NCBI RefSeq assembly: GCF_000179775.1 | Contig: NZ_AEEB01000003.1 | Span: forward strand, 868,001-932,000 | Source: Ahrensia sp. R2A130 | GTDB taxonomy: Bacteria; Pseudomonadota; Alphaproteobacteria; Rhizobiales; Rhizobiaceae | Length of the DNA stretch: 64,000 nucleotides | Direction: 5' to 3' | In this document: positions 1 through 64,000 of the stretch, one piece after another | How the letters are laid out: every line of letters begins with the position of its first letter | Numbering within the stretch: position 1 is the first letter of the stretch | Notes under the pieces: generated by a model | What the model was told of the DNA's origin: nothing | Databases searched by the model: none | Seen by the model: the letters and a program-made list of their open reading frames with translations, nothing else | Program-made: the position numbers and the translations under genes

Positions 1-1962
1 TATCAAGACCGTCTGAAAATCCTCAACGCCTGCGACTTTGGCGATCTGCTGGTGGAGTGCATCCGCCTGTTCAAAGAGAACCCTGACGTATTGTTGGAGT
101 ACCGGGAGCGCTTCAAATACATACTGGTGGACGAGTATCAGGACACCAACGTCGCCCAATATCTGTGGCTGCGATTGCTGGCAGGCAAAGGCGATAGCGC
201 CTCCAAATCAGCTTCGGACAATCCCGCGGTCTTATCATCTCCGGACAATATCGAACCGACCAAACAAATTGCCGATGACACGACAGAACCGAATATCTGC
301 TGTGTCGGTGATGATGACCAATCAATCTATGGCTGGCGTGGGGCGGAAGTGGATAATATCCTGCGCTTCGACAAGGACTTTCCCGGTTCCAAGGTCATCA
401 AACTGGAGCGCAATTACCGCTCCACGACGCACATTCTGAAAGCCGCATCACACCTGATCGCGCACAACGAAGGTCGCCTCGGCAAGACGCTGTTCACCGA
501 CGATACCGACACCGATGCACCAAAGGTTAAGGTCGCGGCGGGTTGGGATTCCGAAGAAGAAGCCCGCGCAATCGGCGAAGAAATCGAAGCCGTCCAGCGC
601 AAGGGCCACGCGCTCAACGATATTGCAATCCTCATGCGCGCATCGTTCCAGATGCGCGAGTTCGAGGATCGTTTCGTATCGCTCGGCCTGAACTACCGCG
701 TCATCGGCGGCCCGCGCTTTTACGAGCGTTTGGAAATCCGCGACGCGATGGCCTATTTCCGTGTCGTCTGCCAGCCAGCGGACGACCTCGCTTTCGAGCG
801 CATCGTTAACACGCCGAAACGCGGCCTCGGCGACACCACGATCAAGAAAATCCGCGATCACGCCCGCGTCCGTCGCATTCCTATGCTGGTCGCTGTGCAG
901 GAGATGGTGGAGACATCGGAACTCGGCGCAAAACAGCGCGGCACGCTGAAAACGCTGGCGCTGAATTTCGAACGTTGGGCGCAGCTCATCGACAGCACCA
1001 GCCATACCGACCTTGCCGAAATCATCCTTGATGAAAGCGGCTACACAGAATTCTGGCAAAACGACCGCAGCGCGGAAGCACCGGGCCGCCTGGACAACCT
1101 GAAAGAACTCGTCCGCTCCATGCACGAATTCGAGAACCTGCGCGGTTTTCTCGAACACGTCTCGCTGGTCATGGACACCGAAAACAACCCCAATTTAGAT
1201 GCCGTCACGCTAATGACGCTACACGGCGCAAAGGGTCTGGAATTCGATACCGTGTTCCTGCCGGGCTGGGAAGAAGGTCTGTTCCCCCACCAGCGCAGCT
1301 TGGATGAAGGTGGGCGTTCCGGCTTGGAAGAGGAGCGCCGCCTCGCCTATGTCGGCATCACCCGCGCCAAGAAGAACTGCCACATCTGGTTCGTCTCCAA
1401 CCGCCGCATCCACGGCCAGTGGCAGTCCTCGATTCCCTCCCGCTTCATCGACGAATTGCCCGCCGACAATGTCGAAGTCGTCGAACCATCGGGCAGTTAC
1501 GGTGGCTATGGCGCGGGCGGACTGGGTAGCGGACGCCAATGGGGCGCAGCAAATGGCGGCTACGGCGAAAGCCGCTTCGACAAAGCGGCCAACAGCGAGA
1601 AAGCGGGCAGCAACGGCTTCGGCAATTCCAACTTCGGACGCTCCGGTTTCGATGGCTCCAGCTACTCCTCCCCCGGCTGGAAACGCGCGCAAGCAAACGC
1701 AACCGACGACGCCAAGACAGCATGGGGCACCCGCTCCGGCCATAAGACCACCTATAACGGCGGCCCTCGGACCATCGAAGGTGAGTTGGTGGCGAAGAGC
1801 GTCATCGGCGCAGAAGACAGTAAATTCGGCTTGGGCGAACGCGTCTTCCACATGAAGTTCGGCTACGGCGCCATCACCAATATCGACGGCAACAAACTGA
1901 CGATTGATTTCGAAAAAGCTGGCGAAAAGCGGGTTTTGGATAGCTTCGTGGAGGGCACTTGA
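1..1962 (+). CDS. uvrD: UvrD/PcrA-type ATP-dependent DNA helicase (5' end outside window)
   Basis: The reading frame is open from base 1, so the gene enters from the left; 653 residues are visible and the Walker A region is missing. SF1 helicase motifs follow in order: motif II DEYQDTN (about residue 44), motif III GDDDQSIYGWRGA (about 103), LERNYRS (about 135), TLHGAKGLEFD (about 406) and AYVGITRAKK (about 449). A Gly/Ser/Asn-rich linker (about 490-580) leads to a C-terminal PcrA/UvrD tudor-like segment (GERVFHMKFGYG, about 613). The family unwinds DNA 3'-5' in nucleotide-excision and mismatch repair and clears stalled RNA polymerase. A low-complexity insertion of some 35 residues lies between motifs II and III. 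The gene ends in a strong hairpin terminator. Confidence 0.95.
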   Translation, partial: YQDRLKILNACDFGDLLVECIRLFKENPDVLLEYRERFKYILVDEYQDTNVAQYLWLRLLAGKGDSASKSASDNPAVLSSPDNIEPTKQIADDTTEPNICCVGDDDQSIYGWRGAEVDNILRFDKDFPGSKVIKLERNYRSTTHILKAASHLIAHNEGRLGKTLFTDDTDTDAPKVKVAAGWDSEEEARAIGEEIEAVQRKGHALNDIAILMRASFQMREFEDRFVSLGLNYRVIGGPRFYERLEIRDAMAYFRVVCQPADDLAFERIVNTPKRGLGDTTIKKIRDHARVRRIPMLVAVQEMVETSELGAKQRGTLKTLALNFERWAQLIDSTSHTDLAEIILDESGYTEFWQNDRSAEAPGRLDNLKELVRSMHEFENLRGFLEHVSLVMDTENNPNLDAVTLMTLHGAKGLEFDTVFLPGWEEGLFPHQRSLDEGGRSGLEEERRLAYVGITRAKKNCHIWFVSNRRIHGQWQSSIPSRFIDELPADNVEVVEPSGSYGGYGAGGLGSGRQWGAANGGYGESRFDKAANSEKAGSNGFGNSNFGRSGFDGSSYSSPGWKRAQANATDDAKTAWGTRSGHKTTYNGGPRTIEGELVAKSVIGAEDSKFGLGERVFHMKFGYGAITNIDGNKLTIDFEKAGEKRVLDSFVEGT

Positions 1963-1980
1963 ACGGCAAACTATCGAGGA

Positions 1981-2020
1981 TTGACCCTCACTGTGTTTTG
2001 CAGTGAGGGTCAATTTATTT
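1981..2020 (+). terminator. Rho-independent terminator of uvrD, shared by converging genes
   Basis: A perfect 13-bp inverted repeat (TTGACCCTCACTG at 1981-1993, its complement at 2001-2013) has a 7-base loop and is followed by TTTATTT. It starts 18 bases after the uvrD stop. The small minus-strand gene also ends against it, so it may stop transcription from both sides, although only the plus side has a T-rich tail. Confidence 0.85.
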
Positions 2021-2228
2021 AGGTCGTGTGACAAGCTTTAGTGCAATAATAACAGCCATTTACCTGGCTGTAATATTGCCGCGCCTTTTGAACTGCAGTT
2101 GTGCAAGTAAGGTGATTGCCCAACGCAATCCGATTCTCTGGATTGGCTGGGTTGGAGCATCCTGTGGTCGTGTGAACCTCATGATCACCATTCGATTGAG
2201 CGTTTCTGTTAACGTAATAATTGGGCAT
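2019..2228 (-). CDS. Small Cys/His-rich protein, conserved family of unknown function
   Basis: This 69-residue protein begins MPNYYVNRNAQSNGDHEVH and ends in a Cys cluster, NGCYYCTKACHTT. I recognise the pattern from small uncharacterised bacterial proteins sharing the NYYVN, NGDHEVH and GCYYC..CH motifs, but know of no assigned function. Five cysteines and three histidines suggest a metal-binding fold (inference). The start at 2228 is chosen because GGAGG lies five bases upstream of that ATG; an in-frame start four codons earlier has no such site. There is no signal peptide. It converges on uvrD and ends at the uvrD terminator. It sits in an AT-rich accessory patch, so horizontal gain is possible. 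Confidence 0.75.
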   Translation of the reverse strand: MPNYYVNRNAQSNGDHEVHTTTGCSNPANPENRIALGNHLTCTTAVQKARQYYSQVNGCYYCTKACHTT

Positions 2229-2328
2229 TGAAGCCTCCATTCTTTGTTGAATATGAAGCTCATGCGTGCTGTAAAAGCGGTGTCGGCTAACTTAAAACAG
2301 TTCCGCTAGAGCTGATTGAGTTTGTCAT

Positions 2329-2362
2329 TGGCATCACGGGTAACCGTGGTGCCATTTTTTTT
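2329..2362 (+). terminator. Strong plus-strand terminator with no matching gene
   Basis: TGGCATCACGG (2329-2339) pairs with CCGTGGTGCCA (2344-2354), an 11-bp stem with one G-T wobble and a four-base loop, followed by eight T. It is oriented to stop plus-strand transcripts, but no plus-strand gene lies between the uvrD terminator and this site. Read on the minus strand it has no T tract. It may end a small RNA or be left over from a lost gene. Confidence 0.8.
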
Positions 2363-2380
2363 CGTTCTTGTTCCTCCTTC

Positions 2381-2734
2381 TCAGTAAAATAAATCTGGCT
2401 GTCTGGGTTTAAGTGTTACTCCGATTTCTGCCGCACCGAGATCGGTGAGAAATAATGCTCCACGTCGAAATCGGTAATCTTTTTCATAAGTGGCATATCC
2501 TTTGCGTTGTAGCGTTCTATGACTCACCAAATTCCTGACGACTTGGCTGAAACGATCATCCTTTCGACCACTCAGAATGGCTCTATCTTCGACTGAAAGA
2601 ACCAGACGTTGACGAAGCAGATGGGTGATCTGACTGATATCAAGCCCGCCCTCTTCATCTCCAAACTCCGCAATCAAACGCAGCACCGGGAATACAAGGT
2701 CTCGTTCCGAAATTCGCTTTTTGTGATTTTCCAT
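2381..2734 (-). CDS. Stand-alone winged-helix protein resembling the Mrr N-terminal domain
   Basis: The protein has 117 residues. Its layout (SERDLVFPVLRLIAE at the N-terminus, a central SVEDRAILSGRKDDRFSQVV, then NLVSHRTLQRKG and RRGALFLTDLG) resembles the Mrr_N winged-helix domain found before the nuclease domain of type IV restriction enzymes. No nuclease domain follows: the frame stops after LKPRQPDLFY. It may act as a free-standing DNA-binding regulator or be the remnant of a longer gene. The gene and its upstream region are more AT-rich than the neighbours, suggesting transfer. Five GATTC/GAATC half-sites lie just upstream. Family assignment is by pattern only and should be treated as moderate. 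Confidence 0.6.
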   Translation of the reverse strand: MENHKKRISERDLVFPVLRLIAEFGDEEGGLDISQITHLLRQRLVLSVEDRAILSGRKDDRFSQVVRNLVSHRTLQRKGYATYEKDYRFRRGALFLTDLGAAEIGVTLKPRQPDLFY

Positions 2735-2749
2735 AACGAACCATATAAT

Positions 2750-2815
2750 GGATTCCTTAACTATAATTGTACGATTCCAAGAATCTTAAAACTTAGTTAA
2801 TAGGAATCCGAATCC
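2750..2815. promoter_or_regulatory. Cluster of GATTC/GAATC half-sites upstream of the winged-helix gene
   Basis: Within 66 bp there are GGATTCC (2750-2756), GATTCC (2773-2778), GAATC (2781-2785), GGAATCC (2803-2809) and GAATCC (2810-2815). The outer copies form an imperfect inverted repeat that extends into TTAAC/GTTAA. They lie 16-81 bases upstream of the start codon at 2734, where an operator for that protein would be expected. Binding is inferred. Confidence 0.4.
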
Positions 2816-2951
2816 ATTTCAAGGGTTAAATTTGATGCAAGTTTCGAAGCCTCGATTTTGCAATTACTACTGCCTTCATACCAACAAATGTGCGCTGCAA
2901 TCTAGCTAGTTCGAAAGGAGACGCTAAACCAAACCGAATTTCTAGCCTTAA

Positions 2952-3527
2952 CTAGCGCGCCTTTAACGCCTCGATCGATCGCATGATAAAGCGCTGCAGG
3001 TCTTCAGACGGCACGATTTCCAACATGGCGGGCTTGCAGCACAGGCGGGAGACGCCGTGCAAGAAGCACCAGATCGCCATGGCGTCATCGGTCTGTTCGG
3101 TGTCGCCTCTTTCAGGGTTGCTCGCCTGAAGATCAGCGCGAATTTGAGCAAACAGCAGGTTCCGCTTTGCTTGCAAGCTGTTGTCGAGGTCTGCCTCGTC
3201 AGCGGCGTCCGAGAACATGAGATCGTGAAGCTCTTGATGGGCTTCCGCGAAGTCGAGATAAGCTTTGATTTTCGTCGACAGTTCGTTTCCCTGCACCGCC
3301 CCAACGGCTTCTACAAGCTTGTCGAGCCCGTATTCGCACAGCGCCAGCATCAGCCCGTTTCGGTCTCCGAAATGGTGATATGGCGCGCCCGGCGACACGC
3401 CCGCTTCCCGCGCCAACTCACGAATAGAGAGCGTTTGAATCGGCTGATCAGCGATTTTCCGCTCTGCTGCCTGCAAAATCGCAAGGCGTAAGCCTCCGTG
3501 ATGATATGATTTTTCTTGCTCAGTCAT
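2952..3527 (-). CDS. TetR/AcrR-family transcriptional regulator
   Basis: The 191-residue protein has a TetR-type helix-turn-helix at about residues 12-58 (TLSIRELAREAGVSPGAPYHHF), followed by a helical ligand-binding domain. A C-terminal WCFLHG segment matches the WHG-type C-terminal domain of this family. Such proteins repress adjacent genes until a small molecule binds. It diverges from a small exported protein at 3661. A 13-bp perfect palindrome (3558-3570), 31 bp upstream of its start codon, is a likely operator for autoregulation. The ligand is unknown. Confidence 0.9.
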   Translation of the reverse strand: MTEQEKSYHHGGLRLAILQAAERKIADQPIQTLSIRELAREAGVSPGAPYHHFGDRNGLMLALCEYGLDKLVEAVGAVQGNELSTKIKAYLDFAEAHQELHDLMFSDAADEADLDNSLQAKRNLLFAQIRADLQASNPERGDTEQTDDAMAIWCFLHGVSRLCCKPAMLEIVPSEDLQRFIMRSIEALKAR

Positions 3528-3554
3528 TTTTCTTTACAACATTCCCTTGCAAGA

Positions 3555-3596
3555 ATCTAATCAGTGATTAATTATACATCTGAACGGTGATTAGAT
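3555..3596. promoter_or_regulatory. Putative TetR operator, palindromic
   Basis: TAATCA-G-TGATTA (3558-3570) is a perfect palindrome with a single central base. A second copy of the right half, TGATTAGAT (3588-3596), forms a 9-bp inverted repeat with ATCTAATCA (3555-3563). The site lies between the divergent TetR gene and the gene at 3661, the usual place for a TetR operator. Binding is inferred. Confidence 0.55.
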
Positions 3597-3660
3597 ACCG
3601 TTTATCACACCGAAGAGCGGTTCCCTACCGCCCTTCATTTTGAAAGACAAAGGACAGATC

Positions 3661-3891
3661 ATGCGCATTCTCACCGCTATCCTCGTAGCTTCGCTCTCGG
3701 CAACCAGTGCCTTTGCAGCTTCCATCAACATTTCTCCCATGCCTGTCGACTTGGCCTTCCCAACCCAGACTGAAAAGTCGATTACGGAAAAGCGTGACAA
3801 CTCGGTCAAAGCCTATGTCGCCCCGGGCAAGTCGGTCAAATCACAGGTCAAATCCAAGACCCGTAAAATGCCGCGCTATACCAGCAAGTAA
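3661..3891 (+). CDS. Small exported basic protein, function unknown
   Basis: The predicted protein has 76 residues. It opens with a classical Sec signal peptide (MRILTAILVASLSATSAFAA), leaving a mature part of about 56 residues rich in Lys and Ser with a KSVKSQVKSKTRK stretch. The start at 3661 is preferred over one seven codons earlier because AAAGGACAG sits before it and the signal peptide then begins normally. It is divergent from the TetR gene and may be its target. No family is recognised. It ends at a hairpin terminator. Confidence 0.65.
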   Translation: MRILTAILVASLSATSAFAASINISPMPVDLAFPTQTEKSITEKRDNSVKAYVAPGKSVKSQVKSKTRKMPRYTSK

Positions 3892-3906
3892 GCCCGCATA
3901 AAATTC

Positions 3907-3944
3907 GGCCCGCGCACCGCAATCGGTGTCGCGGGCCATTTTTT
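3907..3944 (+). terminator. Rho-independent terminator between convergent genes
   Basis: GGCCCGCG-CACC pairs with GGTG-T-CGCGGGCC (3907-3937) and ATTTTTT follows. It lies 15 bases after the small exported gene and directly against the stop codon of the converging RNA helicase gene. Confidence 0.8.
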
Positions 3945-5616
3945 AACCGCGTGGCCGCTTGGTGTTGCGTTTCGGTGGACGTCCAGCCGATGGTCCATCA
4001 CCGCGAGCCGTCGCTGGCTTAGCACCAGAAGGTCCACCGCGACGGTTGCCACCAGCAGGTTTGGTCCGCTTAGGGCGACCGCCTTCGGAACGCGGTGCTG
4101 CCACTGCATCACCACCTTCACCGCGACCACCCTCCCCGCGGTTTTGCGCCGCGCGACGTGGATGCTTTTTCGAAGGTGGTTTACTACCCGTACCTTCGCC
4201 ACCTGCAGGGCGAGCGTTACCGCGTCGCTTCTTCGGCGCACCACTGGCACCACGATGGCCACCACCGCCGCCACCGCCACGTCCACCGCGTTGCGCCTTT
4301 GTGGGCGCGTCGGGTTCGGACGAATTCATTGAGCCGTCATCGCCAACGACTTCGATATCGAAGTTCATCAGGCGTTGAATATCTCGCAGCATCTTACGTT
4401 CGTCCGGCGCGCAGAAGGCAACTGCCTCGCCATCGCGCCCAGCGCGTGCCGTGCGGCCGATGCGGTGAACGTAGTTTTCCGGCACTTCCGGCAGGTTGAA
4501 ATTGTAAACGTGGCTGACGGCAGGAATGTCGATACCGCGAGCGGCCACATCGGTGGCAACCAGAATACGCACAGCACCTGACTTGAACTCGCGCAGCGCA
4601 CGATCGCGCTGACCCTGGCTTTTGTTGCCGTGGATGGATGCTGCCGCGAAACCCTGCGCGACAAGCTGTTTCATCAGCTTTTCGCAGCCATGCTTCGTGC
4701 GACCGAAGACCAGCGAAAGGTCATCAGGACGCTCCGCCAGCAGCTTCGACAACAGGTTCAGCTTATCCTTAGTAGCGATGTAATGAACGCTCTGGCGCAC
4801 CTTATCAGCTGCCTTACCAGCGCGCGCGACTTCGATACGCTCGGGGTTGGTGAGATAGCTTTTGGAAAGCTCCTCCACCAGTTTTGGCATAGTTGCGGAA
4901 AACAACAGCGTCTGCCGCGGACGGCCAAGCAGCGGTTCGATACGACGCAGCGCGTGGATGAAACCCATATCGAGCATCTGGTCGGCTTCATCGAGCACCA
5001 GATATTTCGCCGTATCCAGCTTCACCGCCTTGCGGTCGACGAGGTCGAGCAGACGCCCCGGCGTCGCGACAAGCACGTCGGTGCCTTTTGCCAGATGGCG
5101 GATTTGCGTGTTGATGTTTTGCCCGCCAACGACTGACGACACCCAAACAGGCGTCTTCTTCACGTAGGCCCGCAGATTATCAGCGATCTGGTTCACCAAC
5201 TCGCGGGTCGGCGCGAGTATGAGCGCACGAACGCTGCGCGGCTGAACCTTATCGCCATCCGACAGCAACCGGTCGATCAAAGGCAAACCAAATGCTGCGG
5301 TCTTGCCGGTGCCCGTTTGGGCAAGGCCCATTACGTCCCGGCCTTCAAGGACGAGCGGGATAGCGTTTGTCTGGATCGGTGTCGGGTCTTTCAGACCCAG
5401 CACGGCCAGTGGCCGCACCACACGCTTGGACAGGCCAAGTGCGGAGAAGGCGTTACTGGCGGAAATGGATGAATCCGGACGGACATTGTTGTCGGAATCA
5501 GATGAAGTGTCGCGCTCGCCATTGGCGAGAGCGTTGTCTTGGGAATTGGTCAAAATCTGTCTTTCGGGACGGCATATCCGTCCGATGGTAGGGAGGGTAC
5601 GCCAACCTTCCGACAT
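3943..5616 (-). CDS. rhlE: DEAD-box ATP-dependent RNA helicase, RhlE-like
   Basis: Up to 557 residues. All DEAD-box motifs are present in order: Q motif with DPTPIQTNAIP, motif I AQTGTGKT, PTRELV, DEADQMLDMGF, LFSATMP, the ATDVAARGID block and HRIGRTARAG. A low-complexity tail (about residues 430-557) rich in Gly, Arg, Lys and Pro is typical of RhlE/CspDA-like helicases and binds RNA non-specifically. The family unwinds structured RNA in ribosome assembly, mRNA decay and cold adaptation. The start is uncertain: the first 20-55 residues are not conserved, the ATG at 5616 has only a poorly spaced AAAGAG, and a TTG about 21 codons later is possible. Confidence 0.92.
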   Translation of the reverse strand: MSEGWRTLPTIGRICRPERQILTNSQDNALANGERDTSSDSDNNVRPDSSISASNAFSALGLSKRVVRPLAVLGLKDPTPIQTNAIPLVLEGRDVMGLAQTGTGKTAAFGLPLIDRLLSDGDKVQPRSVRALILAPTRELVNQIADNLRAYVKKTPVWVSSVVGGQNINTQIRHLAKGTDVLVATPGRLLDLVDRKAVKLDTAKYLVLDEADQMLDMGFIHALRRIEPLLGRPRQTLLFSATMPKLVEELSKSYLTNPERIEVARAGKAADKVRQSVHYIATKDKLNLLSKLLAERPDDLSLVFGRTKHGCEKLMKQLVAQGFAAASIHGNKSQGQRDRALREFKSGAVRILVATDVAARGIDIPAVSHVYNFNLPEVPENYVHRIGRTARAGRDGEAVAFCAPDERKMLRDIQRLMNFDIEVVGDDGSMNSSEPDAPTKAQRGGRGGGGGGGHRGASGAPKKRRGNARPAGGEGTGSKPPSKKHPRRAAQNRGEGGRGEGGDAVAAPRSEGGRPKRTKPAGGNRRGGPSGAKPATARGDGPSAGRPPKRNTKRPRG

Positions 5617-5716
5617 CTCTTTCGATGTCAGGGGGCGACGCTCGCGCAGCCGGTCATGCGGCTTATGCTAACCGCTATGTCGTGTATCGCGCGGCCAAAA
5701 GCAATGGCTGAACGTA

Positions 5717-5752
5717 AAAACGGGTCCGATGCGTTGGCAGCGAACCCGTTTT
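5717..5752 (-). terminator. Hairpin terminator after the L,D-transpeptidase gene
   Basis: AAAACGGGT (5717-5725) and ACCCGTTTT (5744-5752) form a perfect 9-bp stem. Read on the minus strand the right arm continues into TTTTT. It lies about 25 bases past the transpeptidase stop codon. Confidence 0.65.
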
Positions 5753-5777
5753 CAATACCGGTTACCAGAGAGGATGA

Positions 5778-7862
5778 TCAGCCCAGCGTGGACTTCACCC
5801 GCGCATTTTCACGTGCCTTGGCTTCCATGCTCATCGCCTTCAGCAAAGCCGTATCTCGCTGATAAACATCGCCGAAATACTCAACCTTTCCATCAGCGGT
5901 AGGCCATGCCGTAAAATAGGACACAAAGACCGGTAGCTTGGTTTTCAAGCGGCGCGTCTTGTTTTGACGGTCGAAAATTTCAGCTGATACATCATCAACG
6001 CGAGTGCCGAGCACGGCAGCCGCCATTGCGCGAGGGTCTGCCAATCGCACACAGCCGTGGCTGTAAGCGCGCTTTTCACGCTTGAACAATGACTTGGCGG
6101 GCGTGTCGTGCATGTAGATGGCGTGTTTGTTGGGGAACATGATCTTCAGCTCACCCAGAGCATTTTTTGGCCCAGGGGGCTGGCGCACATTGTACGGGAA
6201 GTTGGAACCGACACTCCACCAATCGACGGAACTTGATGAAATTCGGCGACCACCCTGCGTGGTTACTTCATAGCCCAGATTGTCAAAATGTGATGGGTTG
6301 CGGCGCAGTTTGGGCAGCATTTCGTTGACGAGGATCGAACGTGGAATACCCCAATAAGGATTGAATTCCACATATTCGATCTCGTCGTGGAAGAAGTTGG
6401 TCTGGTGCTGCGGTTTGCCAACGACAGCACGCATGGAAATCTGCGGCTTACCGCCGTTCATCAATGTAGCGCGATAAGCGGGCTGGTTAATGAAAACATG
6501 ACGGCTGCCGAGACTATCGGGATGCCAGCGCAAACGCTCCATCGCGAGGCGCACTTTGTCGATCTTGGTTTTCGGACTGTCGAACTTCAGCCGTGCCAGC
6601 GTATTCTTACCCACAATACCGTCTGGCTTGAGACCAGACTTTTTCTGGAACGCGCGAACAAGTTCAACGGCCTCTTCTATGTAAACACCATCGCTGTAGT
6701 CCATCATCAGCGCATCAAAAGCTTCAGCGCGTTCTTCAGCGCTCATCTTCAACGAGATCGCTTCGACAATCGAGGCGACCTGATCGTTTGTGCCCCCGGG
6801 ACGGATAAAGGTGCCGGACTTGATCGTGATGATCTTCACATCACCAGCTTCAATCAAGAGCGTCGCCAATTCACGCTTCAGCGCTGTGTAGCTAGCATCT
6901 GCCGGATGAGCCGAAGCAAGCACAGTCGCAGGCGCCGCCTCTTCTGCCAACTTAGCGACCAGCTTTTTGTAGTCAGCCTTCAGACCTTTAAAATCGTGGT
7001 AGTGGGAAACGCGGTTCGGGTCCGCGATGCCTAAACGCGCATCTGCAAGATACTGTGCAGCAGCAGCCGTCATCGCAAATTCAAACGCCATTGCAGCTTT
7101 CAGTGGACCATCTGCACCATCTGTCGGCAGGGGCACAGCGTAGTCGACAGCGTTTAGGCCTTCCGCATCCGCATCTTTCAACATGGCATGAGCTTCAAGA
7201 GCGGCAGGCGTCGGATTGCCATCAGCGTCGAGCCAAAGGAATGCCGGGTTTGTGCGATAATGCGAAACAAGCGCCTTACCCAAACCGGAACGGGCGGTCA
7301 GTTTCATACCCTCGAGATATTCAGCGCCGGCAGACAAGCGAACCGTTGGCAACGGCGCACGCTCAGGCGCAGCGTTTGGCGCAGTTTCAGGCTCGGCAAT
7401 AACGGGAACAACACCGGTAGGGCCCATAGTGGGAATGACCACCGCTCCGGTCGTCAATTCTGCGCGGTCATCTGCTTCGCCACGCAGCGCATCTGCAGCT
7501 AGAAGCTTTTGATCATGCGCTGTGAAAGCGGCGGCAAGACCTGCCAGCGCAACAGTGCTTTGTTTGCGCACGGCATATTGCTTGAAAATTGGTTTTTTAA
7601 TGCGGGCCGGCTTGCTGATTGCACGGCGTTGACGCTTACGCTCAGCACGCAAACGACTTCTTTCCGCCTCGTAGTAACGTTGCGCCTCAAGACGTCGTAC
7701 CGCGCGCTTTGCGCGGCGCCGTTCGGCAGCGCGTGGAAAGAGAGAGTCGAACAGGTTCGCAGCCTGGGCTGGCGCAGCCACGATAGGCACCGCAGGAGCA
7801 ATGACCACAAAGCTGGACGACAGAGCAGCGACGAGAAGAGTTCTGGTTAGTCGGGTCTGCAT
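5778..7862 (-). CDS. L,D-transpeptidase, YcbB/LdtD type
   Basis: The protein has 694 residues. It begins with an export signal (hydrophobic stretch at about residues 8-33), followed by an Arg/Lys-rich segment with many RRLEAQR-like turns. A scaffold region with NPAFLWLDADGNPTP precedes a peptidoglycan-binding domain (FQKKSGLKPDGIVGKNTLA, about 405) and the YkuD catalytic domain, which carries the signature HGCVRL with catalytic Cys at about 604. Enzymes of this build form 3-3 meso-diaminopimelate cross-links in periplasmic peptidoglycan, abundant in Hyphomicrobiales. The length fits LdtD homologues with an extended N-terminus. The gene is transcribed alone. Confidence 0.9.
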   Translation of the reverse strand: MQTRLTRTLLVAALSSSFVVIAPAVPIVAAPAQAANLFDSLFPRAAERRRAKRAVRRLEAQRYYEAERSRLRAERKRQRRAISKPARIKKPIFKQYAVRKQSTVALAGLAAAFTAHDQKLLAADALRGEADDRAELTTGAVVIPTMGPTGVVPVIAEPETAPNAAPERAPLPTVRLSAGAEYLEGMKLTARSGLGKALVSHYRTNPAFLWLDADGNPTPAALEAHAMLKDADAEGLNAVDYAVPLPTDGADGPLKAAMAFEFAMTAAAAQYLADARLGIADPNRVSHYHDFKGLKADYKKLVAKLAEEAAPATVLASAHPADASYTALKRELATLLIEAGDVKIITIKSGTFIRPGGTNDQVASIVEAISLKMSAEERAEAFDALMMDYSDGVYIEEAVELVRAFQKKSGLKPDGIVGKNTLARLKFDSPKTKIDKVRLAMERLRWHPDSLGSRHVFINQPAYRATLMNGGKPQISMRAVVGKPQHQTNFFHDEIEYVEFNPYWGIPRSILVNEMLPKLRRNPSHFDNLGYEVTTQGGRRISSSSVDWWSVGSNFPYNVRQPPGPKNALGELKIMFPNKHAIYMHDTPAKSLFKREKRAYSHGCVRLADPRAMAAAVLGTRVDDVSAEIFDRQNKTRRLKTKLPVFVSYFTAWPTADGKVEYFGDVYQRDTALLKAMSMEAKARENARVKSTLG

Positions 7863-8122
7863 GAAATTACTTTCCAGTGCGTGGTGCCATTCGGCAGTTT
7901 AGTTGCCAGCAAATGAACACCGCCTGAACAAGTGGTGTCGTCATATTAGCGAATTCTAAGCTGCAAGAGTTTGCAGCAATTTAACGCCGAGGCAGAAAGG
8001 CACAATTAGGACGTGCGGCGCATTCCGTCACGCTTTCGCGAGAATATAGGCATTACCTAACGACATGTTGCCGGATCGACACGGATTCACACCGCTTGGC
8101 CAATCCTCAAGATCAATGCAGC

Positions 8123-9085
8123 TTAAAGCCCGCGATTGGCCTCAAACTGACCGTGCTTGCGGAAGCGCACGAGATAGGTCGGAAGAACAGCAGAAAGCGC
8201 AGTCGGTTCAACGCCCGCATCTTCGAGTGTCCGATTTTGCGTTATAGAATCGTCGGACACTACGTTGTCGCTCTTTAGCATCTCCACCTGCCCCGGCGTG
8301 ATGGGTGCGCCTGGTGCAAATTGCAGCAAGCTGCCCATGGCTGACGCAATGGGGAATGGCAGGGAAACAAGCGCTCGCTTACGGTCGATGACATCAAGCA
8401 TCCGCTCCATGCACTCGCGGAAGGTCAGAACTTCCGGGCCACCCAGTTCCCACGTGCTGCCAGCTTCCAGCTTTTCATCGGCTGCATTGGCGATGGCCTT
8501 GGCAACATCGCCCACATAGACGGGCTGGAAGCGGCTTTTGCCGCCACCGATTAATGGCAATGCAGGCGCAATACGTGCCATGCCCGCAAAGCGATTGAAG
8601 AAGTCATCTTCAGGGCCGAATATAATCGACGGGCGCATGATGATCGCGTCTGGCGACGCTTTGCGAACCATATCTTCTCCAAGCGCTTTTGTGCGGGCGT
8701 AGTCGGCCTTGGATTGCTCATCAGCACCGATGGCGGATACGTGGACCATCTTCGCGCCAGCAGCAGCCGCTGCTTCGGAAACCCAACCGGCACCACGAGC
8801 TTGAAGCGAATCAAACGTCTGTTTGCCAGTGGCCGCCAAAATGCCAACTGTGTTGACCACGATGTCAGCTCCCTCAACCGCACGGTCGATAGACCAGCGG
8901 TAACGGAGGTTAGCCTGTACGAACTGGATCTGACCGACATCACCGGACGGTTGAACATGGCCTGCAAGATCCGGTCTGCGACATGCCACGCGTACCCGAT
9001 AACCGCGTTCAGCCAGTTCCCGCACAACGTAACGCCCCAGAAATCCGGAACCGCCAAAAACGGTGACGAGCTTATTGGTGTACAT
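8123..9085 (-). CDS. NDUFA9-like NAD(P)-binding protein (complex I-associated, SDR fold)
   Basis: The 320-residue protein has a Rossmann NAD(P) motif at the N-terminus (VTVFGGSGFLGRYVVREL) and atypical short-chain dehydrogenase/epimerase features (VNTVGIL, HVSAIGAD, YARTKALGEDMV, MRPSIIFGPEDDFFNRF). This matches the bacterial 'complex I NDUFA9 subunit family', whose mitochondrial member is an accessory subunit of NADH dehydrogenase. In alphaproteobacteria it is usually encoded away from the nuo operon, as here, and its role is poorly defined. It could also be a ubiquinone-linked or sugar-epimerase-like enzyme. Confidence 0.85.
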   Translation of the reverse strand: MYTNKLVTVFGGSGFLGRYVVRELAERGYRVRVACRRPDLAGHVQPSGDVGQIQFVQANLRYRWSIDRAVEGADIVVNTVGILAATGKQTFDSLQARGAGWVSEAAAAAGAKMVHVSAIGADEQSKADYARTKALGEDMVRKASPDAIIMRPSIIFGPEDDFFNRFAGMARIAPALPLIGGGKSRFQPVYVGDVAKAIANAADEKLEAGSTWELGGPEVLTFRECMERMLDVIDRKRALVSLPFPIASAMGSLLQFAPGAPITPGQVEMLKSDNVVSDDSITQNRTLEDAGVEPTALSAVLPTYLVRFRKHGQFEANRGL

Positions 9086-9353
9086 GGGCGAAAACCTCGT
9101 CTTGTGCAGAGCTAATACAAGCTCGTGTTTTCAGCAGTCGCGCTGCCGAAGTGGATCAGATGTTGGCCTGTTTCCTAAGCGCTTTGCGTCCAAATGGAAA
9201 CGGCGACGATGGTAGCGCCACACTGCCCTGTGACGTTTCCCGCAGCTTTATAACATCCCGCTGCACCTGCGTGCAGAAGATAGCCTCATAAGCTGCCATA
9301 AGTGATTGACTTGCCCCCATCCCACATCTACACGCAGGCCGGTTCGCATCTGT

Positions 9354-9440
<87 letters not shown>

Positions 9441-9492
9441 GCGACACCCCTCTATTTCGCGTTATTGCTGAAGTTGCGCATGTGCGGAACCA

Positions 9493-10494
9493 TCATACCT
9501 TGCGCAGGATAAGCAGCACGAACAGCGCGCCTATGCTTGTGGTTACGATGCCGACGGGCAGCTCCTGCGGCATCAGGATCGTGCGAGCCAGCGTATCGCT
9601 TGCAACGAGAAGACCAGCACCAATAACAGCGGCCAATAGCGTGAGCGAGCGGTGGAGTGGCCCGACCAAGCTGCGCGCCAGATGCGGCACCATGAGGCCC
9701 ACAAAGCCGATAACCCCTGTTAGCGACACGAATGCCGCTGTCGCGAACGCGCAAACGAGGAACGTGATGGCACGCATTGCAGGCACATTGACCCCCAACG
9801 TCATCGCCGTGTCATCGCCTGCCAGTAACGCATCAAGCTGGCGATGGCGCGTCTGCGCATAGATGAGAACGGCTGCAAGACCGGCTAGCGCAATAGGCAG
9901 CAATTCCCAGCGCGCCAAACCCAAGCCACCTAATGTCCAAAAGAGAACCGAATGCGCAGCGCGTTGGTCGCCTGCAAACACCATGTAGTTGGTGATCGCT
10001 GCAAACAAGAACGATACAGCAAGGCCAGCCAACACGAGACGCGCCGGGCCTTGGTCTTCCAGCCTTGTCACCAGAAGCAGCACGATGGCAGACGCCAACA
10101 AGCCTCCAACAAAGGCTGCAATCGGAAGCGTCCAGATGCCCAGCATATCGCCGGTTACGGTGATAACCAGAACCGCGCCCGCCGCAGCTCCCGATGACAG
10201 GCCGAACAAAAACGGGTCAGCAAGATCATTGCGCGTGACGGTTTGCAAAAGACAACCAACGATGCCGAGCCCTGCTCCCACGACTAACGCCAACAAGGCT
10301 CTGGGCAGCCGTAGGTCAAGAACGATCCGCATCAGCGGATGTGCATCATCTGCCGGTGACTGTCCGGTGACAGCATAGCCCAACGCTTCCATCACTACGC
10401 CGGTGGGCAAAGTTGTCGAACCCACCGCAATAGCCAAAACGGTCAACCCGATCAGGATCAGCAGACCTGAAGCAAACGTCAGCGCAAGCTTCAT
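9493..10494 (-). CDS. FecCD-family ABC transporter permease (B12/metal-chelate type)
   Basis: The 333-residue polytopic protein has about nine to ten hydrophobic segments. FecCD/BtuC landmarks are present: RLPRALLALVVGAGLGIVGC near residues 60-80, the GLSSGAAAGAVL turn and GFVGLMVPHLARSLVGP, which contacts the ATPase. Such permeases dimerise to form the inner-membrane channel for siderophores, haem or cobalamin. It is the last gene of a four-gene minus-strand operon, five bases after the binding-protein gene. The cobalamin riboswitch in front of the operon favours a corrinoid or cobalt substrate over iron. Confidence 0.9.
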   Translation of the reverse strand: MKLALTFASGLLILIGLTVLAIAVGSTTLPTGVVMEALGYAVTGQSPADDAHPLMRIVLDLRLPRALLALVVGAGLGIVGCLLQTVTRNDLADPFLFGLSSGAAAGAVLVITVTGDMLGIWTLPIAAFVGGLLASAIVLLLVTRLEDQGPARLVLAGLAVSFLFAAITNYMVFAGDQRAAHSVLFWTLGGLGLARWELLPIALAGLAAVLIYAQTRHRQLDALLAGDDTAMTLGVNVPAMRAITFLVCAFATAAFVSLTGVIGFVGLMVPHLARSLVGPLHRSLTLLAAVIGAGLLVASDTLARTILMPQELPVGIVTTSIGALFVLLILRKV

Positions 10495-10499
10495 ATCAA

Positions 10500-11447
10500 C
10501 TAGAACGCCTCTGGATGCATGGCCTGCGCGATCTTTGCGATAGCGTCGATATTGTCAGGACCAGGCGTAAGTTCTTCATAGCGCAGCTTTATAAAGCGCT
10601 CGTTTTTGACAGCGTCAGTGTACTTCATCACCGGATGCTCTTTGAGAAACGCCAAAAGACCTTCAGCGCCATCGCCGGTTTGATAATCCAGCAGGATAAG
10701 GAATTCCGGATTAGCAGCCGCCACGGCTTCCCATGAGGTCGTTCCCCAGCTGGTGTGCATATCTGCGGTGACATTGGTGCCGCCTGCCGCCTCGATCATC
10801 GCGGTGGTGATGGCGAATTTTCCAGCGGTAAAAGGTTTGTCAGCGCCGGAATCGTAGAGAAACACGCGTTTTGCGTCAGTGTCACCTACTGACTTTTCGA
10901 TACCTGCCAATTGCGTTTTCCAAGCCGAAATCAAAGCATCTGCCTCATCCTCCTTGTCGAATATCGCGCCAAGACGCTCGATATCTGTGAACAGCAAATC
11001 CATCGATGCGGGCTTGCGGCCTTTATCAAGATGGACGCAGCTTTCGGTAAGAATGATGGTTTTGATGCCCTGAGGAGCGAGCGTGTCCGGCGTCACATCA
11101 CCACCCGGCTTCATGCCGTAGTACCAGCCCGCAAAAAGCGTGTCGGGAGAAGCTGCAACGAGGTTCTCAAGCGTCGGATATTTAGACGCAAGTTCAGGAA
11201 TATCGCCGAGTTTTTTCTCAAATTCGGCGCTTGTTTTATACCAGCCGGTGATGCCGGTAACGCCTATCATCCGGTCCTGTAAGCCAAGCGCGAATGCCAT
11301 TTCCGACATGTTGATATCGTGAACAACCATGCGTTCCGGCGTCTTGTCGAAGGTGAGCGGTTTGCCGCAATTGTCGACAGTAACAGGCGCAGCGTGAGCC
11401 GTGCCTGCCATCAATGCCATGGCCAGTGCGATCATAAATCGTGTCAT
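10500..11447 (-). CDS. Periplasmic substrate-binding protein of the B12-regulated ABC transporter
   Basis: A 315-residue exported protein with a clear signal peptide (MTRFMIALAMALMAGTAHA). The mature part is a class III TroA/BtuF-like protein: PERMVVHDINMSEMAFALGL at the start, then SPDTLFAGWYYG and NPEFLILLDYQTG, and a helical linker in the middle. The ATG at 11447 is chosen because it opens the signal peptide; a TTG five codons earlier is possible. The family captures siderophores, haem, metals or cobalamin and delivers them to a FecCD permease. Its place behind a cobalamin riboswitch points to corrinoid or cobalt, but residues that would settle the ligand cannot be judged by eye. Confidence 0.88.
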   Translation of the reverse strand: MTRFMIALAMALMAGTAHAAPVTVDNCGKPLTFDKTPERMVVHDINMSEMAFALGLQDRMIGVTGITGWYKTSAEFEKKLGDIPELASKYPTLENLVAASPDTLFAGWYYGMKPGGDVTPDTLAPQGIKTIILTESCVHLDKGRKPASMDLLFTDIERLGAIFDKEDEADALISAWKTQLAGIEKSVGDTDAKRVFLYDSGADKPFTAGKFAITTAMIEAAGGTNVTADMHTSWGTTSWEAVAAANPEFLILLDYQTGDGAEGLLAFLKEHPVMKYTDAVKNERFIKLRYEELTPGPDNIDAIAKIAQAMHPEAF

Positions 11448-11464
11448 TGGGACTGCTTTCAAAT

Positions 11465-12292
11465 TCAGCTGTTGAGTGCCGAACGGTTGGATGGTCTTGC
11501 GATCTGTATATCCAGCGCAGGAATGAAACGGCTTTCACCGGGATGTTGAAAACGGTGCATCGTGACATTGAAGACGTCCTGCACCCGCTCGGGCGACAAC
11601 ACATCTTGCGGAGTGCCGAAGGCCGACAGTTGGCCAGCCTGCATCACCGCAACCTTGTCGGCGAATGTTTCGATCAAAGTGAGATCATGAAGCGCGACCA
11701 CGACCGATATGCCCATGTCCGCAACGAGGCCGAGCAATTCCCCCCTCGCCTGCGGATCAAGATGGTTCGTCGGTTCGTCCAGCACCAAAAGTTCTGGCTG
11801 CTGGCACATGGCACGGGCAATCTTCGCCTTTTGCCGCTCACCACCTGACAAGCTATCCATACGGCTCGCCGCGAATGGGGAAAGTCCGACAGCCTCAATC
11901 GCATTATCCAAATGCGCCAAAGAAACACGGTCACGGCGATCCGGCGTCAGCGGCAAGGCACCAAGCGACACATACTGGCGAACAGTCAGCCGCCCATCCG
12001 GCTCATCGGATTGCCCGACATATGCGATGCGGCGCGCCCGCTCTGCAAAGGACATCTGGTCAAGCCGAAGACCAGAAATAAGAATGGTGCCTGAGGTAGC
12101 TTTCGCCAGCGCGGTAATCATCCGGATCAGCGTCGTCTTGCCCGCGCCATTGGGGCCGACGATGGCGACGATTTCGCCGCGCTGAACGCTCATATCCATC
12201 TCGCCCACCAACGGCTTGCCCGCAGGTGTGAGATAGCCGACGCCTGACAATTCCAGCACAACATTGGCGGTGGATGTGTCAGCAGCGGTCAT
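11465..12292 (-). CDS. ABC transporter ATP-binding protein (FepC/BtuD type)
   Basis: The 275-residue ATPase has Walker A GPNGAGKTT (about residue 42), signature LSGGERQKAKIARA, Walker B LLVLDEPTNHLD and a switch histidine in VVALHDLTL. It powers uptake through the FecCD permease encoded downstream. Its start overlaps the stop of the DUF1636 gene by four bases, implying translational coupling. It ends 17 bases before the chosen start of the binding-protein gene. Confidence 0.93.
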   Translation of the reverse strand: MTAADTSTANVVLELSGVGYLTPAGKPLVGEMDMSVQRGEIVAIVGPNGAGKTTLIRMITALAKATSGTILISGLRLDQMSFAERARRIAYVGQSDEPDGRLTVRQYVSLGALPLTPDRRDRVSLAHLDNAIEAVGLSPFAASRMDSLSGGERQKAKIARAMCQQPELLVLDEPTNHLDPQARGELLGLVADMGISVVVALHDLTLIETFADKVAVMQAGQLSAFGTPQDVLSPERVQDVFNVTMHRFQHPGESRFIPALDIQIARPSNRSALNS

Positions 12293-12696
12293 TGCAACAG
12301 CTCTTCGGTAACGTGGGTCGCCAAAATGGCAGCTGGAATACGCGCCAGCGTTTTTTCAGCGAGACCAACAGGACGTTTTGTGGCCGAAGACCACCCGTCA
12401 GACAGGTCGTTATACTGACGCGCAAATGCCACGAGATCATCGATATCAGCATCGGCGTCGATATCGCCGAACAGATATGTCGTTTTGGAAGATGCCTGAT
12501 AGGCCACCGTACAAGGCCTGTCACAACCGGCCATGCAGGCCACTCCGGACACGGCAAAATCATCGCCCACAACGTCGGAGGCAACATCTATAGCGCTGCG
12601 CAGTTTCTCAATAAGCGCGAGGCCGGGGCGACACTCGCTATTCTTGTGCCGGCAGGATACACAAACGGTGATTTTGTGACGTGGTCGATGGCTCAT
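12289..12696 (-). CDS. DUF1636 family protein, predicted metal/[2Fe-2S]-binding
   Basis: The 135-residue protein carries two cysteine clusters, CVSCRHKNSEC near residues 12-22 and CMAGCDRPC near 53-61, set in a thioredoxin-like fold pattern as in DUF1636. This family is often found beside cobalt or B12 genes. It is the first gene of the riboswitch-controlled operon, with a strong CGGAGGG ribosome site just before its ATG and a four-base overlap with the ATPase gene. Binding of an iron-sulfur cluster or transfer of metal is an inference; no activity is established to my knowledge. Confidence 0.85.
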   Translation of the reverse strand: MSHRPRHKITVCVSCRHKNSECRPGLALIEKLRSAIDVASDVVGDDFAVSGVACMAGCDRPCTVAYQASSKTTYLFGDIDADADIDDLVAFARQYNDLSDGWSSATKRPVGLAEKTLARIPAAILATHVTEELLQ

Positions 12697-12766
12697 ATTG
12701 CCCTCCGCATATCAACGGAGTTGGCAATGAGCCCGTGATCATTCGCAATAAACGCAGATGTTCCAT
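12638..12766 (-). CDS. Possible leader peptide between B12 riboswitch and operon
   Basis: An ATG at 12766 follows AAGGAG at a good distance (seven bases) and opens a 42-codon frame beginning MEHLRLLRMITGSLPTP. It runs through and overlaps the start of the DUF1636 gene in another frame, ending at 12638. No homologue is recognised. It may be a translated leader that couples or limits expression of DUF1636, or only a chance frame. Its ribosome site repeats the GGAGACC found in the riboswitch B12 box. Confidence 0.3.
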   Translation of the reverse strand: MEHLRLLRMITGSLPTPLICGGQYEPSTTSQNHRLCILPAQE

Positions 12767-12814
12767 CGTCGGTCTCCTTACCAGACATCCCCGTCCGGAT
12801 TGAGTGAAATCACG

Positions 12815-13025
12815 ATGGCAGGTCTCCTGACTTGCGGGTCACAGCGTATCCGAACCTTCCCAAAATCGCCTCACTCATTGGAGCGGGGTTCATTCAGTGG
12901 TGTTCTTCGGAAACGCTCGCCGCTTACAGTTGCGGGGGCAGTTACGGGTTTGGTGCCTTCTGGCTACGCCTCACCGTATTCCCTTTTCATCCCGCTCAAA
13001 TCTCTTCGAGCAAGAACCATCAAGG
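12815..13025 (-). ncRNA. Cobalamin (AdoCbl) riboswitch
   Basis: Read on the minus strand the region contains the hallmark pieces in order: AAGGGAATACGGTGAGGCG, the CCCGCAACTGTAAGCGGCGA core, CCACTG, TGGGAAGG and the terminal B12 box AAGTCAGGAGACCTGCC (at 12817-12833). Cobalamin riboswitches shut down downstream genes when adenosylcobalamin is plentiful. It precedes the DUF1636/ABC transporter operon. Boundaries are approximate. Confidence 0.95.
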
Positions 13026-13322
13026 GAAGCCTAGGCCGCATCGAAATTCGAGACAACGAAATTCGACAGTCCTCCTCAGTATGATTGAGAATGGGCTCGG
13101 CGAACGCCTGCACCTCGTTTGATGCAGCAGCCATTGAACGAGGTGATGATACTCGGCATCTGGCAAAGAGTTGCTACGTCGTGCCGACAATTGCTCCGAC
13201 CCTTGACCAACGCTTTTCAGCCTATCTAATGTCAACGATAAAAATACGCGCGTAAACTATTGCTTGCGGCTTGGCGCATTGATTAAATTCAACGTGAAGA
13301 AAGTTTAGAAAGGTGCAGGCAG
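13026..13322. other. Divergent intergenic region: promoters of the B12 operon and the lacI-type gene
   Basis: No gene is seen. The stretch must hold the promoter for the riboswitch transcript (minus) and for the LacI-type regulator (plus). It contains the palindrome TACGCGCGTA (13245-13254), which runs into GTAAACT (13252-13258), a motif repeated inverted in front of the polyol transporter genes. Confidence 0.4.
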
Positions 13323-14348
13323 ATGGGCGGACGTAGGGTCAATACGATGGAGGAGCTGGCGGTGGTCAGCGGAATTTCGCGACCAACACTGTCGAAATAT
13401 TTCAACGCACCGGAAAGCGTACGCCCTACGACACGCAGCAAGATCGAACTTGCCCTGGAACGCTACGATTACCGGCCCAACATTTTCGCCATCAACCAGA
13501 ACCGCAAACTGACCAAAACAATCGGCATCGTCGTTCCCTATTCCAGCGACCCATTCTTTGCCGAAATCATGCGCATGATTGAGCGCCGCTGCATCGAGGC
13601 AGGCTACTGGCCGCTGGTGTTCAGTGCACATGGACAACGCGACCTTGAAAACCATGCGCTGGCGACCCTTCAATCGCTCCGACCAGCAGGAGCGTTGATA
13701 GCGCCGTTGGGTCGCAGTTCCGATTTTGATAACGTCCAAAGCTTCACGTCAGAAGTTCCAACAGTCGTGTTCGACAGCAACCTGAACGTCGGCGAGGCCT
13801 TTGTTGGGCACGACAATATGCAAGCGACCAAGATGATCGTGGATTACCTTTGTCGCACCGGTGAGCCACCCTGTTTCTTTGAGATGGAGCCGGTCAATCC
13901 CAACGCAAACAAACGCCGCAACGCCTATATTGAAACGATGAAACAACTCGGTCACGAACCGATGGTCATACAGGTGGATCGTTCGGAATGGGATTTTGAA
14001 CGCATCGGCCTCGAAGAAGGCAACCGCCTACTCTCCAGCTGCGCCCTGCCTTCAGAAACAGTCTTGTGCAGTAATGATCGGCTTGCGGTTGGCCTAATTG
14101 CGGCGGCCTATCAAAACGACATTCGCGTTGGATATGGCGAAGGCTGTTCGTTGCGAATTGCTGGCCATGACGACCATCCGTGGTCACAATTCACCTGCCC
14201 TCCACTCACCACTGTGGCACAGGACTACAGCTCGATTGCTGAGCGCAGCGTGGAGATATTGTTCAGCATGATCGATGGGGAATCTCCTGGTGAAAATCGG
14301 CCTGAAGTGCTGTTCCCGGGTAAGCTTGTTATGCGGGCATCGGCCTAG
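13323..14348 (+). CDS. LacI-family regulator of the polyol operon
   Basis: The 341-residue protein starts with a LacI helix-turn-helix (TMEELAVVSGISRPTLSKYFNAPESVRP, residues 8-35) and hinge helix. A periplasmic-binding-protein-like sensor domain follows, beginning at IGIVVPYSSDPFFAEIM. It lies directly upstream of and in line with the polyol ABC transporter and dehydrogenases, so it very likely controls them in response to a sugar alcohol or its ketose. AAAGG precedes the start codon at a suitable distance. The effector is not shown by the sequence. Confidence 0.9.
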   Translation: MGGRRVNTMEELAVVSGISRPTLSKYFNAPESVRPTTRSKIELALERYDYRPNIFAINQNRKLTKTIGIVVPYSSDPFFAEIMRMIERRCIEAGYWPLVFSAHGQRDLENHALATLQSLRPAGALIAPLGRSSDFDNVQSFTSEVPTVVFDSNLNVGEAFVGHDNMQATKMIVDYLCRTGEPPCFFEMEPVNPNANKRRNAYIETMKQLGHEPMVIQVDRSEWDFERIGLEEGNRLLSSCALPSETVLCSNDRLAVGLIAAAYQNDIRVGYGEGCSLRIAGHDDHPWSQFTCPPLTTVAQDYSSIAERSVEILFSMIDGESPGENRPEVLFPGKLVMRASA

Positions 14349-14363
14349 CTTCAAAACACCCAA

Positions 14364-14380
14364 AGTTTACAGGAGTAAAA
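14364..14380. promoter_or_regulatory. Candidate operator upstream of the polyol transporter operon
   Basis: AGTTTAC-AGGA-GTAAAA contains the inverted repeat TTTAC (14366-14370) / GTAAA (14375-14379). The same AGTTTAC motif occurs inverted at 13252-13258 in front of the regulator gene. It lies about 70 bases before the binding-protein start. It lacks the central CG typical of LacI operators, so confidence is low. Confidence 0.3.
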
Positions 14381-14449
14381 TTTCTCGTTGACTCCCGCAT
14401 GAACGCTGCATTAGCTTTTACATTCATCATACCTTTGGGAGGAAACAGG

Positions 14450-15766
14450 ATGAAACTCGGAAACATGATTTCCAAATCCGCACTCGGGCTCGTTGCCGGT
14501 TCGGTAATGGCACTGAGCGCAACCACTGCATTTGCAGATGGCCACGCCAAATCACTCACCATCGCGATCGTGAACAACGGTCACATGGAAAACATGAAGA
14601 AGGTCGCTGAAGCTTACACCAAAGACACCGGTGTCGAGCTGAAGTGGGTTTCGCTGGAAGAAGGCGTTCTGCGCGAGCAGGTCACGTCCGACACAGCAAC
14701 CGGTGGTGGTCAGTACGACATCATCAACATCGGCATGCAGGAAGCTCCAATCTGGGGTAAAGCAGGCTGGATCGAGCCACTCGAATTCGGCGCAGAATAC
14801 GATGTCGACGACATCCTGCCCGCCATGCGCAAGGGTCTCTCCTACGACGGCAAGCTCTATGCTGCGCCATTCTACGGTGAATCCTCCATGGTGATGTACC
14901 GCAAAGATCTGGCCGACAAAGCCGGTGTCACCATCGCGGACAATGACAGCTGGGATAACATCACCAAGGCCGCTGCAGCGATGCACGATCCTGACAACGG
15001 TGTTTACGGTGCTTGCCTGCGCGGCAAACCAGGCTGGGGCGACAACGCTGCCTTCATCACGACTATCGCAAACTCCTTTGGCGCGCGCTGGTTCGACAAA
15101 GACATGAAGCCACAGCTCGACTCGCCAGAGTGGAAAGCTGCGATGGACATGTACGTCAATCTGCTGGGCAAATACGGCCCTCCAGGATCCGAAGGTAACT
15201 CCTTCAACGAGATCCTGGCGCTCTTCAACGAAGGCAAATGCGGTATGTGGATCGATGCCACAATCGCTGCTTCCTTCCTGGAAAGCGATCAGGTCGCCTA
15301 CGCACAGTCGCCTAACGCCGGTAACCCGGTCGGTGCGAACTGGCTCTGGGCTTGGGCAATGGCTGTACCATCGGGTACCGAGAACACCGCTGAAGCAAAA
15401 GCTTTCATCGAGTGGGCAACGTCGAAAGACTACATCAAGGCCGTTGCAAACCACCCCGACTTCGGCTGGGGCAAGGTTCCAACTGGTACGCGCACCTCGA
15501 CCTACGCATATCCGGAATTCAAGGCCGTTGCGAAATTCGCATCTGCTGAGATGGCAGCTATCGACTCGGCTGCACCAGATCCCACCGAACTGAAGCCCTA
15601 CACCGGCGTACAGTTCGTCGCGATCCCGGAATTCCCGGAAATCGGCAGCGCTGCCGGACAGGAGTTCTCTGCAGCTCTCTCCGGTGCCAAGACAGTTGAG
15701 GAAGCCCTCGCGGCAGCTCAGTCCAACGCGGACTCCGTCATGAAAGAAGCTGGCTACTACGAATAA
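14450..15766 (+). CDS. smoE: Polyol ABC transporter, periplasmic binding protein (SmoE-like)
   Basis: The 438-residue protein has a signal peptide ending near TTAFA-DG (about residue 29) and a family 1 extracellular solute-binding fold. Landmarks are GQYDIINIGMQEAPIWGKAGWIEPL, LYAAPFYGESSMVMYRKDL and GANWLWAWAMAVPSGTENTAEAKAFIEW. It captures sorbitol, mannitol or related polyols in the periplasm for the two permeases downstream. The start at 14450 follows a strong GGGAGGAAACAGG ribosome site; upstream in-frame starts lack one. Two stable hairpins follow its stop codon, commonly seen where a binding protein is made in excess over its permeases. Confidence 0.92.
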   Translation: MKLGNMISKSALGLVAGSVMALSATTAFADGHAKSLTIAIVNNGHMENMKKVAEAYTKDTGVELKWVSLEEGVLREQVTSDTATGGGQYDIINIGMQEAPIWGKAGWIEPLEFGAEYDVDDILPAMRKGLSYDGKLYAAPFYGESSMVMYRKDLADKAGVTIADNDSWDNITKAAAAMHDPDNGVYGACLRGKPGWGDNAAFITTIANSFGARWFDKDMKPQLDSPEWKAAMDMYVNLLGKYGPPGSEGNSFNEILALFNEGKCGMWIDATIAASFLESDQVAYAQSPNAGNPVGANWLWAWAMAVPSGTENTAEAKAFIEWATSKDYIKAVANHPDFGWGKVPTGTRTSTYAYPEFKAVAKFASAEMAAIDSAAPDPTELKPYTGVQFVAIPEFPEIGSAAGQEFSAALSGAKTVEEALAAAQSNADSVMKEAGYYE

Positions 15767-15783
15767 GCCACGCTTCACTGCAG

Positions 15784-15855
15784 GACCCGGCACACGGTGT
15801 CGGGTCTTTCGGGCTCACCCCCGCTCTTCGGCGCGCTACCTTACGGTGGCGCGCC
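15784..15855 (+). other. Tandem intercistronic stem-loops after the binding-protein gene
   Basis: The first stem pairs GACCCGGCAC (15784-15793) with GTGTCGGGTC (15797-15806), with a three-base loop and TTTC after it. The second pairs GGCGCGCTACC (15830-15840) with GGTGGCGCGCC (15845-15855) around TTAC. Each has one G-T wobble. They sit between the binding-protein and permease genes and could stabilise the upstream mRNA or partly terminate transcription. Confidence 0.6.
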
Positions 15856-15932
15856 TTAAGTGGTGAGAACGTCCAAAAAATCCTAACGCAGCGGAGTTTG
15901 CGAGATCTTTGGTTTCTGGGGAGAACGATATA

Positions 15933-16871
15933 ATGTCGAACAGAACGCTTCCGCGACTTCTGCAAGCGCCAGCAGTCATTCTACTGCTTGTATGGATGAT
16001 CGTGCCGCTCGGCTTCACGTTGTTTTTCTCCTTCATTCGCTATGTCCTCAACAGCCTCAACCGGCCTGAATGGACAAGCCCGTCCATCGACAACTGGCGC
16101 GGCTTCGGCAATTACGAATACGTCCTCAATGCCAAAGACTTCTGGTTTGCGATGCAGAACAGCGTCTTCATTGTCGGCAGCATTCTGTTCCTGACCGTAA
16201 TTCTCGGCGTTTTGATCGCTGTGCTCATCAACAAAGCCTTCCCCGGTCAGGGCATTGTTCGGGTGCTGCTCATATCACCATTCTTCATCATGCCCGCGGT
16301 GAACGCCGTGTTGTGGATCAACATGATCCTCGATCCGGTCCTCGGCCTGAACGGTTTGGCCATCGACGGCATTAACAACGTGGTTGCCTCACTTCAAGAT
16401 GCGCCTCTTGTCGGATGGTTCTTCTCTTTGTGGACCAAATTCGAACCGATCTCTTTCCGTTCGTCCCAGAACTCCGCTTACGCCGTCATCATGATGGTGA
16501 CATGGCAGTGGACACCGTTCGCGGTTCTCATCTTCATGACATCGCTGCAGTCGGAAGACGAACAGCAGAAGGAAGCCGCCATCCTCGACGGGGCGAGCAA
16601 GTGGGCGATGTTCCGCTTCCTCACCCTGCCCCATCTGGGGCGACCCATGGCGATCGTCGTCATGATCCAGGCCATTTTTCATCTGTCGCTTTACGCCGAG
16701 ATCGAAATCGTCAGCCGGGGCAACGGCAACAAGAACCTGCCCTATCTGATCGGCGAATTCGCCAACAACAACATTGGCGCGGCAAGCGCCACCGGTATCT
16801 TCGCGGTCATCCTGGCCAATATCATCGCAATATTTTTGCTGCGCATGGTCGGCAAAACATTGATGGAATAG
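15933..16871 (+). CDS. smoF: Polyol ABC transporter permease 1 (SmoF-like)
   Basis: The 312-residue inner-membrane protein has about six transmembrane helices and a MalF-type binding-protein-dependent transport domain. The cytoplasmic EAA loop is visible as EEQQKEAAILDGASKWAMFRFLTLPHLGRP-like sequence near residue 210, where the ATPase docks. The start at 15933 follows GGGGAGAA; an earlier in-frame start lacks a site. It works with the second permease and the SmoK-like ATPase in polyol uptake. Confidence 0.9.
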   Translation: MSNRTLPRLLQAPAVILLLVWMIVPLGFTLFFSFIRYVLNSLNRPEWTSPSIDNWRGFGNYEYVLNAKDFWFAMQNSVFIVGSILFLTVILGVLIAVLINKAFPGQGIVRVLLISPFFIMPAVNAVLWINMILDPVLGLNGLAIDGINNVVASLQDAPLVGWFFSLWTKFEPISFRSSQNSAYAVIMMVTWQWTPFAVLIFMTSLQSEDEQQKEAAILDGASKWAMFRFLTLPHLGRPMAIVVMIQAIFHLSLYAEIEIVSRGNGNKNLPYLIGEFANNNIGAASATGIFAVILANIIAIFLLRMVGKTLME

Positions 16872-16882
16872 GGAGCAGGCTC

Positions 16883-17716
16883 ATGGCTATCGTTGCACAA
16901 AATTCGAAATTCGGAACCATCGGCAGACCTGTCTTTGCTTGGGTCGTCGCGCTTATTTTCTTCTTTCCGATCTTTTGGCTCGTGTTCACCAGTTTCAAGA
17001 CAGACGCCGACGCGGTGAAGCCGGAATTCCTGTTCTTCTTCACGCCGACGCTCGACAACTATCTGAACATGACCGAAAATTACGACTATTGGCGCTTCGC
17101 CACGAACTCGGTCATCACCTCGGTTCTCGCCACAGCTTTGGCGCTGGTCGTTGGTGTTCCCGCAGCATACGCGATGGCGTTCAACCCGACTAAACGCACC
17201 AAGGATGTCTTGATGTGGATGCTGTCCACCAAGATGCTGCCCGCAGCTGCCGTGCTTTACCCCATGACATTCCTGGCCAAGAGTCTCGGGATCTACGACA
17301 CCCACTTTGTCATCATCTTGGTACTGACGCTGGTCAACCTGCCCATCGCCATCTGGATGCTCTTTACCTATTTCAAAGAGATCCCGAAGGACATCATCGA
17401 GGCCGGCCAGATGGACGGCGTGAACACCTGGGGCGAGATCAAGGAAATTCTCATTCCATTGGCTTGGGGCGGCATCGCTTCGACCGGATTGCTGACCTTC
17501 ATCTTCTGCTGGAATGAGGCCTATTGGACCGTCCGGCTTACCACGACTGAAGCATCGACCCTGTCGGCACTCATCGAAGGCAACCGCGCTCCGGAAGGCC
17601 TGTTCTTTGGCCGCCTGTCCGCAGTCTCCGCAGCAGCAGTCGGGCCGATCATTGTATTGGGTTGGTTCTGTCAGAAACAATTGGTCCAGGGTCTCACCTT
17701 CGGCGCCGTGAAGTAA
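16883..17716 (+). CDS. smoG: Polyol ABC transporter permease 2 (SmoG-like)
   Basis: The 277-residue MalG-type permease has about six transmembrane helices. The EAA loop is visible as IPKDIIEAGQMDGVNTWGEI. The start at 16883 follows GGGAGCAGG and lies 11 bases after the first permease. It pairs with that permease to form the channel. The C-terminus, LVQGLTFGAVK, is typical of this family. Confidence 0.92.
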   Translation: MAIVAQNSKFGTIGRPVFAWVVALIFFFPIFWLVFTSFKTDADAVKPEFLFFFTPTLDNYLNMTENYDYWRFATNSVITSVLATALALVVGVPAAYAMAFNPTKRTKDVLMWMLSTKMLPAAAVLYPMTFLAKSLGIYDTHFVIILVLTLVNLPIAIWMLFTYFKEIPKDIIEAGQMDGVNTWGEIKEILIPLAWGGIASTGLLTFIFCWNEAYWTVRLTTTEASTLSALIEGNRAPEGLFFGRLSAVSAAAVGPIIVLGWFCQKQLVQGLTFGAVK

Positions 17717-17725
17717 GGAAACATC

Positions 17726-18733
17726 ATGGGACATATTGTACTTGAAGATGTGGTGAAGCGTTTCGGCGAGACCGAAGTCATCCCACCGTTGAACCTGACC
17801 ATCGAAGAAGGCGAATTCGCCGTTTTTGTCGGCCCTTCCGGCTGCGGCAAGTCCACCCTTCTGCGCATCATTGCAGGCCTTGAAGACACGACCGCAGGCA
17901 AGGTGATCATCGACGGTCAAGACGTCACCGAGGTATCGCCGTCCAAACGCGGCCTGGCCATGGTCTTCCAGTCCTACGCGCTCTACCCGCACATGACGGT
18001 TCGCAAGAACATCGCCTTCCCAATGCGGATGGCGGGCATGTCCGAGGACGAGCAGAACACCCGCATCGCAGCGGCTGCAAAGTCCCTGAACCTGACCGAT
18101 TATCTTGACCGCAAACCCGGCCAGCTTTCAGGCGGTCAGCGCCAGCGTGTCGCCATTGGTCGTGCCATCGTTCGTGAACCCTCAGCGTTCCTTTTCGATG
18201 AACCGTTGTCCAACCTCGACGCTGCACTTCGCGTCGGCATGCGGCTGGAAATCAGCGAGATGCACAAACGCCTGAAGACCACCATGATCTATGTCACCCA
18301 CGATCAGGTGGAAGCCATGACTATGGCCGACCGCATCGTGGTGCTGCAGGCCGGTGTCATCGAGCAGGTCGGCAGCCCGCTCGACCTCTACCACACGCCA
18401 CAAAACATCTTCGTGGCAGGCTTCATCGGTTCTCCCAAAATGAACCTCATCGAGGGTTCCGAAGCTGCGAAATTCGGTGCCAAGACCATCGGCATTCGCC
18501 CCGAGCATATCTCTGTAGCCACTACGCCGACGAACGGCGCTTGGAAAGGCACGGTAGGCGTAGCTGAGCATTTGGGTTCCGATACTTTCATCCACATCCA
18601 TGGCGTGGAAGGCTGCGATCCATTGACGGTTCGTGCCGCCGGGGACGTTGCCGTTAAGCATGGCGACACGGTTTATCTGACACCAGACGCCGCCGTCATT
18701 CACAAATTCGGTGATGACGGACTGCGGATGTAA
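17726..18733 (+). CDS. smoK: Polyol ABC transporter ATP-binding protein (SmoK/MalK type)
   Basis: The 335-residue protein has Walker [10 protein letters not shown] (about residue 37), signature [14 protein letters not shown], Walker [12 protein letters not shown], switch His in [15 protein letters not shown] and a C-terminal TOBE-type domain with IGIRPEHI. This is the CUT1 (UgpC/MalK) class. It energises polyol uptake. A good AAGGAAACATC ribosome site precedes the ATG, and its stop overlaps the next gene's start (TAATG). Confidence 0.94.
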
Positions 18734-19506
18734 TGGCACGACTTGGCGGGAAGTCTGCGCTGATTACTGGCGCGGCTCGTGGCATTGGTCGCGGATTTGC
18801 GCAGGCCTATATTCGCGAAGGTGCAACAGTAGCGGTTGCAGACATTGACCTTACCGCCGCGCAGGCCACCGCCTCTGAACTTGGCGATGCGGCCTATGCC
18901 GTGCATCTGGATGTCAGCGATCAGGACAGCATAGACGCAGCAATTAGCGCGGTCGTTACCAAGGCTGGCAAGTTGGACATTCTCGTCAACAACGCCGCCC
19001 TTTTCGATGCAGCAGAGACGGTCGATATCACCCGCGCAAGCTACGACAAGCTTTATGCCGTCAACGTGGCAGGCACCCTCTTCACCATGCAGGCCGCCGC
19101 CAAGCAGATGCTTGATCAGGGGCATGGCGGTAAAATCATCAACATGGCATCGCAGGCCGGTCGCCGTGGTGAAGGCCTCGTGCTGGTCTATTGCTCCACC
19201 AAAGCCGCCGTTATTTCCATGACGCAATCGGCGGGCCTGAACCTCATCAAACACGGCATCAACGTCAACGCCATCGCCCCCGGCGTGGTCGACGGCGAGC
19301 ATTGGGAACACGTCGATTCCATGTTCGCTAAGCTGGAAAACAAGAAGCCCGGCCAGAAGAAAGCTGAAGTTTCAGCCAGCGTTCCTGCCGGACGTTTCGC
19401 AACACCTGACGATCTCACCGGCATGGCCGTATTTCTCGCATCAGCCGAATCCGACTACATTGTTTCGCAAACCTACAATGTCGACGGCGGCCAGTGGATG
19501 AGCTGA
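18733..19506 (+). CDS. smoS: Sorbitol (L-iditol 2-) dehydrogenase, short-chain type (SmoS-like)
   Basis: The 257-residue classical SDR has the NAD-binding motif TGAARGIGRGFA (residues 11-22), NNAA, the catalytic Ser in NMASQAGRRGEG and YCSTK (Tyr and Lys of the active site). It closely resembles the galactitol/sorbitol dehydrogenases encoded in Rhodobacter and rhizobial polyol operons, which oxidise D-glucitol to D-fructose with NAD. Its start overlaps the ATPase stop and its stop overlaps the next start (TGATG), so the operon is translationally coupled. Confidence 0.92.
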   Translation: MARLGGKSALITGAARGIGRGFAQAYIREGATVAVADIDLTAAQATASELGDAAYAVHLDVSDQDSIDAAISAVVTKAGKLDILVNNAALFDAAETVDITRASYDKLYAVNVAGTLFTMQAAAKQMLDQGHGGKIINMASQAGRRGEGLVLVYCSTKAAVISMTQSAGLNLIKHGINVNAIAPGVVDGEHWEHVDSMFAKLENKKPGQKKAEVSASVPAGRFATPDDLTGMAVFLASAESDYIVSQTYNVDGGQWMS

Positions 19507-20975
19507 TGACACTGAAATTATCCAATTCCACGCTCCCATCGCTGCCCGATAATGTTGCCGTTCCAAGCTACGACCGAAGCGCGCTGACCCGTGGCATCTT
19601 GCATATCGGCCTCGGCAATTTTCACCGCGCCCACCAAGCCATCTATCTCGACCGCCTGTTCGATATGGGCCACGACCATGATTGGGCGCTGGTCGGCGCA
19701 AGCCTGCGCGGAAACGATGAAGCCATCCGCGCGGATTTGGCCGCACAAGACTGGCTGACCACCGTCGTCGAACTCGACCCCAATGGCTTTTCCGCCCGCG
19801 TGTGCGGCGCGATGATCGACTATGCAGAAACCCACCCCGACGCCGTGGTGGCGGCCATGACCGACCCGGCCATCCGCATCGTATCGCTTACGATCACCGA
19901 AGGCGGCTATTACATCGACGCCACGACCGGGGGCTTCGAAGCAGGACATGTCGATGTGGCCGCAGACGCTGCCTCTCCCGACGCCCCGAAAACTGTTTTC
20001 GGATGCATCCTGAAAGCCCTGCGCGCGCGCCGCGATGCCGGCACCGCCCCTTTCACGATCATGTCCTGCGACAATCTTCCTGAAAACGGACACGTAGCCC
20101 GCGCCACCACGCTGGGCCTTGCCGCGTTGCAGGATACGGCATTTGCCGGATGGGTGGATAACAACGTCGCCTTCCCCAACTCCATGGTGGATTGCATCAC
20201 GCCCGCCACCTCGCAACGCGAAATCGACATGGTGGCAGATGAATTCGGCATTGCCGATGCCCGCCCCGTAGCCTGCGAACCGTTCCGCCAGTGGGTGATG
20301 GAAGACACTTTCACCAACGGTCGTCCCGCACTGGAAAACGTGGGCGTGGAGTTCGTCACCGACGTCGCTCCATACGAGTTGATGAAGCTGCGTATTTTGA
20401 ACGGCGGCCACGCAACGATCGCCTACCCTGCCGGTCTTCTCGACATCCATTTCGTCCATGACGCAATGCTCCATCCGCTCGTGTCCGACTTCCTCGCCAA
20501 GCTGGAGCGCGAAGAAATCGTGCCCACCGTGCCGGATATTCCTGGCGTTTCGAAGACCGACTATCTGGCCAAGGTGACAGAGCGTTTCTCGAACTCCGCC
20601 ATCGGCGACACGATCCCGCGCCTGTGTTTTGACGGCTCAAACAGACAACCGAAATTCATCCTACCAGTCGTCGAGGCCCGTCTTGCAGCTGGTGATTCCG
20701 TCCACGGCCTCGCGCTAGAATCCGCACTTTGGTGCCGTTACTGCTACGGCGTAACAGAGGGCGGAAACCCTGTCGCGCCCAACGATCCCGATTGGGAAAA
20801 CCTGAATCGCCAGGCCGTGCTTGCCAAAGAAAATTCCAACGCTTGGCTGAAAATGACCGAAATCTATGGCGCGCTCGCACAACAATACGCGTTCGCAGAA
20901 GCCTTCGATACAGCGCTCACCTCCATCTGGCGCGATGGTACGGCAGCAGTTCTGGAAGCGTATATCGCAGCCTAA
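19506..20975 (+). CDS. mtlK: Mannitol 2-dehydrogenase (polyol-specific long-chain dehydrogenase)
   Basis: The 489-residue protein carries GILHIGLGNFHRAHQAIYLDRLF near residue 30, NLPENGHV, SMVDCITP and the active-site segment MKLRILNGGHATIAYPAGL, with the catalytic Lys of the long-chain polyol dehydrogenases. It oxidises D-mannitol (and often D-arabinitol) to the ketose with NAD, complementing the sorbitol enzyme encoded upstream. The start at 19506 overlaps the previous stop. It is the last gene of the operon and converges on an acetyltransferase gene 13 bases away. Confidence 0.94.
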   Translation: MTLKLSNSTLPSLPDNVAVPSYDRSALTRGILHIGLGNFHRAHQAIYLDRLFDMGHDHDWALVGASLRGNDEAIRADLAAQDWLTTVVELDPNGFSARVCGAMIDYAETHPDAVVAAMTDPAIRIVSLTITEGGYYIDATTGGFEAGHVDVAADAASPDAPKTVFGCILKALRARRDAGTAPFTIMSCDNLPENGHVARATTLGLAALQDTAFAGWVDNNVAFPNSMVDCITPATSQREIDMVADEFGIADARPVACEPFRQWVMEDTFTNGRPALENVGVEFVTDVAPYELMKLRILNGGHATIAYPAGLLDIHFVHDAMLHPLVSDFLAKLEREEIVPTVPDIPGVSKTDYLAKVTERFSNSAIGDTIPRLCFDGSNRQPKFILPVVEARLAAGDSVHGLALESALWCRYCYGVTEGGNPVAPNDPDWENLNRQAVLAKENSNAWLKMTEIYGALAQQYAFAEAFDTALTSIWRDGTAAVLEAYIAA

Positions 20976-20988
20976 ACTACCGCGATTT

Positions 20989-21618
20989 TCAGATCGGTTT
21001 TGCCGGAACGCCCACAACGGTTGTTCCAGATGGCACATCGTTGACCACAGCAGCGCCTGCTCCAACAACCACATCATCACCAATCGTAATGCTTTCACGA
21101 ACCACGGCGCCGATACCGATCCAGCTTCGCGCACCGATTGTAACGCCACCCGCAATAGCAGCACGTGGCGACAGGTGAACCGCATCGGCAAGGCGGCAAT
21201 CATGCTCCACCACTGCCCCGGAATTCACGATGACACCCTGCCCCAATTCGGCACGGGCATTCACGACACCACCAGCCAGCACCACAGTGCCGTCGCCAAT
21301 TTTGGCCAACCGGCTAATGGAACATTTCTGGTGAAATATCGCTGGGTAATCGACCCCGGCACCAAGCAATGCAGCAAGAAATTTTCCGCGCAAAGCGTTG
21401 TCACCAATCGCAACATGGGCACTTCCACCCCGCGCAGCGATGGTAGCCACCGGATCAACGGTTAGCTCGAACGACCAGTCGGAAGGTAATGCCACCAACG
21501 GTTCCGCATCTGCGTAGAGACAGATTGCAGAATATCCGGCGTCGCCTGCACAGTCAGCCACCACAGCAGCATGACCGCCGGCACCAAGAATATGAAGTGT
21601 ATCGCCGCCGCCGTTCAT
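20989..21618 (-). CDS. NeuD-like sugar O-acetyltransferase (left-handed beta-helix)
   Basis: The protein has about 209 residues. The N-terminus has a Rossmann-like PglD/NeuD nucleotide-sugar-binding motif (LHILGAGGHAAVVADCA). The C-terminal half is made of hexapeptide repeats (IGDGTVVLAGGVVNARAELG, VIVNSGAVVEHDC, VTIGARSWIGIGAVV) with the catalytic His in VVEHDC. Relatives acetylate sialic acid or UDP-amino sugars for surface glycans. No other glycan genes are adjacent, so the substrate is unknown. A GTG start seven codons earlier (21639) is possible; the ATG at 21618 has GGGGA upstream. Confidence 0.82.
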   Translation of the reverse strand: MNGGGDTLHILGAGGHAAVVADCAGDAGYSAICLYADAEPLVALPSDWSFELTVDPVATIAARGGSAHVAIGDNALRGKFLAALLGAGVDYPAIFHQKCSISRLAKIGDGTVVLAGGVVNARAELGQGVIVNSGAVVEHDCRLADAVHLSPRAAIAGGVTIGARSWIGIGAVVRESITIGDDVVVGAGAAVVNDVPSGTTVVGVPAKPI

Positions 21619-21820
21619 ACCCAGTTCCCCATCAATCACTCATCGCCACACACGAACACTCACGCACACCAGCAATAATTGCACGTAAACGAGCCGTGAT
21701 TATCCCCCGATGCGGCGTTCATGGTTATTCAAATGCAACCCTTTTCCTGTATGCTTTTCGTGCGGCTTTCGATTTCTAACCGCACTTAAAGTGTGCCACA
21801 TGCCCGAAAAGCAATTTTCC

Positions 21821-22435
21821 ATGACAATTCGCCTGCATAAAAACGATCTGCCCGATCTGTCGAATTATTCCGACAGCGTCGCCATCGACACCGAAACTCT
21901 GGGCCTGCGCCCCCGCCGCGACCGCCTTTGTGTAGTGCAGCTTTCGCCCGGTGACGGCACGGCAGACGTGGTGCAAATCGAAAAAGGCCAGACCAGTGCT
22001 CCCAATATCGAGAAACTTCTGGTCGATACGAACGTGCAGAAGATTTACCACTACGGGCGCTTCGATATAGCCGTTTTATACCACGCATTCGGCGCGCTCT
22101 CGGACAATAATTTCTGCACCAAAATCGCCTCGCGCCTCACCCGTACCTATACGGACCGTCACGGACTTAAGAACCTCACCCACGAATTGATTGGCGTTGA
22201 TCTGTCCAAGGTCCAGCAGTCTTCCGATTGGGCAGCAGAAGAATTGACAAAGGCGCAGCAGGCTTACGCCGCCTCCGATGTACTTCACCTTCATGCTCTT
22301 CGTGATGCGCTGCTCAAGCGGCTGGCCCGCGAAGATCGCCAGCATCTGGCAGACGAGTGTTTCAAATTCTTGCCCACCCGCTGCCTGCTGGACCTTGCAG
22401 GCTGGGAAGACACCGACATCTTCGCACACAGCTAG
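21821..22435 (+). CDS. rnd: Ribonuclease D-type 3'-5' exonuclease (short form)
   Basis: A 204-residue DEDD exonuclease domain without the HRDC domains of E. coli RNase D. Motif Exo I is VAIDTETLGL (residues 20-29), Exo II is YHYGRFDIAVL and Exo III lies in YAASDVLHLHALRDAL. Short versions like this are standard in Hyphomicrobiales and trim 3' ends of structured RNA. The MTIRLHK start matches the family; an ATG seven codons earlier (21800) is possible. It heads the block leading to lptC, lptA, lptB and rpoN. Confidence 0.9.
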   Translation: MTIRLHKNDLPDLSNYSDSVAIDTETLGLRPRRDRLCVVQLSPGDGTADVVQIEKGQTSAPNIEKLLVDTNVQKIYHYGRFDIAVLYHAFGALSDNNFCTKIASRLTRTYTDRHGLKNLTHELIGVDLSKVQQSSDWAAEELTKAQQAYAASDVLHLHALRDALLKRLAREDRQHLADECFKFLPTRCLLDLAGWEDTDIFAHS

Positions 22436-22585
22436 GCAGGCGCGACTAAAGGAGACAGGAACATATTCGCACCGCAAATCTCCGCTACGCACAACATCAT
22501 TAGGGGCAAAGCTGCGTGGGCGACGCGGCAGGGCAAGCAGACAAGGTGGCGGTGAATTGACCACAGCCGCATTCAGGAACAAGTC

Positions 22586-23338
22586 ATGACCAGCGGCACG
22601 ATCACAGCGCATCTCGACATGCCTGCCGCTGCGCAGAATATCACAGCCGCGCCTGCCGTTCAGACACAAACCGCACCCGCAGCAAACCGACGAACTCCGG
22701 AAGACTTCGCCCGTGCCCAACGCCATTCGGTCGCTGTTCGCATTTCCCGCTGGGCGCTGCCCGGTGTAGCCACGTTCATGGTGCTGGTTTTCGCAGGCCA
22801 GACGCTTTGGAATTGGACCCCGCTTGGTAACATTCAAGTCCTTTCCTCCGCCATCAGCAACGGCAAACTGGTCATGGAGGAGCCCAAGATGAAAGGCTTC
22901 GATGCCAACAAACGCCCCTATGACGTGAAGGCCGCCCGCGCGGTGCAAGACCTGACCAAGCCCGGCTTTGTAGAACTGACTGCCATCGACGCCAAGCTCC
23001 CCATGGACGCAAACTCATTTGCCCAAGTCGATGCAGGCTCCGGCGTGTACGACCAAAAGGCAGAAACCATGCGCCTGTTCGACAGTGTGGTCATCACCGG
23101 CGCACGCGGTATGGATATTCGCCTTGATGACGCCGAGATCGACATCAAGTCTGGCTCAATGAAGTCCGACAAGCCGGTCACCGTTGTGCGTGGCGAAACA
23201 ACGATCGACGCAGCTTCGGTCGAAGTGCAAGACAATGGTAAGCGTGTTCTGTTCAAAGAACGTGTGAAAATGATCATCAACAAGCCTATCAAACGCGGTG
23301 AGCCTTCCATTCCCTCGGCTGCCCCCGCCACCAACTGA
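22586..23338 (+). CDS. lptC: LPS export protein LptC
   Basis: The 250-residue protein has a single transmembrane helix at about residues 52-75 (WALPGVATFMVLVFAGQTLW) after a Pro/Ala-rich cytoplasmic start, then a periplasmic beta-jellyroll typical of LptC/YrbK (MEEPKMKGFDANKRPYDV). It links the LptBFG extractor to the LptA bridge for lipopolysaccharide transport. AGGAAC precedes the ATG. lptA follows after 23 bases, in the usual alphaproteobacterial order. Confidence 0.88.
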   Translation: MTSGTITAHLDMPAAAQNITAAPAVQTQTAPAANRRTPEDFARAQRHSVAVRISRWALPGVATFMVLVFAGQTLWNWTPLGNIQVLSSAISNGKLVMEEPKMKGFDANKRPYDVKAARAVQDLTKPGFVELTAIDAKLPMDANSFAQVDAGSGVYDQKAETMRLFDSVVITGARGMDIRLDDAEIDIKSGSMKSDKPVTVVRGETTIDAASVEVQDNGKRVLFKERVKMIINKPIKRGEPSIPSAAPATN

Positions 23339-23361
23339 ACCGAGTTTTGAAAGAGCACATC

Positions 23362-23886
23362 GTGATCAGAACAACTCTTCTAGCCCTTGGCCTTGCAGCC
23401 GCCGTTGCAACCTCCGCCCTCGCCCAGGTTTCCGGCGCCGCTTTCGATGGCTTCCGCTCCAACGGCAAAGATCCGATCCAGATCGAAGCAGATTCGCTTG
23501 AAGTGTTGGATGAGCAGAACAAAGCCGTTTTCAACGGCAACGTCGTCGTCGTGCAGGGCAAAAGCACCATGACCACCAGTAAGTTGATCGTCACCTACGG
23601 TGCCGGTGGCCAAGGCACTCAACGGGATGTGCAGAAACTTGAAATGTTCGAAGGTCTGGTTGCGACGTCCGAAGAGAATACGGTCACCGCCGACAAAGGA
23701 ATTTACATAACAGCGACCGAACAAATCACGCTCACCGGCAAAGTCGTTGTCAGTCAAGGCGCTGACAATGTCGCAACCGGCTGCAAGCTGGTTGCGAATC
23801 TGAACAATAACCAAGCTCGCATGACCGCTTGTCCGAAGGGGCGCACTACGGTGACCTTCACCCCCGGCACCCAGAAAAAGAACTAG
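23362..23886 (+). CDS. lptA: LPS transport periplasmic protein LptA
   Basis: The 174-residue exported protein has a signal peptide (VIRTTLLALGLAAAVATSALA) followed by an OstA/LptA beta-jellyroll with PIQIEADSLEVLDEQNKAVF and FNGNVVVVQGKSTMTTSKL, the classic LptA start. It forms the periplasmic bridge carrying LPS from LptC to LptD. A GTG start at 23362 is preferred since it opens the signal peptide after GAAAGAG; a TTG at 23347 is the alternative. Confidence 0.9.
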   Translation: MIRTTLLALGLAAAVATSALAQVSGAAFDGFRSNGKDPIQIEADSLEVLDEQNKAVFNGNVVVVQGKSTMTTSKLIVTYGAGGQGTQRDVQKLEMFEGLVATSEENTVTADKGIYITATEQITLTGKVVVSQGADNVATGCKLVANLNNNQARMTACPKGRTTVTFTPGTQKKN

Positions 23887-23895
23887 GCCCCACAC

Positions 23896-24804
23896 TTGTC
23901 CGTCTCTGACACCGCCATACCCGCTCCACCTGTTAAGCCGAAGAAGCGCGAACGAGCTATTGCACTCTTGCGCGATAAGCTGCCTGCACTGCCGGCAAGG
24001 ATGCGCAAAAAATCCACCCTGCAGGAAGACCATTCTGCCGCACCGCACCCTCCCGGCACACCCATCGAGCCTCGTGCCCGCGATGGTGTTCTGCTCGCGC
24101 GTGGTTTGAAAAAAACCTACAAAGGCCGCACCGTGGTGGATGGTGCCAGCCTCGGCGTTCGGCGTGGCGAGTCTGTTGGACTGCTCGGCCCCAACGGCGC
24201 GGGCAAAACCACCTGTTTCTACATGATCACCGGTCTCGTTCAGCCTGACGAAGGCAAGATCGAGCTGGACGGCCATGACGTCACCCACATGCCAATGTAC
24301 CAGCGCTCCCGCCTCGGCATCGGTTATCTGCCGCAGGAAGCTTCGATTTTTCGCGGCCTTTCGGTCGAGGACAACATCAAAGCCGTCCTTGAAGTGGTCG
24401 AAAAAGATCGCTCAAAACGCGCTGAGCAACTCGACTCGCTGCTAGACGAATTCAAGATCGGCCACTTGCGCAAATCGCCTTCCATCGCCCTGTCTGGCGG
24501 TGAACGTCGCCGCCTCGAAATCGCCCGTGCGCTGGCATCGCGTCCAGCCTTCATGCTGCTCGATGAGCCTTTTGCTGGCGTCGACCCCATCGCGGTGGGC
24601 GATATCCAGGATCTCGTTCGCCATCTTACCAAGCGTGGCATCGGCGTTCTCATCACCGACCACAATGTCCGCGAGACGCTCGGTCTGATTGATCGGGCCT
24701 ATATTATCGCCTCCGGTCAGGTGCTTACCCATGGGTCGCCGCAAGAGATCGTTAACAATCCTGACGTTCGGCGGCTGTATCTGGGCGATCAATTCACACT
24801 TTGA
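23896..24804 (+). CDS. lptB: LPS export ABC transporter ATPase LptB, with N-terminal extension
   Basis: The 302-residue protein has a core of about 240 residues that is clear LptB: Walker A GPNGAGKTT (near residue 99), RLGIGYLPQEASIFRGLSV, signature LSGGERRRLEIARA, Walker B FMLLDEPFAGVDP and switch His in LITDHNVRETL. About 60 extra residues precede it, rich in Pro, Lys and Arg, starting from a TTG at 23896, 9 bases after lptA. The core drives LPS extraction with LptFG. Whether the extension is translated is uncertain; no good internal start is obvious before the core. Confidence 0.92.
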   Translation: MSVSDTAIPAPPVKPKKRERAIALLRDKLPALPARMRKKSTLQEDHSAAPHPPGTPIEPRARDGVLLARGLKKTYKGRTVVDGASLGVRRGESVGLLGPNGAGKTTCFYMITGLVQPDEGKIELDGHDVTHMPMYQRSRLGIGYLPQEASIFRGLSVEDNIKAVLEVVEKDRSKRAEQLDSLLDEFKIGHLRKSPSIALSGGERRRLEIARALASRPAFMLLDEPFAGVDPIAVGDIQDLVRHLTKRGIGVLITDHNVRETLGLIDRAYIIASGQVLTHGSPQEIVNNPDVRRLYLGDQFTL

Positions 24805-24844
24805 TGTCGACTAGCTTGCTAGAACGAACCCACAAAGCGTAAAC

Positions 24845-24859
24845 TGGCACGGAACTTGC
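24845..24859 (+). promoter_or_regulatory. Sigma-54 (-24/-12) promoter upstream of rpoN
   Basis: TGGCACGGAACTTGC fits the sigma-54 consensus TGGCACG-N4-TTGC, with GG at 24846-24847 and GC at 24858-24859 separated by exactly ten bases. It lies 71 bases before the rpoN start codon, implying that sigma-54 drives its own gene. An inverted repeat CTAGC-TT-GCTAG (24811-24822) lies just upstream. Confidence 0.75.
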
Positions 24860-24930
24860 CGCAGCCTTAAAGCTGTTATGCAAGCGCTGGCCAAGGCCGC
24901 TGACCGTTTTGGTATTGGGTACGGGCATCT

Positions 24931-26490
24931 ATGATCGGACTTTCTCAAAAGCTGAAGTTGAGACAGGGACAAACGCAGTCTCTCGTCATGACGCCACAGC
25001 TGAGTCAGTCGATCAAACTGCTGGCCATGTCGAATATCGAGCTCGACGCCTTCATCGACGAGCAGTTGGAAAAGAACCCTTTTCTTGAACGCGCTGAAAA
25101 CGGTGCCGACGACAGGCGCAGTGACGTTCCAGAATCAACGTCATCCAATGAACGCGAACCTTTGAGCGCATTATCGCTTGAACTTGACGTGAGTGCTCAA
25201 ACTCTTGCCGACAATCTTGGTACCAGCCTGGAAAACGTCTTTCCCGACGAGCAGGATTACCGCAACGATCGCACATCGGTGGGCAACGAGGATAAATCGG
25301 CATCCGTAAGCGGCGGCCTTGCGATTTCGTCTGCATCATCCAGCGATGACTGGGATATTGCAGAGCGTGCAACTACAGCACCCAGTCTTCACGACCACCT
25401 CCACGAGCAGCTTTCGTTGATGCGATGCGAGCTAAAGGTCCGATTTTTCGTTCAAACGATGATCGAATTCGTCGATGATGGTGGCTACCTTCAACTCGAT
25501 CTACTGGCGCTGACAGAGCGCTTGGACAGCACCGAAGAGGTAGCCAACACCGCTATCGACCTGCTGCAAAGCATGGACCCGTGCGGCGTTGGTGCCCGCG
25601 ATTTGCGCGAGTGCCTGACGCTGCAATTGCGCGAACGCGGCCGTTTCGATCCTGCAATGGCCAGCCTCATCGATAATCTTCCGCTTCTCGCCCGCCGCGA
25701 CTACGCAGCGCTCGCGAAATTGTCGGGTCTCGACGCCTCCGACATGCGCGCTGCAGTTCTGGAAATTCAGGCGCTGGACCCGAAGCCCGGCACCGCATTT
25801 TCCAGCCAAGCCACGCAACACGTCGCACCGGATGCCGAGGTCCGCGAAGCGTCAGACGGCAGCTGGATTGTCGAGCTCAATAGCGAGACCCTGCCCCGCG
25901 TTTTGGTGAACGAAACTTATCTCACCCGTGTCGACCGCGACTGCGCCAAGGGCGCACGACCCACCGAAGCCCATGAATTCGTGCAACAATGCGCGGCCGA
26001 CGCCAACTGGCTGACCCGCAGTCTCGATCAACGCGCCAACACCATTCTCAAAGTCTGCAAGTCTATCGTTTCCCGTCAGGATGCCTTTCTCATCCACGGC
26101 ATAGACCATTTGCGCCCCATGACGCTGAAACAGGTGGCCGAAGACATTTCCATGCACGAATCCTCCGTCAGCCGTGCCACTTCGAACAAATATCTCATGA
26201 CCCCGCGCGGCCTGTTCGAGATGAAATATTTCTTCACCACGGCATTGGGCGCGACTGAAGGCGACGATGGCAGCGGCCATTCCGCCGAAGCCGTTAGGGC
26301 GCAGATTCGCACCCTTATCGACGCCGAAACCGCCCGCACAGTTCTCAGCGACGACGCAATAGTCGAAGCATTGCGCGGGCGCGGCGTAGATATTGCCCGT
26401 CGCACAGTCGCAAAATATCGCGACGCAATGGCAATTCCTTCCTCCGTACAACGCCGCCGCGAAAAGCGAGCCATCGAACAAGCGGGCTGA
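24931..26490 (+). CDS. rpoN: RNA polymerase sigma-54 factor
   Basis: The 519-residue protein begins with the Gln/Leu-rich activator-interaction region (LRQGQTQSLVMTPQLSQSIKLL), followed by an acidic linker, a core-binding domain (SMDPCGVGARDLRECL) and a C-terminal DNA-binding domain. The RpoN box reads IARRTVAKYRDAMAIPSS. It directs transcription from -24/-12 promoters with enhancer-binding ATPases, often for nitrogen and dicarboxylate genes. It sits in the conserved lptB-rpoN-hpf-ptsN order. A sigma-54 promoter upstream suggests autoregulation. Confidence 0.96.
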   Translation: MIGLSQKLKLRQGQTQSLVMTPQLSQSIKLLAMSNIELDAFIDEQLEKNPFLERAENGADDRRSDVPESTSSNEREPLSALSLELDVSAQTLADNLGTSLENVFPDEQDYRNDRTSVGNEDKSASVSGGLAISSASSSDDWDIAERATTAPSLHDHLHEQLSLMRCELKVRFFVQTMIEFVDDGGYLQLDLLALTERLDSTEEVANTAIDLLQSMDPCGVGARDLRECLTLQLRERGRFDPAMASLIDNLPLLARRDYAALAKLSGLDASDMRAAVLEIQALDPKPGTAFSSQATQHVAPDAEVREASDGSWIVELNSETLPRVLVNETYLTRVDRDCAKGARPTEAHEFVQQCAADANWLTRSLDQRANTILKVCKSIVSRQDAFLIHGIDHLRPMTLKQVAEDISMHESSVSRATSNKYLMTPRGLFEMKYFFTTALGATEGDDGSGHSAEAVRAQIRTLIDAETARTVLSDDAIVEALRGRGVDIARRTVAKYRDAMAIPSSVQRRREKRAIEQAG

Positions 26491-26520
26491 GAATAGGGAG
26501 GGTGACGCGAACAGGGTTTG

Positions 26521-26549
26521 TTGACAGCGGCCACCACTTTTCCTAAATC
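26521..26549 (+). promoter_or_regulatory. Possible sigma-70 promoter for hpf/ptsN
   Basis: TTGACA (26521-26526) and TAAATC (26544-26549) are separated by 17 bases, in the 240-base gap between rpoN and hpf. The start codon of hpf is about 180 bases further on. The -35 is perfect; the -10 is moderate. Confidence 0.35.
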
Positions 26550-26730
26550 GCCGCCCAACGCGGGTCTCGCCCCACCCATCCGAACAAGCCGATAGTGATT
26601 TGCCGTGACCCGAGCGAGTTCGGGCACCGGAATTTTTGCATTGTCAATCTGTACCGCGACAGTCGTGGGGCTTAAATTGAGACTCGTGTCGTGGCCGCTT
26701 CGGCCGTGACGAAGAAGAAGGAAGCACCGC

Positions 26731-27321
26731 ATGAGCCTGCGTATCACCGGAAAACAGATGGATATCGGCGACGCCCTGAAGGGCCGTATCGAAGATCGTA
26801 TCAACGACGCTGTGGACAAATATTTTGGTCACGGATTCTCCGGTCACGTTGTTATGGAAAAACAAGGCTCCTTCTTTATCGCCGATTGCATGGTGCATCT
26901 GGACTCCGGCGTCGTGCTGCAAACCAGCGCCCGTGAGCCCGATGCACATGGCGCATTCGACCATGCTGCAGACCGCATCGAAAAACGCCTGCGCCGCTAC
27001 AACCGTAAACTCAAAGACCACCACAACGACCGCCAATCCATGGAACAGGCCGAAGTCGCCTATTCCGTAATGCAGACACCCGGTGGAGACGAAGAACTCG
27101 AGCAAGACTCAGCCCCTCTGGTGATCGCAGAATCAGGTACAACCGTGCGCACACAAACCGTGGCCATGGCCGTCATGCAGTTGGAATTGATGGACGATCC
27201 CGTCAACGTGTTCCGCAACGCAGGTTCCGGTGACATTAACATCGTCTACCGCCGCGCGGATGGAAATATTGGCTGGGTCGATCCATCAAAAGGCGCTGCT
27301 AAAAGCGCAACAGCAGCGTAA
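26731..27321 (+). CDS. hpf: Ribosome hibernation promoting factor, long form
   Basis: The 196-residue protein has an N-terminal HPF/RaiA domain (SLRITGKQMDIGDALKGRI, residues 2-20, to about 100) that binds the 30S subunit. A C-terminal domain (about 135-190, with LMDDPVNVFRNAGSGDINIVYRR-like sequence) mediates 100S dimer formation in long-form HPF. AAGGAAG precedes the start. It lies between rpoN and ptsN as in most proteobacteria. Confidence 0.93.
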   Translation: MSLRITGKQMDIGDALKGRIEDRINDAVDKYFGHGFSGHVVMEKQGSFFIADCMVHLDSGVVLQTSAREPDAHGAFDHAADRIEKRLRRYNRKLKDHHNDRQSMEQAEVAYSVMQTPGGDEELEQDSAPLVIAESGTTVRTQTVAMAVMQLELMDDPVNVFRNAGSGDINIVYRRADGNIGWVDPSKGAAKSATAA

Positions 27322-27336
27322 CGGACAGCGCCTAAC

Positions 27337-27801
27337 ATGGAACTCCAGAACATCCTTTCGCGCGATAGCGTCGTGACGCACCTGAAGGCTGGCTCCAAGC
27401 GCCAGCTTCTTCAGGAGCTTGCCGTTATTGGCGCGCGTCTCGTCGATCGCGACGAACACGATGTTCTGGAAATCCTGCAGCAGCGTGAAAAGCTTGGTTC
27501 CACAGGCGTTGGTAACGGTGTCGCCATTCCACACGGCAAACTGGCGGGCATCGAGAAGATTGTCGGCGTCTTCGCCCGTCTGTCTAAGCCTCTCGATTTC
27601 GATGCAATGGACGATCAGCCTATCGACATAGCCTTCATGTTGCTGGCTCCGGAAGGCTCCGGTGCCGACCACTTGAAAGCCTTGTCGCGCGCCGCCCGTC
27701 TGTTGCGCGACGGAGAGAAACTGGCCGAAATCCGTGCCAGCGAAGACCCGTCCCGCATTTTCGATCTGCTTATCGCCGAACCCCGCGCCAACGCGGCCTG
27801 A
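27337..27801 (+). CDS. ptsN: Nitrogen-related PTS IIA protein
   Basis: The 154-residue EIIA-Ntr protein has its phosphorylated His at about residue 66 in GVAIPHGKL, and the flanking LGSTGVGNG and FARLSKPLDFDAMD motifs. It belongs to the nitrogen phosphotransfer chain, which regulates potassium transport, carbon/nitrogen balance and stress responses rather than sugar uptake. It starts 15 bases after hpf and converges on a DUF1150 gene. Confidence 0.94.
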   Translation: MELQNILSRDSVVTHLKAGSKRQLLQELAVIGARLVDRDEHDVLEILQQREKLGSTGVGNGVAIPHGKLAGIEKIVGVFARLSKPLDFDAMDDQPIDIAFMLLAPEGSGADHLKALSRAARLLRDGEKLAEIRASEDPSRIFDLLIAEPRANAA

Positions 27802-27831
27802 TCTTGGGCAGTTGCGGTTGTCTCGAAGCCG

Positions 27832-28092
27832 CTAGTGGCGCTGGACCGTTTCCAGTTCCATTTCGCTTGCATTGTGAACCAGCGCCATAGGCTCATCCGC
27901 CACGGCAATCGGGTGCCCATCCGCGGTAAACAATCCCCAAAGATCAACACCTTGCGGAAGCTCAGGCCCCTGCGGAAAACGCTGATTGAGATCGTCTGAG
28001 GTCACTTCGCGCACATATGCGATGGCGTTTTTCCCGAACTCTGCGAATTCGACCTGCGAACCGAAAGGTTCAATCTTTGTCTTTTTCGTCAT
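27832..28092 (-). CDS. DUF1150 family small protein
   Basis: The 86-residue protein has the DUF1150 layout: GKNAIAYVREVTSDDLNQRF, then LWGLFTADGHPIAVADEP and a C-terminal LETVQRH. The family is confined largely to alphaproteobacteria, is often near small heat-shock genes and has no known function. The start at 28092 is chosen because GGAG lies eight bases upstream; a longer frame to 28233 would add 47 residues that do not fit the family. Confidence 0.85.
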   Translation of the reverse strand: MTKKTKIEPFGSQVEFAEFGKNAIAYVREVTSDDLNQRFPQGPELPQGVDLWGLFTADGHPIAVADEPMALVHNASEMELETVQRH

Positions 28093-28327
28093 GTCGGTTC
28101 TCCACCGGTTAATGCCTTGTTCCCAATAAGTGGGGTGGCCTTCCCGCCTGAACAAGCCCTTTTCATCAGCCTCCTTGATCTCAGCGGCGCCGCTGCTAAC
28201 GGTTTTTTCACCATGTGCGCAGTCGCTGCCCATTTGTGACCCATTGTTACGAATGGGAAATTTCGCCCAGCTATTGTGAACGCAAGGGCATGAAAGCGCC
28301 CAAGGGCGAACTGAAGCAGGGCAGAAA

Positions 28328-29752
28328 ATGATTTTTATGAAACACGATGCAGCGCAAGCCGCCGCTCCCTTGGTTATGCCAGTAGAAGCGATTGCATTTG
28401 ACGAAGCATCCCGTAGGCGCGCGCCGTTACAACTGCTCGACCACGAACCTGTAGCACTGCCCGATCCAGTTATGGCCCGCGTCGCTGTCGTCGGTCTTGG
28501 TTATGTCGGCCTGCCCCTCATCTGCGGATTTTCCCACAACAGCCGGTCCATCGGCCTGGATATCGACGGCGAAAAGATTGCCGAACTGAAAAACCAGATT
28601 GATCGCACCGGCGAAGTGACCGGCGCTGATTTGGCGGAAGCCGATGCGCTTTACACCACCGACGCTTCCGATCTCGCCGACGCTGATGTCATTCTCGTTT
28701 GCGTGCCCACACCGGTGAACAGCCGCAACCGGCCGGATTACACCCCCCTGCTCGCGGCCTCCCGCGATATCGGCATGCACATGAAAAAGGGCTGCGTGGT
28801 GGTGTATGAATCCACCGTTGACCCAGGCACCACCGAAGAGAAATGCCTGCCAATTCTGGAAGCCACTTCCGGCCTGCGCGAAGGTGTTGATTTCTACCTC
28901 GGCTACTCGCCGGAACGCATAAACCCTGCAGACCCGACCCGTAAGCTGGCCGACATCAAGAAGATCGTAGCAGGCTCGACGCCTGTGGTGACGGAATTTC
29001 TCGAAGTTCTCTATTCCCGCGTCGTGAAGGCCGGTCTTTTCCCCGCTGCCTCCATTCGTGTCGCTGAAGCGGCCAAGATCCTCGAAAACACCCAGCGCGA
29101 CGTCAATATCGCCCTGATGAACGAGCTCATGGCGCTCTACGACAAGATGGGTATTCGCGCGTCCGACGTTATCGCCGCCGCCTCGTCCAAGTGGAACTTC
29201 CACAACTATCGCCCCGGCATGGTGGGTGGTCACTGCATCGCGGTGGACCCCTATTATCTGGTGGATGCGGGCCGTCGTCACGGCCTGTCCATGGAACTGG
29301 TCGCCGCCGGCCGTTCGGTGAACGAGCAAACTCCCTACTTCCTCGTGGACAAGCTGGAAGAACTTTTCGCTTCCAAGGGCGAACGTCTGGCCGGTAAACG
29401 CGTGCTGGTTTTGGGCCGCAGCTTCAAGGAAGATTGCCCCGATACCCGCAATTCCAAGACCTTCAAAATGATGGACTATATGTGGGCGCAGGGAGCCGAA
29501 GTGTTCAACTTCGATCCCGTCGCCGATGATGACCACGCAGAAGGCGGTCGCGGCACGACAATTGTGGACGACCCGTTCGAAGGCGGCGCCTACCACGCTG
29601 TCATCGTAACGCTGGGCCACCGCGTGTTCCGCGAACAACTGGACCTCGAAACGCTAACGACGCTCGCTCCAAAAGGCGCACCGCTGATCGACATGCGTGG
29701 CCAGTACGATGGTGAAACCGTGCACGACCACTTCAACTACTGGCGTCCGTAA
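28328..29752 (+). CDS. Nucleotide-sugar dehydrogenase (WbpO/TviB-type, UDP-HexNAc 6-dehydrogenase)
   Basis: The 474-residue protein has the NAD-binding motif VAVVGLGYVGLPLICGF (about residues 51-67), CVPTPVN, YESTVDPGTTEE, EAAKILENTQRDVNIALMNE and the active-site Cys in GGHCIAVDPYYL. This pattern fits dehydrogenases making UDP-N-acetyl-galactosaminuronate or mannosaminuronate for capsules and O-antigens. A 48-residue extension precedes the Rossmann fold; an ATG at about 28472 would remove it, but GCAGGG precedes 28328. No glycan cluster surrounds it. Confidence 0.88.
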   Translation: MIFMKHDAAQAAAPLVMPVEAIAFDEASRRRAPLQLLDHEPVALPDPVMARVAVVGLGYVGLPLICGFSHNSRSIGLDIDGEKIAELKNQIDRTGEVTGADLAEADALYTTDASDLADADVILVCVPTPVNSRNRPDYTPLLAASRDIGMHMKKGCVVVYESTVDPGTTEEKCLPILEATSGLREGVDFYLGYSPERINPADPTRKLADIKKIVAGSTPVVTEFLEVLYSRVVKAGLFPAASIRVAEAAKILENTQRDVNIALMNELMALYDKMGIRASDVIAAASSKWNFHNYRPGMVGGHCIAVDPYYLVDAGRRHGLSMELVAAGRSVNEQTPYFLVDKLEELFASKGERLAGKRVLVLGRSFKEDCPDTRNSKTFKMMDYMWAQGAEVFNFDPVADDDHAEGGRGTTIVDDPFEGGAYHAVIVTLGHRVFREQLDLETLTTLAPKGAPLIDMRGQYDGETVHDHFNYWRP

Positions 29753-30168
29753 GCTGCCATTCAGCCTGCACGAAAATCCGGCGCGCCTTTCGGCGCCCGG
29801 TTGGCAACATGTGAGCCAGCGGGACGAAGAAGTCTGCCGTTAGCCGTTAGTTTCGGCGAAATGGCATACGCCTTCGCCCCGCTCGATCCTGCTGCGAGTG
29901 TGTCTCAACACCATTCCCGTCACCTCCCCGAACACAAAACTCACGTTTCATCGACCTTGCCTTCGGCCCGCCATTGCTAACGTTCGACGTCCGGTCCCGA
30001 AGCTGTTGTGGCAGCTCTGCCGGTGCGACATAGAGCTCCGCCCGCTTGCGTTCGTTAAGCGCGCGCGACGGAAGGATCGCCCTCCCCCGACGGTAAGGAC
30101 GGTCCGGACCGTCGGCTCGTGGGGGAAAGTGCGCCCACCATACGCCCGTAAAACCGGGCGGGGATAAA
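29753..30168. other. 416-base intergenic region with palindromes
   Basis: No convincing gene is found between the convergent dehydrogenase and dadA. The sequence is GC-rich near 30060-30160, with the 16-bp palindrome GACGGTCCGGACCGTC at 30098-30113 and an overlapping alternative stem (30087-30094 with 30108-30115). An 18-base hairpin CGCCCG/CGGGCG lies at 30143-30160 next to the dadA stop. These could end transcription of dadA, though no T tract follows on the minus strand. Confidence 0.5.
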
Positions 30169-31437
30169 TCAGGCCGCGTTGCTCATAAAATCCGCTTCTA
30201 CCGTCGCAGCGATCATGTCTGCCGTGGCCGCGCTCAACGTCCAACCCAAGTGGCCATGGCCGGTGTTGTAGAACACGCCCGGCGCTTTGCCCTTGCCGAC
30301 GCGGGGCATCATGTTGGGCATCATCGGGCGCAGGCCGGCCCATGGCACAACGTGCTCGGTGGAAACACCGGGGAAGTTCTTCCGCACCCAGTTGGTCAGT
30401 GGCACGATGCGACCGGAGCGGATGTCGCGGTCTTCACCGGCAAATTCCGCCGTGCCCGCCACGCGGAAACGGTTGTCGCCCAAGCGCGAGGTCACGATTT
30501 TCGCTTCTTCGTCCAACAGGCTTACGCGGGGCGCGGCTTCCTGCGAGGCCTTATCGTCCAGCATCACGGTGATGGAATAGCCCTTCACGGGATAGACATT
30601 CACGCGGTCGCCTAGCTGGGCGGCGAGATGACGGCTGCCGACACCGGCGCAGATAACCACGTTATCGAACTTGGAAAACTCGCGCTCTTCGCCCAGCAAC
30701 GGGCCGTGTTTGATAAAGATGCCGCCCTCGCGGTGCTGCCGAACCTTGTCGATAGCCGTGCCGAATTTCATCTTCACACCGCGGCGCTTGCAGGCGTCCG
30801 CGAGGCCCATGGAATATTTGTGAACGTCGCCGGTGAAGTCTGACGGGGTAAAGAAGCCGCCGACATAATCGTCGCGCAAGGTGGGTTCGAGCGCAGCGAT
30901 TTCCGCAGCCGTTACCGGCTCGCGCACCAACCCGCCTTTGGCGAGTAGGTCGGTTACCTTCTGGGCAGACTTCAATTCTTTTTCAGATTCGAAAATATGC
31001 AGGATGCCGCGATCTTCCTTATCGAAGTCGATGCTCTCTTCCCCCGCCCATTCGAGCAGGTGTTCGCGGGCGGCAATGGCGAGGCGCGTGGTTTCGATCG
31101 TGTTGGCTTCGTAGCGCGGGATGGCGCGGAGGAATTCGGCCATCCACGAATATTTGTGCCACGACGGACCGGGATGGACGAGCAGCGGCGCGTCCTTCTT
31201 CATCACCCAGCGCATGCCCTTGATGACGGTGCCGAGCTGGTTCCACACGGCGGCGTTGGACGCTGAAAGCTGGCCGCCATTGGCGAACGATGTTTCCATC
31301 GCAGCATAAGGCTGGCGGTCAAAAAGCGTGACGTCGAAGCCGCGCTTGGCCAAGGCGTAAGCGGTGGTGACGCCGGTGATTCCGGCCCCGATGACAGCGA
31401 TGGACTTGGTTTTTGTAGGCGTGATGTGGGCGACCAT
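30169..31437 (-). CDS. dadA: D-amino acid dehydrogenase-type flavoprotein under a glycine riboswitch
   Basis: The 422-residue DAO-family flavoprotein has the FAD motif IAVIGAGITGVTTAYALAKRG at about residues 14-34, FANGGQLSASNAAVW typical of DadA, and a C-terminal GLRPMMPNMMPRVGK with the NTGHGHLGWTLS signature. DadA enzymes oxidise D-amino acids to keto acids and pass electrons to the membrane quinone pool. A tandem glycine riboswitch precedes it, so glycine (giving glyoxylate and ammonia) is a plausible physiological substrate. AGGAAA at the start lies in a small hairpin (31440-31450). Confidence 0.92.
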   Translation of the reverse strand: MVAHITPTKTKSIAVIGAGITGVTTAYALAKRGFDVTLFDRQPYAAMETSFANGGQLSASNAAVWNQLGTVIKGMRWVMKKDAPLLVHPGPSWHKYSWMAEFLRAIPRYEANTIETTRLAIAAREHLLEWAGEESIDFDKEDRGILHIFESEKELKSAQKVTDLLAKGGLVREPVTAAEIAALEPTLRDDYVGGFFTPSDFTGDVHKYSMGLADACKRRGVKMKFGTAIDKVRQHREGGIFIKHGPLLGEEREFSKFDNVVICAGVGSRHLAAQLGDRVNVYPVKGYSITVMLDDKASQEAAPRVSLLDEEAKIVTSRLGDNRFRVAGTAEFAGEDRDIRSGRIVPLTNWVRKNFPGVSTEHVVPWAGLRPMMPNMMPRVGKGKAPGVFYNTGHGHLGWTLSAATADMIAATVEADFMSNAA

Positions 31438-31439
31438 GA

Positions 31440-31450
31440 CAGGTTTCCTG
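31440..31450 (-). promoter_or_regulatory. Ribosome-binding site of dadA inside a short hairpin
   Basis: On the minus strand CAGG-AAA-CCTG folds two bases before the ATG and contains the AGGA ribosome site. This could be part of the expression platform of the glycine riboswitch, controlling translation. The stem is only four base pairs. Confidence 0.35.
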
Positions 31451-31487
31451 AAGACGATGTTGCGGGCACGCGCGAGCGAAGCTGGCG

Positions 31488-31720
31488 CATGACCCCATCT
31501 GTCGTGAAACCTGAGAGTTTGGTTCAGGCAAACAACTTAACAAGCTGCCATGCCGTCACTTTCTCCTTCGGTGGGCAACAGCCATCAGGCCGTCACCACT
31601 CTCCAGATTGTATTCTCCCCCCAAAGCCGAGGGGTTCCCGCAGTCCATGGTGCCTGAGAGTTTCCGGGGCGGTTGCTCCTTCGGCGGCGCCTATGCGCTC
31701 TCTCCTGCGGGTCGTGGCGT
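31488..31720 (-). ncRNA. Tandem glycine riboswitch upstream of dadA
   Basis: Two aptamers can be read on the minus strand. The first (about 31640-31717) has GCAGGAGAGAGCG, GCCGCCGAAGGAGCAACCG and CCGGAAACTCTCAGGCA. The second (about 31490-31607) has CTGGAGAGTGG, CCACCGAAGGAGAAAG and ACCAAACTCTCAGG. The doubled CCGAAGGAG and ACTCTCAGG signatures are diagnostic of the glycine riboswitch, which usually switches genes on when glycine is abundant. It ends about 50 bases before the dadA start. Boundaries are approximate. Confidence 0.93.
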
Positions 31721-31754
31721 GCCGATAACACGAATTGCTGCAGTAAACAGCCCC

Positions 31755-33212
31755 TTAGCGACCACTTGGGCCAATCCAGGCCACTTTAAACAATCCATCG
31801 GCTTCGCCTTTTAGGGCTTCGCCGACCTGTTCCAAATGCGCACCGGATGAAGCGATATCATCGACGACAAGAACGGTTCCTGATACGGACGCTGTCCGGA
31901 TCAACTTTGGCAGGCGAGAACTCTTGCGCGGGTGCGAAGACCCCTTGCGCGGTGGCGAGCTGACAGCTTCGACGAACTCCGAACCGATGAGCTTGGCAAC
32001 CTGCCGTGCGATGCTCACAGAAAATGGCTCCATATCGACAGTATGACCTCCCGGAACCGGCACCACCTGATCTATGGCAGCTGCACCAACCAAGACTTTG
32101 ACATGGGTTGCGATTTCTTCAGCCACGGAATTGATGAAATTCGCATCCGCTGCCTTTTTCATATGGCGCATAGCCACGATCTGGCTGTCTTTGATACCCG
32201 CCCGCCAAGTGCGAAGCGTGGTGTAGGAACTGCCTTTGCGAGATCGCAACTTCGGCTGCTTGACCAAAGTATCGAGAATAAACCCTGCTGAAGGATTTGG
32301 CGTGAGCGGCGAATTTTCCGCGAAACCGGAATTCGCGATCTGAGCCTGCTGGTTCTGATCCCGGCGTTTGCCGAAATAGACAGCATGCGCCTGCAGATCC
32401 ATAATAACAAAATAGGCACGATCCAACACTTCGCCATCACTGGAATTGGGATAAATGCTGATCGCGAATGGACGAGGTTCGCCGCCGGTTTCTGCAGAGG
32501 GAAGCTCGAATTCCACATTGATGACTGGCTGTCCGGTTTCAATGGCGCGGCGGAGGTGTTTTCTGGACGCGGTCGCCATATCTGGAATGACCTCTTCAAG
32601 GCTTTTCCCGACATGCTCCTCTTTGGTCATGCCGTTCAACGCTGCCAGCGAGTTATTGACGTCCAGATAGATGCCCGATTTGCTAACGAGTCCCAGAGGG
32701 ATTGTAACGGCATCGAACGCCAATGCTCTCGCTTGAAGCAGGATATCCGGCTTCGACAGCTTGTCGATCAAGCCCAGAATATCACCCGCCAACTCGACGT
32801 AACTCTGCATTTCCCAATGTTGTTCGGTCGACAGTTGCTCACGAGGTTGCAGACCCAGAACGATAATAAAAGCTCGCCCTACCATTGTGGTAGGCACTGA
32901 AGCGATAAATGCCGAACGCACTGTCCCGAAGGAAGAGAAGAGTAAATCTAATGTAGATTGATGATCTTCGGACTGAACATCAGAAATATCCAGTATTTGC
33001 CCCTGATCCAACTTAAGAGATGCAAAGGAAATTGGTGAGCTATTATAGCCGTAGGTAAGGCCATCCAGGTCAATTATAGCTAAAGTCCCGTCAGTTTCCA
33101 CTGCCAGAAAACTCAAGTCGCCATTCAAAACAAGTCGTGCAGATTTTACCACACGCGATAACGCACCGTTGTCTTTCAATTCCAAAAGCTGCGCCGCCAC
33201 AACGCACCCCAC
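31755..33212 (-). CDS. GAF-like/PAS sensor fused to a phosphoribosyltransferase-like domain
   Basis: The protein has 485 residues. Residues 1-155 look like a GAF-type sensor fold (weak). Residues 160-275 resemble a PAS domain (GLVSKSGIYLDVNNSLAALN, then GKSLEEVIP and a central beta-sheet ending YFVIMDLQAH). After a linker, residues 335-485 resemble a type I phosphoribosyltransferase of ComF style: VVPVPGGH, RQVAKLIG, HPRKSSRLPKL and the PRPP loop VLVVDDIASSGAHL. The loop deviates from the usual pattern in its last position (His for Thr/Ser), so activity is uncertain. GAGGG precedes a GTG start. It lies between malate synthase G and the glycine riboswitch on the same strand. I know of no described protein with this arrangement. 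Confidence 0.7.
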   Translation of the reverse strand: MGCVVAAQLLELKDNGALSRVVKSARLVLNGDLSFLAVETDGTLAIIDLDGLTYGYNSSPISFASLKLDQGQILDISDVQSEDHQSTLDLLFSSFGTVRSAFIASVPTTMVGRAFIIVLGLQPREQLSTEQHWEMQSYVELAGDILGLIDKLSKPDILLQARALAFDAVTIPLGLVSKSGIYLDVNNSLAALNGMTKEEHVGKSLEEVIPDMATASRKHLRRAIETGQPVINVEFELPSAETGGEPRPFAISIYPNSSDGEVLDRAYFVIMDLQAHAVYFGKRRDQNQQAQIANSGFAENSPLTPNPSAGFILDTLVKQPKLRSRKGSSYTTLRTWRAGIKDSQIVAMRHMKKAADANFINSVAEEIATHVKVLVGAAAIDQVVPVPGGHTVDMEPFSVSIARQVAKLIGSEFVEAVSSPPRKGSSHPRKSSRLPKLIRTASVSGTVLVVDDIASSGAHLEQVGEALKGEADGLFKVAWIGPSGR

Positions 33213-33308
33213 ATATCTGCCCTCAACTAGAGTAACAATGACGTGTATTTATGGAAGCGTTAAATCGAACAGTGGTTAACGTGCCGCATGTAACGTTTAG
33301 ACACGCCG

Positions 33309-35501
33309 TCAGCTGGCGAGGCTGGATTTCTTCTCCAAACGTCTACGATGCAGCACCGGCTCCGTGTACCCACTCGGCTGTTCCCTGCCCTTCAGCACCA
33401 GTTCCAGTGCGGCTTGATACGCGACGCTTTCGCTCTCGCGGCCTGACATATTCTCATAGGCGGGATCGCCAGCGTTTTGCTCGTCGACCTTTTTGGCCAT
33501 CTTGGCGAACGTGTCGTGGATTTGCTGCTTGTCCACGATGCCGTGGTGCAGCCAGTTGGCCATGTGCTGGCTGGAAATTCGCAGTGTCGCGCGGTCTTCC
33601 ATGAGGCCTACATCGTTGATGTCCGGCACCTTGGAGCAGCCAACGCCCTGGTCGATCCAGCGGACCACGTAGCCCAAAATACCCTGCGCGTTGTTGTCGA
33701 GTTCGGCCTGAATATCCTCCAGCGTCCAGTTGGGGCGGGAAGCGACGGGGATGGACAGGATGTCGGCCAGCTTGGCGCGGTCGCGGTTTTTCAACTCGGC
33801 CTGCACCTCGTGGACGTTCACCTCGTGATAGTGGGTGGCGTGCAGCGTGGCGGCTGTGGGGCTTGGCACCCACGCGGTGTTGGCACCGGCCTTCGGGTGT
33901 CCGATTTTCTGTTCCAGCATGGCGGCCATCAGGTCCGGCATGGCCCACATGCCCTTGCCGATTTGCGCGTGACCGGCGAGGCCGCATTCGAGGCCGATAT
34001 CGACGTTCCAGTCTTCATAGGCGGCAATCCATGCGGACTGTTTCATGTCGCCCTTGCGGATCATCGGGCCCGCTTCCATCGAGGTGAACATCTCGTCGCC
34101 GGTGCGGTCGAGGAAGCCGGTGTTGATGAACACGACACGATCCTTGGCAGCGCGGATGCACTCTTTCAGGTTCACCGTGGTGCGGCGCTCTTCGTCCATG
34201 ATGCCCATTTTCAGGCTGTTGGGCGCGATGTTCAGAAGCTCTTCCACGCGGGCGAAAATCTCGCTGGCGAACGCCACTTCCTCAGGCCCGTGCATCTTCG
34301 GCTTCACGATGTACATGGAGCCGTGGGCAGAGTTCTTCCGGTGGCCGTCTTCTGCGCCGTTGCCGCCGCCAATGTCGTGCTTGGAGCAAGCAGCCGAAAT
34401 GACGGCATCCATGATGCCTTCAGGAATTTCACCACCGTCCGCCATCAGGATGGCCGGATTGGTCATTAGGTGGCCGACATTGCGGTTGAGCATCAACACC
34501 TGCGCCTTGAACCACACGTCCTCGCCGGTGGGGGACAGGTACTCACGGGCATCGTTCAGGCGGCGGGTGATGGTCTTGCCGCCCTTCTCCAGCGTCTCTT
34601 CCAGATTGCCCTTCATCAAACCAAGCCAGTTGCGGTAGGCGCCGACCTTGTCTTCTGCATCCACGGCAGCGATGGAATCTTCGTTGTCCATGATCGTGGT
34701 GAGCGCGGATTCCAGAACGATATCAGCAATGCCCGCCTGATCGGTTTGGCCGACCTGATGCTGGCGGTCGATGATGATATCGATATGCATGCCGTTATTG
34801 GCGAGCAAAATACTGTCGAGACCAGCCTCGGTGCCTTTGTAACCGCAGAAATCCGATGGGGTGGCCAGCGCGGTGGTGGAGCCGTCGGCCATAGCAATTT
34901 TCAACTCAGCATTCTCGACCGAGAAGCCCTGCACGTCGGTCCAGCTACCAGAGGCCAACGGAACCGCTGTGTTCAGAAAATCGCGGCCCCAGGCGATGAC
35001 GCGGTTGCCGCGAATTTCGTTGTAACCGCCGCCCTTGGCCGCACCGCCCTCTTCGGAAATCGCGTCCGTGCCGTAGAGCGCATCGTAGAGCGAACCCCAG
35101 CGGGCGTTGGCCGCGTTCAGCGCGAAACGGGCGTTGAGCACGGGAACAACAAGCTGCGGACCGGCGATGGCTGCGATCTCATCATCCACATGACCGGTAG
35201 AGACGGAAAACGCCGGACCTTCAGGCACGATGTAGCCAATGTCACGCAGGAAGTTTTCGTAGACTTCCATATTCTGAAAGCCGTCGCGATTGTCCTTGTG
35301 CCATTCGTTGACGTTGGCCTGAAGGTCATCGCGCTTGGCGAGCAGTTCCGCGTTGCGCGGAGCAAGATCGGCGACGATTTTGCCGAAACCATCCCAGAAC
35401 GCATCCGTCTCGACGCCAGTGCCGGGCAGCACTTCTACGTTGATGAAATCGTGAAGGATTTTGGCGACCTGAAGGCCACCCTCGCTGGTGCGTTCGCTCA
35501 T
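33309..35501 (-). CDS. glcB: Malate synthase G
   Basis: The 730-residue monomeric form has family landmarks [13 protein letters not shown] at the start, [58 protein letters not shown] and the C-terminal [13 protein letters not shown]. It condenses glyoxylate with acetyl-CoA to malate, the second step of glyoxylate assimilation. GGAGAAC precedes the ATG. The leader has three consecutive hairpins. The strand and neighbourhood shared with a glycine-riboswitch oxidase suggest that it removes glyoxylate made from glycine (inference). Confidence 0.96.
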
Positions 35502-35518
35502 GCTTGTTCTCCGTGAGT

Positions 35519-35586
35519 GGCCGGTTTCCGGCCCTGCTGTCCGGCTGTTAGCCGGCTCTAATTATGGCGGTTTTGGCCGCACCGCC
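35519..35586 (-). promoter_or_regulatory. Three consecutive stem-loops in the glcB leader
   Basis: GGCGGT/ACCGCC (35566-35586), CCGGCT-GTT-AGCCGG (35541-35555) and GGCCGG-TTT-CCGGCC (35519-35533) are perfect inverted repeats in a row. The last lies about 15 bases before the glcB start codon, just upstream of its ribosome site. They do not show glycine riboswitch signatures. A role in translation or mRNA stability is possible. Confidence 0.45.
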
Positions 35587-35640
35587 CTGTTGGGTCAAGT
35601 GCGGCTTTAGGCGCTGTGGGAGCAACGCAAGACAGGCCAA

Positions 35641-36537
35641 TTAGTTGCCGGGATTGCTTAATCCGTTGAGGCCAGTTTCCAGCCAGCCTTGCGGCATGCC
35701 GTGGCCGCCGGGGTGCAGACAAAACTTCACCGCCTGCCCCGTTTCGCAAGACGTAAAGGCACGACACCAGAACGGACCTTTGGCCTCCACCATATCAGGG
35801 CGCGAATTGCAGCGGTTGGTGCGGCGCTGAACGTCGAGCGAGGCAAATACATCGCCCTGATGCCACTCGCCGATGCCACGACCTTCCAACGGTACCTGTT
35901 TGTCCGACCAACCGTGAATGTGAACCACTTTGCGCGGCCCACCGGGGCAGAATCGCGCGATAGAGCCATCCGCCTGAACGACGCCATTGTTTGGGTGCGG
36001 TCGCCGCAGCGCCCCAGCGACTGGCACTACGCCTGCAACCTGCATCGTAGAATAGCAGGAGAAGTGCCACGCCATGGAACCACCGGAGGAGAAGCCGGAA
36101 ATGACGGTATCGTCCAAGTTCAGCTTGAAGCGCTGTGCCACGTCACGCAGCACGGCTTCGGTGAACTTTACATCGTTGCGGTCACTTCGTTTGATTTCAC
36201 CTTGGACACGCGCCGGCCAACCGCGCGTTTCGCGGTTGCGATAGCGCAGCATCGGTCCATCCGGCGCGATGAGCAGATACCCCTGCTCCGCCAGCGATTT
36301 CGCCAACCCCTTGTTTTTGGCAACGCCTGCGCCGGACCCGCTGTGGCCGTGATAAAAGACGAACGGCTTCAAACCACCATTTCCATCCCAGTCTTCCGGC
36401 GCGGCCACGTAATAGGTGCCGCCATTCTCGCCCGTCACCTCGCAAGGTGTAGGCAGCGCGCAAGCGGTCTTGGCCTGTGCAGAAGTAAAGGCTGCCAGAA
36501 AGGCCGCGGCGAATAACAGTGTCGGGAGGATTCTCAT
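35641..36537 (-). CDS. Secreted polyhydroxybutyrate depolymerase/feruloyl esterase-like hydrolase (LpqC type)
   Basis: The 298-residue protein has a signal peptide (MRILPTLLFAAAFLAAFTSAQA) and an alpha/beta-hydrolase fold with the nucleophile in GFSSGGSMAW, FYHGHSGSG near the oxyanion hole and HIHGWSDKQVP. A C-terminal His lies in LHPGGHGMPQGW. Even-numbered cysteines suggest disulfides. Relatives are annotated as PHB depolymerase-family esterases that cleave extracellular esters; the true substrate is unknown. The start at 36537 opens the signal peptide; longer in-frame starts do not make sense. Confidence 0.85.
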   Translation of the reverse strand: MRILPTLLFAAAFLAAFTSAQAKTACALPTPCEVTGENGGTYYVAAPEDWDGNGGLKPFVFYHGHSGSGAGVAKNKGLAKSLAEQGYLLIAPDGPMLRYRNRETRGWPARVQGEIKRSDRNDVKFTEAVLRDVAQRFKLNLDDTVISGFSSGGSMAWHFSCYSTMQVAGVVPVAGALRRPHPNNGVVQADGSIARFCPGGPRKVVHIHGWSDKQVPLEGRGIGEWHQGDVFASLDVQRRTNRCNSRPDMVEAKGPFWCRAFTSCETGQAVKFCLHPGGHGMPQGWLETGLNGLSNPGN

Positions 36538-36704
36538 GCCCCATGCAATCGCGATGTCCGCCAACGCGCAAGGTCGTGGCCGATCACGATTGAGGGAAAC
36601 GATGAGAGCCAAATGGGAGAAACGATAAAAGTCGAACGAATATATTATCCCGGCCTGCACCTCGCGCTGGCACCTTGTTCTTTCCTCGAGAAAGCAGACC
36701 GACC

Positions 36705-36935
36705 ATGCACGCGCTAAAGCAAGAGCAGTTTTGTACCGACATAACACCGGCACAGGCGTTTCTCGCGTCCGATCCGGCATCGGTTGCCTGTGACGTTATG
36801 GATATGTGGACGGAAGACGGTACCCTGATCGTCATCAGCGCCGACGCGCTCCCCTCCGCAACCCTTCAGGGTTTGCAGAATTGCTGGCTGAACGGCGATG
36901 TCGAGGCTTATCGCGCCATGGATATGATGGGCTAA
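36705..36935 (+). CDS. Hypothetical small acidic protein
   Basis: A 76-residue frame starting MHALKQEQFCTDITPAQAFL. It is moderately acidic with no signal peptide or transmembrane segment, and I do not recognise a family. It is divergent from the esterase gene and not antisense to any recognised gene, and its codon use is normal for the region. The ribosome site is weak (GAGAAAG about 12 bases upstream). It could be real or chance. Confidence 0.4.
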   Translation: MHALKQEQFCTDITPAQAFLASDPASVACDVMDMWTEDGTLIVISADALPSATLQGLQNCWLNGDVEAYRAMDMMG

Positions 36936-37064
36936 CGACCATACAGGCTGTATTTAAGTGACCGGAACGAACCTGTTGTCAGGCGCGTTTGTCGTTCACT
37001 TAGCCGTTTTGCACCTGTAAGAGGAGCGTCAGGCTCCCGCCGAACGGCAAATGAGAACAGCTTA

Positions 37065-38963
37065 ATGGACAGTCTTCCCCTGCAAATTGCGGTCATCGGT
37101 GCTGCCGGTATCGCGGCACAATGGGTCGCCTGGCGGCTGCGTATCCCTGCCATCGCTCTTCTGCTGGTCGCAGGTTTTCTGCTGGGTCCGGTCTTCGGCT
37201 ATCTCGATCCTAAGGGAGACTTCGGTGATCTCTACAAACCCGTCATCGGGTTGGCCGTCGCAATCGTCCTGTTTGAAGGCGGACTGACGCTCAATTTCTC
37301 GGAAATCCGAGAGACTGAAAAGGCTGTCCGGCGGGTCATTTTGATCGGTGGTCCGCTCGTGTGGATATTCTCTACCCTTGCCGCGCATTACGCAGCGGGG
37401 TTGCCTTGGGGAGCCGCAGCAGTGCTGGGCGGCATTCTCGTCGTCACTGGCCCCACGGTCATCATGCCGCTGTTACGGCAAGCGCAACTGTCGCCCCGCC
37501 CCGCCTCGTTGCTGCGGTGGGAAGCTATCGTCAATGACCCTATTGGCGCGCTGTTCGCAGTGCTGGCCTTTCAGGTCTATCTCGTCCTGTACGGCGATCT
37601 TGGTGGTTACACATTGGCAGGCATGGTCGTCCTTGGGGCTATCGTTGCTGTGGGCGGCGGATTGCTGCTCGGTCGCGCCATGGCATCGGTTTTCGCAAGA
37701 GGTCTCGTTCCGGATTTTCTCAAAGCGCCGGTGCTTCTCGCCGTCGTATTGTTGGCGTTCTCGGTTTCCAACCTGATTTTGGAGGAATCCGGGCTCCTTA
37801 CAGTCACGATCATGGGCATCACCATGGCCAATTCGAAGATGGCCAGCCTCACGGAACTGCGCCGCTTCAAAGAAACGGTCACAGTGCTTTTAGTCTCCGG
37901 CCTGTTCATCATGCTCACCGCATCGCTGCGATTTTATGATTTTGAGGCGTTGGGCTGGGGCGCGGTTGTGTTCGTCTTCCTCATCCTTTTTGTCGCCCGC
38001 CCGATTGCCATCATGTTGGCCACCATCGGCTCGGGCATCGACCTTCGCGAACGTTTCCTGATCTCATGGATCGCGCCACGCGGTATCGTGGCCGTAGCCG
38101 TAGCAGGCCTGTTCGGCGCAGAACTTGCCGATAGTGGCGTGGCAGCAGGCAACCAACTCGTTGCCCTCACCTTCCTCGTGGTGGCCGCAACAATTCTGCT
38201 GCACGGCTTTTCGCTTGGCCCGCTCGCCAGTGCGCTCGGTCTAAAATCTGCCGAACGCCCCGGCCTGCTTATCGTCGGCGGCTCATCATGGACGCAGGCG
38301 TTGGCGGAAAAGCTGCAAGAGATGAAAATTCCCGTCCTCATCGCAGACGGCAACTGGAACCATATTCGAAAGGCGCGGCTGGCCGATGTACCGGTGTTCT
38401 ATGGCGACGTGCTGTCGGAATCCGCCCATCACGACATCATCTTCAACCGCTACAGCCACATCCTCGCAGCAACCGACAACGACGCCTACAACTCGCTCGT
38501 CTGCACCGAATACGGGCCGGAAATCGGTCGAAACAACGTCTTCCAGATCGGCAACTTGCGAAACGAGAAGGAACGCAACGCTCTCCGCGTAACGCTTGGT
38601 GGGCGGCAGCTTTTCGATGAAGGCAAGTCGCTATCTGAACTACGCACCAACATGTGGCAGGGCTGGACCTTCCAGAACACGCGCATCACCGACGAGTTTT
38701 CCCACGAAGACTACCGCGAGACCCGCGCTGAAAACACCGAAACCATGTTCTGGGTGAAGCCCAATGGTGACATCCATTTCAAGCATGGCGATCAGGAAAA
38801 TGTGCCGGAACTGGAAGACGTGGTGATGGCGTTCGGCCCCACACCTAAAAACGGTGGCGAGAAGAAAAACAAAGCCGCCAAAGTGAAGGCTGAGGAAGCC
38901 AAGGCCGTTGATGCTGCGGCAGACGAAGACGCGTTGGAAATGGTCGAAAAGGAAACGAAGTAA
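37065..38963 (+). CDS. CPA1-family cation:proton antiporter with TrkA-N-like regulatory domain
   Basis: The 632-residue protein has about 12 transmembrane helices in residues 1-385, with the antiporter segment VTGPTVIMPLLRQA and WIAPRGIVAVAVAGLFG. A cytoplasmic TrkA-N/RCK-like nucleotide-binding domain follows (RPGLLIVGGSSWTQALAEKL at about 395, ILAATDNDAYNSLVC). A Lys/Glu-rich tail ends the protein. Such proteins exchange Na+ or K+ for protons for pH and salt balance. Ion preference cannot be read from sequence alone. Confidence 0.88.
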   Translation: MDSLPLQIAVIGAAGIAAQWVAWRLRIPAIALLLVAGFLLGPVFGYLDPKGDFGDLYKPVIGLAVAIVLFEGGLTLNFSEIRETEKAVRRVILIGGPLVWIFSTLAAHYAAGLPWGAAAVLGGILVVTGPTVIMPLLRQAQLSPRPASLLRWEAIVNDPIGALFAVLAFQVYLVLYGDLGGYTLAGMVVLGAIVAVGGGLLLGRAMASVFARGLVPDFLKAPVLLAVVLLAFSVSNLILEESGLLTVTIMGITMANSKMASLTELRRFKETVTVLLVSGLFIMLTASLRFYDFEALGWGAVVFVFLILFVARPIAIMLATIGSGIDLRERFLISWIAPRGIVAVAVAGLFGAELADSGVAAGNQLVALTFLVVAATILLHGFSLGPLASALGLKSAERPGLLIVGGSSWTQALAEKLQEMKIPVLIADGNWNHIRKARLADVPVFYGDVLSESAHHDIIFNRYSHILAATDNDAYNSLVCTEYGPEIGRNNVFQIGNLRNEKERNALRVTLGGRQLFDEGKSLSELRTNMWQGWTFQNTRITDEFSHEDYRETRAENTETMFWVKPNGDIHFKHGDQENVPELEDVVMAFGPTPKNGGEKKNKAAKVKAEEAKAVDAAADEDALEMVEKETK

Positions 38964-39018
38964 CGGATGATCGGCCCACGGCCTTGTGGCCCACCGCACC
39001 TTGGTGCAAACGATCGCC

Positions 39019-39930
39019 ATGCCAGAACAATCATCCGAACCATCGATCCGCCTCTATTTCATCACGCTGCGCGCTGACGCATTCGCGTTGGCCGAAGTGC
39101 TCGATCCTGTCTTTGAAGAAGAGGTGCTGACCACCGCGCTTTTTGAAGACCCGGACGACACGGACAATTGGCAATACGGCATCTATTGCGAAGCTGACGA
39201 CGAGACCCGCGTGCGCGGTTTGGTTGCTGACGCTTTGGGCGAAAACGCCCCTGCAAGCGAACTGCTGCGCGAAGAAATAACCATCACAGACTGGGTAAGC
39301 GAAACGCTGCGCGACCTAGCTCCCGTCCATGCAGGGCGCTTCACCGTACATGGCGGCCACGATGCCGCAGCCGTCGCCAACCGCCCGATCACTGTGCAGG
39401 TCGATGCCGGTCTCGCCTTCGGAACGGGCCACCACGGCACGACCGCCGGTTGTCTGATGATGCTGGAAAAATGCCTGCGCCGATCAAGCTCCCGCCCGCT
39501 ACGCTTGCGATCCGCGCTGGACGTGGGAACAGGCTCCGGCGTGCTGGCCATAGCGTTGGCAAAAGCACTGCGCATTCCTGTTCTCGCAACAGATATTGAC
39601 CCGGTTGCGACCGATGTTGCCCGCGACAATTGCCGTTTGAACGGCGTCGCCAGCGACGTGATATGCGAAACCGCCACGGGTTTCGAGCACCCTTGCTTTG
39701 CCCGTTTTGGTGATGTCGACCTGGTCTTTGCCAACATTTTGGCAGGCCCGCTTCAGCAACTGGCCAAGCCGATGGTTCAGCACTTAAACTCAGGCGCACA
39801 CGTCATTTTGTCAGGCCTGTTACCGCACCAAAAAACACGGCTTGTCGCGCGCTATCGTTCGCAAGGTTTGGTCTTTGATGAAGCGCTGATCCACAACGGC
39901 TGGCTAACGCTGCTAATGCGCAAAGCTTAA
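39019..39930 (+). CDS. prmA: Ribosomal protein L11 methyltransferase
   Basis: The 303-residue protein has a SAM-binding motif ALDVGTGSGVLAIALAKAL (about 169-187), substrate-recognition GLAFGTGHHGTT and the NILAGPLQQLA (NPPY-like) motif. It trimethylates ribosomal protein L11 at several sites. An N-terminal recognition domain with FEDPDDTDNW is present. The start at 39019 fits the family better than a frame 11 codons longer. It lies between the antiporter and a strong terminator. Confidence 0.93.
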   Translation: MPEQSSEPSIRLYFITLRADAFALAEVLDPVFEEEVLTTALFEDPDDTDNWQYGIYCEADDETRVRGLVADALGENAPASELLREEITITDWVSETLRDLAPVHAGRFTVHGGHDAAAVANRPITVQVDAGLAFGTGHHGTTAGCLMMLEKCLRRSSSRPLRLRSALDVGTGSGVLAIALAKALRIPVLATDIDPVATDVARDNCRLNGVASDVICETATGFEHPCFARFGDVDLVFANILAGPLQQLAKPMVQHLNSGAHVILSGLLPHQKTRLVARYRSQGLVFDEALIHNGWLTLLMRKA

Positions 39931-39942
39931 GTACCAAACGCG

Positions 39943-39976
39943 AAACGGGCGCACCGCTTGCGCGGCACGCCCGTTT
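39943..39976. terminator. Bidirectional terminator between prmA and the DUF1127 gene
   Basis: AAACGGGCG (39943-39951) and CGCCCGTTT (39968-39976) make a perfect 9-bp stem between two convergent genes, with A/T-rich outer ends in both directions. Confidence 0.7.
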
Positions 39977-39998
39977 GAAAAACGTCTGGATCTAAAGC

Positions 39999-40163
39999 TT
40001 AGAACGGATAGTTGGATGGGCCCTGACGGCGCAGTGCGTCGCGGGTCAGACCAGCGCGTTTCAGCGTCTCGTCATCCATGTTCAGGAGAGCGCCGGCTAC
40101 GTAGCGACGAGCCTGTTTCTCACGAGCAATGATCATTTTGTCGAAAGCGTTACGCAGGCCCAT
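39999..40163 (-). CDS. DUF1127 small basic protein
   Basis: The 54-residue basic protein matches the DUF1127 pattern: an amphipathic Arg-rich helix (AREKQARRYVAGALLNMDDETLKRAG-like) ending in LTRDALRRQ. Such small proteins are common in several copies in Hyphomicrobiales and have been linked to RNA turnover and phosphate or stress responses. The start at 40163 follows AAGGAT at good distance; an earlier in-frame start adds ten residues that do not fit. Confidence 0.85.
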   Translation of the reverse strand: MGLRNAFDKMIIAREKQARRYVAGALLNMDDETLKRAGLTRDALRRQGPSNYPF

Positions 40164-40395
40164 GGTCTTATCCTTGTCATCCAGGACGTTCACCCGATGT
40201 GTTCGTCCGATGAGTTAGAAATAGGTTTTACGCCGAGATTTGTAAGAGGGGCTGACGTATCTCTGCCATGCACCAAACGCATGGCAAAACAAGGAACCAA
40301 TTAACCTGTTGTAGCAAGCCGTTACATAGCCCGATGTGACGAAGCGCATTGATGGGCTATAGGTGACGCAAGACAATTCGAACCGCCGGTGCCCC

Positions 40396-42219
40396 ATGTT
40401 TCAAAACTTCACAGCCGCTCGTGAACCGGTGCGCGGTGCCGATCGATTGAATGCTCTGCGCGGCGAGTTGGAGCGTCACGACTGCGACGCCTTTATTGTT
40501 CCCCACCGCGATGCACAGAACAACGAATACCTGCCTGCCGAAGCAGAGCGCCTAGCTTGGATTTCAGGCTTCACCGGCTCCGCAGGCAGCGCCATCATCA
40601 CACAAAACCGTGCCGCCTTGCTGACGGATGGTCGCTACACCCTACAAGCCGGGCAGCAGACCGACCCAGACCACTGGGGCGTTGTACTGAACACTGAAAC
40701 CGATTTGCCTGCATGGGTTTCATCCCACATTGAAAGCGGCACCGTGATCGGCATCGACCCGTGGCTGCATGGCGCACGCGAATTCGCCAAACTTGAAAGC
40801 GCAGCTAAGAAAGCCGGCGCAACCATCAAGCCGCTTACTCAAAACCCGCTGGACGCCGTATGGCACGACCAGCCCGCTCCACCTGCCGGTGCCGTCCACA
40901 TCCACGATTTTAAACTGGCAGGACGCACGACACGCAACAAGCTGGAAGAGTTGGAAGCGACCATGGCCACCAATGGAGCCGATGGCTGCCTCATCAGCGA
41001 TCCAACGTCAGTATCGTGGCTGTTCAACATTCGCGGCACAGATGTTGCCCACACCCCGCTTGTGCTCGCCCATGCCCTCTTGCGGGCAGGACACGAACCG
41101 CTGCTGTTCATCGACGAGGCAAAACTCGACATTGAAGTGCGCGCGTTTCTCACCCAAGTCGCAGATCTTCGAGCGCCCGAAACATTGGATGCAGAATTGG
41201 CCACCTTTAGTGATGGCCGCACGGTCATGCTCGATCCGGACTCAGCTTCTGTTGCGCTGACCACGATTGTAGAAGGCGGCGGCGGTACCGTTATCGCAGC
41301 GCGCGACCCCGTTATTCTGCCCCGCGCCATCAAGAACGAAGCCGAGATCAAAGGCTCCCGCCGCGCTCACATCCAAGACGGCATCGCCATGTGCGCCTTT
41401 CTGCACTGGTTGGACGGGCAATCCCACGGATCCGTCGATGAAATAGAGGCGGCCGCGCGACTGGAAAATTTCCGCCGCGAGCAAGGCGAAGCCTCGGGAT
41501 TGGAACTGCGCGACATCTCCTTTGATACGATTTCCGGCAGTGGCCCCCACGGCGCAATCGTCCATTACCGTGTTGATGAAACTACCAACCGAACGTTGCA
41601 GACAGGCGAGCTTTACCTTGTGGATTCCGGCGGACAATACGACTGCGGCACAACTGACATCACACGCACCGTCGCCATCGGTGCACCGCCGGCAGATGCG
41701 GTACGCGCCTTCACATTGGTGTTGAAGGGCCATATCGCAATCGCCATGGCACGTTTTCCCATTGGCACACGCGGTGTCGATATCGACGGCCTCGCCCGCA
41801 TCGCTTTGTGGCAAGCTGGCATGGATTACGGCCACGGCACCGGCCACGGCATCGGTTCATATCTATCGGTCCACGAAGGGCCACAGAACATTTCCAAACG
41901 TGGCATGGAGCCGTTCAAGCCTGGCATGATCGTATCGAACGAACCGGGCTACTACCGCGAGGGTGAGTTCGGCATCCGTATTGAAAATTTAGTGTTGGTG
42001 CATAACGCAGACCATGTGTCCGGCGGCGATCAACCGATGCTCGGTTTCGAGACGCTAACCTTCGCCCCTATCGACCTGCGGTTGGTAGATGTCGACCTGC
42101 TGACAGGGGCGGAAACAGCATGGTTGAACAGCTATCACGCCCGCGTTTTCGACGAGCTATCTTCAGGCGTTTCAAGCGATGTGAGAGGCTGGCTGCGCGA
42201 GGCCACCCGCCCAGTTTGA
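40396..42219 (+). CDS. pepP: Xaa-Pro aminopeptidase (M24B family)
   Basis: The 607-residue protein has three domains as in eukaryote-like aminopeptidase P. Two creatinase-like N-terminal domains (FTGSAGSAIITQNRAALLTDGRY near 55) precede a pita-bread catalytic domain with metal ligands in LVDSGGQY (Asp), GTTDITRTV (Asp), GHGTGHGIGSYL (His), SNEPGYY (Glu) and IRIENLVLV (Glu). It removes N-terminal residues before proline. The length agrees with the long cytosolic form. Confidence 0.93.
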   Translation: MFQNFTAAREPVRGADRLNALRGELERHDCDAFIVPHRDAQNNEYLPAEAERLAWISGFTGSAGSAIITQNRAALLTDGRYTLQAGQQTDPDHWGVVLNTETDLPAWVSSHIESGTVIGIDPWLHGAREFAKLESAAKKAGATIKPLTQNPLDAVWHDQPAPPAGAVHIHDFKLAGRTTRNKLEELEATMATNGADGCLISDPTSVSWLFNIRGTDVAHTPLVLAHALLRAGHEPLLFIDEAKLDIEVRAFLTQVADLRAPETLDAELATFSDGRTVMLDPDSASVALTTIVEGGGGTVIAARDPVILPRAIKNEAEIKGSRRAHIQDGIAMCAFLHWLDGQSHGSVDEIEAAARLENFRREQGEASGLELRDISFDTISGSGPHGAIVHYRVDETTNRTLQTGELYLVDSGGQYDCGTTDITRTVAIGAPPADAVRAFTLVLKGHIAIAMARFPIGTRGVDIDGLARIALWQAGMDYGHGTGHGIGSYLSVHEGPQNISKRGMEPFKPGMIVSNEPGYYREGEFGIRIENLVLVHNADHVSGGDQPMLGFETLTFAPIDLRLVDVDLLTGAETAWLNSYHARVFDELSSGVSSDVRGWLREATRPV

Positions 42220-42228
42220 ACGAAATGC

Positions 42229-42540
42229 CTAAAGTCCGGCCTGCCGCATGAGCAACAAAACCGTGATACCGCCCAACACCGCGATGAGGAAATGCAGGCG
42301 AAGCCCCAGCACGAATGCCACCGCTAGGGCGACCCATTCCGGAAAAGCGCCGTTGATTGCAGCGGGAACCACAAGAGTTGTCATCACGGCGACAGGCACA
42401 GCTTCCAGCGCCGCTTCCACGCGGTAGGGAATAGGTTCGAAACGCGCCAGAATATAGTGGCCCGCAAGGCGATTGACCAAAGTCACCGCACTGCCCACCA
42501 ACACGACAAGCATCAGATACCAATCCAGCTGCTCAAACAT
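42229..42540 (-). CDS. azlD: AzlD-family branched-chain amino acid exporter subunit
   Basis: The 103-residue protein has three to four transmembrane helices (LMLVVLVGSAVTLVNRLAGHY at about residue 8 onward) and the AzlD pattern IPYRVEAALEAVPVAVM. It forms a two-component exporter with AzlC. The ATG at 42540 overlaps the azlC stop by eight bases, the usual coupled arrangement. Confidence 0.9.
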   Translation of the reverse strand: MFEQLDWYLMLVVLVGSAVTLVNRLAGHYILARFEPIPYRVEAALEAVPVAVMTTLVVPAAINGAFPEWVALAVAFVLGLRLHFLIAVLGGITVLLLMRQAGL

Positions 42541-43261
42541 CCGCAGCCTCCGCATCGGATACCGTAGGTTTCGCCAGCATCGCAGCCAAAGCCATACCGG
42601 CAATGCCACCAGCAGCGATGTGATACGGCGAACCCAAGGCGTAATAGACCAGCGCGCACATAACAGCGCTCGTTCCGCAGATCGCAGCCGCATTTGGCTT
42701 GGTGCGAAAATTCATGACCAGCAGCATGAAGTAAATCGGCACCAACATATCGAGGCCAATAGCCTTGGGGTCGGTGATCAACGAACCAAACCCGATACCC
42801 ACCGCCGTCGCCGCCAGCCACACGACATACAGCACCGAAGCGAGCCCCATATGGTAACCCCAGCTGAGACGCCCAACTTCATCCGCGCGGCGCAGACCGA
42901 CAGCTAATGACAGGTCTTGGAGCAGGAACAGTGCGCCCACCATCTTGCGTTTGGGTAATGGCTCAAGCTTGCGGCCAATGGCTGCAGAATACAGCACGAG
43001 ACGGAAATTCACGGCAAAAACAGCAAGCGCAATCACCCATAATGGCGACGACAGCCCGTAGAGTTCCCACATGACGATCTGGCTGGCACCAGCGAAAAAC
43101 AAAACGCTTTGCAGCATCGCTTCCACCGCACCGCCGCCGCTTTTTATCGCAAGTGCACCCACCACAAGACCGAACGGAAAGACCGATAAAACGAATGGCG
43201 CGCTGTCGCGAACGCCTTCCATAAATTCAGCGCGCTCTGAAGGCGCAGGAGCAATGCTCAT
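42533..43261 (-). CDS. azlC: AzlC-family branched-chain amino acid exporter subunit
   Basis: The 242-residue membrane protein has about six to seven helices and AzlC landmarks: APFVLSVFPFGLVVGALA near residue 20, LFFAGASQIVMWELYG and NFRLVLYSAAIG. AzlC with AzlD exports branched-chain or related amino acids (BrnFE-like). Its start overlaps the preceding membrane-protein gene by four bases. Confidence 0.93.
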   Translation of the reverse strand: MSIAPAPSERAEFMEGVRDSAPFVLSVFPFGLVVGALAIKSGGGAVEAMLQSVLFFAGASQIVMWELYGLSSPLWVIALAVFAVNFRLVLYSAAIGRKLEPLPKRKMVGALFLLQDLSLAVGLRRADEVGRLSWGYHMGLASVLYVVWLAATAVGIGFGSLITDPKAIGLDMLVPIYFMLLVMNFRTKPNAAAICGTSAVMCALVYYALGSPYHIAAGGIAGMALAAMLAKPTVSDAEAADV

Positions 43262-43842
43262 GTCTCATCCCGCATGAGATCACGCATCGTTTCCTCGAGC
43301 CGTTTGGGATCGTAGATGCCGTAAAACCCTATCTTGGTTGTTATTGTGCGCCCCTTCTTACCGCGCCGCCGCTCTTCACCGAACACAAGATCGCCGAACT
43401 GATCGCCATGCATGATGCGTTCTAATCGGGAAATATCGGCGATATTGTAAGACTTCACACTGCGGCTGAAGCCATGCGTGATAACGATCGCACGATCTTC
43501 CGTTAGCCCGTAAATTGTCTTTCGAGCCTTATGCAGCGCCCATATTGGACTGGACAACAAGCCAAGGCCAACGAGGATGAAGGGCACGCCGAAAAGCGGG
43601 AAAATCATCGAGAACGGATCAGAGGATGAGGGTGTGTCGAACCCTGCTGCAGCAGCCGTCCAGAAAACGGCAAACGCGAAGAAGGGTATGCCAAAGAGGA
43701 AGATCGGTAACGTTGCCATCACATGTGACCGCAAGCGACGCGGGCGGTCTGCCCACACCAGTTTCTCTCTACGCGCGAGTTCTGCCTGCACTTCGATACG
43801 CGGATCGTTCTCGGCATCCGTACCGTTTCGCCCCAACCTCAT
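43258..43842 (-). CDS. PH-domain-like membrane protein of unknown function
   Basis: The 194-residue protein has two transmembrane helices (about residues 44-66 and 83-103), followed by a cytoplasmic part with KTIYGLTEDRAIVITHGFSRSVKSYNIADI, which resembles the bacterial PH (bPH2/YdbS-like) pattern. No function is known. It overlaps azlC by four bases and so is co-transcribed with azlCD. The protein starts nine bases downstream of ligA on the same strand. Confidence 0.7.
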   Translation of the reverse strand: MRLGRNGTDAENDPRIEVQAELARREKLVWADRPRRLRSHVMATLPIFLFGIPFFAFAVFWTAAAAGFDTPSSSDPFSMIFPLFGVPFILVGLGLLSSPIWALHKARKTIYGLTEDRAIVITHGFSRSVKSYNIADISRLERIMHGDQFGDLVFGEERRRGKKGRTITTKIGFYGIYDPKRLEETMRDLMRDET

Positions 43843-43851
43843 GAAATCATC

Positions 43852-47675
<3,824 letters not shown>

Positions 47676-47880
47676 GAAGGGCGTACCGCGATTGAAAACT
47701 ATGCCGAATGTCGGATTGCCGGTTGTTCAGGTTTGGCAGGCAACATGCCCGTTCTCACCATCTGCCCGGCCCACAATAAAGCGGCCCAACGATACAGGAA
47801 TACTTAGACAGTCAGGCCACCACAAACCAGCCGTCACGTCTATATGTTTTTGGTTTGTTCCGCTTCATCCCAAGCCAAAG

Positions 47881-47903
47881 GCTAAACCTGTTCGAGGTTC
47901 AGC
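47881..47903 (-). other. Imperfect hairpin between bamD and recN
   Basis: GCTAAACCT-GTTCG-AGGTTCAGC makes a nine-position stem with one mismatch, about 36 bases past the bamD stop. It may be a weak terminator or attenuator; no long T tract follows. Confidence 0.35.
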
Positions 47904-47938
47904 CTGACTTTCAAATAAAGATGAAACTTGGCGCGGCT

Positions 47939-48763
47939 CTATGCGCCGGTGATCAAGCGGCCAGCTTTTGAAATCCAAGAACCCTGATTCTCAAGCGGAC
48001 GAAGGCCACCTTTGTCCAACAGTGCATAGCTGTCTTTGTACCACTGGCTGTCAGGGAAGTTATGGCCCAGCACAGCAGCAGCAGTTTGCGCTTCAGATTG
48101 CAGACCCAGCGCGTAGTAGCTCTCGGTCAGACGGGCAAGCGCCTCTTCCACATGGCGCGTGTCTTCAAATTGCTCGACGACGGTGCGGTAACGGTTGATG
48201 GAAGCGAGATATTCGCGACGCTCCTGATAATAACGGCCCACCAGCATTTCTTTACCGGCCAACTGGTCTTTCGAGATGCGCATTTTGCGTTTGGCATCTT
48301 CTACATATTCGCTCTCGGGATAGCGCTGCACGAGGTTGCTCATAGCTTGATAGGCAGCTTTCGCACTGTCCTGATCACGCGTCACATCATTGATCTGGCG
48401 GAAGTGGGACATGCCAACGAGATACAGCGCATAAGGCGCTTCCGCGTTCGACGGATACAGCTGCACAAAGCGCTTACCGCGGGCAATCGCTTCAGGATAT
48501 TCAGCAGAGCGATAAGCCAGATAAGTGGACATGACGCCCGCCTTTTTGGCGTAGTTGGAATACGGATGCTGACGGTCCAGCTTGGCGAATTTTTTCTTCG
48601 CTTCCGAAGAGTTGCCGGCATCGAGATTGGCAAGCGCTTCGTTATAGGTCTGATCGGCAGGCACCGTCGGGTCGACGAAGGAATTGATGTCCTCGTCCTT
48701 GGCGCAGCCAGCAACGCCGAGCGCAAGAGCCGCAGCAACGATAAATCCAGAACGAAGAACCAT
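47939..48763 (-). CDS. bamD: Outer-membrane assembly lipoprotein BamD
   Basis: The 274-residue lipoprotein has a signal peptide with lipobox ALGVAGC (Cys at about residue 20). Tetratricopeptide-like repeats follow: NEALANLDAGNSSEAKKKFAKL, HPYSNYAKKAGVMSTYLAYR and YPESEYVEDAKRKM. It belongs to the BAM complex that inserts beta-barrel proteins. GGTGGGAAAT precedes the ATG at 48763; a start four codons earlier is less likely. It follows lpxC, as usual in this order. Confidence 0.93.
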   Translation of the reverse strand: MVLRSGFIVAAALALGVAGCAKDEDINSFVDPTVPADQTYNEALANLDAGNSSEAKKKFAKLDRQHPYSNYAKKAGVMSTYLAYRSAEYPEAIARGKRFVQLYPSNAEAPYALYLVGMSHFRQINDVTRDQDSAKAAYQAMSNLVQRYPESEYVEDAKRKMRISKDQLAGKEMLVGRYYQERREYLASINRYRTVVEQFEDTRHVEEALARLTESYYALGLQSEAQTAAAVLGHNFPDSQWYKDSYALLDKGGLRPLENQGSWISKAGRLITGA

Positions 48764-48811
48764 ATTTCCCACCATTCAACACACCAACCATCAAGTGGTT
48801 TAAGCGTTTCC

Positions 48812-48832
48812 GCCTGACGATAGATGTCAGGC
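48812..48832 (-). other. Hairpin in the bamD leader
   Basis: GCCTGAC (48812-48818) and GTCAGGC (48826-48832) form a perfect 7-bp stem some 50 bases before the bamD start. Another stem, ACGCCT/AGGCGT, lies at 48929-48945. Their role is unknown. Confidence 0.35.
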
Positions 48833-48951
48833 AGCCAAAATTCTACACCCCGCACGCATGAACGCCAAGGCAACTACCGCACTGCTGGGCGCTGAATGGC
48901 ACATTTTCAAGGCAGTGCTTAACGGCACACGCCTTAGTTAGGCGTTGTTGC

Positions 48952-48975
48952 AAAAATACCGGCCAAAAACCGGCA
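48952..48975 (-). terminator. Rho-independent terminator of lpxC
   Basis: On the minus strand TGCCGG pairs with CCGGTA (48957-48975) around TTTTTGG, and TTTTT follows. It lies 11 bases after the lpxC stop codon. Confidence 0.65.
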
Positions 48976-48985
48976 ACCTAAGAAA

Positions 48986-50002
48986 TCAGGATTTATCAGC
49001 GCTGTAAGCAGGAGCGCGAACAGCAACCAACTCTACGCGACCGACGGAACGGCCATTAGACTGCGAAGCAGGTTCGCCGTCGGTCCACTCGTAATTGGCC
49101 TCATCGGAGAGAAGTTTCTCCAGTGCCAGAGCGTTCAAACGATGGCCACCGCGGTAGGACTTGTAGGTACCGAGGAACGGCGCACCGGCCAGAGCAAGAT
49201 CGCCCACGGCGTCCAGCGCTTTGTGGCGAACGAATTCCTGCTCGTAGCGCAGGCCTTCCGGATTAATGACAGTGTGGTCGTCGGCAATGACGACGGAGTT
49301 TTCAAGGCTGGAACCGAGCGCGAAACCGGCGGCCCAGTATTTCTCGACATCGCGCATGAAACCGAATGTACGGGCGCGGGAAAGTTCGTTCTTGAAGGTC
49401 GATGGTGAAAGCTCACCGGACCAGGACTGACGGCCGATTAGCGGCGTGTCGAAGTCGATTTCAATGTCATATTCTGTGACGTCGCCCCGACCATCAGAGC
49501 AAGGCGTAAAGACTGCGTAGGAAGCGCCCATATCGACGCGCACTTCGCGCAACACGCGCAGGTAACGACGGGTGCGGGCCTGAGCCACGATGCCGACGTT
49601 TTCAAAAGCTTCGATAAAGACCTCGGAGGAGCCGTCCATCACCGGAATTTCAGCGCGATCAACTTCGATCATAGCGTTGTCGATGCCCATAGCGATCAAG
49701 GCGGCCATCAGGTGCTCGACGGTTTTGACGTGGTTGCCGCCCTCACCTTTGGAAGGATCGCCCAGCACGGTGCAAAGGTCGGTTGCGGCAACAGCCGTGA
49801 TGTCGGCTGGAATATCGCGCTGCTCTTCAACAGGCAGATCGCTACGAATGAAGGTAATGCCGGTTCCAGCATCAGCCGGAGAGATCGACATGGAAACAGG
49901 TTTGCCACTGTGAACGCCCACGCCGTTGAATTCTACGCGACCGGCCAATGTGTTCTGCAGCGTCTTCTTGGCTGCAGCTTTGCCTGTGTTCATGGATACC
50001 AT
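48986..50002 (-). CDS. lpxC: UDP-3-O-acyl-N-acetylglucosamine deacetylase
   Basis: The 338-residue protein has zinc ligands in VEHLMAALIAMG and HKALDAVGDLALAG and a third His in SYRGGHRLNALAL. It commits the cell to lipid A synthesis by deacetylating UDP-3-acyl-GlcNAc. GVGVHSGKPV and the acidic SSEVFIEAF are family markers. The start at 50002 follows AAGGGG; a longer frame to 50071 lacks a site. It lies downstream of ftsZ in the usual order but is separately transcribed. Confidence 0.95.
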   Translation of the reverse strand: MVSMNTGKAAAKKTLQNTLAGRVEFNGVGVHSGKPVSMSISPADAGTGITFIRSDLPVEEQRDIPADITAVAATDLCTVLGDPSKGEGGNHVKTVEHLMAALIAMGIDNAMIEVDRAEIPVMDGSSEVFIEAFENVGIVAQARTRRYLRVLREVRVDMGASYAVFTPCSDGRGDVTEYDIEIDFDTPLIGRQSWSGELSPSTFKNELSRARTFGFMRDVEKYWAAGFALGSSLENSVVIADDHTVINPEGLRYEQEFVRHKALDAVGDLALAGAPFLGTYKSYRGGHRLNALALEKLLSDEANYEWTDGEPASQSNGRSVGRVELVAVRAPAYSADKS

Positions 50003-50475
50003 GCTAACCCCTTGGCGCAGTGGCCTTGGCCCCTGCTGTAAATTTGTTTGCCCGTTTCGGCCCCCAACCATGAGGTATGAGACCGTCGGTCCGGAGAAGT
50101 GTCTCGACTTGCTGATATCTTCCAGTTTGGAAGAAACCCGTGTGCCCCCCGGGTCGTGATCTGCGAGTCGCCATCTTCGGCGTTGCGGCAGAACCTACAG
50201 ATTGCCGCATTTTAGACCAAATCACGCTTTCTTACCGTCCGTTAACATCGCAGCATATTTGCAACACGTGAATTTTCGCATTTACTACAACGGGTTGAGG
50301 TAGCTTGACGAGTTCACGAAACGTTAAAATTGCATTGAAGTGTTAACGAACCGGTAAGGTTCGGATCACGCTTCATTACAAAAGAAAAAGCCCGCGAGTT
50401 TTGCGACTCGCGGGCTTTTCAATAATTAACGTCGAGGCGGCGTATTTTACCGCATCGCGTCAGTTCAATGCAGTG
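50003..50475. other. 473-base region between ftsZ and lpxC
   Basis: No gene is seen. It holds the ftsZ terminator at 50386-50419 and the leader and promoter of lpxC. TTAA-N7-GTAA at 50343-50357 resembles a CtrA binding site (consensus TTAA-N7-TTAA). A C/G-rich leader with GACCGTCGGTCCGG-like short repeats follows near 50085. Confidence 0.5.
50386..50419 (-). terminator. Strong rho-independent terminator of ftsZ
   Basis: AAAAGCCCGCGAGT (50386-50399) and its perfect 14-bp complement (50406-50419) enclose a six-base loop; on the minus strand the arm runs into a T tract. It closes the division operon about 57 bases after the ftsZ stop. Confidence 0.9.
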
Positions 50476-52077
50476 TCAGTTGCTCTGACGGCGCAGAAAT
50501 GCCGGGATATCCAGCTGGTCTTCTTCAGCCAACGGACGGGCAGTTGCGGCAGGACGACCATGAATGTCGAGACCCGCATTGCGCGGTGCAGCGTAAGGTG
50601 AAGCGTCTGCCCGTGGTGCAGCAGGCGCTGCAATCGGGGCTGGCGCGGGGGCCGTTACGGGAACCGAGCGGGTCGCCACTGGTGCCGGCGCAGACGCTGG
50701 TTCAGTTGCACCGTGACCGCCGATTGTATTGGCCAGCTTGCGGAACATTCCCAATGGACCGTTTTCTTCTGCAGGTGGATTCTGCTGCGTTGCGGTATCG
50801 CGGTGTGCGATAGGCAGTTGCACAGGCTCAGATGGTGTAGGCGCTGCAATCTGTGCTTCAAGCGCAGACTGGAATTCAGCATCACTGATCGGGTCGATGA
50901 TCTCGGCAGTAACCGGCGCTGCGATTTCAGAATGAGCAGGACGCTCGATTTCGATCGCGGATGGCAGAGCCAGTTCCGCTTCGACCTGTGCCACGCCAAG
51001 AGCTTCAGCGGTCGGTGCAGGAGCAGCTTCCAGCTTCGGTGCAACGGTCTGGCGCAGGCGCTCGGCAGCGTCGTTCATGCGCTGAAGATCGGGCATTCCT
51101 GCAACGGAGTTTTCACCATCGATACCGGTTGCCACAACGGACACGCGGATGACGCCTTCCAGCGATTCATCAAAGGTTGCGCCCAGAATGATGTTGGCTT
51201 CTGAATCCACCTCTTCGCGGATGCGGGTTGCAGCTTCATCGACTTCGAACAAGGTCATGTCCTTGCCGCCGGTGATGGAGATCAGCAGGCCTTGCGAACC
51301 GGCCATGGATGTTTCGTCCAGCAGCGGGTTGGAGATCGCAGCTTCAGCAGCAGCCATCGCGCGGCCATCACCGGATGCTTCGCCGGTGCCCATCATGGCG
51401 CGGCCCATTTCGCGCATCACGGAACGCACGTCTGCAAAGTCGAGATTGATGAGGCCTTCTTTCACCATCAGATCGGTGATGCAGGCGACGCCCGAATAGA
51501 GAACCTGGTCGGCCATGGCAAAGGCACCGGCAAAGGTGGTCTTCTCGTCAGCGACGCGGAAAAGGTTCTGGTTGGGAATGACGATCAGCGTGTCGACGTT
51601 CTTCTGCAGTTCACCAATACCGGCATCGGCCAGTTTCATGCGGCGCGCGCCTTCAAACGAGAACGGCTTGGTGACAACGCCCACTGTCAGGATACCGGCT
51701 TCGCGGGCAGCGCGGGCCACAACGGGTGCAGCACCTGTACCGGTGCCGCCGCCCATACCGGCGGTGACGAAGCACATGTGAGTGCCGGTCAGATGGTCCT
51801 TGATTTCGTCGAGTGATTCTTCAGCAGCAGCAGCGCCGACTTCGGGCTGCGAACCGGCACCGAGACCTTCGGTCACCTGCACGCCCATCTGAATCATGCG
51901 TTCGGCTTTGGAAGCGGAGAGCGCCTGCGCGTCAGTGTTGGCCACCACGAAATCCACGCCATCGAGGCCGGATGTGATCATGTTGTTGACCGCGTTGCAG
52001 CCACCACCGCCGACACCGAATACGGTGATGCGGGGCTTGAGTTCGGTAATTTCGGGCTTCTGCAGATTGATGGTCAT
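50476..52077 (-). CDS. ftsZ: Cell division protein FtsZ
   Basis: The 533-residue tubulin homologue has [12 protein letters not shown], the GTP-binding signature [10 protein letters not shown] (about 113), the T7 loop region [12 protein letters not shown] and a long Ala/Pro-rich linker. It ends in the conserved peptide [11 protein letters not shown], which binds FtsA. It polymerises into the Z-ring. AAGGA precedes the ATG at 52077; an upstream in-frame extension of 64 codons overlaps ftsA and lacks a site. Its length exceeds that of E. coli FtsZ because of the long linker typical of Hyphomicrobiales. Confidence 0.97.
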
Positions 52078-52207
52078 GGTTTCGTCCTTCGGTAATGGCC
52101 TAGCTTGAAGTGGAGGGCCTTGTTCGGTGTCCCCGCTCTCGCGGGTGTCAGTCGGCAAACTCAGGCCGGCCTCCGGGGGTGGATGAATGGGTTCTGTCGA
52201 TTCGAAA

Positions 52208-53539
52208 TCAGATGGCATCTTTGAACCACCTGCCCATGCGGGAAAACGCGCCTTCGCCCGCAACGCCAAGGCGTGGTGTGGAGCGGGAATGACGCGGATG
52301 ATATTCGCGACCGGCGATCTGCGGATGGATCAACAAACCGGATGCGGAAGAGAATGCGGGGCCTTTGGCATTTTGCGGCAAACGCGAAATACCAAGCGGA
52401 CGACCAAGGCGAATATCAGCGCCCAACACGCGGGCGGCAATATCTGCAGCGCCGGAAAGCTGGCTGGCACCACCTGTCAGCACGACACGGCGACCCACAG
52501 CTCCACCGAGGCCGGAACGGGCGATACGGTCACGAACCAGTTCCAGCGTTTCTTCGATACGCGGCCCGACGATCTGCGACAGTTGTGCAATGGAAATCTG
52601 CTGCGGCATCACGTGGGGGTCGTCATTCAGCGTCGGAATGGCGAGCATCTCGCCCTCATCCGTCGTGTTGGCGACGGCCTTGCCGTGCAGCACTTTCATG
52701 CGTTCGGCATCCGCCACGCGGGTGGAAAGCGTGCGGGCTATATCCATGGTCACATGTTGGCCGCCGACCGCGATGGCGTCGGCAAACACCATCTGGCCGT
52801 TGAGGAAAATCGAAACGGTCGTCGTACCCGACCCCATATCGATGCAGACGCACCCCATCTGCATTTCATCCGCCACGAGGCAGGCGAGACCGGACGCGTA
52901 AGGTGCTGCCACCATGGACTGAACAGACAGATGCGTGCGGTTGATGCAATTCTCTAAATTCTGAAGCGGGCCGTCATCGGCGCTGGTGACGGTCATGGCG
53001 ACACCAAGCTCTTCACCGATCAGGCCGACCGGATCAGCGATACCAGCGGCACCATCCAGCGTATAATCCACCGGCATGGCATGCAGCGTGGTACGGCCTT
53101 CGTGACCGGAATTGTCATGCACCTCAGCCAGCACATCATTGACGTCGGTTTCATCCACCGCATTGCCATCAAGGCGGATGGAAGATGCGTAAGTGTCGCT
53201 CGACAAACGGCCGGCAGAAACCGAGACGATAAGTTGGTCGACGGTTAAACCAGCGGAACGTTCAGCCGCATCGACAGCCAGCCGTAACGAGCGCTCGGCT
53301 TCGTCCATATCCACGACCGTACCGGATTTGATACCGGCGGAACGCTGGTGACCAAAACCCAGAAGCTCGACCGAATGGGTGCGGCCCGGAAGCACGCCGC
53401 CAGCTTCCTGCGGGCGCAGTTTGGCAATCATGCAGCACATCTTGCTGGACCCGACATCGAGCACGGAAATGATTGTGCCCTGCGATGCGGACACAGCAGA
53501 CGGATGGCGGTTGCGCGATGATGGACGGAACAGGCTCAT
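52208..53539 (-). CDS. ftsA: Cell division protein FtsA
   Basis: The 443-residue actin-like ATPase has [31 protein letters not shown] and [11 protein letters not shown] as its nucleotide-binding blocks. The C-terminal amphipathic helix ([13 protein letters not shown]) tethers FtsZ to the membrane. Its start overlaps the end of ftsQ by four bases. A 130-base gap separates it from ftsZ. Confidence 0.96.
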
Positions 53540-54489
53540 AGTTTGCGGTCCGCTTTTTTCATCGCCTTGAGGCGGGCGGACACAAGTTCGGCGCGGGTCT
53601 TGGCGGCCGCCGGTTCCAGCGCAAAAGTGATGCGGTCCGATAGACGCAGATCAACGGTGGCAACTTCACGCTCGAGCAACCGGTCTTCACCGGCCAAAGT
53701 GGCGAGACGGTTCAGCGCTTTTTTCGCACCATATTCCGGCAGCTTCACGCTCATGCCGTTGGACAATTCAAGATCCCAACGACGCTCCGCGATAAACACG
53801 TAAGACGACACCTGACCTGCGATGATGGGATGATCGGCGACCAGCGGCAGAATTTTAGCGGCAGACAGCGAGGCGTTTTCACCCACAAGGTGCGGCAGGT
53901 GCGCGAAACGGTTCTGCAAAAGATCGGTGATGCCGAAGCGGGCGATTTTCGCGCCCTTCCCGTCCACCACGGTCAGCCGGTCGTTCAACTGCCACACAGC
54001 AGCAGGACGACGTTCGGCAACAGCAATCGCGAGCTTGCCAGGATAGAGTTTGCGAACTGCAGCGTTGCGGATCCAAGGAAGTTCCATCAATCGAGCGCGG
54101 GCTTCGTCGGCATCAAAGCCAATCAACGAACCTTTCGCGCCAAGGCCGAGAGCGGCGATGATGTCGGCCTCGGATGTTTCGATCTGGCCGGTGATCCGAA
54201 TATCGGTCGCCTGCATGCCCACAAGACCGGCAACAGCATCTACCACCGGATTACTCGTCACACCCTGCCCTGCACCCAGCGTCCAGCCACCGAATATGAA
54301 AGCAACAGCCAGAGCGGAGCCGACACCGGCACGCGGCAGCGGCGTACGATCCAGCGCGTGTTTGGCTACCCGCATACGCGGACGCAAAGCGGCACGAACC
54401 GCAACGGGCTCGTCATCACCGACGACGATGCGGCGCAGTGAACGCGCAAACGTTGAAAAGGTACCGGCAAATGCGGTCAGCGTTGGCAA
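53536..54489 (-). CDS. ftsQ: Cell division protein FtsQ
   Basis: The 317-residue bitopic membrane protein has a cytoplasmic basic N-terminus, a transmembrane helix at about residues 58-74 and a POTRA domain ([20 protein letters not shown]). An FtsQ/DivIB beta domain follows, with [20 protein letters not shown]. It recruits FtsB/L to the divisome. It overlaps ddl by 13 bases and ftsA by four. Confidence 0.93.
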
Positions 54490-55397
54490 GAAGCGTCCTC
54501 CACCATCCAGCTCAGCAAATCACCGAATGTGTGACCCGCGTGTTGGGCCAATTCGGGAAGCAGAGAGGTGGGTGTCATGCCGGGCTGGGTGTTTACTTCC
54601 AGCCAGATCAGTTCACCCGTTCCATTAACGCGGTCGTCCAGCCGGAAGTCGGAACGCGATACCCCGCGACAGCCGATAGCCTCATGCGCCTTGAGCGACA
54701 GAGTTTGTATTTTTTGGTAAATATTTGGTAAAATTTCTGCCGGAAGGACGTGCGTGGAGCCACCTTCGGCGTATTTCGCATCGTAATCGTACCAGCCACC
54801 GTCAGCTGCCGTGATTTCGGTCACACCCAGCGCAACATCACCCATGACAGCGCATGTCAGTTCGCGCCCGTGAATGAATCGTTCCACCATAACTGTGTCA
54901 CCGTATGGCCACTCGTCGGAATATAGTTCCTGTGGCGGCGTAGAGCGGTCTTCGCAGACGATCAACACGCCAAAGCTGGAACCTTCGTTGACGGGCTTCA
55001 CCACGTAGGGTGGCTTCATTACGTGTTTTTCAGCCGCTTCCAGCCGGTGCATCACCTTGGCTTCTGCAACAGGAATACCTGCACGGCGGGCAACGGTTTT
55101 GGCCCGCTCCTTATCCATTGCAAGCGCGGACGCCATGACGCCGGAATGGGTGTAGGGAATGTCGAGATATTCGAGGATGCCTTGAATCGTACCGTCCTCG
55201 CCATGAGGACCGTGCAATCCGTTGAAGGCGACATCGGGCTTCAAGTCGGCCAGCGTGGCGGAGACGTTGCGATCAACATCGACGCGCGTGACGCGATAGC
55301 CTTCGGCCTCCAGCGCATCGGCGCAGGAATTGCCCGTCGACAGGCTGACAGGTCGTTCCGACGACCATCCGCCCATCAGGACAGCAACGTGCTTCAT
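54477..55397 (-). CDS. ddl: D-alanine--D-alanine ligase
   Basis: The 306-residue ATP-grasp enzyme has [45 protein letters not shown] and [13 protein letters not shown]. It makes the D-Ala-D-Ala dipeptide for the pentapeptide stem. The ATG at 55397 matches the family start [10 protein letters not shown]; a longer frame to 55457 is unlikely. A 276-base gap to murB may hold a promoter for ddl-ftsQAZ. Confidence 0.95.
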
Positions 55398-55673
55398 GTT
55401 TTCGATCCCAAAGGCTTCCCCGCGCAAAGGGGAATCACAGGGTCGTGGGTCGATCAAGCATCTGCACCGATCAACTCATGTTACAGCGTTGAATCAACTC
55501 ACGAACCAGCCTGCCCAACGGACTCAAAAGACTCGTGAATTTGCAAATTATCGACAGGCGAAGAAAATTTTGCTCGACCGTTAACTATTTTCGAAACGCG
55601 GAAGAACGAGACGTGAACGACTCACGACCTCACCCGAAACATGAGTGCTAGTCGCAAATCACATCGCGCGTTA
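55398..55673 (-). other. 276-base gap between murB and ddl
   Basis: No gene is seen. It is the only large gap inside the cell-wall cluster and so a probable site of an internal promoter for ddl, ftsQ and ftsA. AT-rich stretches occur near 55540-55590 (GTTAACTATTTT), but no clear -35/-10 pair could be fixed by eye. Confidence 0.35.
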
Positions 55674-56621
55674 TTAGGGCTGAAACGGCACCACTTCGCG
55701 ACCACTTTCGAAGCGACCAAGCCGCTTGATTTCCCAGTTCAGCAGCACCCCACTATCGGCAAACACCCGCTCGCGAACCGTCTCTCCCAGCGTCTCCAGA
55801 TCATGGCCGGTGGCTCCACCGGTGTTGATCATGAAGTTGCAATGCATCTCGCTCATCTGCGCGCCGCCAATGGAAAATCCGCGCAGACCTGCAGCATCAA
55901 CGAGCTTCCATGAGGAATGACCATCAGGGTTCTTGAAGGTCGACCCACCGGTCTTCTCACGGATGGGTTGAACGGTCTCGCGATGGTGCTGCACCTCGTC
56001 CATCGCAGCACGAATGTCAGCCGCATCTGCCGGCTCACCTTCTAACAGAGCAGACGTGAAAATGATATCTTTCGCAGCGCCACTGTGGCGATAAGCGTAG
56101 CCCATATCGGCATGAGAAAGCGTATGGCGTTCGCCCTGCCGGTCGATGGCGGAAACCTCCACCACGCGGTTCGTCGTCTCCGTACCATTGGCCCCGGCGT
56201 TCATTCGAAGTGCGCCGCCGATAGCGCCGGGAATACCGTGGTAAAAGGCGAAACCGCCCAGCCCCGCATCCAACGCCGCAGCGGCAACGCGCTTGTCGGG
56301 TGCTGCAGCACCTGCGCGAAGTTGTGTATCGCCGACACACTCAATCCCACCAAAACCCTTGCCCGACAGGCGGATCACAACGCCGTCGATCCCGCCATCA
56401 CGCACCAGCAGGTTAGAGCCAATGCCCACAACCATCACCGGCACATCGGCGGGCAGCATCTTCAGGAACGTTGAAAGATCATCTTCATCGGCAGGCTGAA
56501 ACAGCAGGTCTGCCGGTCCACCCACCTGAAACCATGTGATCTTCGACATCGGTGCATCCGCCGTCAGCCGTCCGCGAATGGCGGACGTATCGATACGGTC
56601 CAAGATCGCTTGTCCGCTCAT
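55674..56621 (-). CDS. murB: UDP-N-acetylenolpyruvoylglucosamine reductase
   Basis: The 315-residue FAD enzyme has [15 protein letters not shown] near residue 30, [38 protein letters not shown] and GSTFKNPDG with the catalytic Ser. It reduces the enolpyruvyl group to give UDP-MurNAc. It overlaps murC by four bases. Confidence 0.95.
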
Positions 56622-58036
56622 TTTGCAGCCAACTCATCGGGCAGCGCATGGGCCCAACCGGTAATGTCGCCAGCGCCAAGAAACAGCACGTAGTCGCCGG
56701 GCTTGGCCTTGGCGCGAATAAGATCGGCAATGGCTTCGCGCCCTTCGATGGCCTGCACGTCGCGGTGCCCGCTGGAGCGGATGGCTTCGGCCAATGACGC
56801 AGCGTTGCGGTTATCGATAGGCTGCTCGCCCGCCGCATAGACCGGCGCGACATAAACCGTATCGGCATCGTTGAAGCAGGCCGCAAATTCTTCGAACAAA
56901 TCATCAAGGCGCGTGTAGCGATGGGGCTGTTTGATCGCGATCACCCGACCGCCCGTGCCATCGCCAGAGCGAACAGCCGAGCGTGCCGCTTTCAGCACGG
57001 CGGAGATTTCAACGGGGTGGTGCGCGTAGTCGTCGAACACTTCGACGCCGTTCCACGAACCAGTATGCGTGAAGCGGCGGCGCACGCCTTTGAAGGCTGC
57101 AAGCCCATCACGAATTTCCTGTGCGCCAACCCCAAGCTGCCAAGCCACCGCAATCGCGGCTGTGGCGTTGGACACATTGTGAATACCGGGCATCGGCAGT
57201 TCGAGATCGTTCAACTCGATAGCATCCGGCGAACGCCGGTCCTGAATGACGACGTCGAAGATATTCTTCGCGCCCTGCGCGCGCACGTTGCGAAAGCGCA
57301 CATCGGCCTGCGGATTGTTGCCATAGGTCACCAGACGACGATCTTCGACCCGCGCAACAAGCGCCTGCACTTCAGGATGGTCGATGCACATAACGCCGAA
57401 ACCGTAGAACGGCAGATTTTCGATAAAACGCCGGAAGGCTTTTTTCGCACGGTCGAACGTCTTGTAATGATCGAGATGCTCGGGGTCGATATTCGTCACC
57501 ACCGCCACTGTGGCGGGCAATTTGAGGAAGGAGCCGTCGCTTTCGTCAGCCTCCGCCACCATCCAAGCGCCATCGCCCATGCGGGCGTTCGTGCCGATGG
57601 CGTTCAGAATGCCGCCGTTGATGATAGTTGGGTCCAACCCGCCCGCCTCCAGCAACGCGCCGACCATCGACGTAGTAGTGGTTTTGCCGTGGGTGCCGCC
57701 AACGGCGACCGCCTGTTTGAAGCGCATCAACTCCGCCAGCATTTCAGCACGGCGCACGATGGGCAGGCTGCGCGCCTTGGCTTCCATGCGTTCAGGATTG
57801 TCTTCCTTGATTGCCGTGGATGTTACCACCACGCGGCTTTCGCCAAGGTTTTCGGCACGGTGGCCGACATGAACCGCGATGCCTTTTTTCTGCAATCGCT
57901 GCACATTGGCACCGTCATTCTGGTCGGAACCCTGAACGGAGTAGCCCAGATTGTGAAGCACCTCGGCAATCGCAGACATGCCAATGCCACCGATGCCAAT
58001 GAAATGAATAAGACCGATATCGTCCGCCATGCGCAT
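56618..58036 (-). CDS. murC: UDP-N-acetylmuramate--L-alanine ligase
   Basis: The 472-residue Mur ligase has the P-loop [40 protein letters not shown] at the N-terminus, DPEHLDHY and the C-terminal [10 protein letters not shown]. It adds the first amino acid of the peptide stem. GAAGGG precedes the first ATG; a second ATG two codons on is possible. Confidence 0.96.
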
Positions 58037-58100
58037 GGGGGCGTTTCCCTTCGAGTTGGGAGTGTTTCAAGGACCGATGATGGCCTGTTCGGCAGAGGCT

Positions 58101-59189
58101 TTAGCCGCCTTTGGCGACCTTTTCCACCAGATCAGCCAAATCATGCGTGGCCCGTGGCTTGGCAGACGCACGTGCTGCCGCAGACTGCGCGGACAGCTTG
58201 TCCGGTTCCTGCATGGCAGCCGCGATTAGGCCAGTGAGTTTGGACCGATCCAGCGTCGATTGTGGCGCTATGGTGCCACCACCATTTGCCACTAGCTCCG
58301 CAGCGTTGGCCGCCTGATCGTGGTCGAGCGCAAAAGGGTACGGCACAAGAACAGACGGAACACCTATGGCCGCGACTTCCGACACCGTGGAAGCACCCGC
58401 GCGGCATATCATCAGATGTGCAGAAGAAAGCCGCTCGCCCATACGGTCGAAAAACGGCGCAACCACTGACGTGATACCAGCCTCATCCAACAACGCCTTA
58501 GCGCCGTCCACCTGCTCTTCGCGGGCCTGCAATGTCAGGCGTAAGCGACGACGGAAGGCTTCCGGCAATGCAGCAACGGAAGCCGGAATGGTATCACCAA
58601 AAAACTGCGCGCCTTGTGACCCACCGATGACCACGAGATGAAACGGTGCGTCGCCAGCAGACGGCGCGTAAGCCGCACCTTGGGCAAGTATATCGAGAAT
58701 TTCGGCCCGTAACGGGTTGCCCGTGATCGTCGTGCCAGCGGGAAGCTTGTCGCTCGGAAAACCAGCAGCCACAGCGGCAGCACGGCCCGATAGCAATTTG
58801 TTGGCACGGCCCAGAACAGCGTTTTGCTCGTGCAACACCAGCGGCACACCGGAACGATTGGCAGCGAACATCGGCGGCAGGCTTGGGTAACCGCCGAAGC
58901 CGATCGCAGCCTTGGGCGCGATAGCTTGCACCACCCGACCAGCGGCACGCAGCCCTTGCCACAGCGTCCATGCGGATTTTGCCATCGCGACCGGGTTCTT
59001 CGAACCGAACGTTGCCGATGGCACAACGTGTACCGCCTCACCGGGAAAAGCGCTCGTGTAGCGGGTGCCGCGTTTATCCGTTGCCAAATGCACGGTCCAG
59101 CCGCGCGACTTCAGTTCCTGTGCGAGCGCCTGCGCAGGGAACAGATGCCCACCTGTGCCACCAGCGGCCAAGAGTATGGAGTTGCTCAC
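58101..59189 (-). CDS. murG: UDP-GlcNAc transferase MurG (lipid II synthase)
   Basis: The 362-residue GT28 enzyme has ILLAAGGTGGHLFPAQALAQEL at the N-terminus, GFGGYPSLPPMFAA, HEQNAVLGRAN, VIGGSQGAQFF and CRAGASTVSEVAAIGVPSVLVPYP. It turns lipid I into lipid II at the inner face of the membrane. A GTG at 59189 is chosen: AGGAG lies eight bases upstream and it overlaps the ftsW stop by four bases. A longer open frame to 59426 lies inside ftsW. Confidence 0.94.
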   Translation of the reverse strand: MSNSILLAAGGTGGHLFPAQALAQELKSRGWTVHLATDKRGTRYTSAFPGEAVHVVPSATFGSKNPVAMAKSAWTLWQGLRAAGRVVQAIAPKAAIGFGGYPSLPPMFAANRSGVPLVLHEQNAVLGRANKLLSGRAAAVAAGFPSDKLPAGTTITGNPLRAEILDILAQGAAYAPSAGDAPFHLVVIGGSQGAQFFGDTIPASVAALPEAFRRRLRLTLQAREEQVDGAKALLDEAGITSVVAPFFDRMGERLSSAHLMICRAGASTVSEVAAIGVPSVLVPYPFALDHDQAANAAELVANGGGTIAPQSTLDRSKLTGLIAAAMQEPDKLSAQSAAARASAKPRATHDLADLVEKVAKGG

Positions 59190-60352
59190 GCTGGTGCTCC
59201 TGCAAGCTGCACGGGGCGACGGACCGTTCGTGCCTCGGACCGGCGATAGCTCTCCGCACGCTTCCGCGTCAGCGCCAAAACGAGGCCCATGCCGAACGCC
59301 ACCGCAATGAGTGAAGAGCCACCGTAAGAGATGAAAGGCAACGTCATGCCCTTGGCAGGAATGAGCTGAAGATTGACCGCAAGATTGATGCAGGCCTGAA
59401 CGCCAAATTGCAGCACCAGACCGCACACGGCCAGTTGCACGAAACGGTCACGCTCCGACAAACCGTGCCACAAGCCGCGCAGCACGACGAAGGCGAACAG
59501 GCCGACCAGAACCATGGCGAGCAGGATGCCGAACTCTTCGGCAGCGACGGAAAAAATGAAATCGGTATGACTGTCAGGAAGGCCGTATTTCACGGAACCC
59601 TCGCCCGGCCCCTGCCCCAACCAGCCGCCGTTGGTGATGGCTTGAAGGCCGCGATCCACCTGAAATGTGTCGCCGGTGCCCGTGACGAAGCGGTCGATAC
59701 GGTCACGCACATGGGGGATCAGCGTGTAAGCCGCACCGGAACCCACGACGGCCAACCCACCAAGAAATCCGACGAGACGCCAGGACATTCCGGCCATGAA
59801 GAACATCGCGCCCCAAACCACGGTGACGAGAACCGTTTGTCCAAAATCGGGCTGAATAATCAGAAGCCCCGCGCAGAGCAGATAAAGCCCCATCGCCATC
59901 GCTGTACAGGGAATATCAGGCCGCTTCGAGCTTTCAGAAAACAAAAACGCGCTGACGATAACGAAGGTTGGCTTCAGAAACTCCGACGGCTGCAACTTGA
60001 TTGGACCAAGCTCGAACCAGCGCGTTGCGCCCTTCGCCGAATAGCCCATGAAGGGCAAGGCCAGCATGACCAGCAAAGCACCTGCAAAGCCGAGAAATGC
60101 CAGACGGCGCACGTTACGAATGTCGAGAAACGATGTGCCGATGAGCACACAAAACGCGAGCACCACGAAGACCGCATGGCGTTTCACAAAATGAAAATTA
60201 TCGTCGATGGGCAGTCGGTGTGTGGCCGCAGGGCTGGATGAAAGTGACAGCAAGAAGCCGAATGCCAACAGCAACAGGGCTGCCAACAGCAGCAACCGGT
60301 CGACACTCCACCACCAGTCGGCAACGGGGGATTTGCGGGCACGAGACATCAT
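59186..60352 (-). CDS. ftsW: Lipid II polymerase/division protein FtsW
   Basis: The 388-residue SEDS protein has about ten transmembrane helices, RWFELGPIKLQPSEFLKP, the VDRGLQAITNGGWLGQGPGEG loop and the C-terminal FISYGGSSLIAVAFGMG. It polymerises septal glycan with a partner class B PBP. AAAGG precedes the ATG at 60352; a start seven codons earlier is possible. Confidence 0.95.
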   Translation of the reverse strand: MMSRARKSPVADWWWSVDRLLLLAALLLLAFGFLLSLSSSPAATHRLPIDDNFHFVKRHAVFVVLAFCVLIGTSFLDIRNVRRLAFLGFAGALLVMLALPFMGYSAKGATRWFELGPIKLQPSEFLKPTFVIVSAFLFSESSKRPDIPCTAMAMGLYLLCAGLLIIQPDFGQTVLVTVVWGAMFFMAGMSWRLVGFLGGLAVVGSGAAYTLIPHVRDRIDRFVTGTGDTFQVDRGLQAITNGGWLGQGPGEGSVKYGLPDSHTDFIFSVAAEEFGILLAMVLVGLFAFVVLRGLWHGLSERDRFVQLAVCGLVLQFGVQACINLAVNLQLIPAKGMTLPFISYGGSSLIAVAFGMGLVLALTRKRAESYRRSEARTVRRPVQLAGAPA

Positions 60353-60390
60353 GGCGGCGGCAACCTTTTTCAACGGCGTGAAACGCGCCG

Positions 60391-61782
60391 TCAGCCGCCG
60401 ATGGGAACGTATCCCTCCAGCGCTGCCACCGCATCCTTGAACGCTTCGCCCCGTTTCTCGAAATTCGGAAACTGGTCGAAACTGGCCGCTGCCGGCGACA
60501 GAAGCACAACCGCCTCTGCCCCCTTTCCAGCCGCAAGCGAAGCATCGCGTGCGGCGTGGTTAACGGCCTGTTTCAAACTGCCAGCAATTTCATAAGGAAT
60601 GGTATCCGGAAGCTGACTTGCAAACGATCCTGCCGCTTCTCCGATAAAATAAGCCTTGGCTATGCGGTCGAACTGCGGAGCAAGCGATCCGATGCCACCG
60701 TCTTTTGCCAAGCCACCAGCGATCCAGTGGACCTTCGGAAAGCTGGACAAGGCGGGCGCGACCGCCTCGGCATTGGTGGCCTTGGAGTCATTGACGAACA
60801 GCACATCGCCCACATGCCCCGCCTGCTCCATACGGTGCGCGAGGCCGGGAAAGCTGTTGAAGCCCGATTGAATTTCCTCGCTGGACAAGCCCACGGCCCG
60901 GCAGGCGGCGAAAGCCGCAGCAGCGTTCTGACCGTTATGCTGACCGCGCAGGGACCCGACGCCCGACAGATCGATGACCATGTCGCCATCAACAATCAGC
61001 TTGCCATCGGCAAAGAAGACATCTGCAGCACCATCTTTGGAAATCGTTACAAGCGGCGTACGAGAAGCGCTAATTCTGCCTGAAATTGCGCGGCAATGTT
61101 CATCGTCCAACCCCACAACGGCGAGATCCGACGCAGCCACCAGCCGCTCTTTGATCCCGGCATAATTTTCCAACGTTCCGTGCCGCTCCAGATGGTCCGG
61201 TGTCAGGTTGAGCAGCAGGCCGACATGCGGCGCAATCGATGGCGCAAGGTCGATCTGATAGGATGAAATTTCCACCACATAGACCTGATTGGCGGGCGTT
61301 TCCGACAGCGGGTCGAGGTCCAGCACAGCACGGCCAATATTGCCGCCCATCTGCACATCCCGTCCGGCCTGCTTCAACACATGTGCGATGAGCGCAGTGG
61401 TGGTGGATTTGCCGTTGGTACCGGTAATCGCGATCACCGGGGCGGGGCGTCCGGCCTTCGCCATCTGGCGGAAGAACAATTCGACATCACCCACAATCGG
61501 CACTTCGCTGCGGCGCGCAAATTCCACGGTCCAATGCGGCTGCGGATGGGTTAGCGGCACGCCGGGGGCGAGAACGAGCGCATCGACACAGTCCCAGTCT
61601 ATGGTCCGCAAATCAGCACACGTAATGCCCTGCGCTTCCGCACGCTCGACGCTTGCGGGATTGTCATCGAACGCAATGACCTGTGTTCCGCCAGCCATCA
61701 ACGCAGCAGCGGTAACAAGACCAGAACCACCAAGACCGAACAGCGCGACCGTTTGCTCGTGTGTGACATCGATAGTAATCAT
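60391..61782 (-). CDS. murD: UDP-MurNAc-L-alanine--D-glutamate ligase
   Basis: The 463-residue Mur ligase has [19 protein letters not shown]-loop [29 protein letters not shown] and [12 protein letters not shown]. It adds D-glutamate. It lies between mraY and ftsW with short gaps. Confidence 0.96.
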
Positions 61783-61804
61783 TAGCGCAGCTGCTTCTTT
61801 TCGA

Positions 61805-62920
61805 TCAGCGTAGCTTCAGGGTAGCCAAACCCATCAGCGCGAAGACGATGGAGATGATCCAGAAGCGAATGACGACCTGGCTTTCAGTCCAGCCCAACTG
61901 CTCGAAATGATGGTGGATCGGCGCCATTTTGAACACGCGCTTACCCGTGAGCTTAAACGACGCGACCTGAATAATGACCGACATCGCTTCCATCACAAAC
62001 AAACCGCCGATGATGGCAAGGACGATCTCGTGTTTGGTGGCGACAGCAATGGTGCCCAACATTCCACCAAGCGCCAGCGAGCCCGTATCGCCCATGAAGA
62101 TGGCGGCAGGTGGCGCATTGAACCATAAAAAGCCAAGACCGGCACCAATAACAGCGCCACAAATAATGGCCAGCTCACCCGTGCCGCGCACATGGTGGAT
62201 TTGAAGATAATCAGCGAAAATGGCGTTACCCGCGAGATAGGCGATCACGCCGAAAGACGCAGCAGCGATCATCACCGGAACGATAGCGAGACCGTCGAGA
62301 CCGTCCGTCAAATTGACCGCATTACCAGCGGACACGATGACGAAGGCACCGAAGATAACAAAGAACCAGCCGAGTTGCAGCACCAGCGTTTTGAAGAACG
62401 GGAAGGTCAGCGCCGACGACAGGTCCAGATCATTCCCAACCGCTTGAACGTTCGCGACCTTATCGGCAAACAGCATGATCGCAGTGCAGGCCAACGCTGC
62501 GATGATGAACTCCAGCAGCAACCGCATCTTGCCGGAAAAGCCCTTGTCGGTGGCTTTGGTCACTTTCAGATAATCGTCGTAAAAACCGATCGCGCCAAAG
62601 CCCAACGTGACCAGCAACACGGTCCAAACCAGCACGGACGACAGATCGGCCCAGAGCATCGACGCGCCGACGATGCCGATCAAAATGATGAAGCCGCCCA
62701 TGGTGGGCGTGCCGGCTTTTTTGAAATGCGTTGCAGGGCCATCAGAGCGAATGGGTTGTCCCTTTTTCTGCACTCCGCGCAGGGCACGAATAATCATTGG
62801 GCCAAACAGGAACGTAATCATCATCGACGTGATGAGCGCACCACCGGTGCGAAATGTGATGTAACGAAACACGTTGAACAGCGGCAGGCTGTCGCCAAAC
62901 CCGGACAGATAGTGAAGCAT
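61805..62920 (-). CDS. mraY: Phospho-MurNAc-pentapeptide transferase
   Basis: The 371-residue membrane enzyme has about ten helices, [13 protein letters not shown], the Asp motif [24 protein letters not shown], the [15 protein letters not shown] segment and [22 protein letters not shown]-like sequence. It makes lipid I on undecaprenyl phosphate. The length is standard. Confidence 0.97.
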
Positions 62921-62980
62921 CGATAGTCCTCGATTGCGCCCGGCATTCGGTTTTCACCGCGCAAGGCTTGTGGTCGCGTG

Positions 62981-64000
62981 TCACACGTCCGGTTTGTCGC
63001 CGTAACGCTCTAGCAAATGGTTGATTACTTTCGCAAACGCCATTCCAAGCGAAGCCTTGACCATCACCACATCACCGGAGCGAATTTCATCGGCCAAGAT
63101 GGCCCCGATCTCGTCTGCTGTATCGCACCAGGTGACGTGAACGCCCTTGGTGTTCATCAGCGTGTCGCGCAGCGCGCGCATGTCCGACCCTGCCAAAAAG
63201 ACACGCGAAATTCGGTTGTCGCTTATGGGGTCTGCGATGTCAGCATGAAGTTGCGCCGATGTTGCGCCCAGTTCCAGCATATCGCCCAGCACCGCGATGC
63301 GGCGACCGCCCGGTGCTGGTTCGCGGCTGCCCAACAGATCGAGTGACGCTGCCATCGAGGTCGGGTTGGCGTTGTAGCTTTCGTCGATCAACACGGCCGC
63401 GCCCTGCCCGACCGATAGCTTGTGCTGTTGCCCACGTCCCTTCACAGCTTCCATCTCGGCCAGTGCCAGCGAGACCTTTGCAAGGTCGGCGTCGAACAGT
63501 TTGGCCACGGCCAGAACCACCAACGCATTTTGCGCGATGTGCCGTCCGGGCGCTCCGACCTTCAGCATGACGGGTTCGCCCATCACGTTGGCGGAAAGCG
63601 TGGAGGCGTGATCCATCAGGTTTAGTTTTTCCAACCGCACATCAGCGTCCGGCGCTTCGCCGAAGAGGACTGTGTTGGCGACTTCTGCTTCTGTTGCGCG
63701 ATCGAGCATGATGGGCAGTCGTTCGTCATCTGCGTTCAAGACGGCAGTGCCACCCGGTATCAAACCATCGAAAATTTCAGACTTGGCGTGAGCAATCTCG
63801 TCCACGCTATCAAATGCACCCAAATGCACGGCGGCGACGTTGTTGATGATCGCAACATGCGGGCGCGTCATCTGAACCAGCGGCGTGATCTCGCCAGGGT
63901 GGTTCATGCCGATTTCGATCACCGCAAAGTCGCTATCGGCTGGCATCCGAGCCAACGTCAGCGGCACGCCCCAGTGGTTGTTGAACGAGGCGACGGCGGC
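62981..64000 (-). CDS. murF: UDP-MurNAc-tripeptide--D-Ala-D-Ala ligase (5' end outside window)
   Basis: The frame stays open to the right edge of the window, so the N-terminal part, with the P-loop, is missing. The visible part starts in SFNNHWGVPLTLARMP and shows EIGMNHPGEI, VLNADDERLP, IDESYNANPTSM and LGDMLELG, all diagnostic of MurF. It adds D-Ala-D-Ala to complete the pentapeptide. mraY follows 60 bases downstream. Confidence 0.95.
   Translation of the reverse strand, partial: AAVASFNNHWGVPLTLARMPADSDFAVIEIGMNHPGEITPLVQMTRPHVAIINNVAAVHLGAFDSVDEIAHAKSEIFDGLIPGGTAVLNADDERLPIMLDRATEAEVANTVLFGEAPDADVRLEKLNLMDHASTLSANVMGEPVMLKVGAPGRHIAQNALVVLAVAKLFDADLAKVSLALAEMEAVKGRGQQHKLSVGQGAAVLIDESYNANPTSMAASLDLLGSREPAPGGRRIAVLGDMLELGATSAQLHADIADPISDNRISRVFLAGSDMRALRDTLMNTKGVHVTWCDTADEIGAILADEIRSGDVVMVKASLGMAFAKVINHLLERYGDKPDV

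Follow-up and report, generated by a model that had tools for sequence, protein, structure and literature searches.

Introduction

Phosphoribosyltransferase (PRTase) domains of the ComFC, RqlH, ShosT and retron types span competence, toxin-antitoxin systems and phage defence, and their chemistry is unsettled. The PRPP loop of type I PRTases usually ends in Thr or Ser. In the regulator PurR, the DNA-binding part is a winged helix, and to our knowledge PurR and PyrR carry neither GAF nor PAS domains. In the account given of Helicobacter ComFC, Thr165 was required for nucleotide binding in vitro, the authors were undecided between catalysis and regulation, and PurR and PyrR of Bacillus are described as PRTase domains serving regulation (PMC9005727). 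DprA-like proteins are described as antitoxins in shosTA and rqlHI (PMC9122126, PMC4670107), and retron PRTases are treated elsewhere (PMC12548924, PMC7824862, PMC9503650). For the solo PRTases of mobile elements, whose role has been called enigmatic, a conserved Arg in common with ComFC is described (PMC5512222).

Gene location and domain organisation

The gene lies at 31755..33212 on the minus strand of the window, the whole stretch of 64,000 nucleotides of Ahrensia sp. R2A130 that was analysed, and is a single ORF of 485 aa with a GTG start. The motif GAGGG at 33220..33224 (minus strand), 7 nt 5' of the GTG, is predicted to be the likely ribosome-binding site. glcB is located on the same strand 96 nt upstream, and on the downstream side 37 nt separate the end of the gene from the first of two glycine aptamers. 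These aptamers (31631-31717 and 31489-31616, minus strand) form a tandem glycine riboswitch between the PRTase stop and a dadA-like gene (30169-31437), which the riboswitch precedes; the names glcB and dadA come from reading the sequence and from the preliminary description, not from a family search. A cobalamin riboswitch is also present in the window (12800-13036, minus strand, 120.7 bits). Near the PRTase gene, the search for repeats, promoters and terminators gave only two-copy repeats or counts close to the shuffled expectation.

Profiles, relatives and the AlphaFold model confirm a predicted order of GAF, PAS and type I PRTase in one protein. The GAF domain covers residues 8-157 (32742..33191, minus strand), where the N-terminal region has a GAF fold, and the PAS domain covers residues 166-274 (32391..32717, minus strand), with a Pfam PAS_4 match of 49.7 bits against a cut-off of 23.1. 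The PRTase domain, together with a presumed hood, occupies residues 307-483 (31764..32294, minus strand); this region stayed below the cut-off when Pfam alone was used, and its profile A4 matched the structure 2yzk with an E value of 6.1e-7, indicating detectable homology to known PRTases. The preliminary description had placed a PAS domain at about residues 160-275 and a PRTase at about 335-485 and had read the protein as a GAF-like/PAS sensor fused to a type I PRTase. This domain order was borne out, and the joining of sensor and PRTase is unusual. The N-terminal profile also matched designed armadillo repeats, over a short helical stretch only (E 0.006 and worse).

In the AlphaFold model, block pLDDT was 87-98 over residues 311-480, except for 69 at residues 421-430 and 83 within 421-440, and two strands and two helices were placed ahead of the PRTase core. 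Domain packing is not readable from the model because pTM is 0.45 and a low-confidence helix lies between PAS and PRTase. When the whole model was compared with the PDB, the GAF part accounted for the list apart from a single PAS row, and PRTases were absent from it, which rules nothing out; the comparison with viral structures returned an orotate PRTase (E 1.3e-3) and a phosphoribosyl transferase (E 5.7e-3), at an rmsd of 8-10 A and with aligned ranges not shown. No DNA-binding family in Pfam or NCBIfam matched the protein, and its one cysteine is residue 3.

The PRPP loop and its terminal histidine

The PRPP loop VLVVDDIASSGAHL spans residues 447-460 (31833..31874, minus strand), and the invariant HP motif is part of SSHPR at residues 425-429 (31926..31940, minus strand), a presumed flexible loop. 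Conservation was read from an alignment of 30 members, which, like the tree, leaves out the solo row L027. Seven of the positions tabulated were invariant in 30/30 members (W336, K352, H427, P428, D451, D452 and G457), the acid pair D451/D452 thus being intact throughout, and the window protein retains every residue that is invariant in the other 29. It carries Ser455, where 28/30 members have Thr.

At the end of the loop the window protein has His459 in place of Thr or Ser. By the DDxxxxGx pattern, His459 lines up with Thr165 of Helicobacter ComFC, and His is found at this position in 28/30 members, phage members included. The residue is no sign of a dead enzyme in the window protein, since it is a hallmark of the subfamily; on this alignment, it marks a subfamily with a predicted altered loop and not a loss particular to the window protein. 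The preliminary description had argued from His instead of Thr/Ser that the domain may bind and not catalyse. The His itself stands, and the argument drawn from it is weakened by its presence in 28/30 relatives and by the retained acid pair.

Relatives and their distribution

At least 11 further sensor-PRTase fusions were found, giving at least 12 fused proteins including that of the window, and unfused PRTase relatives occur in chromosomes and prophages. The predicted sensor-PRTase fusion is a real, recurrent and rare architecture scattered through the alphaproteobacteria. Against genome contigs the whole-protein query gave zero relatives; the PRTase alignment A1 did find relatives, with at least 28 loci, judged to be at least 23 family members and at least 5 ComF proteins, and with 11 loci in viral contigs. 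At least eight fusions were among the 23 family members listed from genome contigs, namely L042, L043 and L044 (483-498 aa, PAS_4 over cut-off) and L045, L046, L049, L050 and L051 (342-435 aa, no PAS match). Three more fusions (L148, L149 and L150) came from genome searches. PAS_4 was over cut-off in 4/11 fused proteins scanned whole, a scan that did not include L149; L148 was called GAF-PAS by length and reading, and Pfam gave no PAS there. The N-terminal parts of the relatives' fusions may be GAF domains, a weak assignment at 10-22% identity to the first row of alignment A5.

Among 397 genomes of the order, the fused query matched five: the window's own, two fusions (one apparently identical with the L042 contig), a solo PRTase and a broken fragment. 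In the taxonomic family around L051 it matched 3/298 genomes. In the window's taxonomic family, a solo PRTase relative was present in 7/394 genomes besides the window's own; the G116 match of that search is doubtful, and the remaining matches touch the sensor part. The class-wide A1 search matched 164/385 genomes at E <= 1e-6, with only the own genome and G606 below 1e-40, and it is not a census because the next best value after these two is 2e-14 and most rows look ComF-sized.

In the tree, the window PRTase groups with the GAF-only fusions L045 and L150 and with the prs-linked solos, at modest support (89/87). Fused and unfused labels switch several times, and constraining the fused proteins together gave p-AU 0.11; this tree does not show the fused proteins to be one clade.

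The literature was searched by title and abstract, with most subscription journals outside its coverage, and no GAF/PAS-PRTase fusion was found; the possibility raised at the outset, that the architecture was already a described family, thus met with no such description. The phage PRTase members look unclassified in PHROGs, as six of six tried (L060, L061, L069, L070, L075 and L077) had no family match at E 1e-3. Other arrangements were also seen. In L078 (2715-3797) a phage-type PRTase is fused to a ParB-like N-terminal part (ParB by PHROGs), L062 (5704-6531) has the same combination by reading alone, and L041 holds two solo family PRTases in tandem (4236-4868 and 5069-5728), followed by a gene reading as ribosomal protein S1.

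SLOG/DprA-like genes beside unfused relatives

A profile of small SLOG proteins, seeded from the four loci noticed first, was run on 50 loci. A match no more than 61 bp from the PRTase was obtained in 8/33 unfused loci (L023, L055, L059, L069, L072, L077, L079 and L146), of which four had seeded the profile and two (L055 and L059) share a genome; several of the 33 duplicate one record or are incomplete. The profile matched 0/12 fused loci and 0/5 ComF loci, and it gave no SLOG/DprA match in the 64-kb window. The contrast between fused and unfused loci (0/12 vs 8/33) is not significant by Fisher's test (p 0.087), and the closeness of the eight matches to the PRTase is the stronger fact. Five of the seven SLOG-type proteins scanned were over the Pfam SLOG or DprA cut-off (L023, L055, L072, L077 and L146), and those of L069 and L079 were just under it. 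In L078 the profile matched a full DprA (Pfam, 249.9 bits) 1.2 kb from the PRTase. In places the SLOG gene beside the eight phage-type PRTases is overlapping or convergent, possibly forming a ShosTA-like two-gene unit. By analogy, this suggests, and does not prove, that fused GAF/PAS domains may replace the partner protein as regulator.

Genomic neighbourhood and origin

The preliminary description had linked the gene to glcB, dadA and glycine and had raised the question of whether the neighbourhood with glcB and dadA is conserved. Neither was borne out, and the link was rejected: glcB had other neighbours in 12/12 same-genus genomes, with no PRTase or dadA match in the stretch read (the L119 contig ends 0.9 kb past glcB), and 14 other same-genus genomes, three of them less than 90% complete, gave no match. 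No conserved operon surrounds the rare GAF/PAS-PRTase gene.

Other relatives do lie beside PRPP, purine or pyrimidine genes. A gene read as PRPP synthetase (prs) adjoins the PRTase in 6/7 solo relatives of the window's taxonomic family, and at the further prs-linked locus L052 prs was confirmed by NCBIfam. L150 is flanked by purQ and purL, perhaps with small ORFs intervening towards purQ; folD and ppa flank L043, and carA adjoins L045. Genes of PRPP, PPi, purine, pyrimidine or folate metabolism thus directly adjoin 4/14 chromosomal placements (window; L042/L043; L150; L044; L045; L046; L047; L049/L051; L050; L148; L149; prs group; L041; L053), where related loci count once and phage-type loci and broken copies are left out. 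The probability of 4/14 is 0.004 at an assumed background of 5% and 0.02 at 8%, for a class named post hoc and neighbours assigned mostly by eye. The proximity of relatives to PRPP/purine-type genes is suggestive, and the window's own copy has no PRPP, PPi, purine, pyrimidine or folate neighbour. Of the C1/glycine/purine connection hinted at earlier, the glycine part fell away and the purine/PRPP part retains some plausibility through the neighbours of other relatives. In two related genomes, a helix-turn-helix gene (L049 2027-2641; L051 6660-7298), LuxR-like by reading and with a sigma-70 family match for L049, lies directly downstream of the GAF-PRTase fusion.

The GC content of the window gene is 51.9% against a median of 58.3%, the lowest among the 41 mechanically picked ORFs of at least 200 aa in the window, and the stretch beside glcB varies among the 12 same-genus genomes read. 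The low GC suggests that the gene may have been acquired, and gain by transfer would be the simplest reading, though not a proven one.

Proposed function and alternative explanations

Profiles and the structural model show a predicted GAF and PAS pair preceding a ComF-related type I PRTase in which the acid pair and the other invariant residues of its subfamily are retained. The preferred reading, on which our confidence is evenly divided, is that the window protein is a soluble one-protein sensor-effector, in which GAF/PAS would control a domain handling PRPP or nucleotides. The GAF and PAS domains may respond to a bound small ligand or to redox state and, probably in dimeric form, would alter how the PRTase uses PRPP or a nucleotide 5'-phosphate. 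The PRTase would be the output, binding or consuming PRPP or a nucleotide to act on an acceptor or partner, and would not be a salvage enzyme. Salvage as the main reading was rejected, the HGPRTase match reaching 13.9 bits where the cut-off is 150; eight further Pribosyltran matches, seven of them over cut-off, are present in the own genome, which removes the need for a salvage role here. More speculatively, GAF/PAS in the fused forms might take the regulatory place of the SLOG/DprA-like protein of the two-gene forms.

A broader reading, offered tentatively, is that PRTases serving as the output of GAF/PAS sensors form a new class of effectors, for signalling or for defence. The regulator would have been exchanged, phage-type loci using a SLOG/DprA-like protein in trans and chromosomes using GAF/PAS in cis, and PRPP or a phosphoribosylated product might be the currency of the switch.

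It is somewhat doubtful that the protein is a toxin-like or defence effector, with a PRTase harmful once released and GAF/PAS restraining it until a signal of stress or infection. The relationship of the PRTase to ComF, PsyrT and ShosT, the SLOG/DprA-like neighbours of phage-type relatives, and the patchy distribution and low GC are in line with this, as are reports of genotoxicity of the RqlH PRTase domain (PMC4670107) and of phage protection by a pair of DprA and PRTase (PMC9122126). However, the PADLOC matches are weak, the window has no DprA/SLOG match and, by eye, no defence gene beside the PRTase gene, and many relatives lie among housekeeping genes.

A non-catalytic regulator that senses PRPP or nucleotides by a PurR/PyrR-like logic and tunes purine/PRPP supply through a partner is unlikely. 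Relatives do flank prs, purL, folD/ppa or carA in 4/14 chromosomal placements, and in L049 and L051 the fusion has a helix-turn-helix gene immediately after it, but that neighbour class was chosen after the loci had been viewed, the members linked to prs lack a sensor, the window copy has no such neighbour, and the window protein matches no DNA-binding family.

A ComF-like DNA-handling protein, to which the ComF profile match would point, as would the resemblance between the ComFC hood (PMC9005727) and the pair of strands and pair of helices modelled ahead of the core, is very improbable given the missing zinc finger, the single Cys at residue 3 and, by eye, no uptake gene beside the PRTase gene. 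A decaying gene without present function is scarcely credible, for despite Ser455 and no close relative having been found, the open frame is full-length with a plausible start site and all residues invariant in the other 29 members are kept.

Under the sensor-effector reading, built-in GAF/PAS domains make sensor ligand, PRPP binding and activity addressable together in a single protein. If the PRTase is indeed the output, PRPP chemistry would join the outputs of GAF/PAS signalling.

Comparison with known systems

One near likeness is to ComFC, likewise a type I PRTase whose PRPP loop contains DD. Over 145 columns the profile of the PRTase family of the window gene aligned to five ComF sequences with an hhalign probability of 98.3 and an E value of 1.7e-14, and the modelled pre-core strands and helices of the window protein resemble the ComFC hood described as strands and a helix (PMC9005727); the match to the Helicobacter ComFC structure 7p0h was at noise level (E 0.37). 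Unlike ComFC, whose loop ends in Thr and which has a zinc finger of four Cys according to the same paper, the window protein has no zinc finger, has His459, and carries GAF/PAS domains in front. The DNA-binding part of PurR has no counterpart in it.

The section of PMC5512222 on solo PRTases of mobile elements describes a category to which the phage relatives of the present family may belong; besides MuF it lists further polyvalent PRTase fusions and, within its text, no GAF or PAS fusion. The likeness to the toxins PsyrT and ShosT is weak by PADLOC (E 1.3e-4 and 2.4e-3, respectively), and profile A4 matched ShosT structures with an E value of 0.0037. Some unfused relatives adjoin SLOG/DprA-like genes in a pairing similar to that of ShosTA/RqlHI. 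In contrast to ShosT/RqlH-PsyrT, the window protein is without a helicase domain and without an adjacent DprA, and has its sensors in cis.
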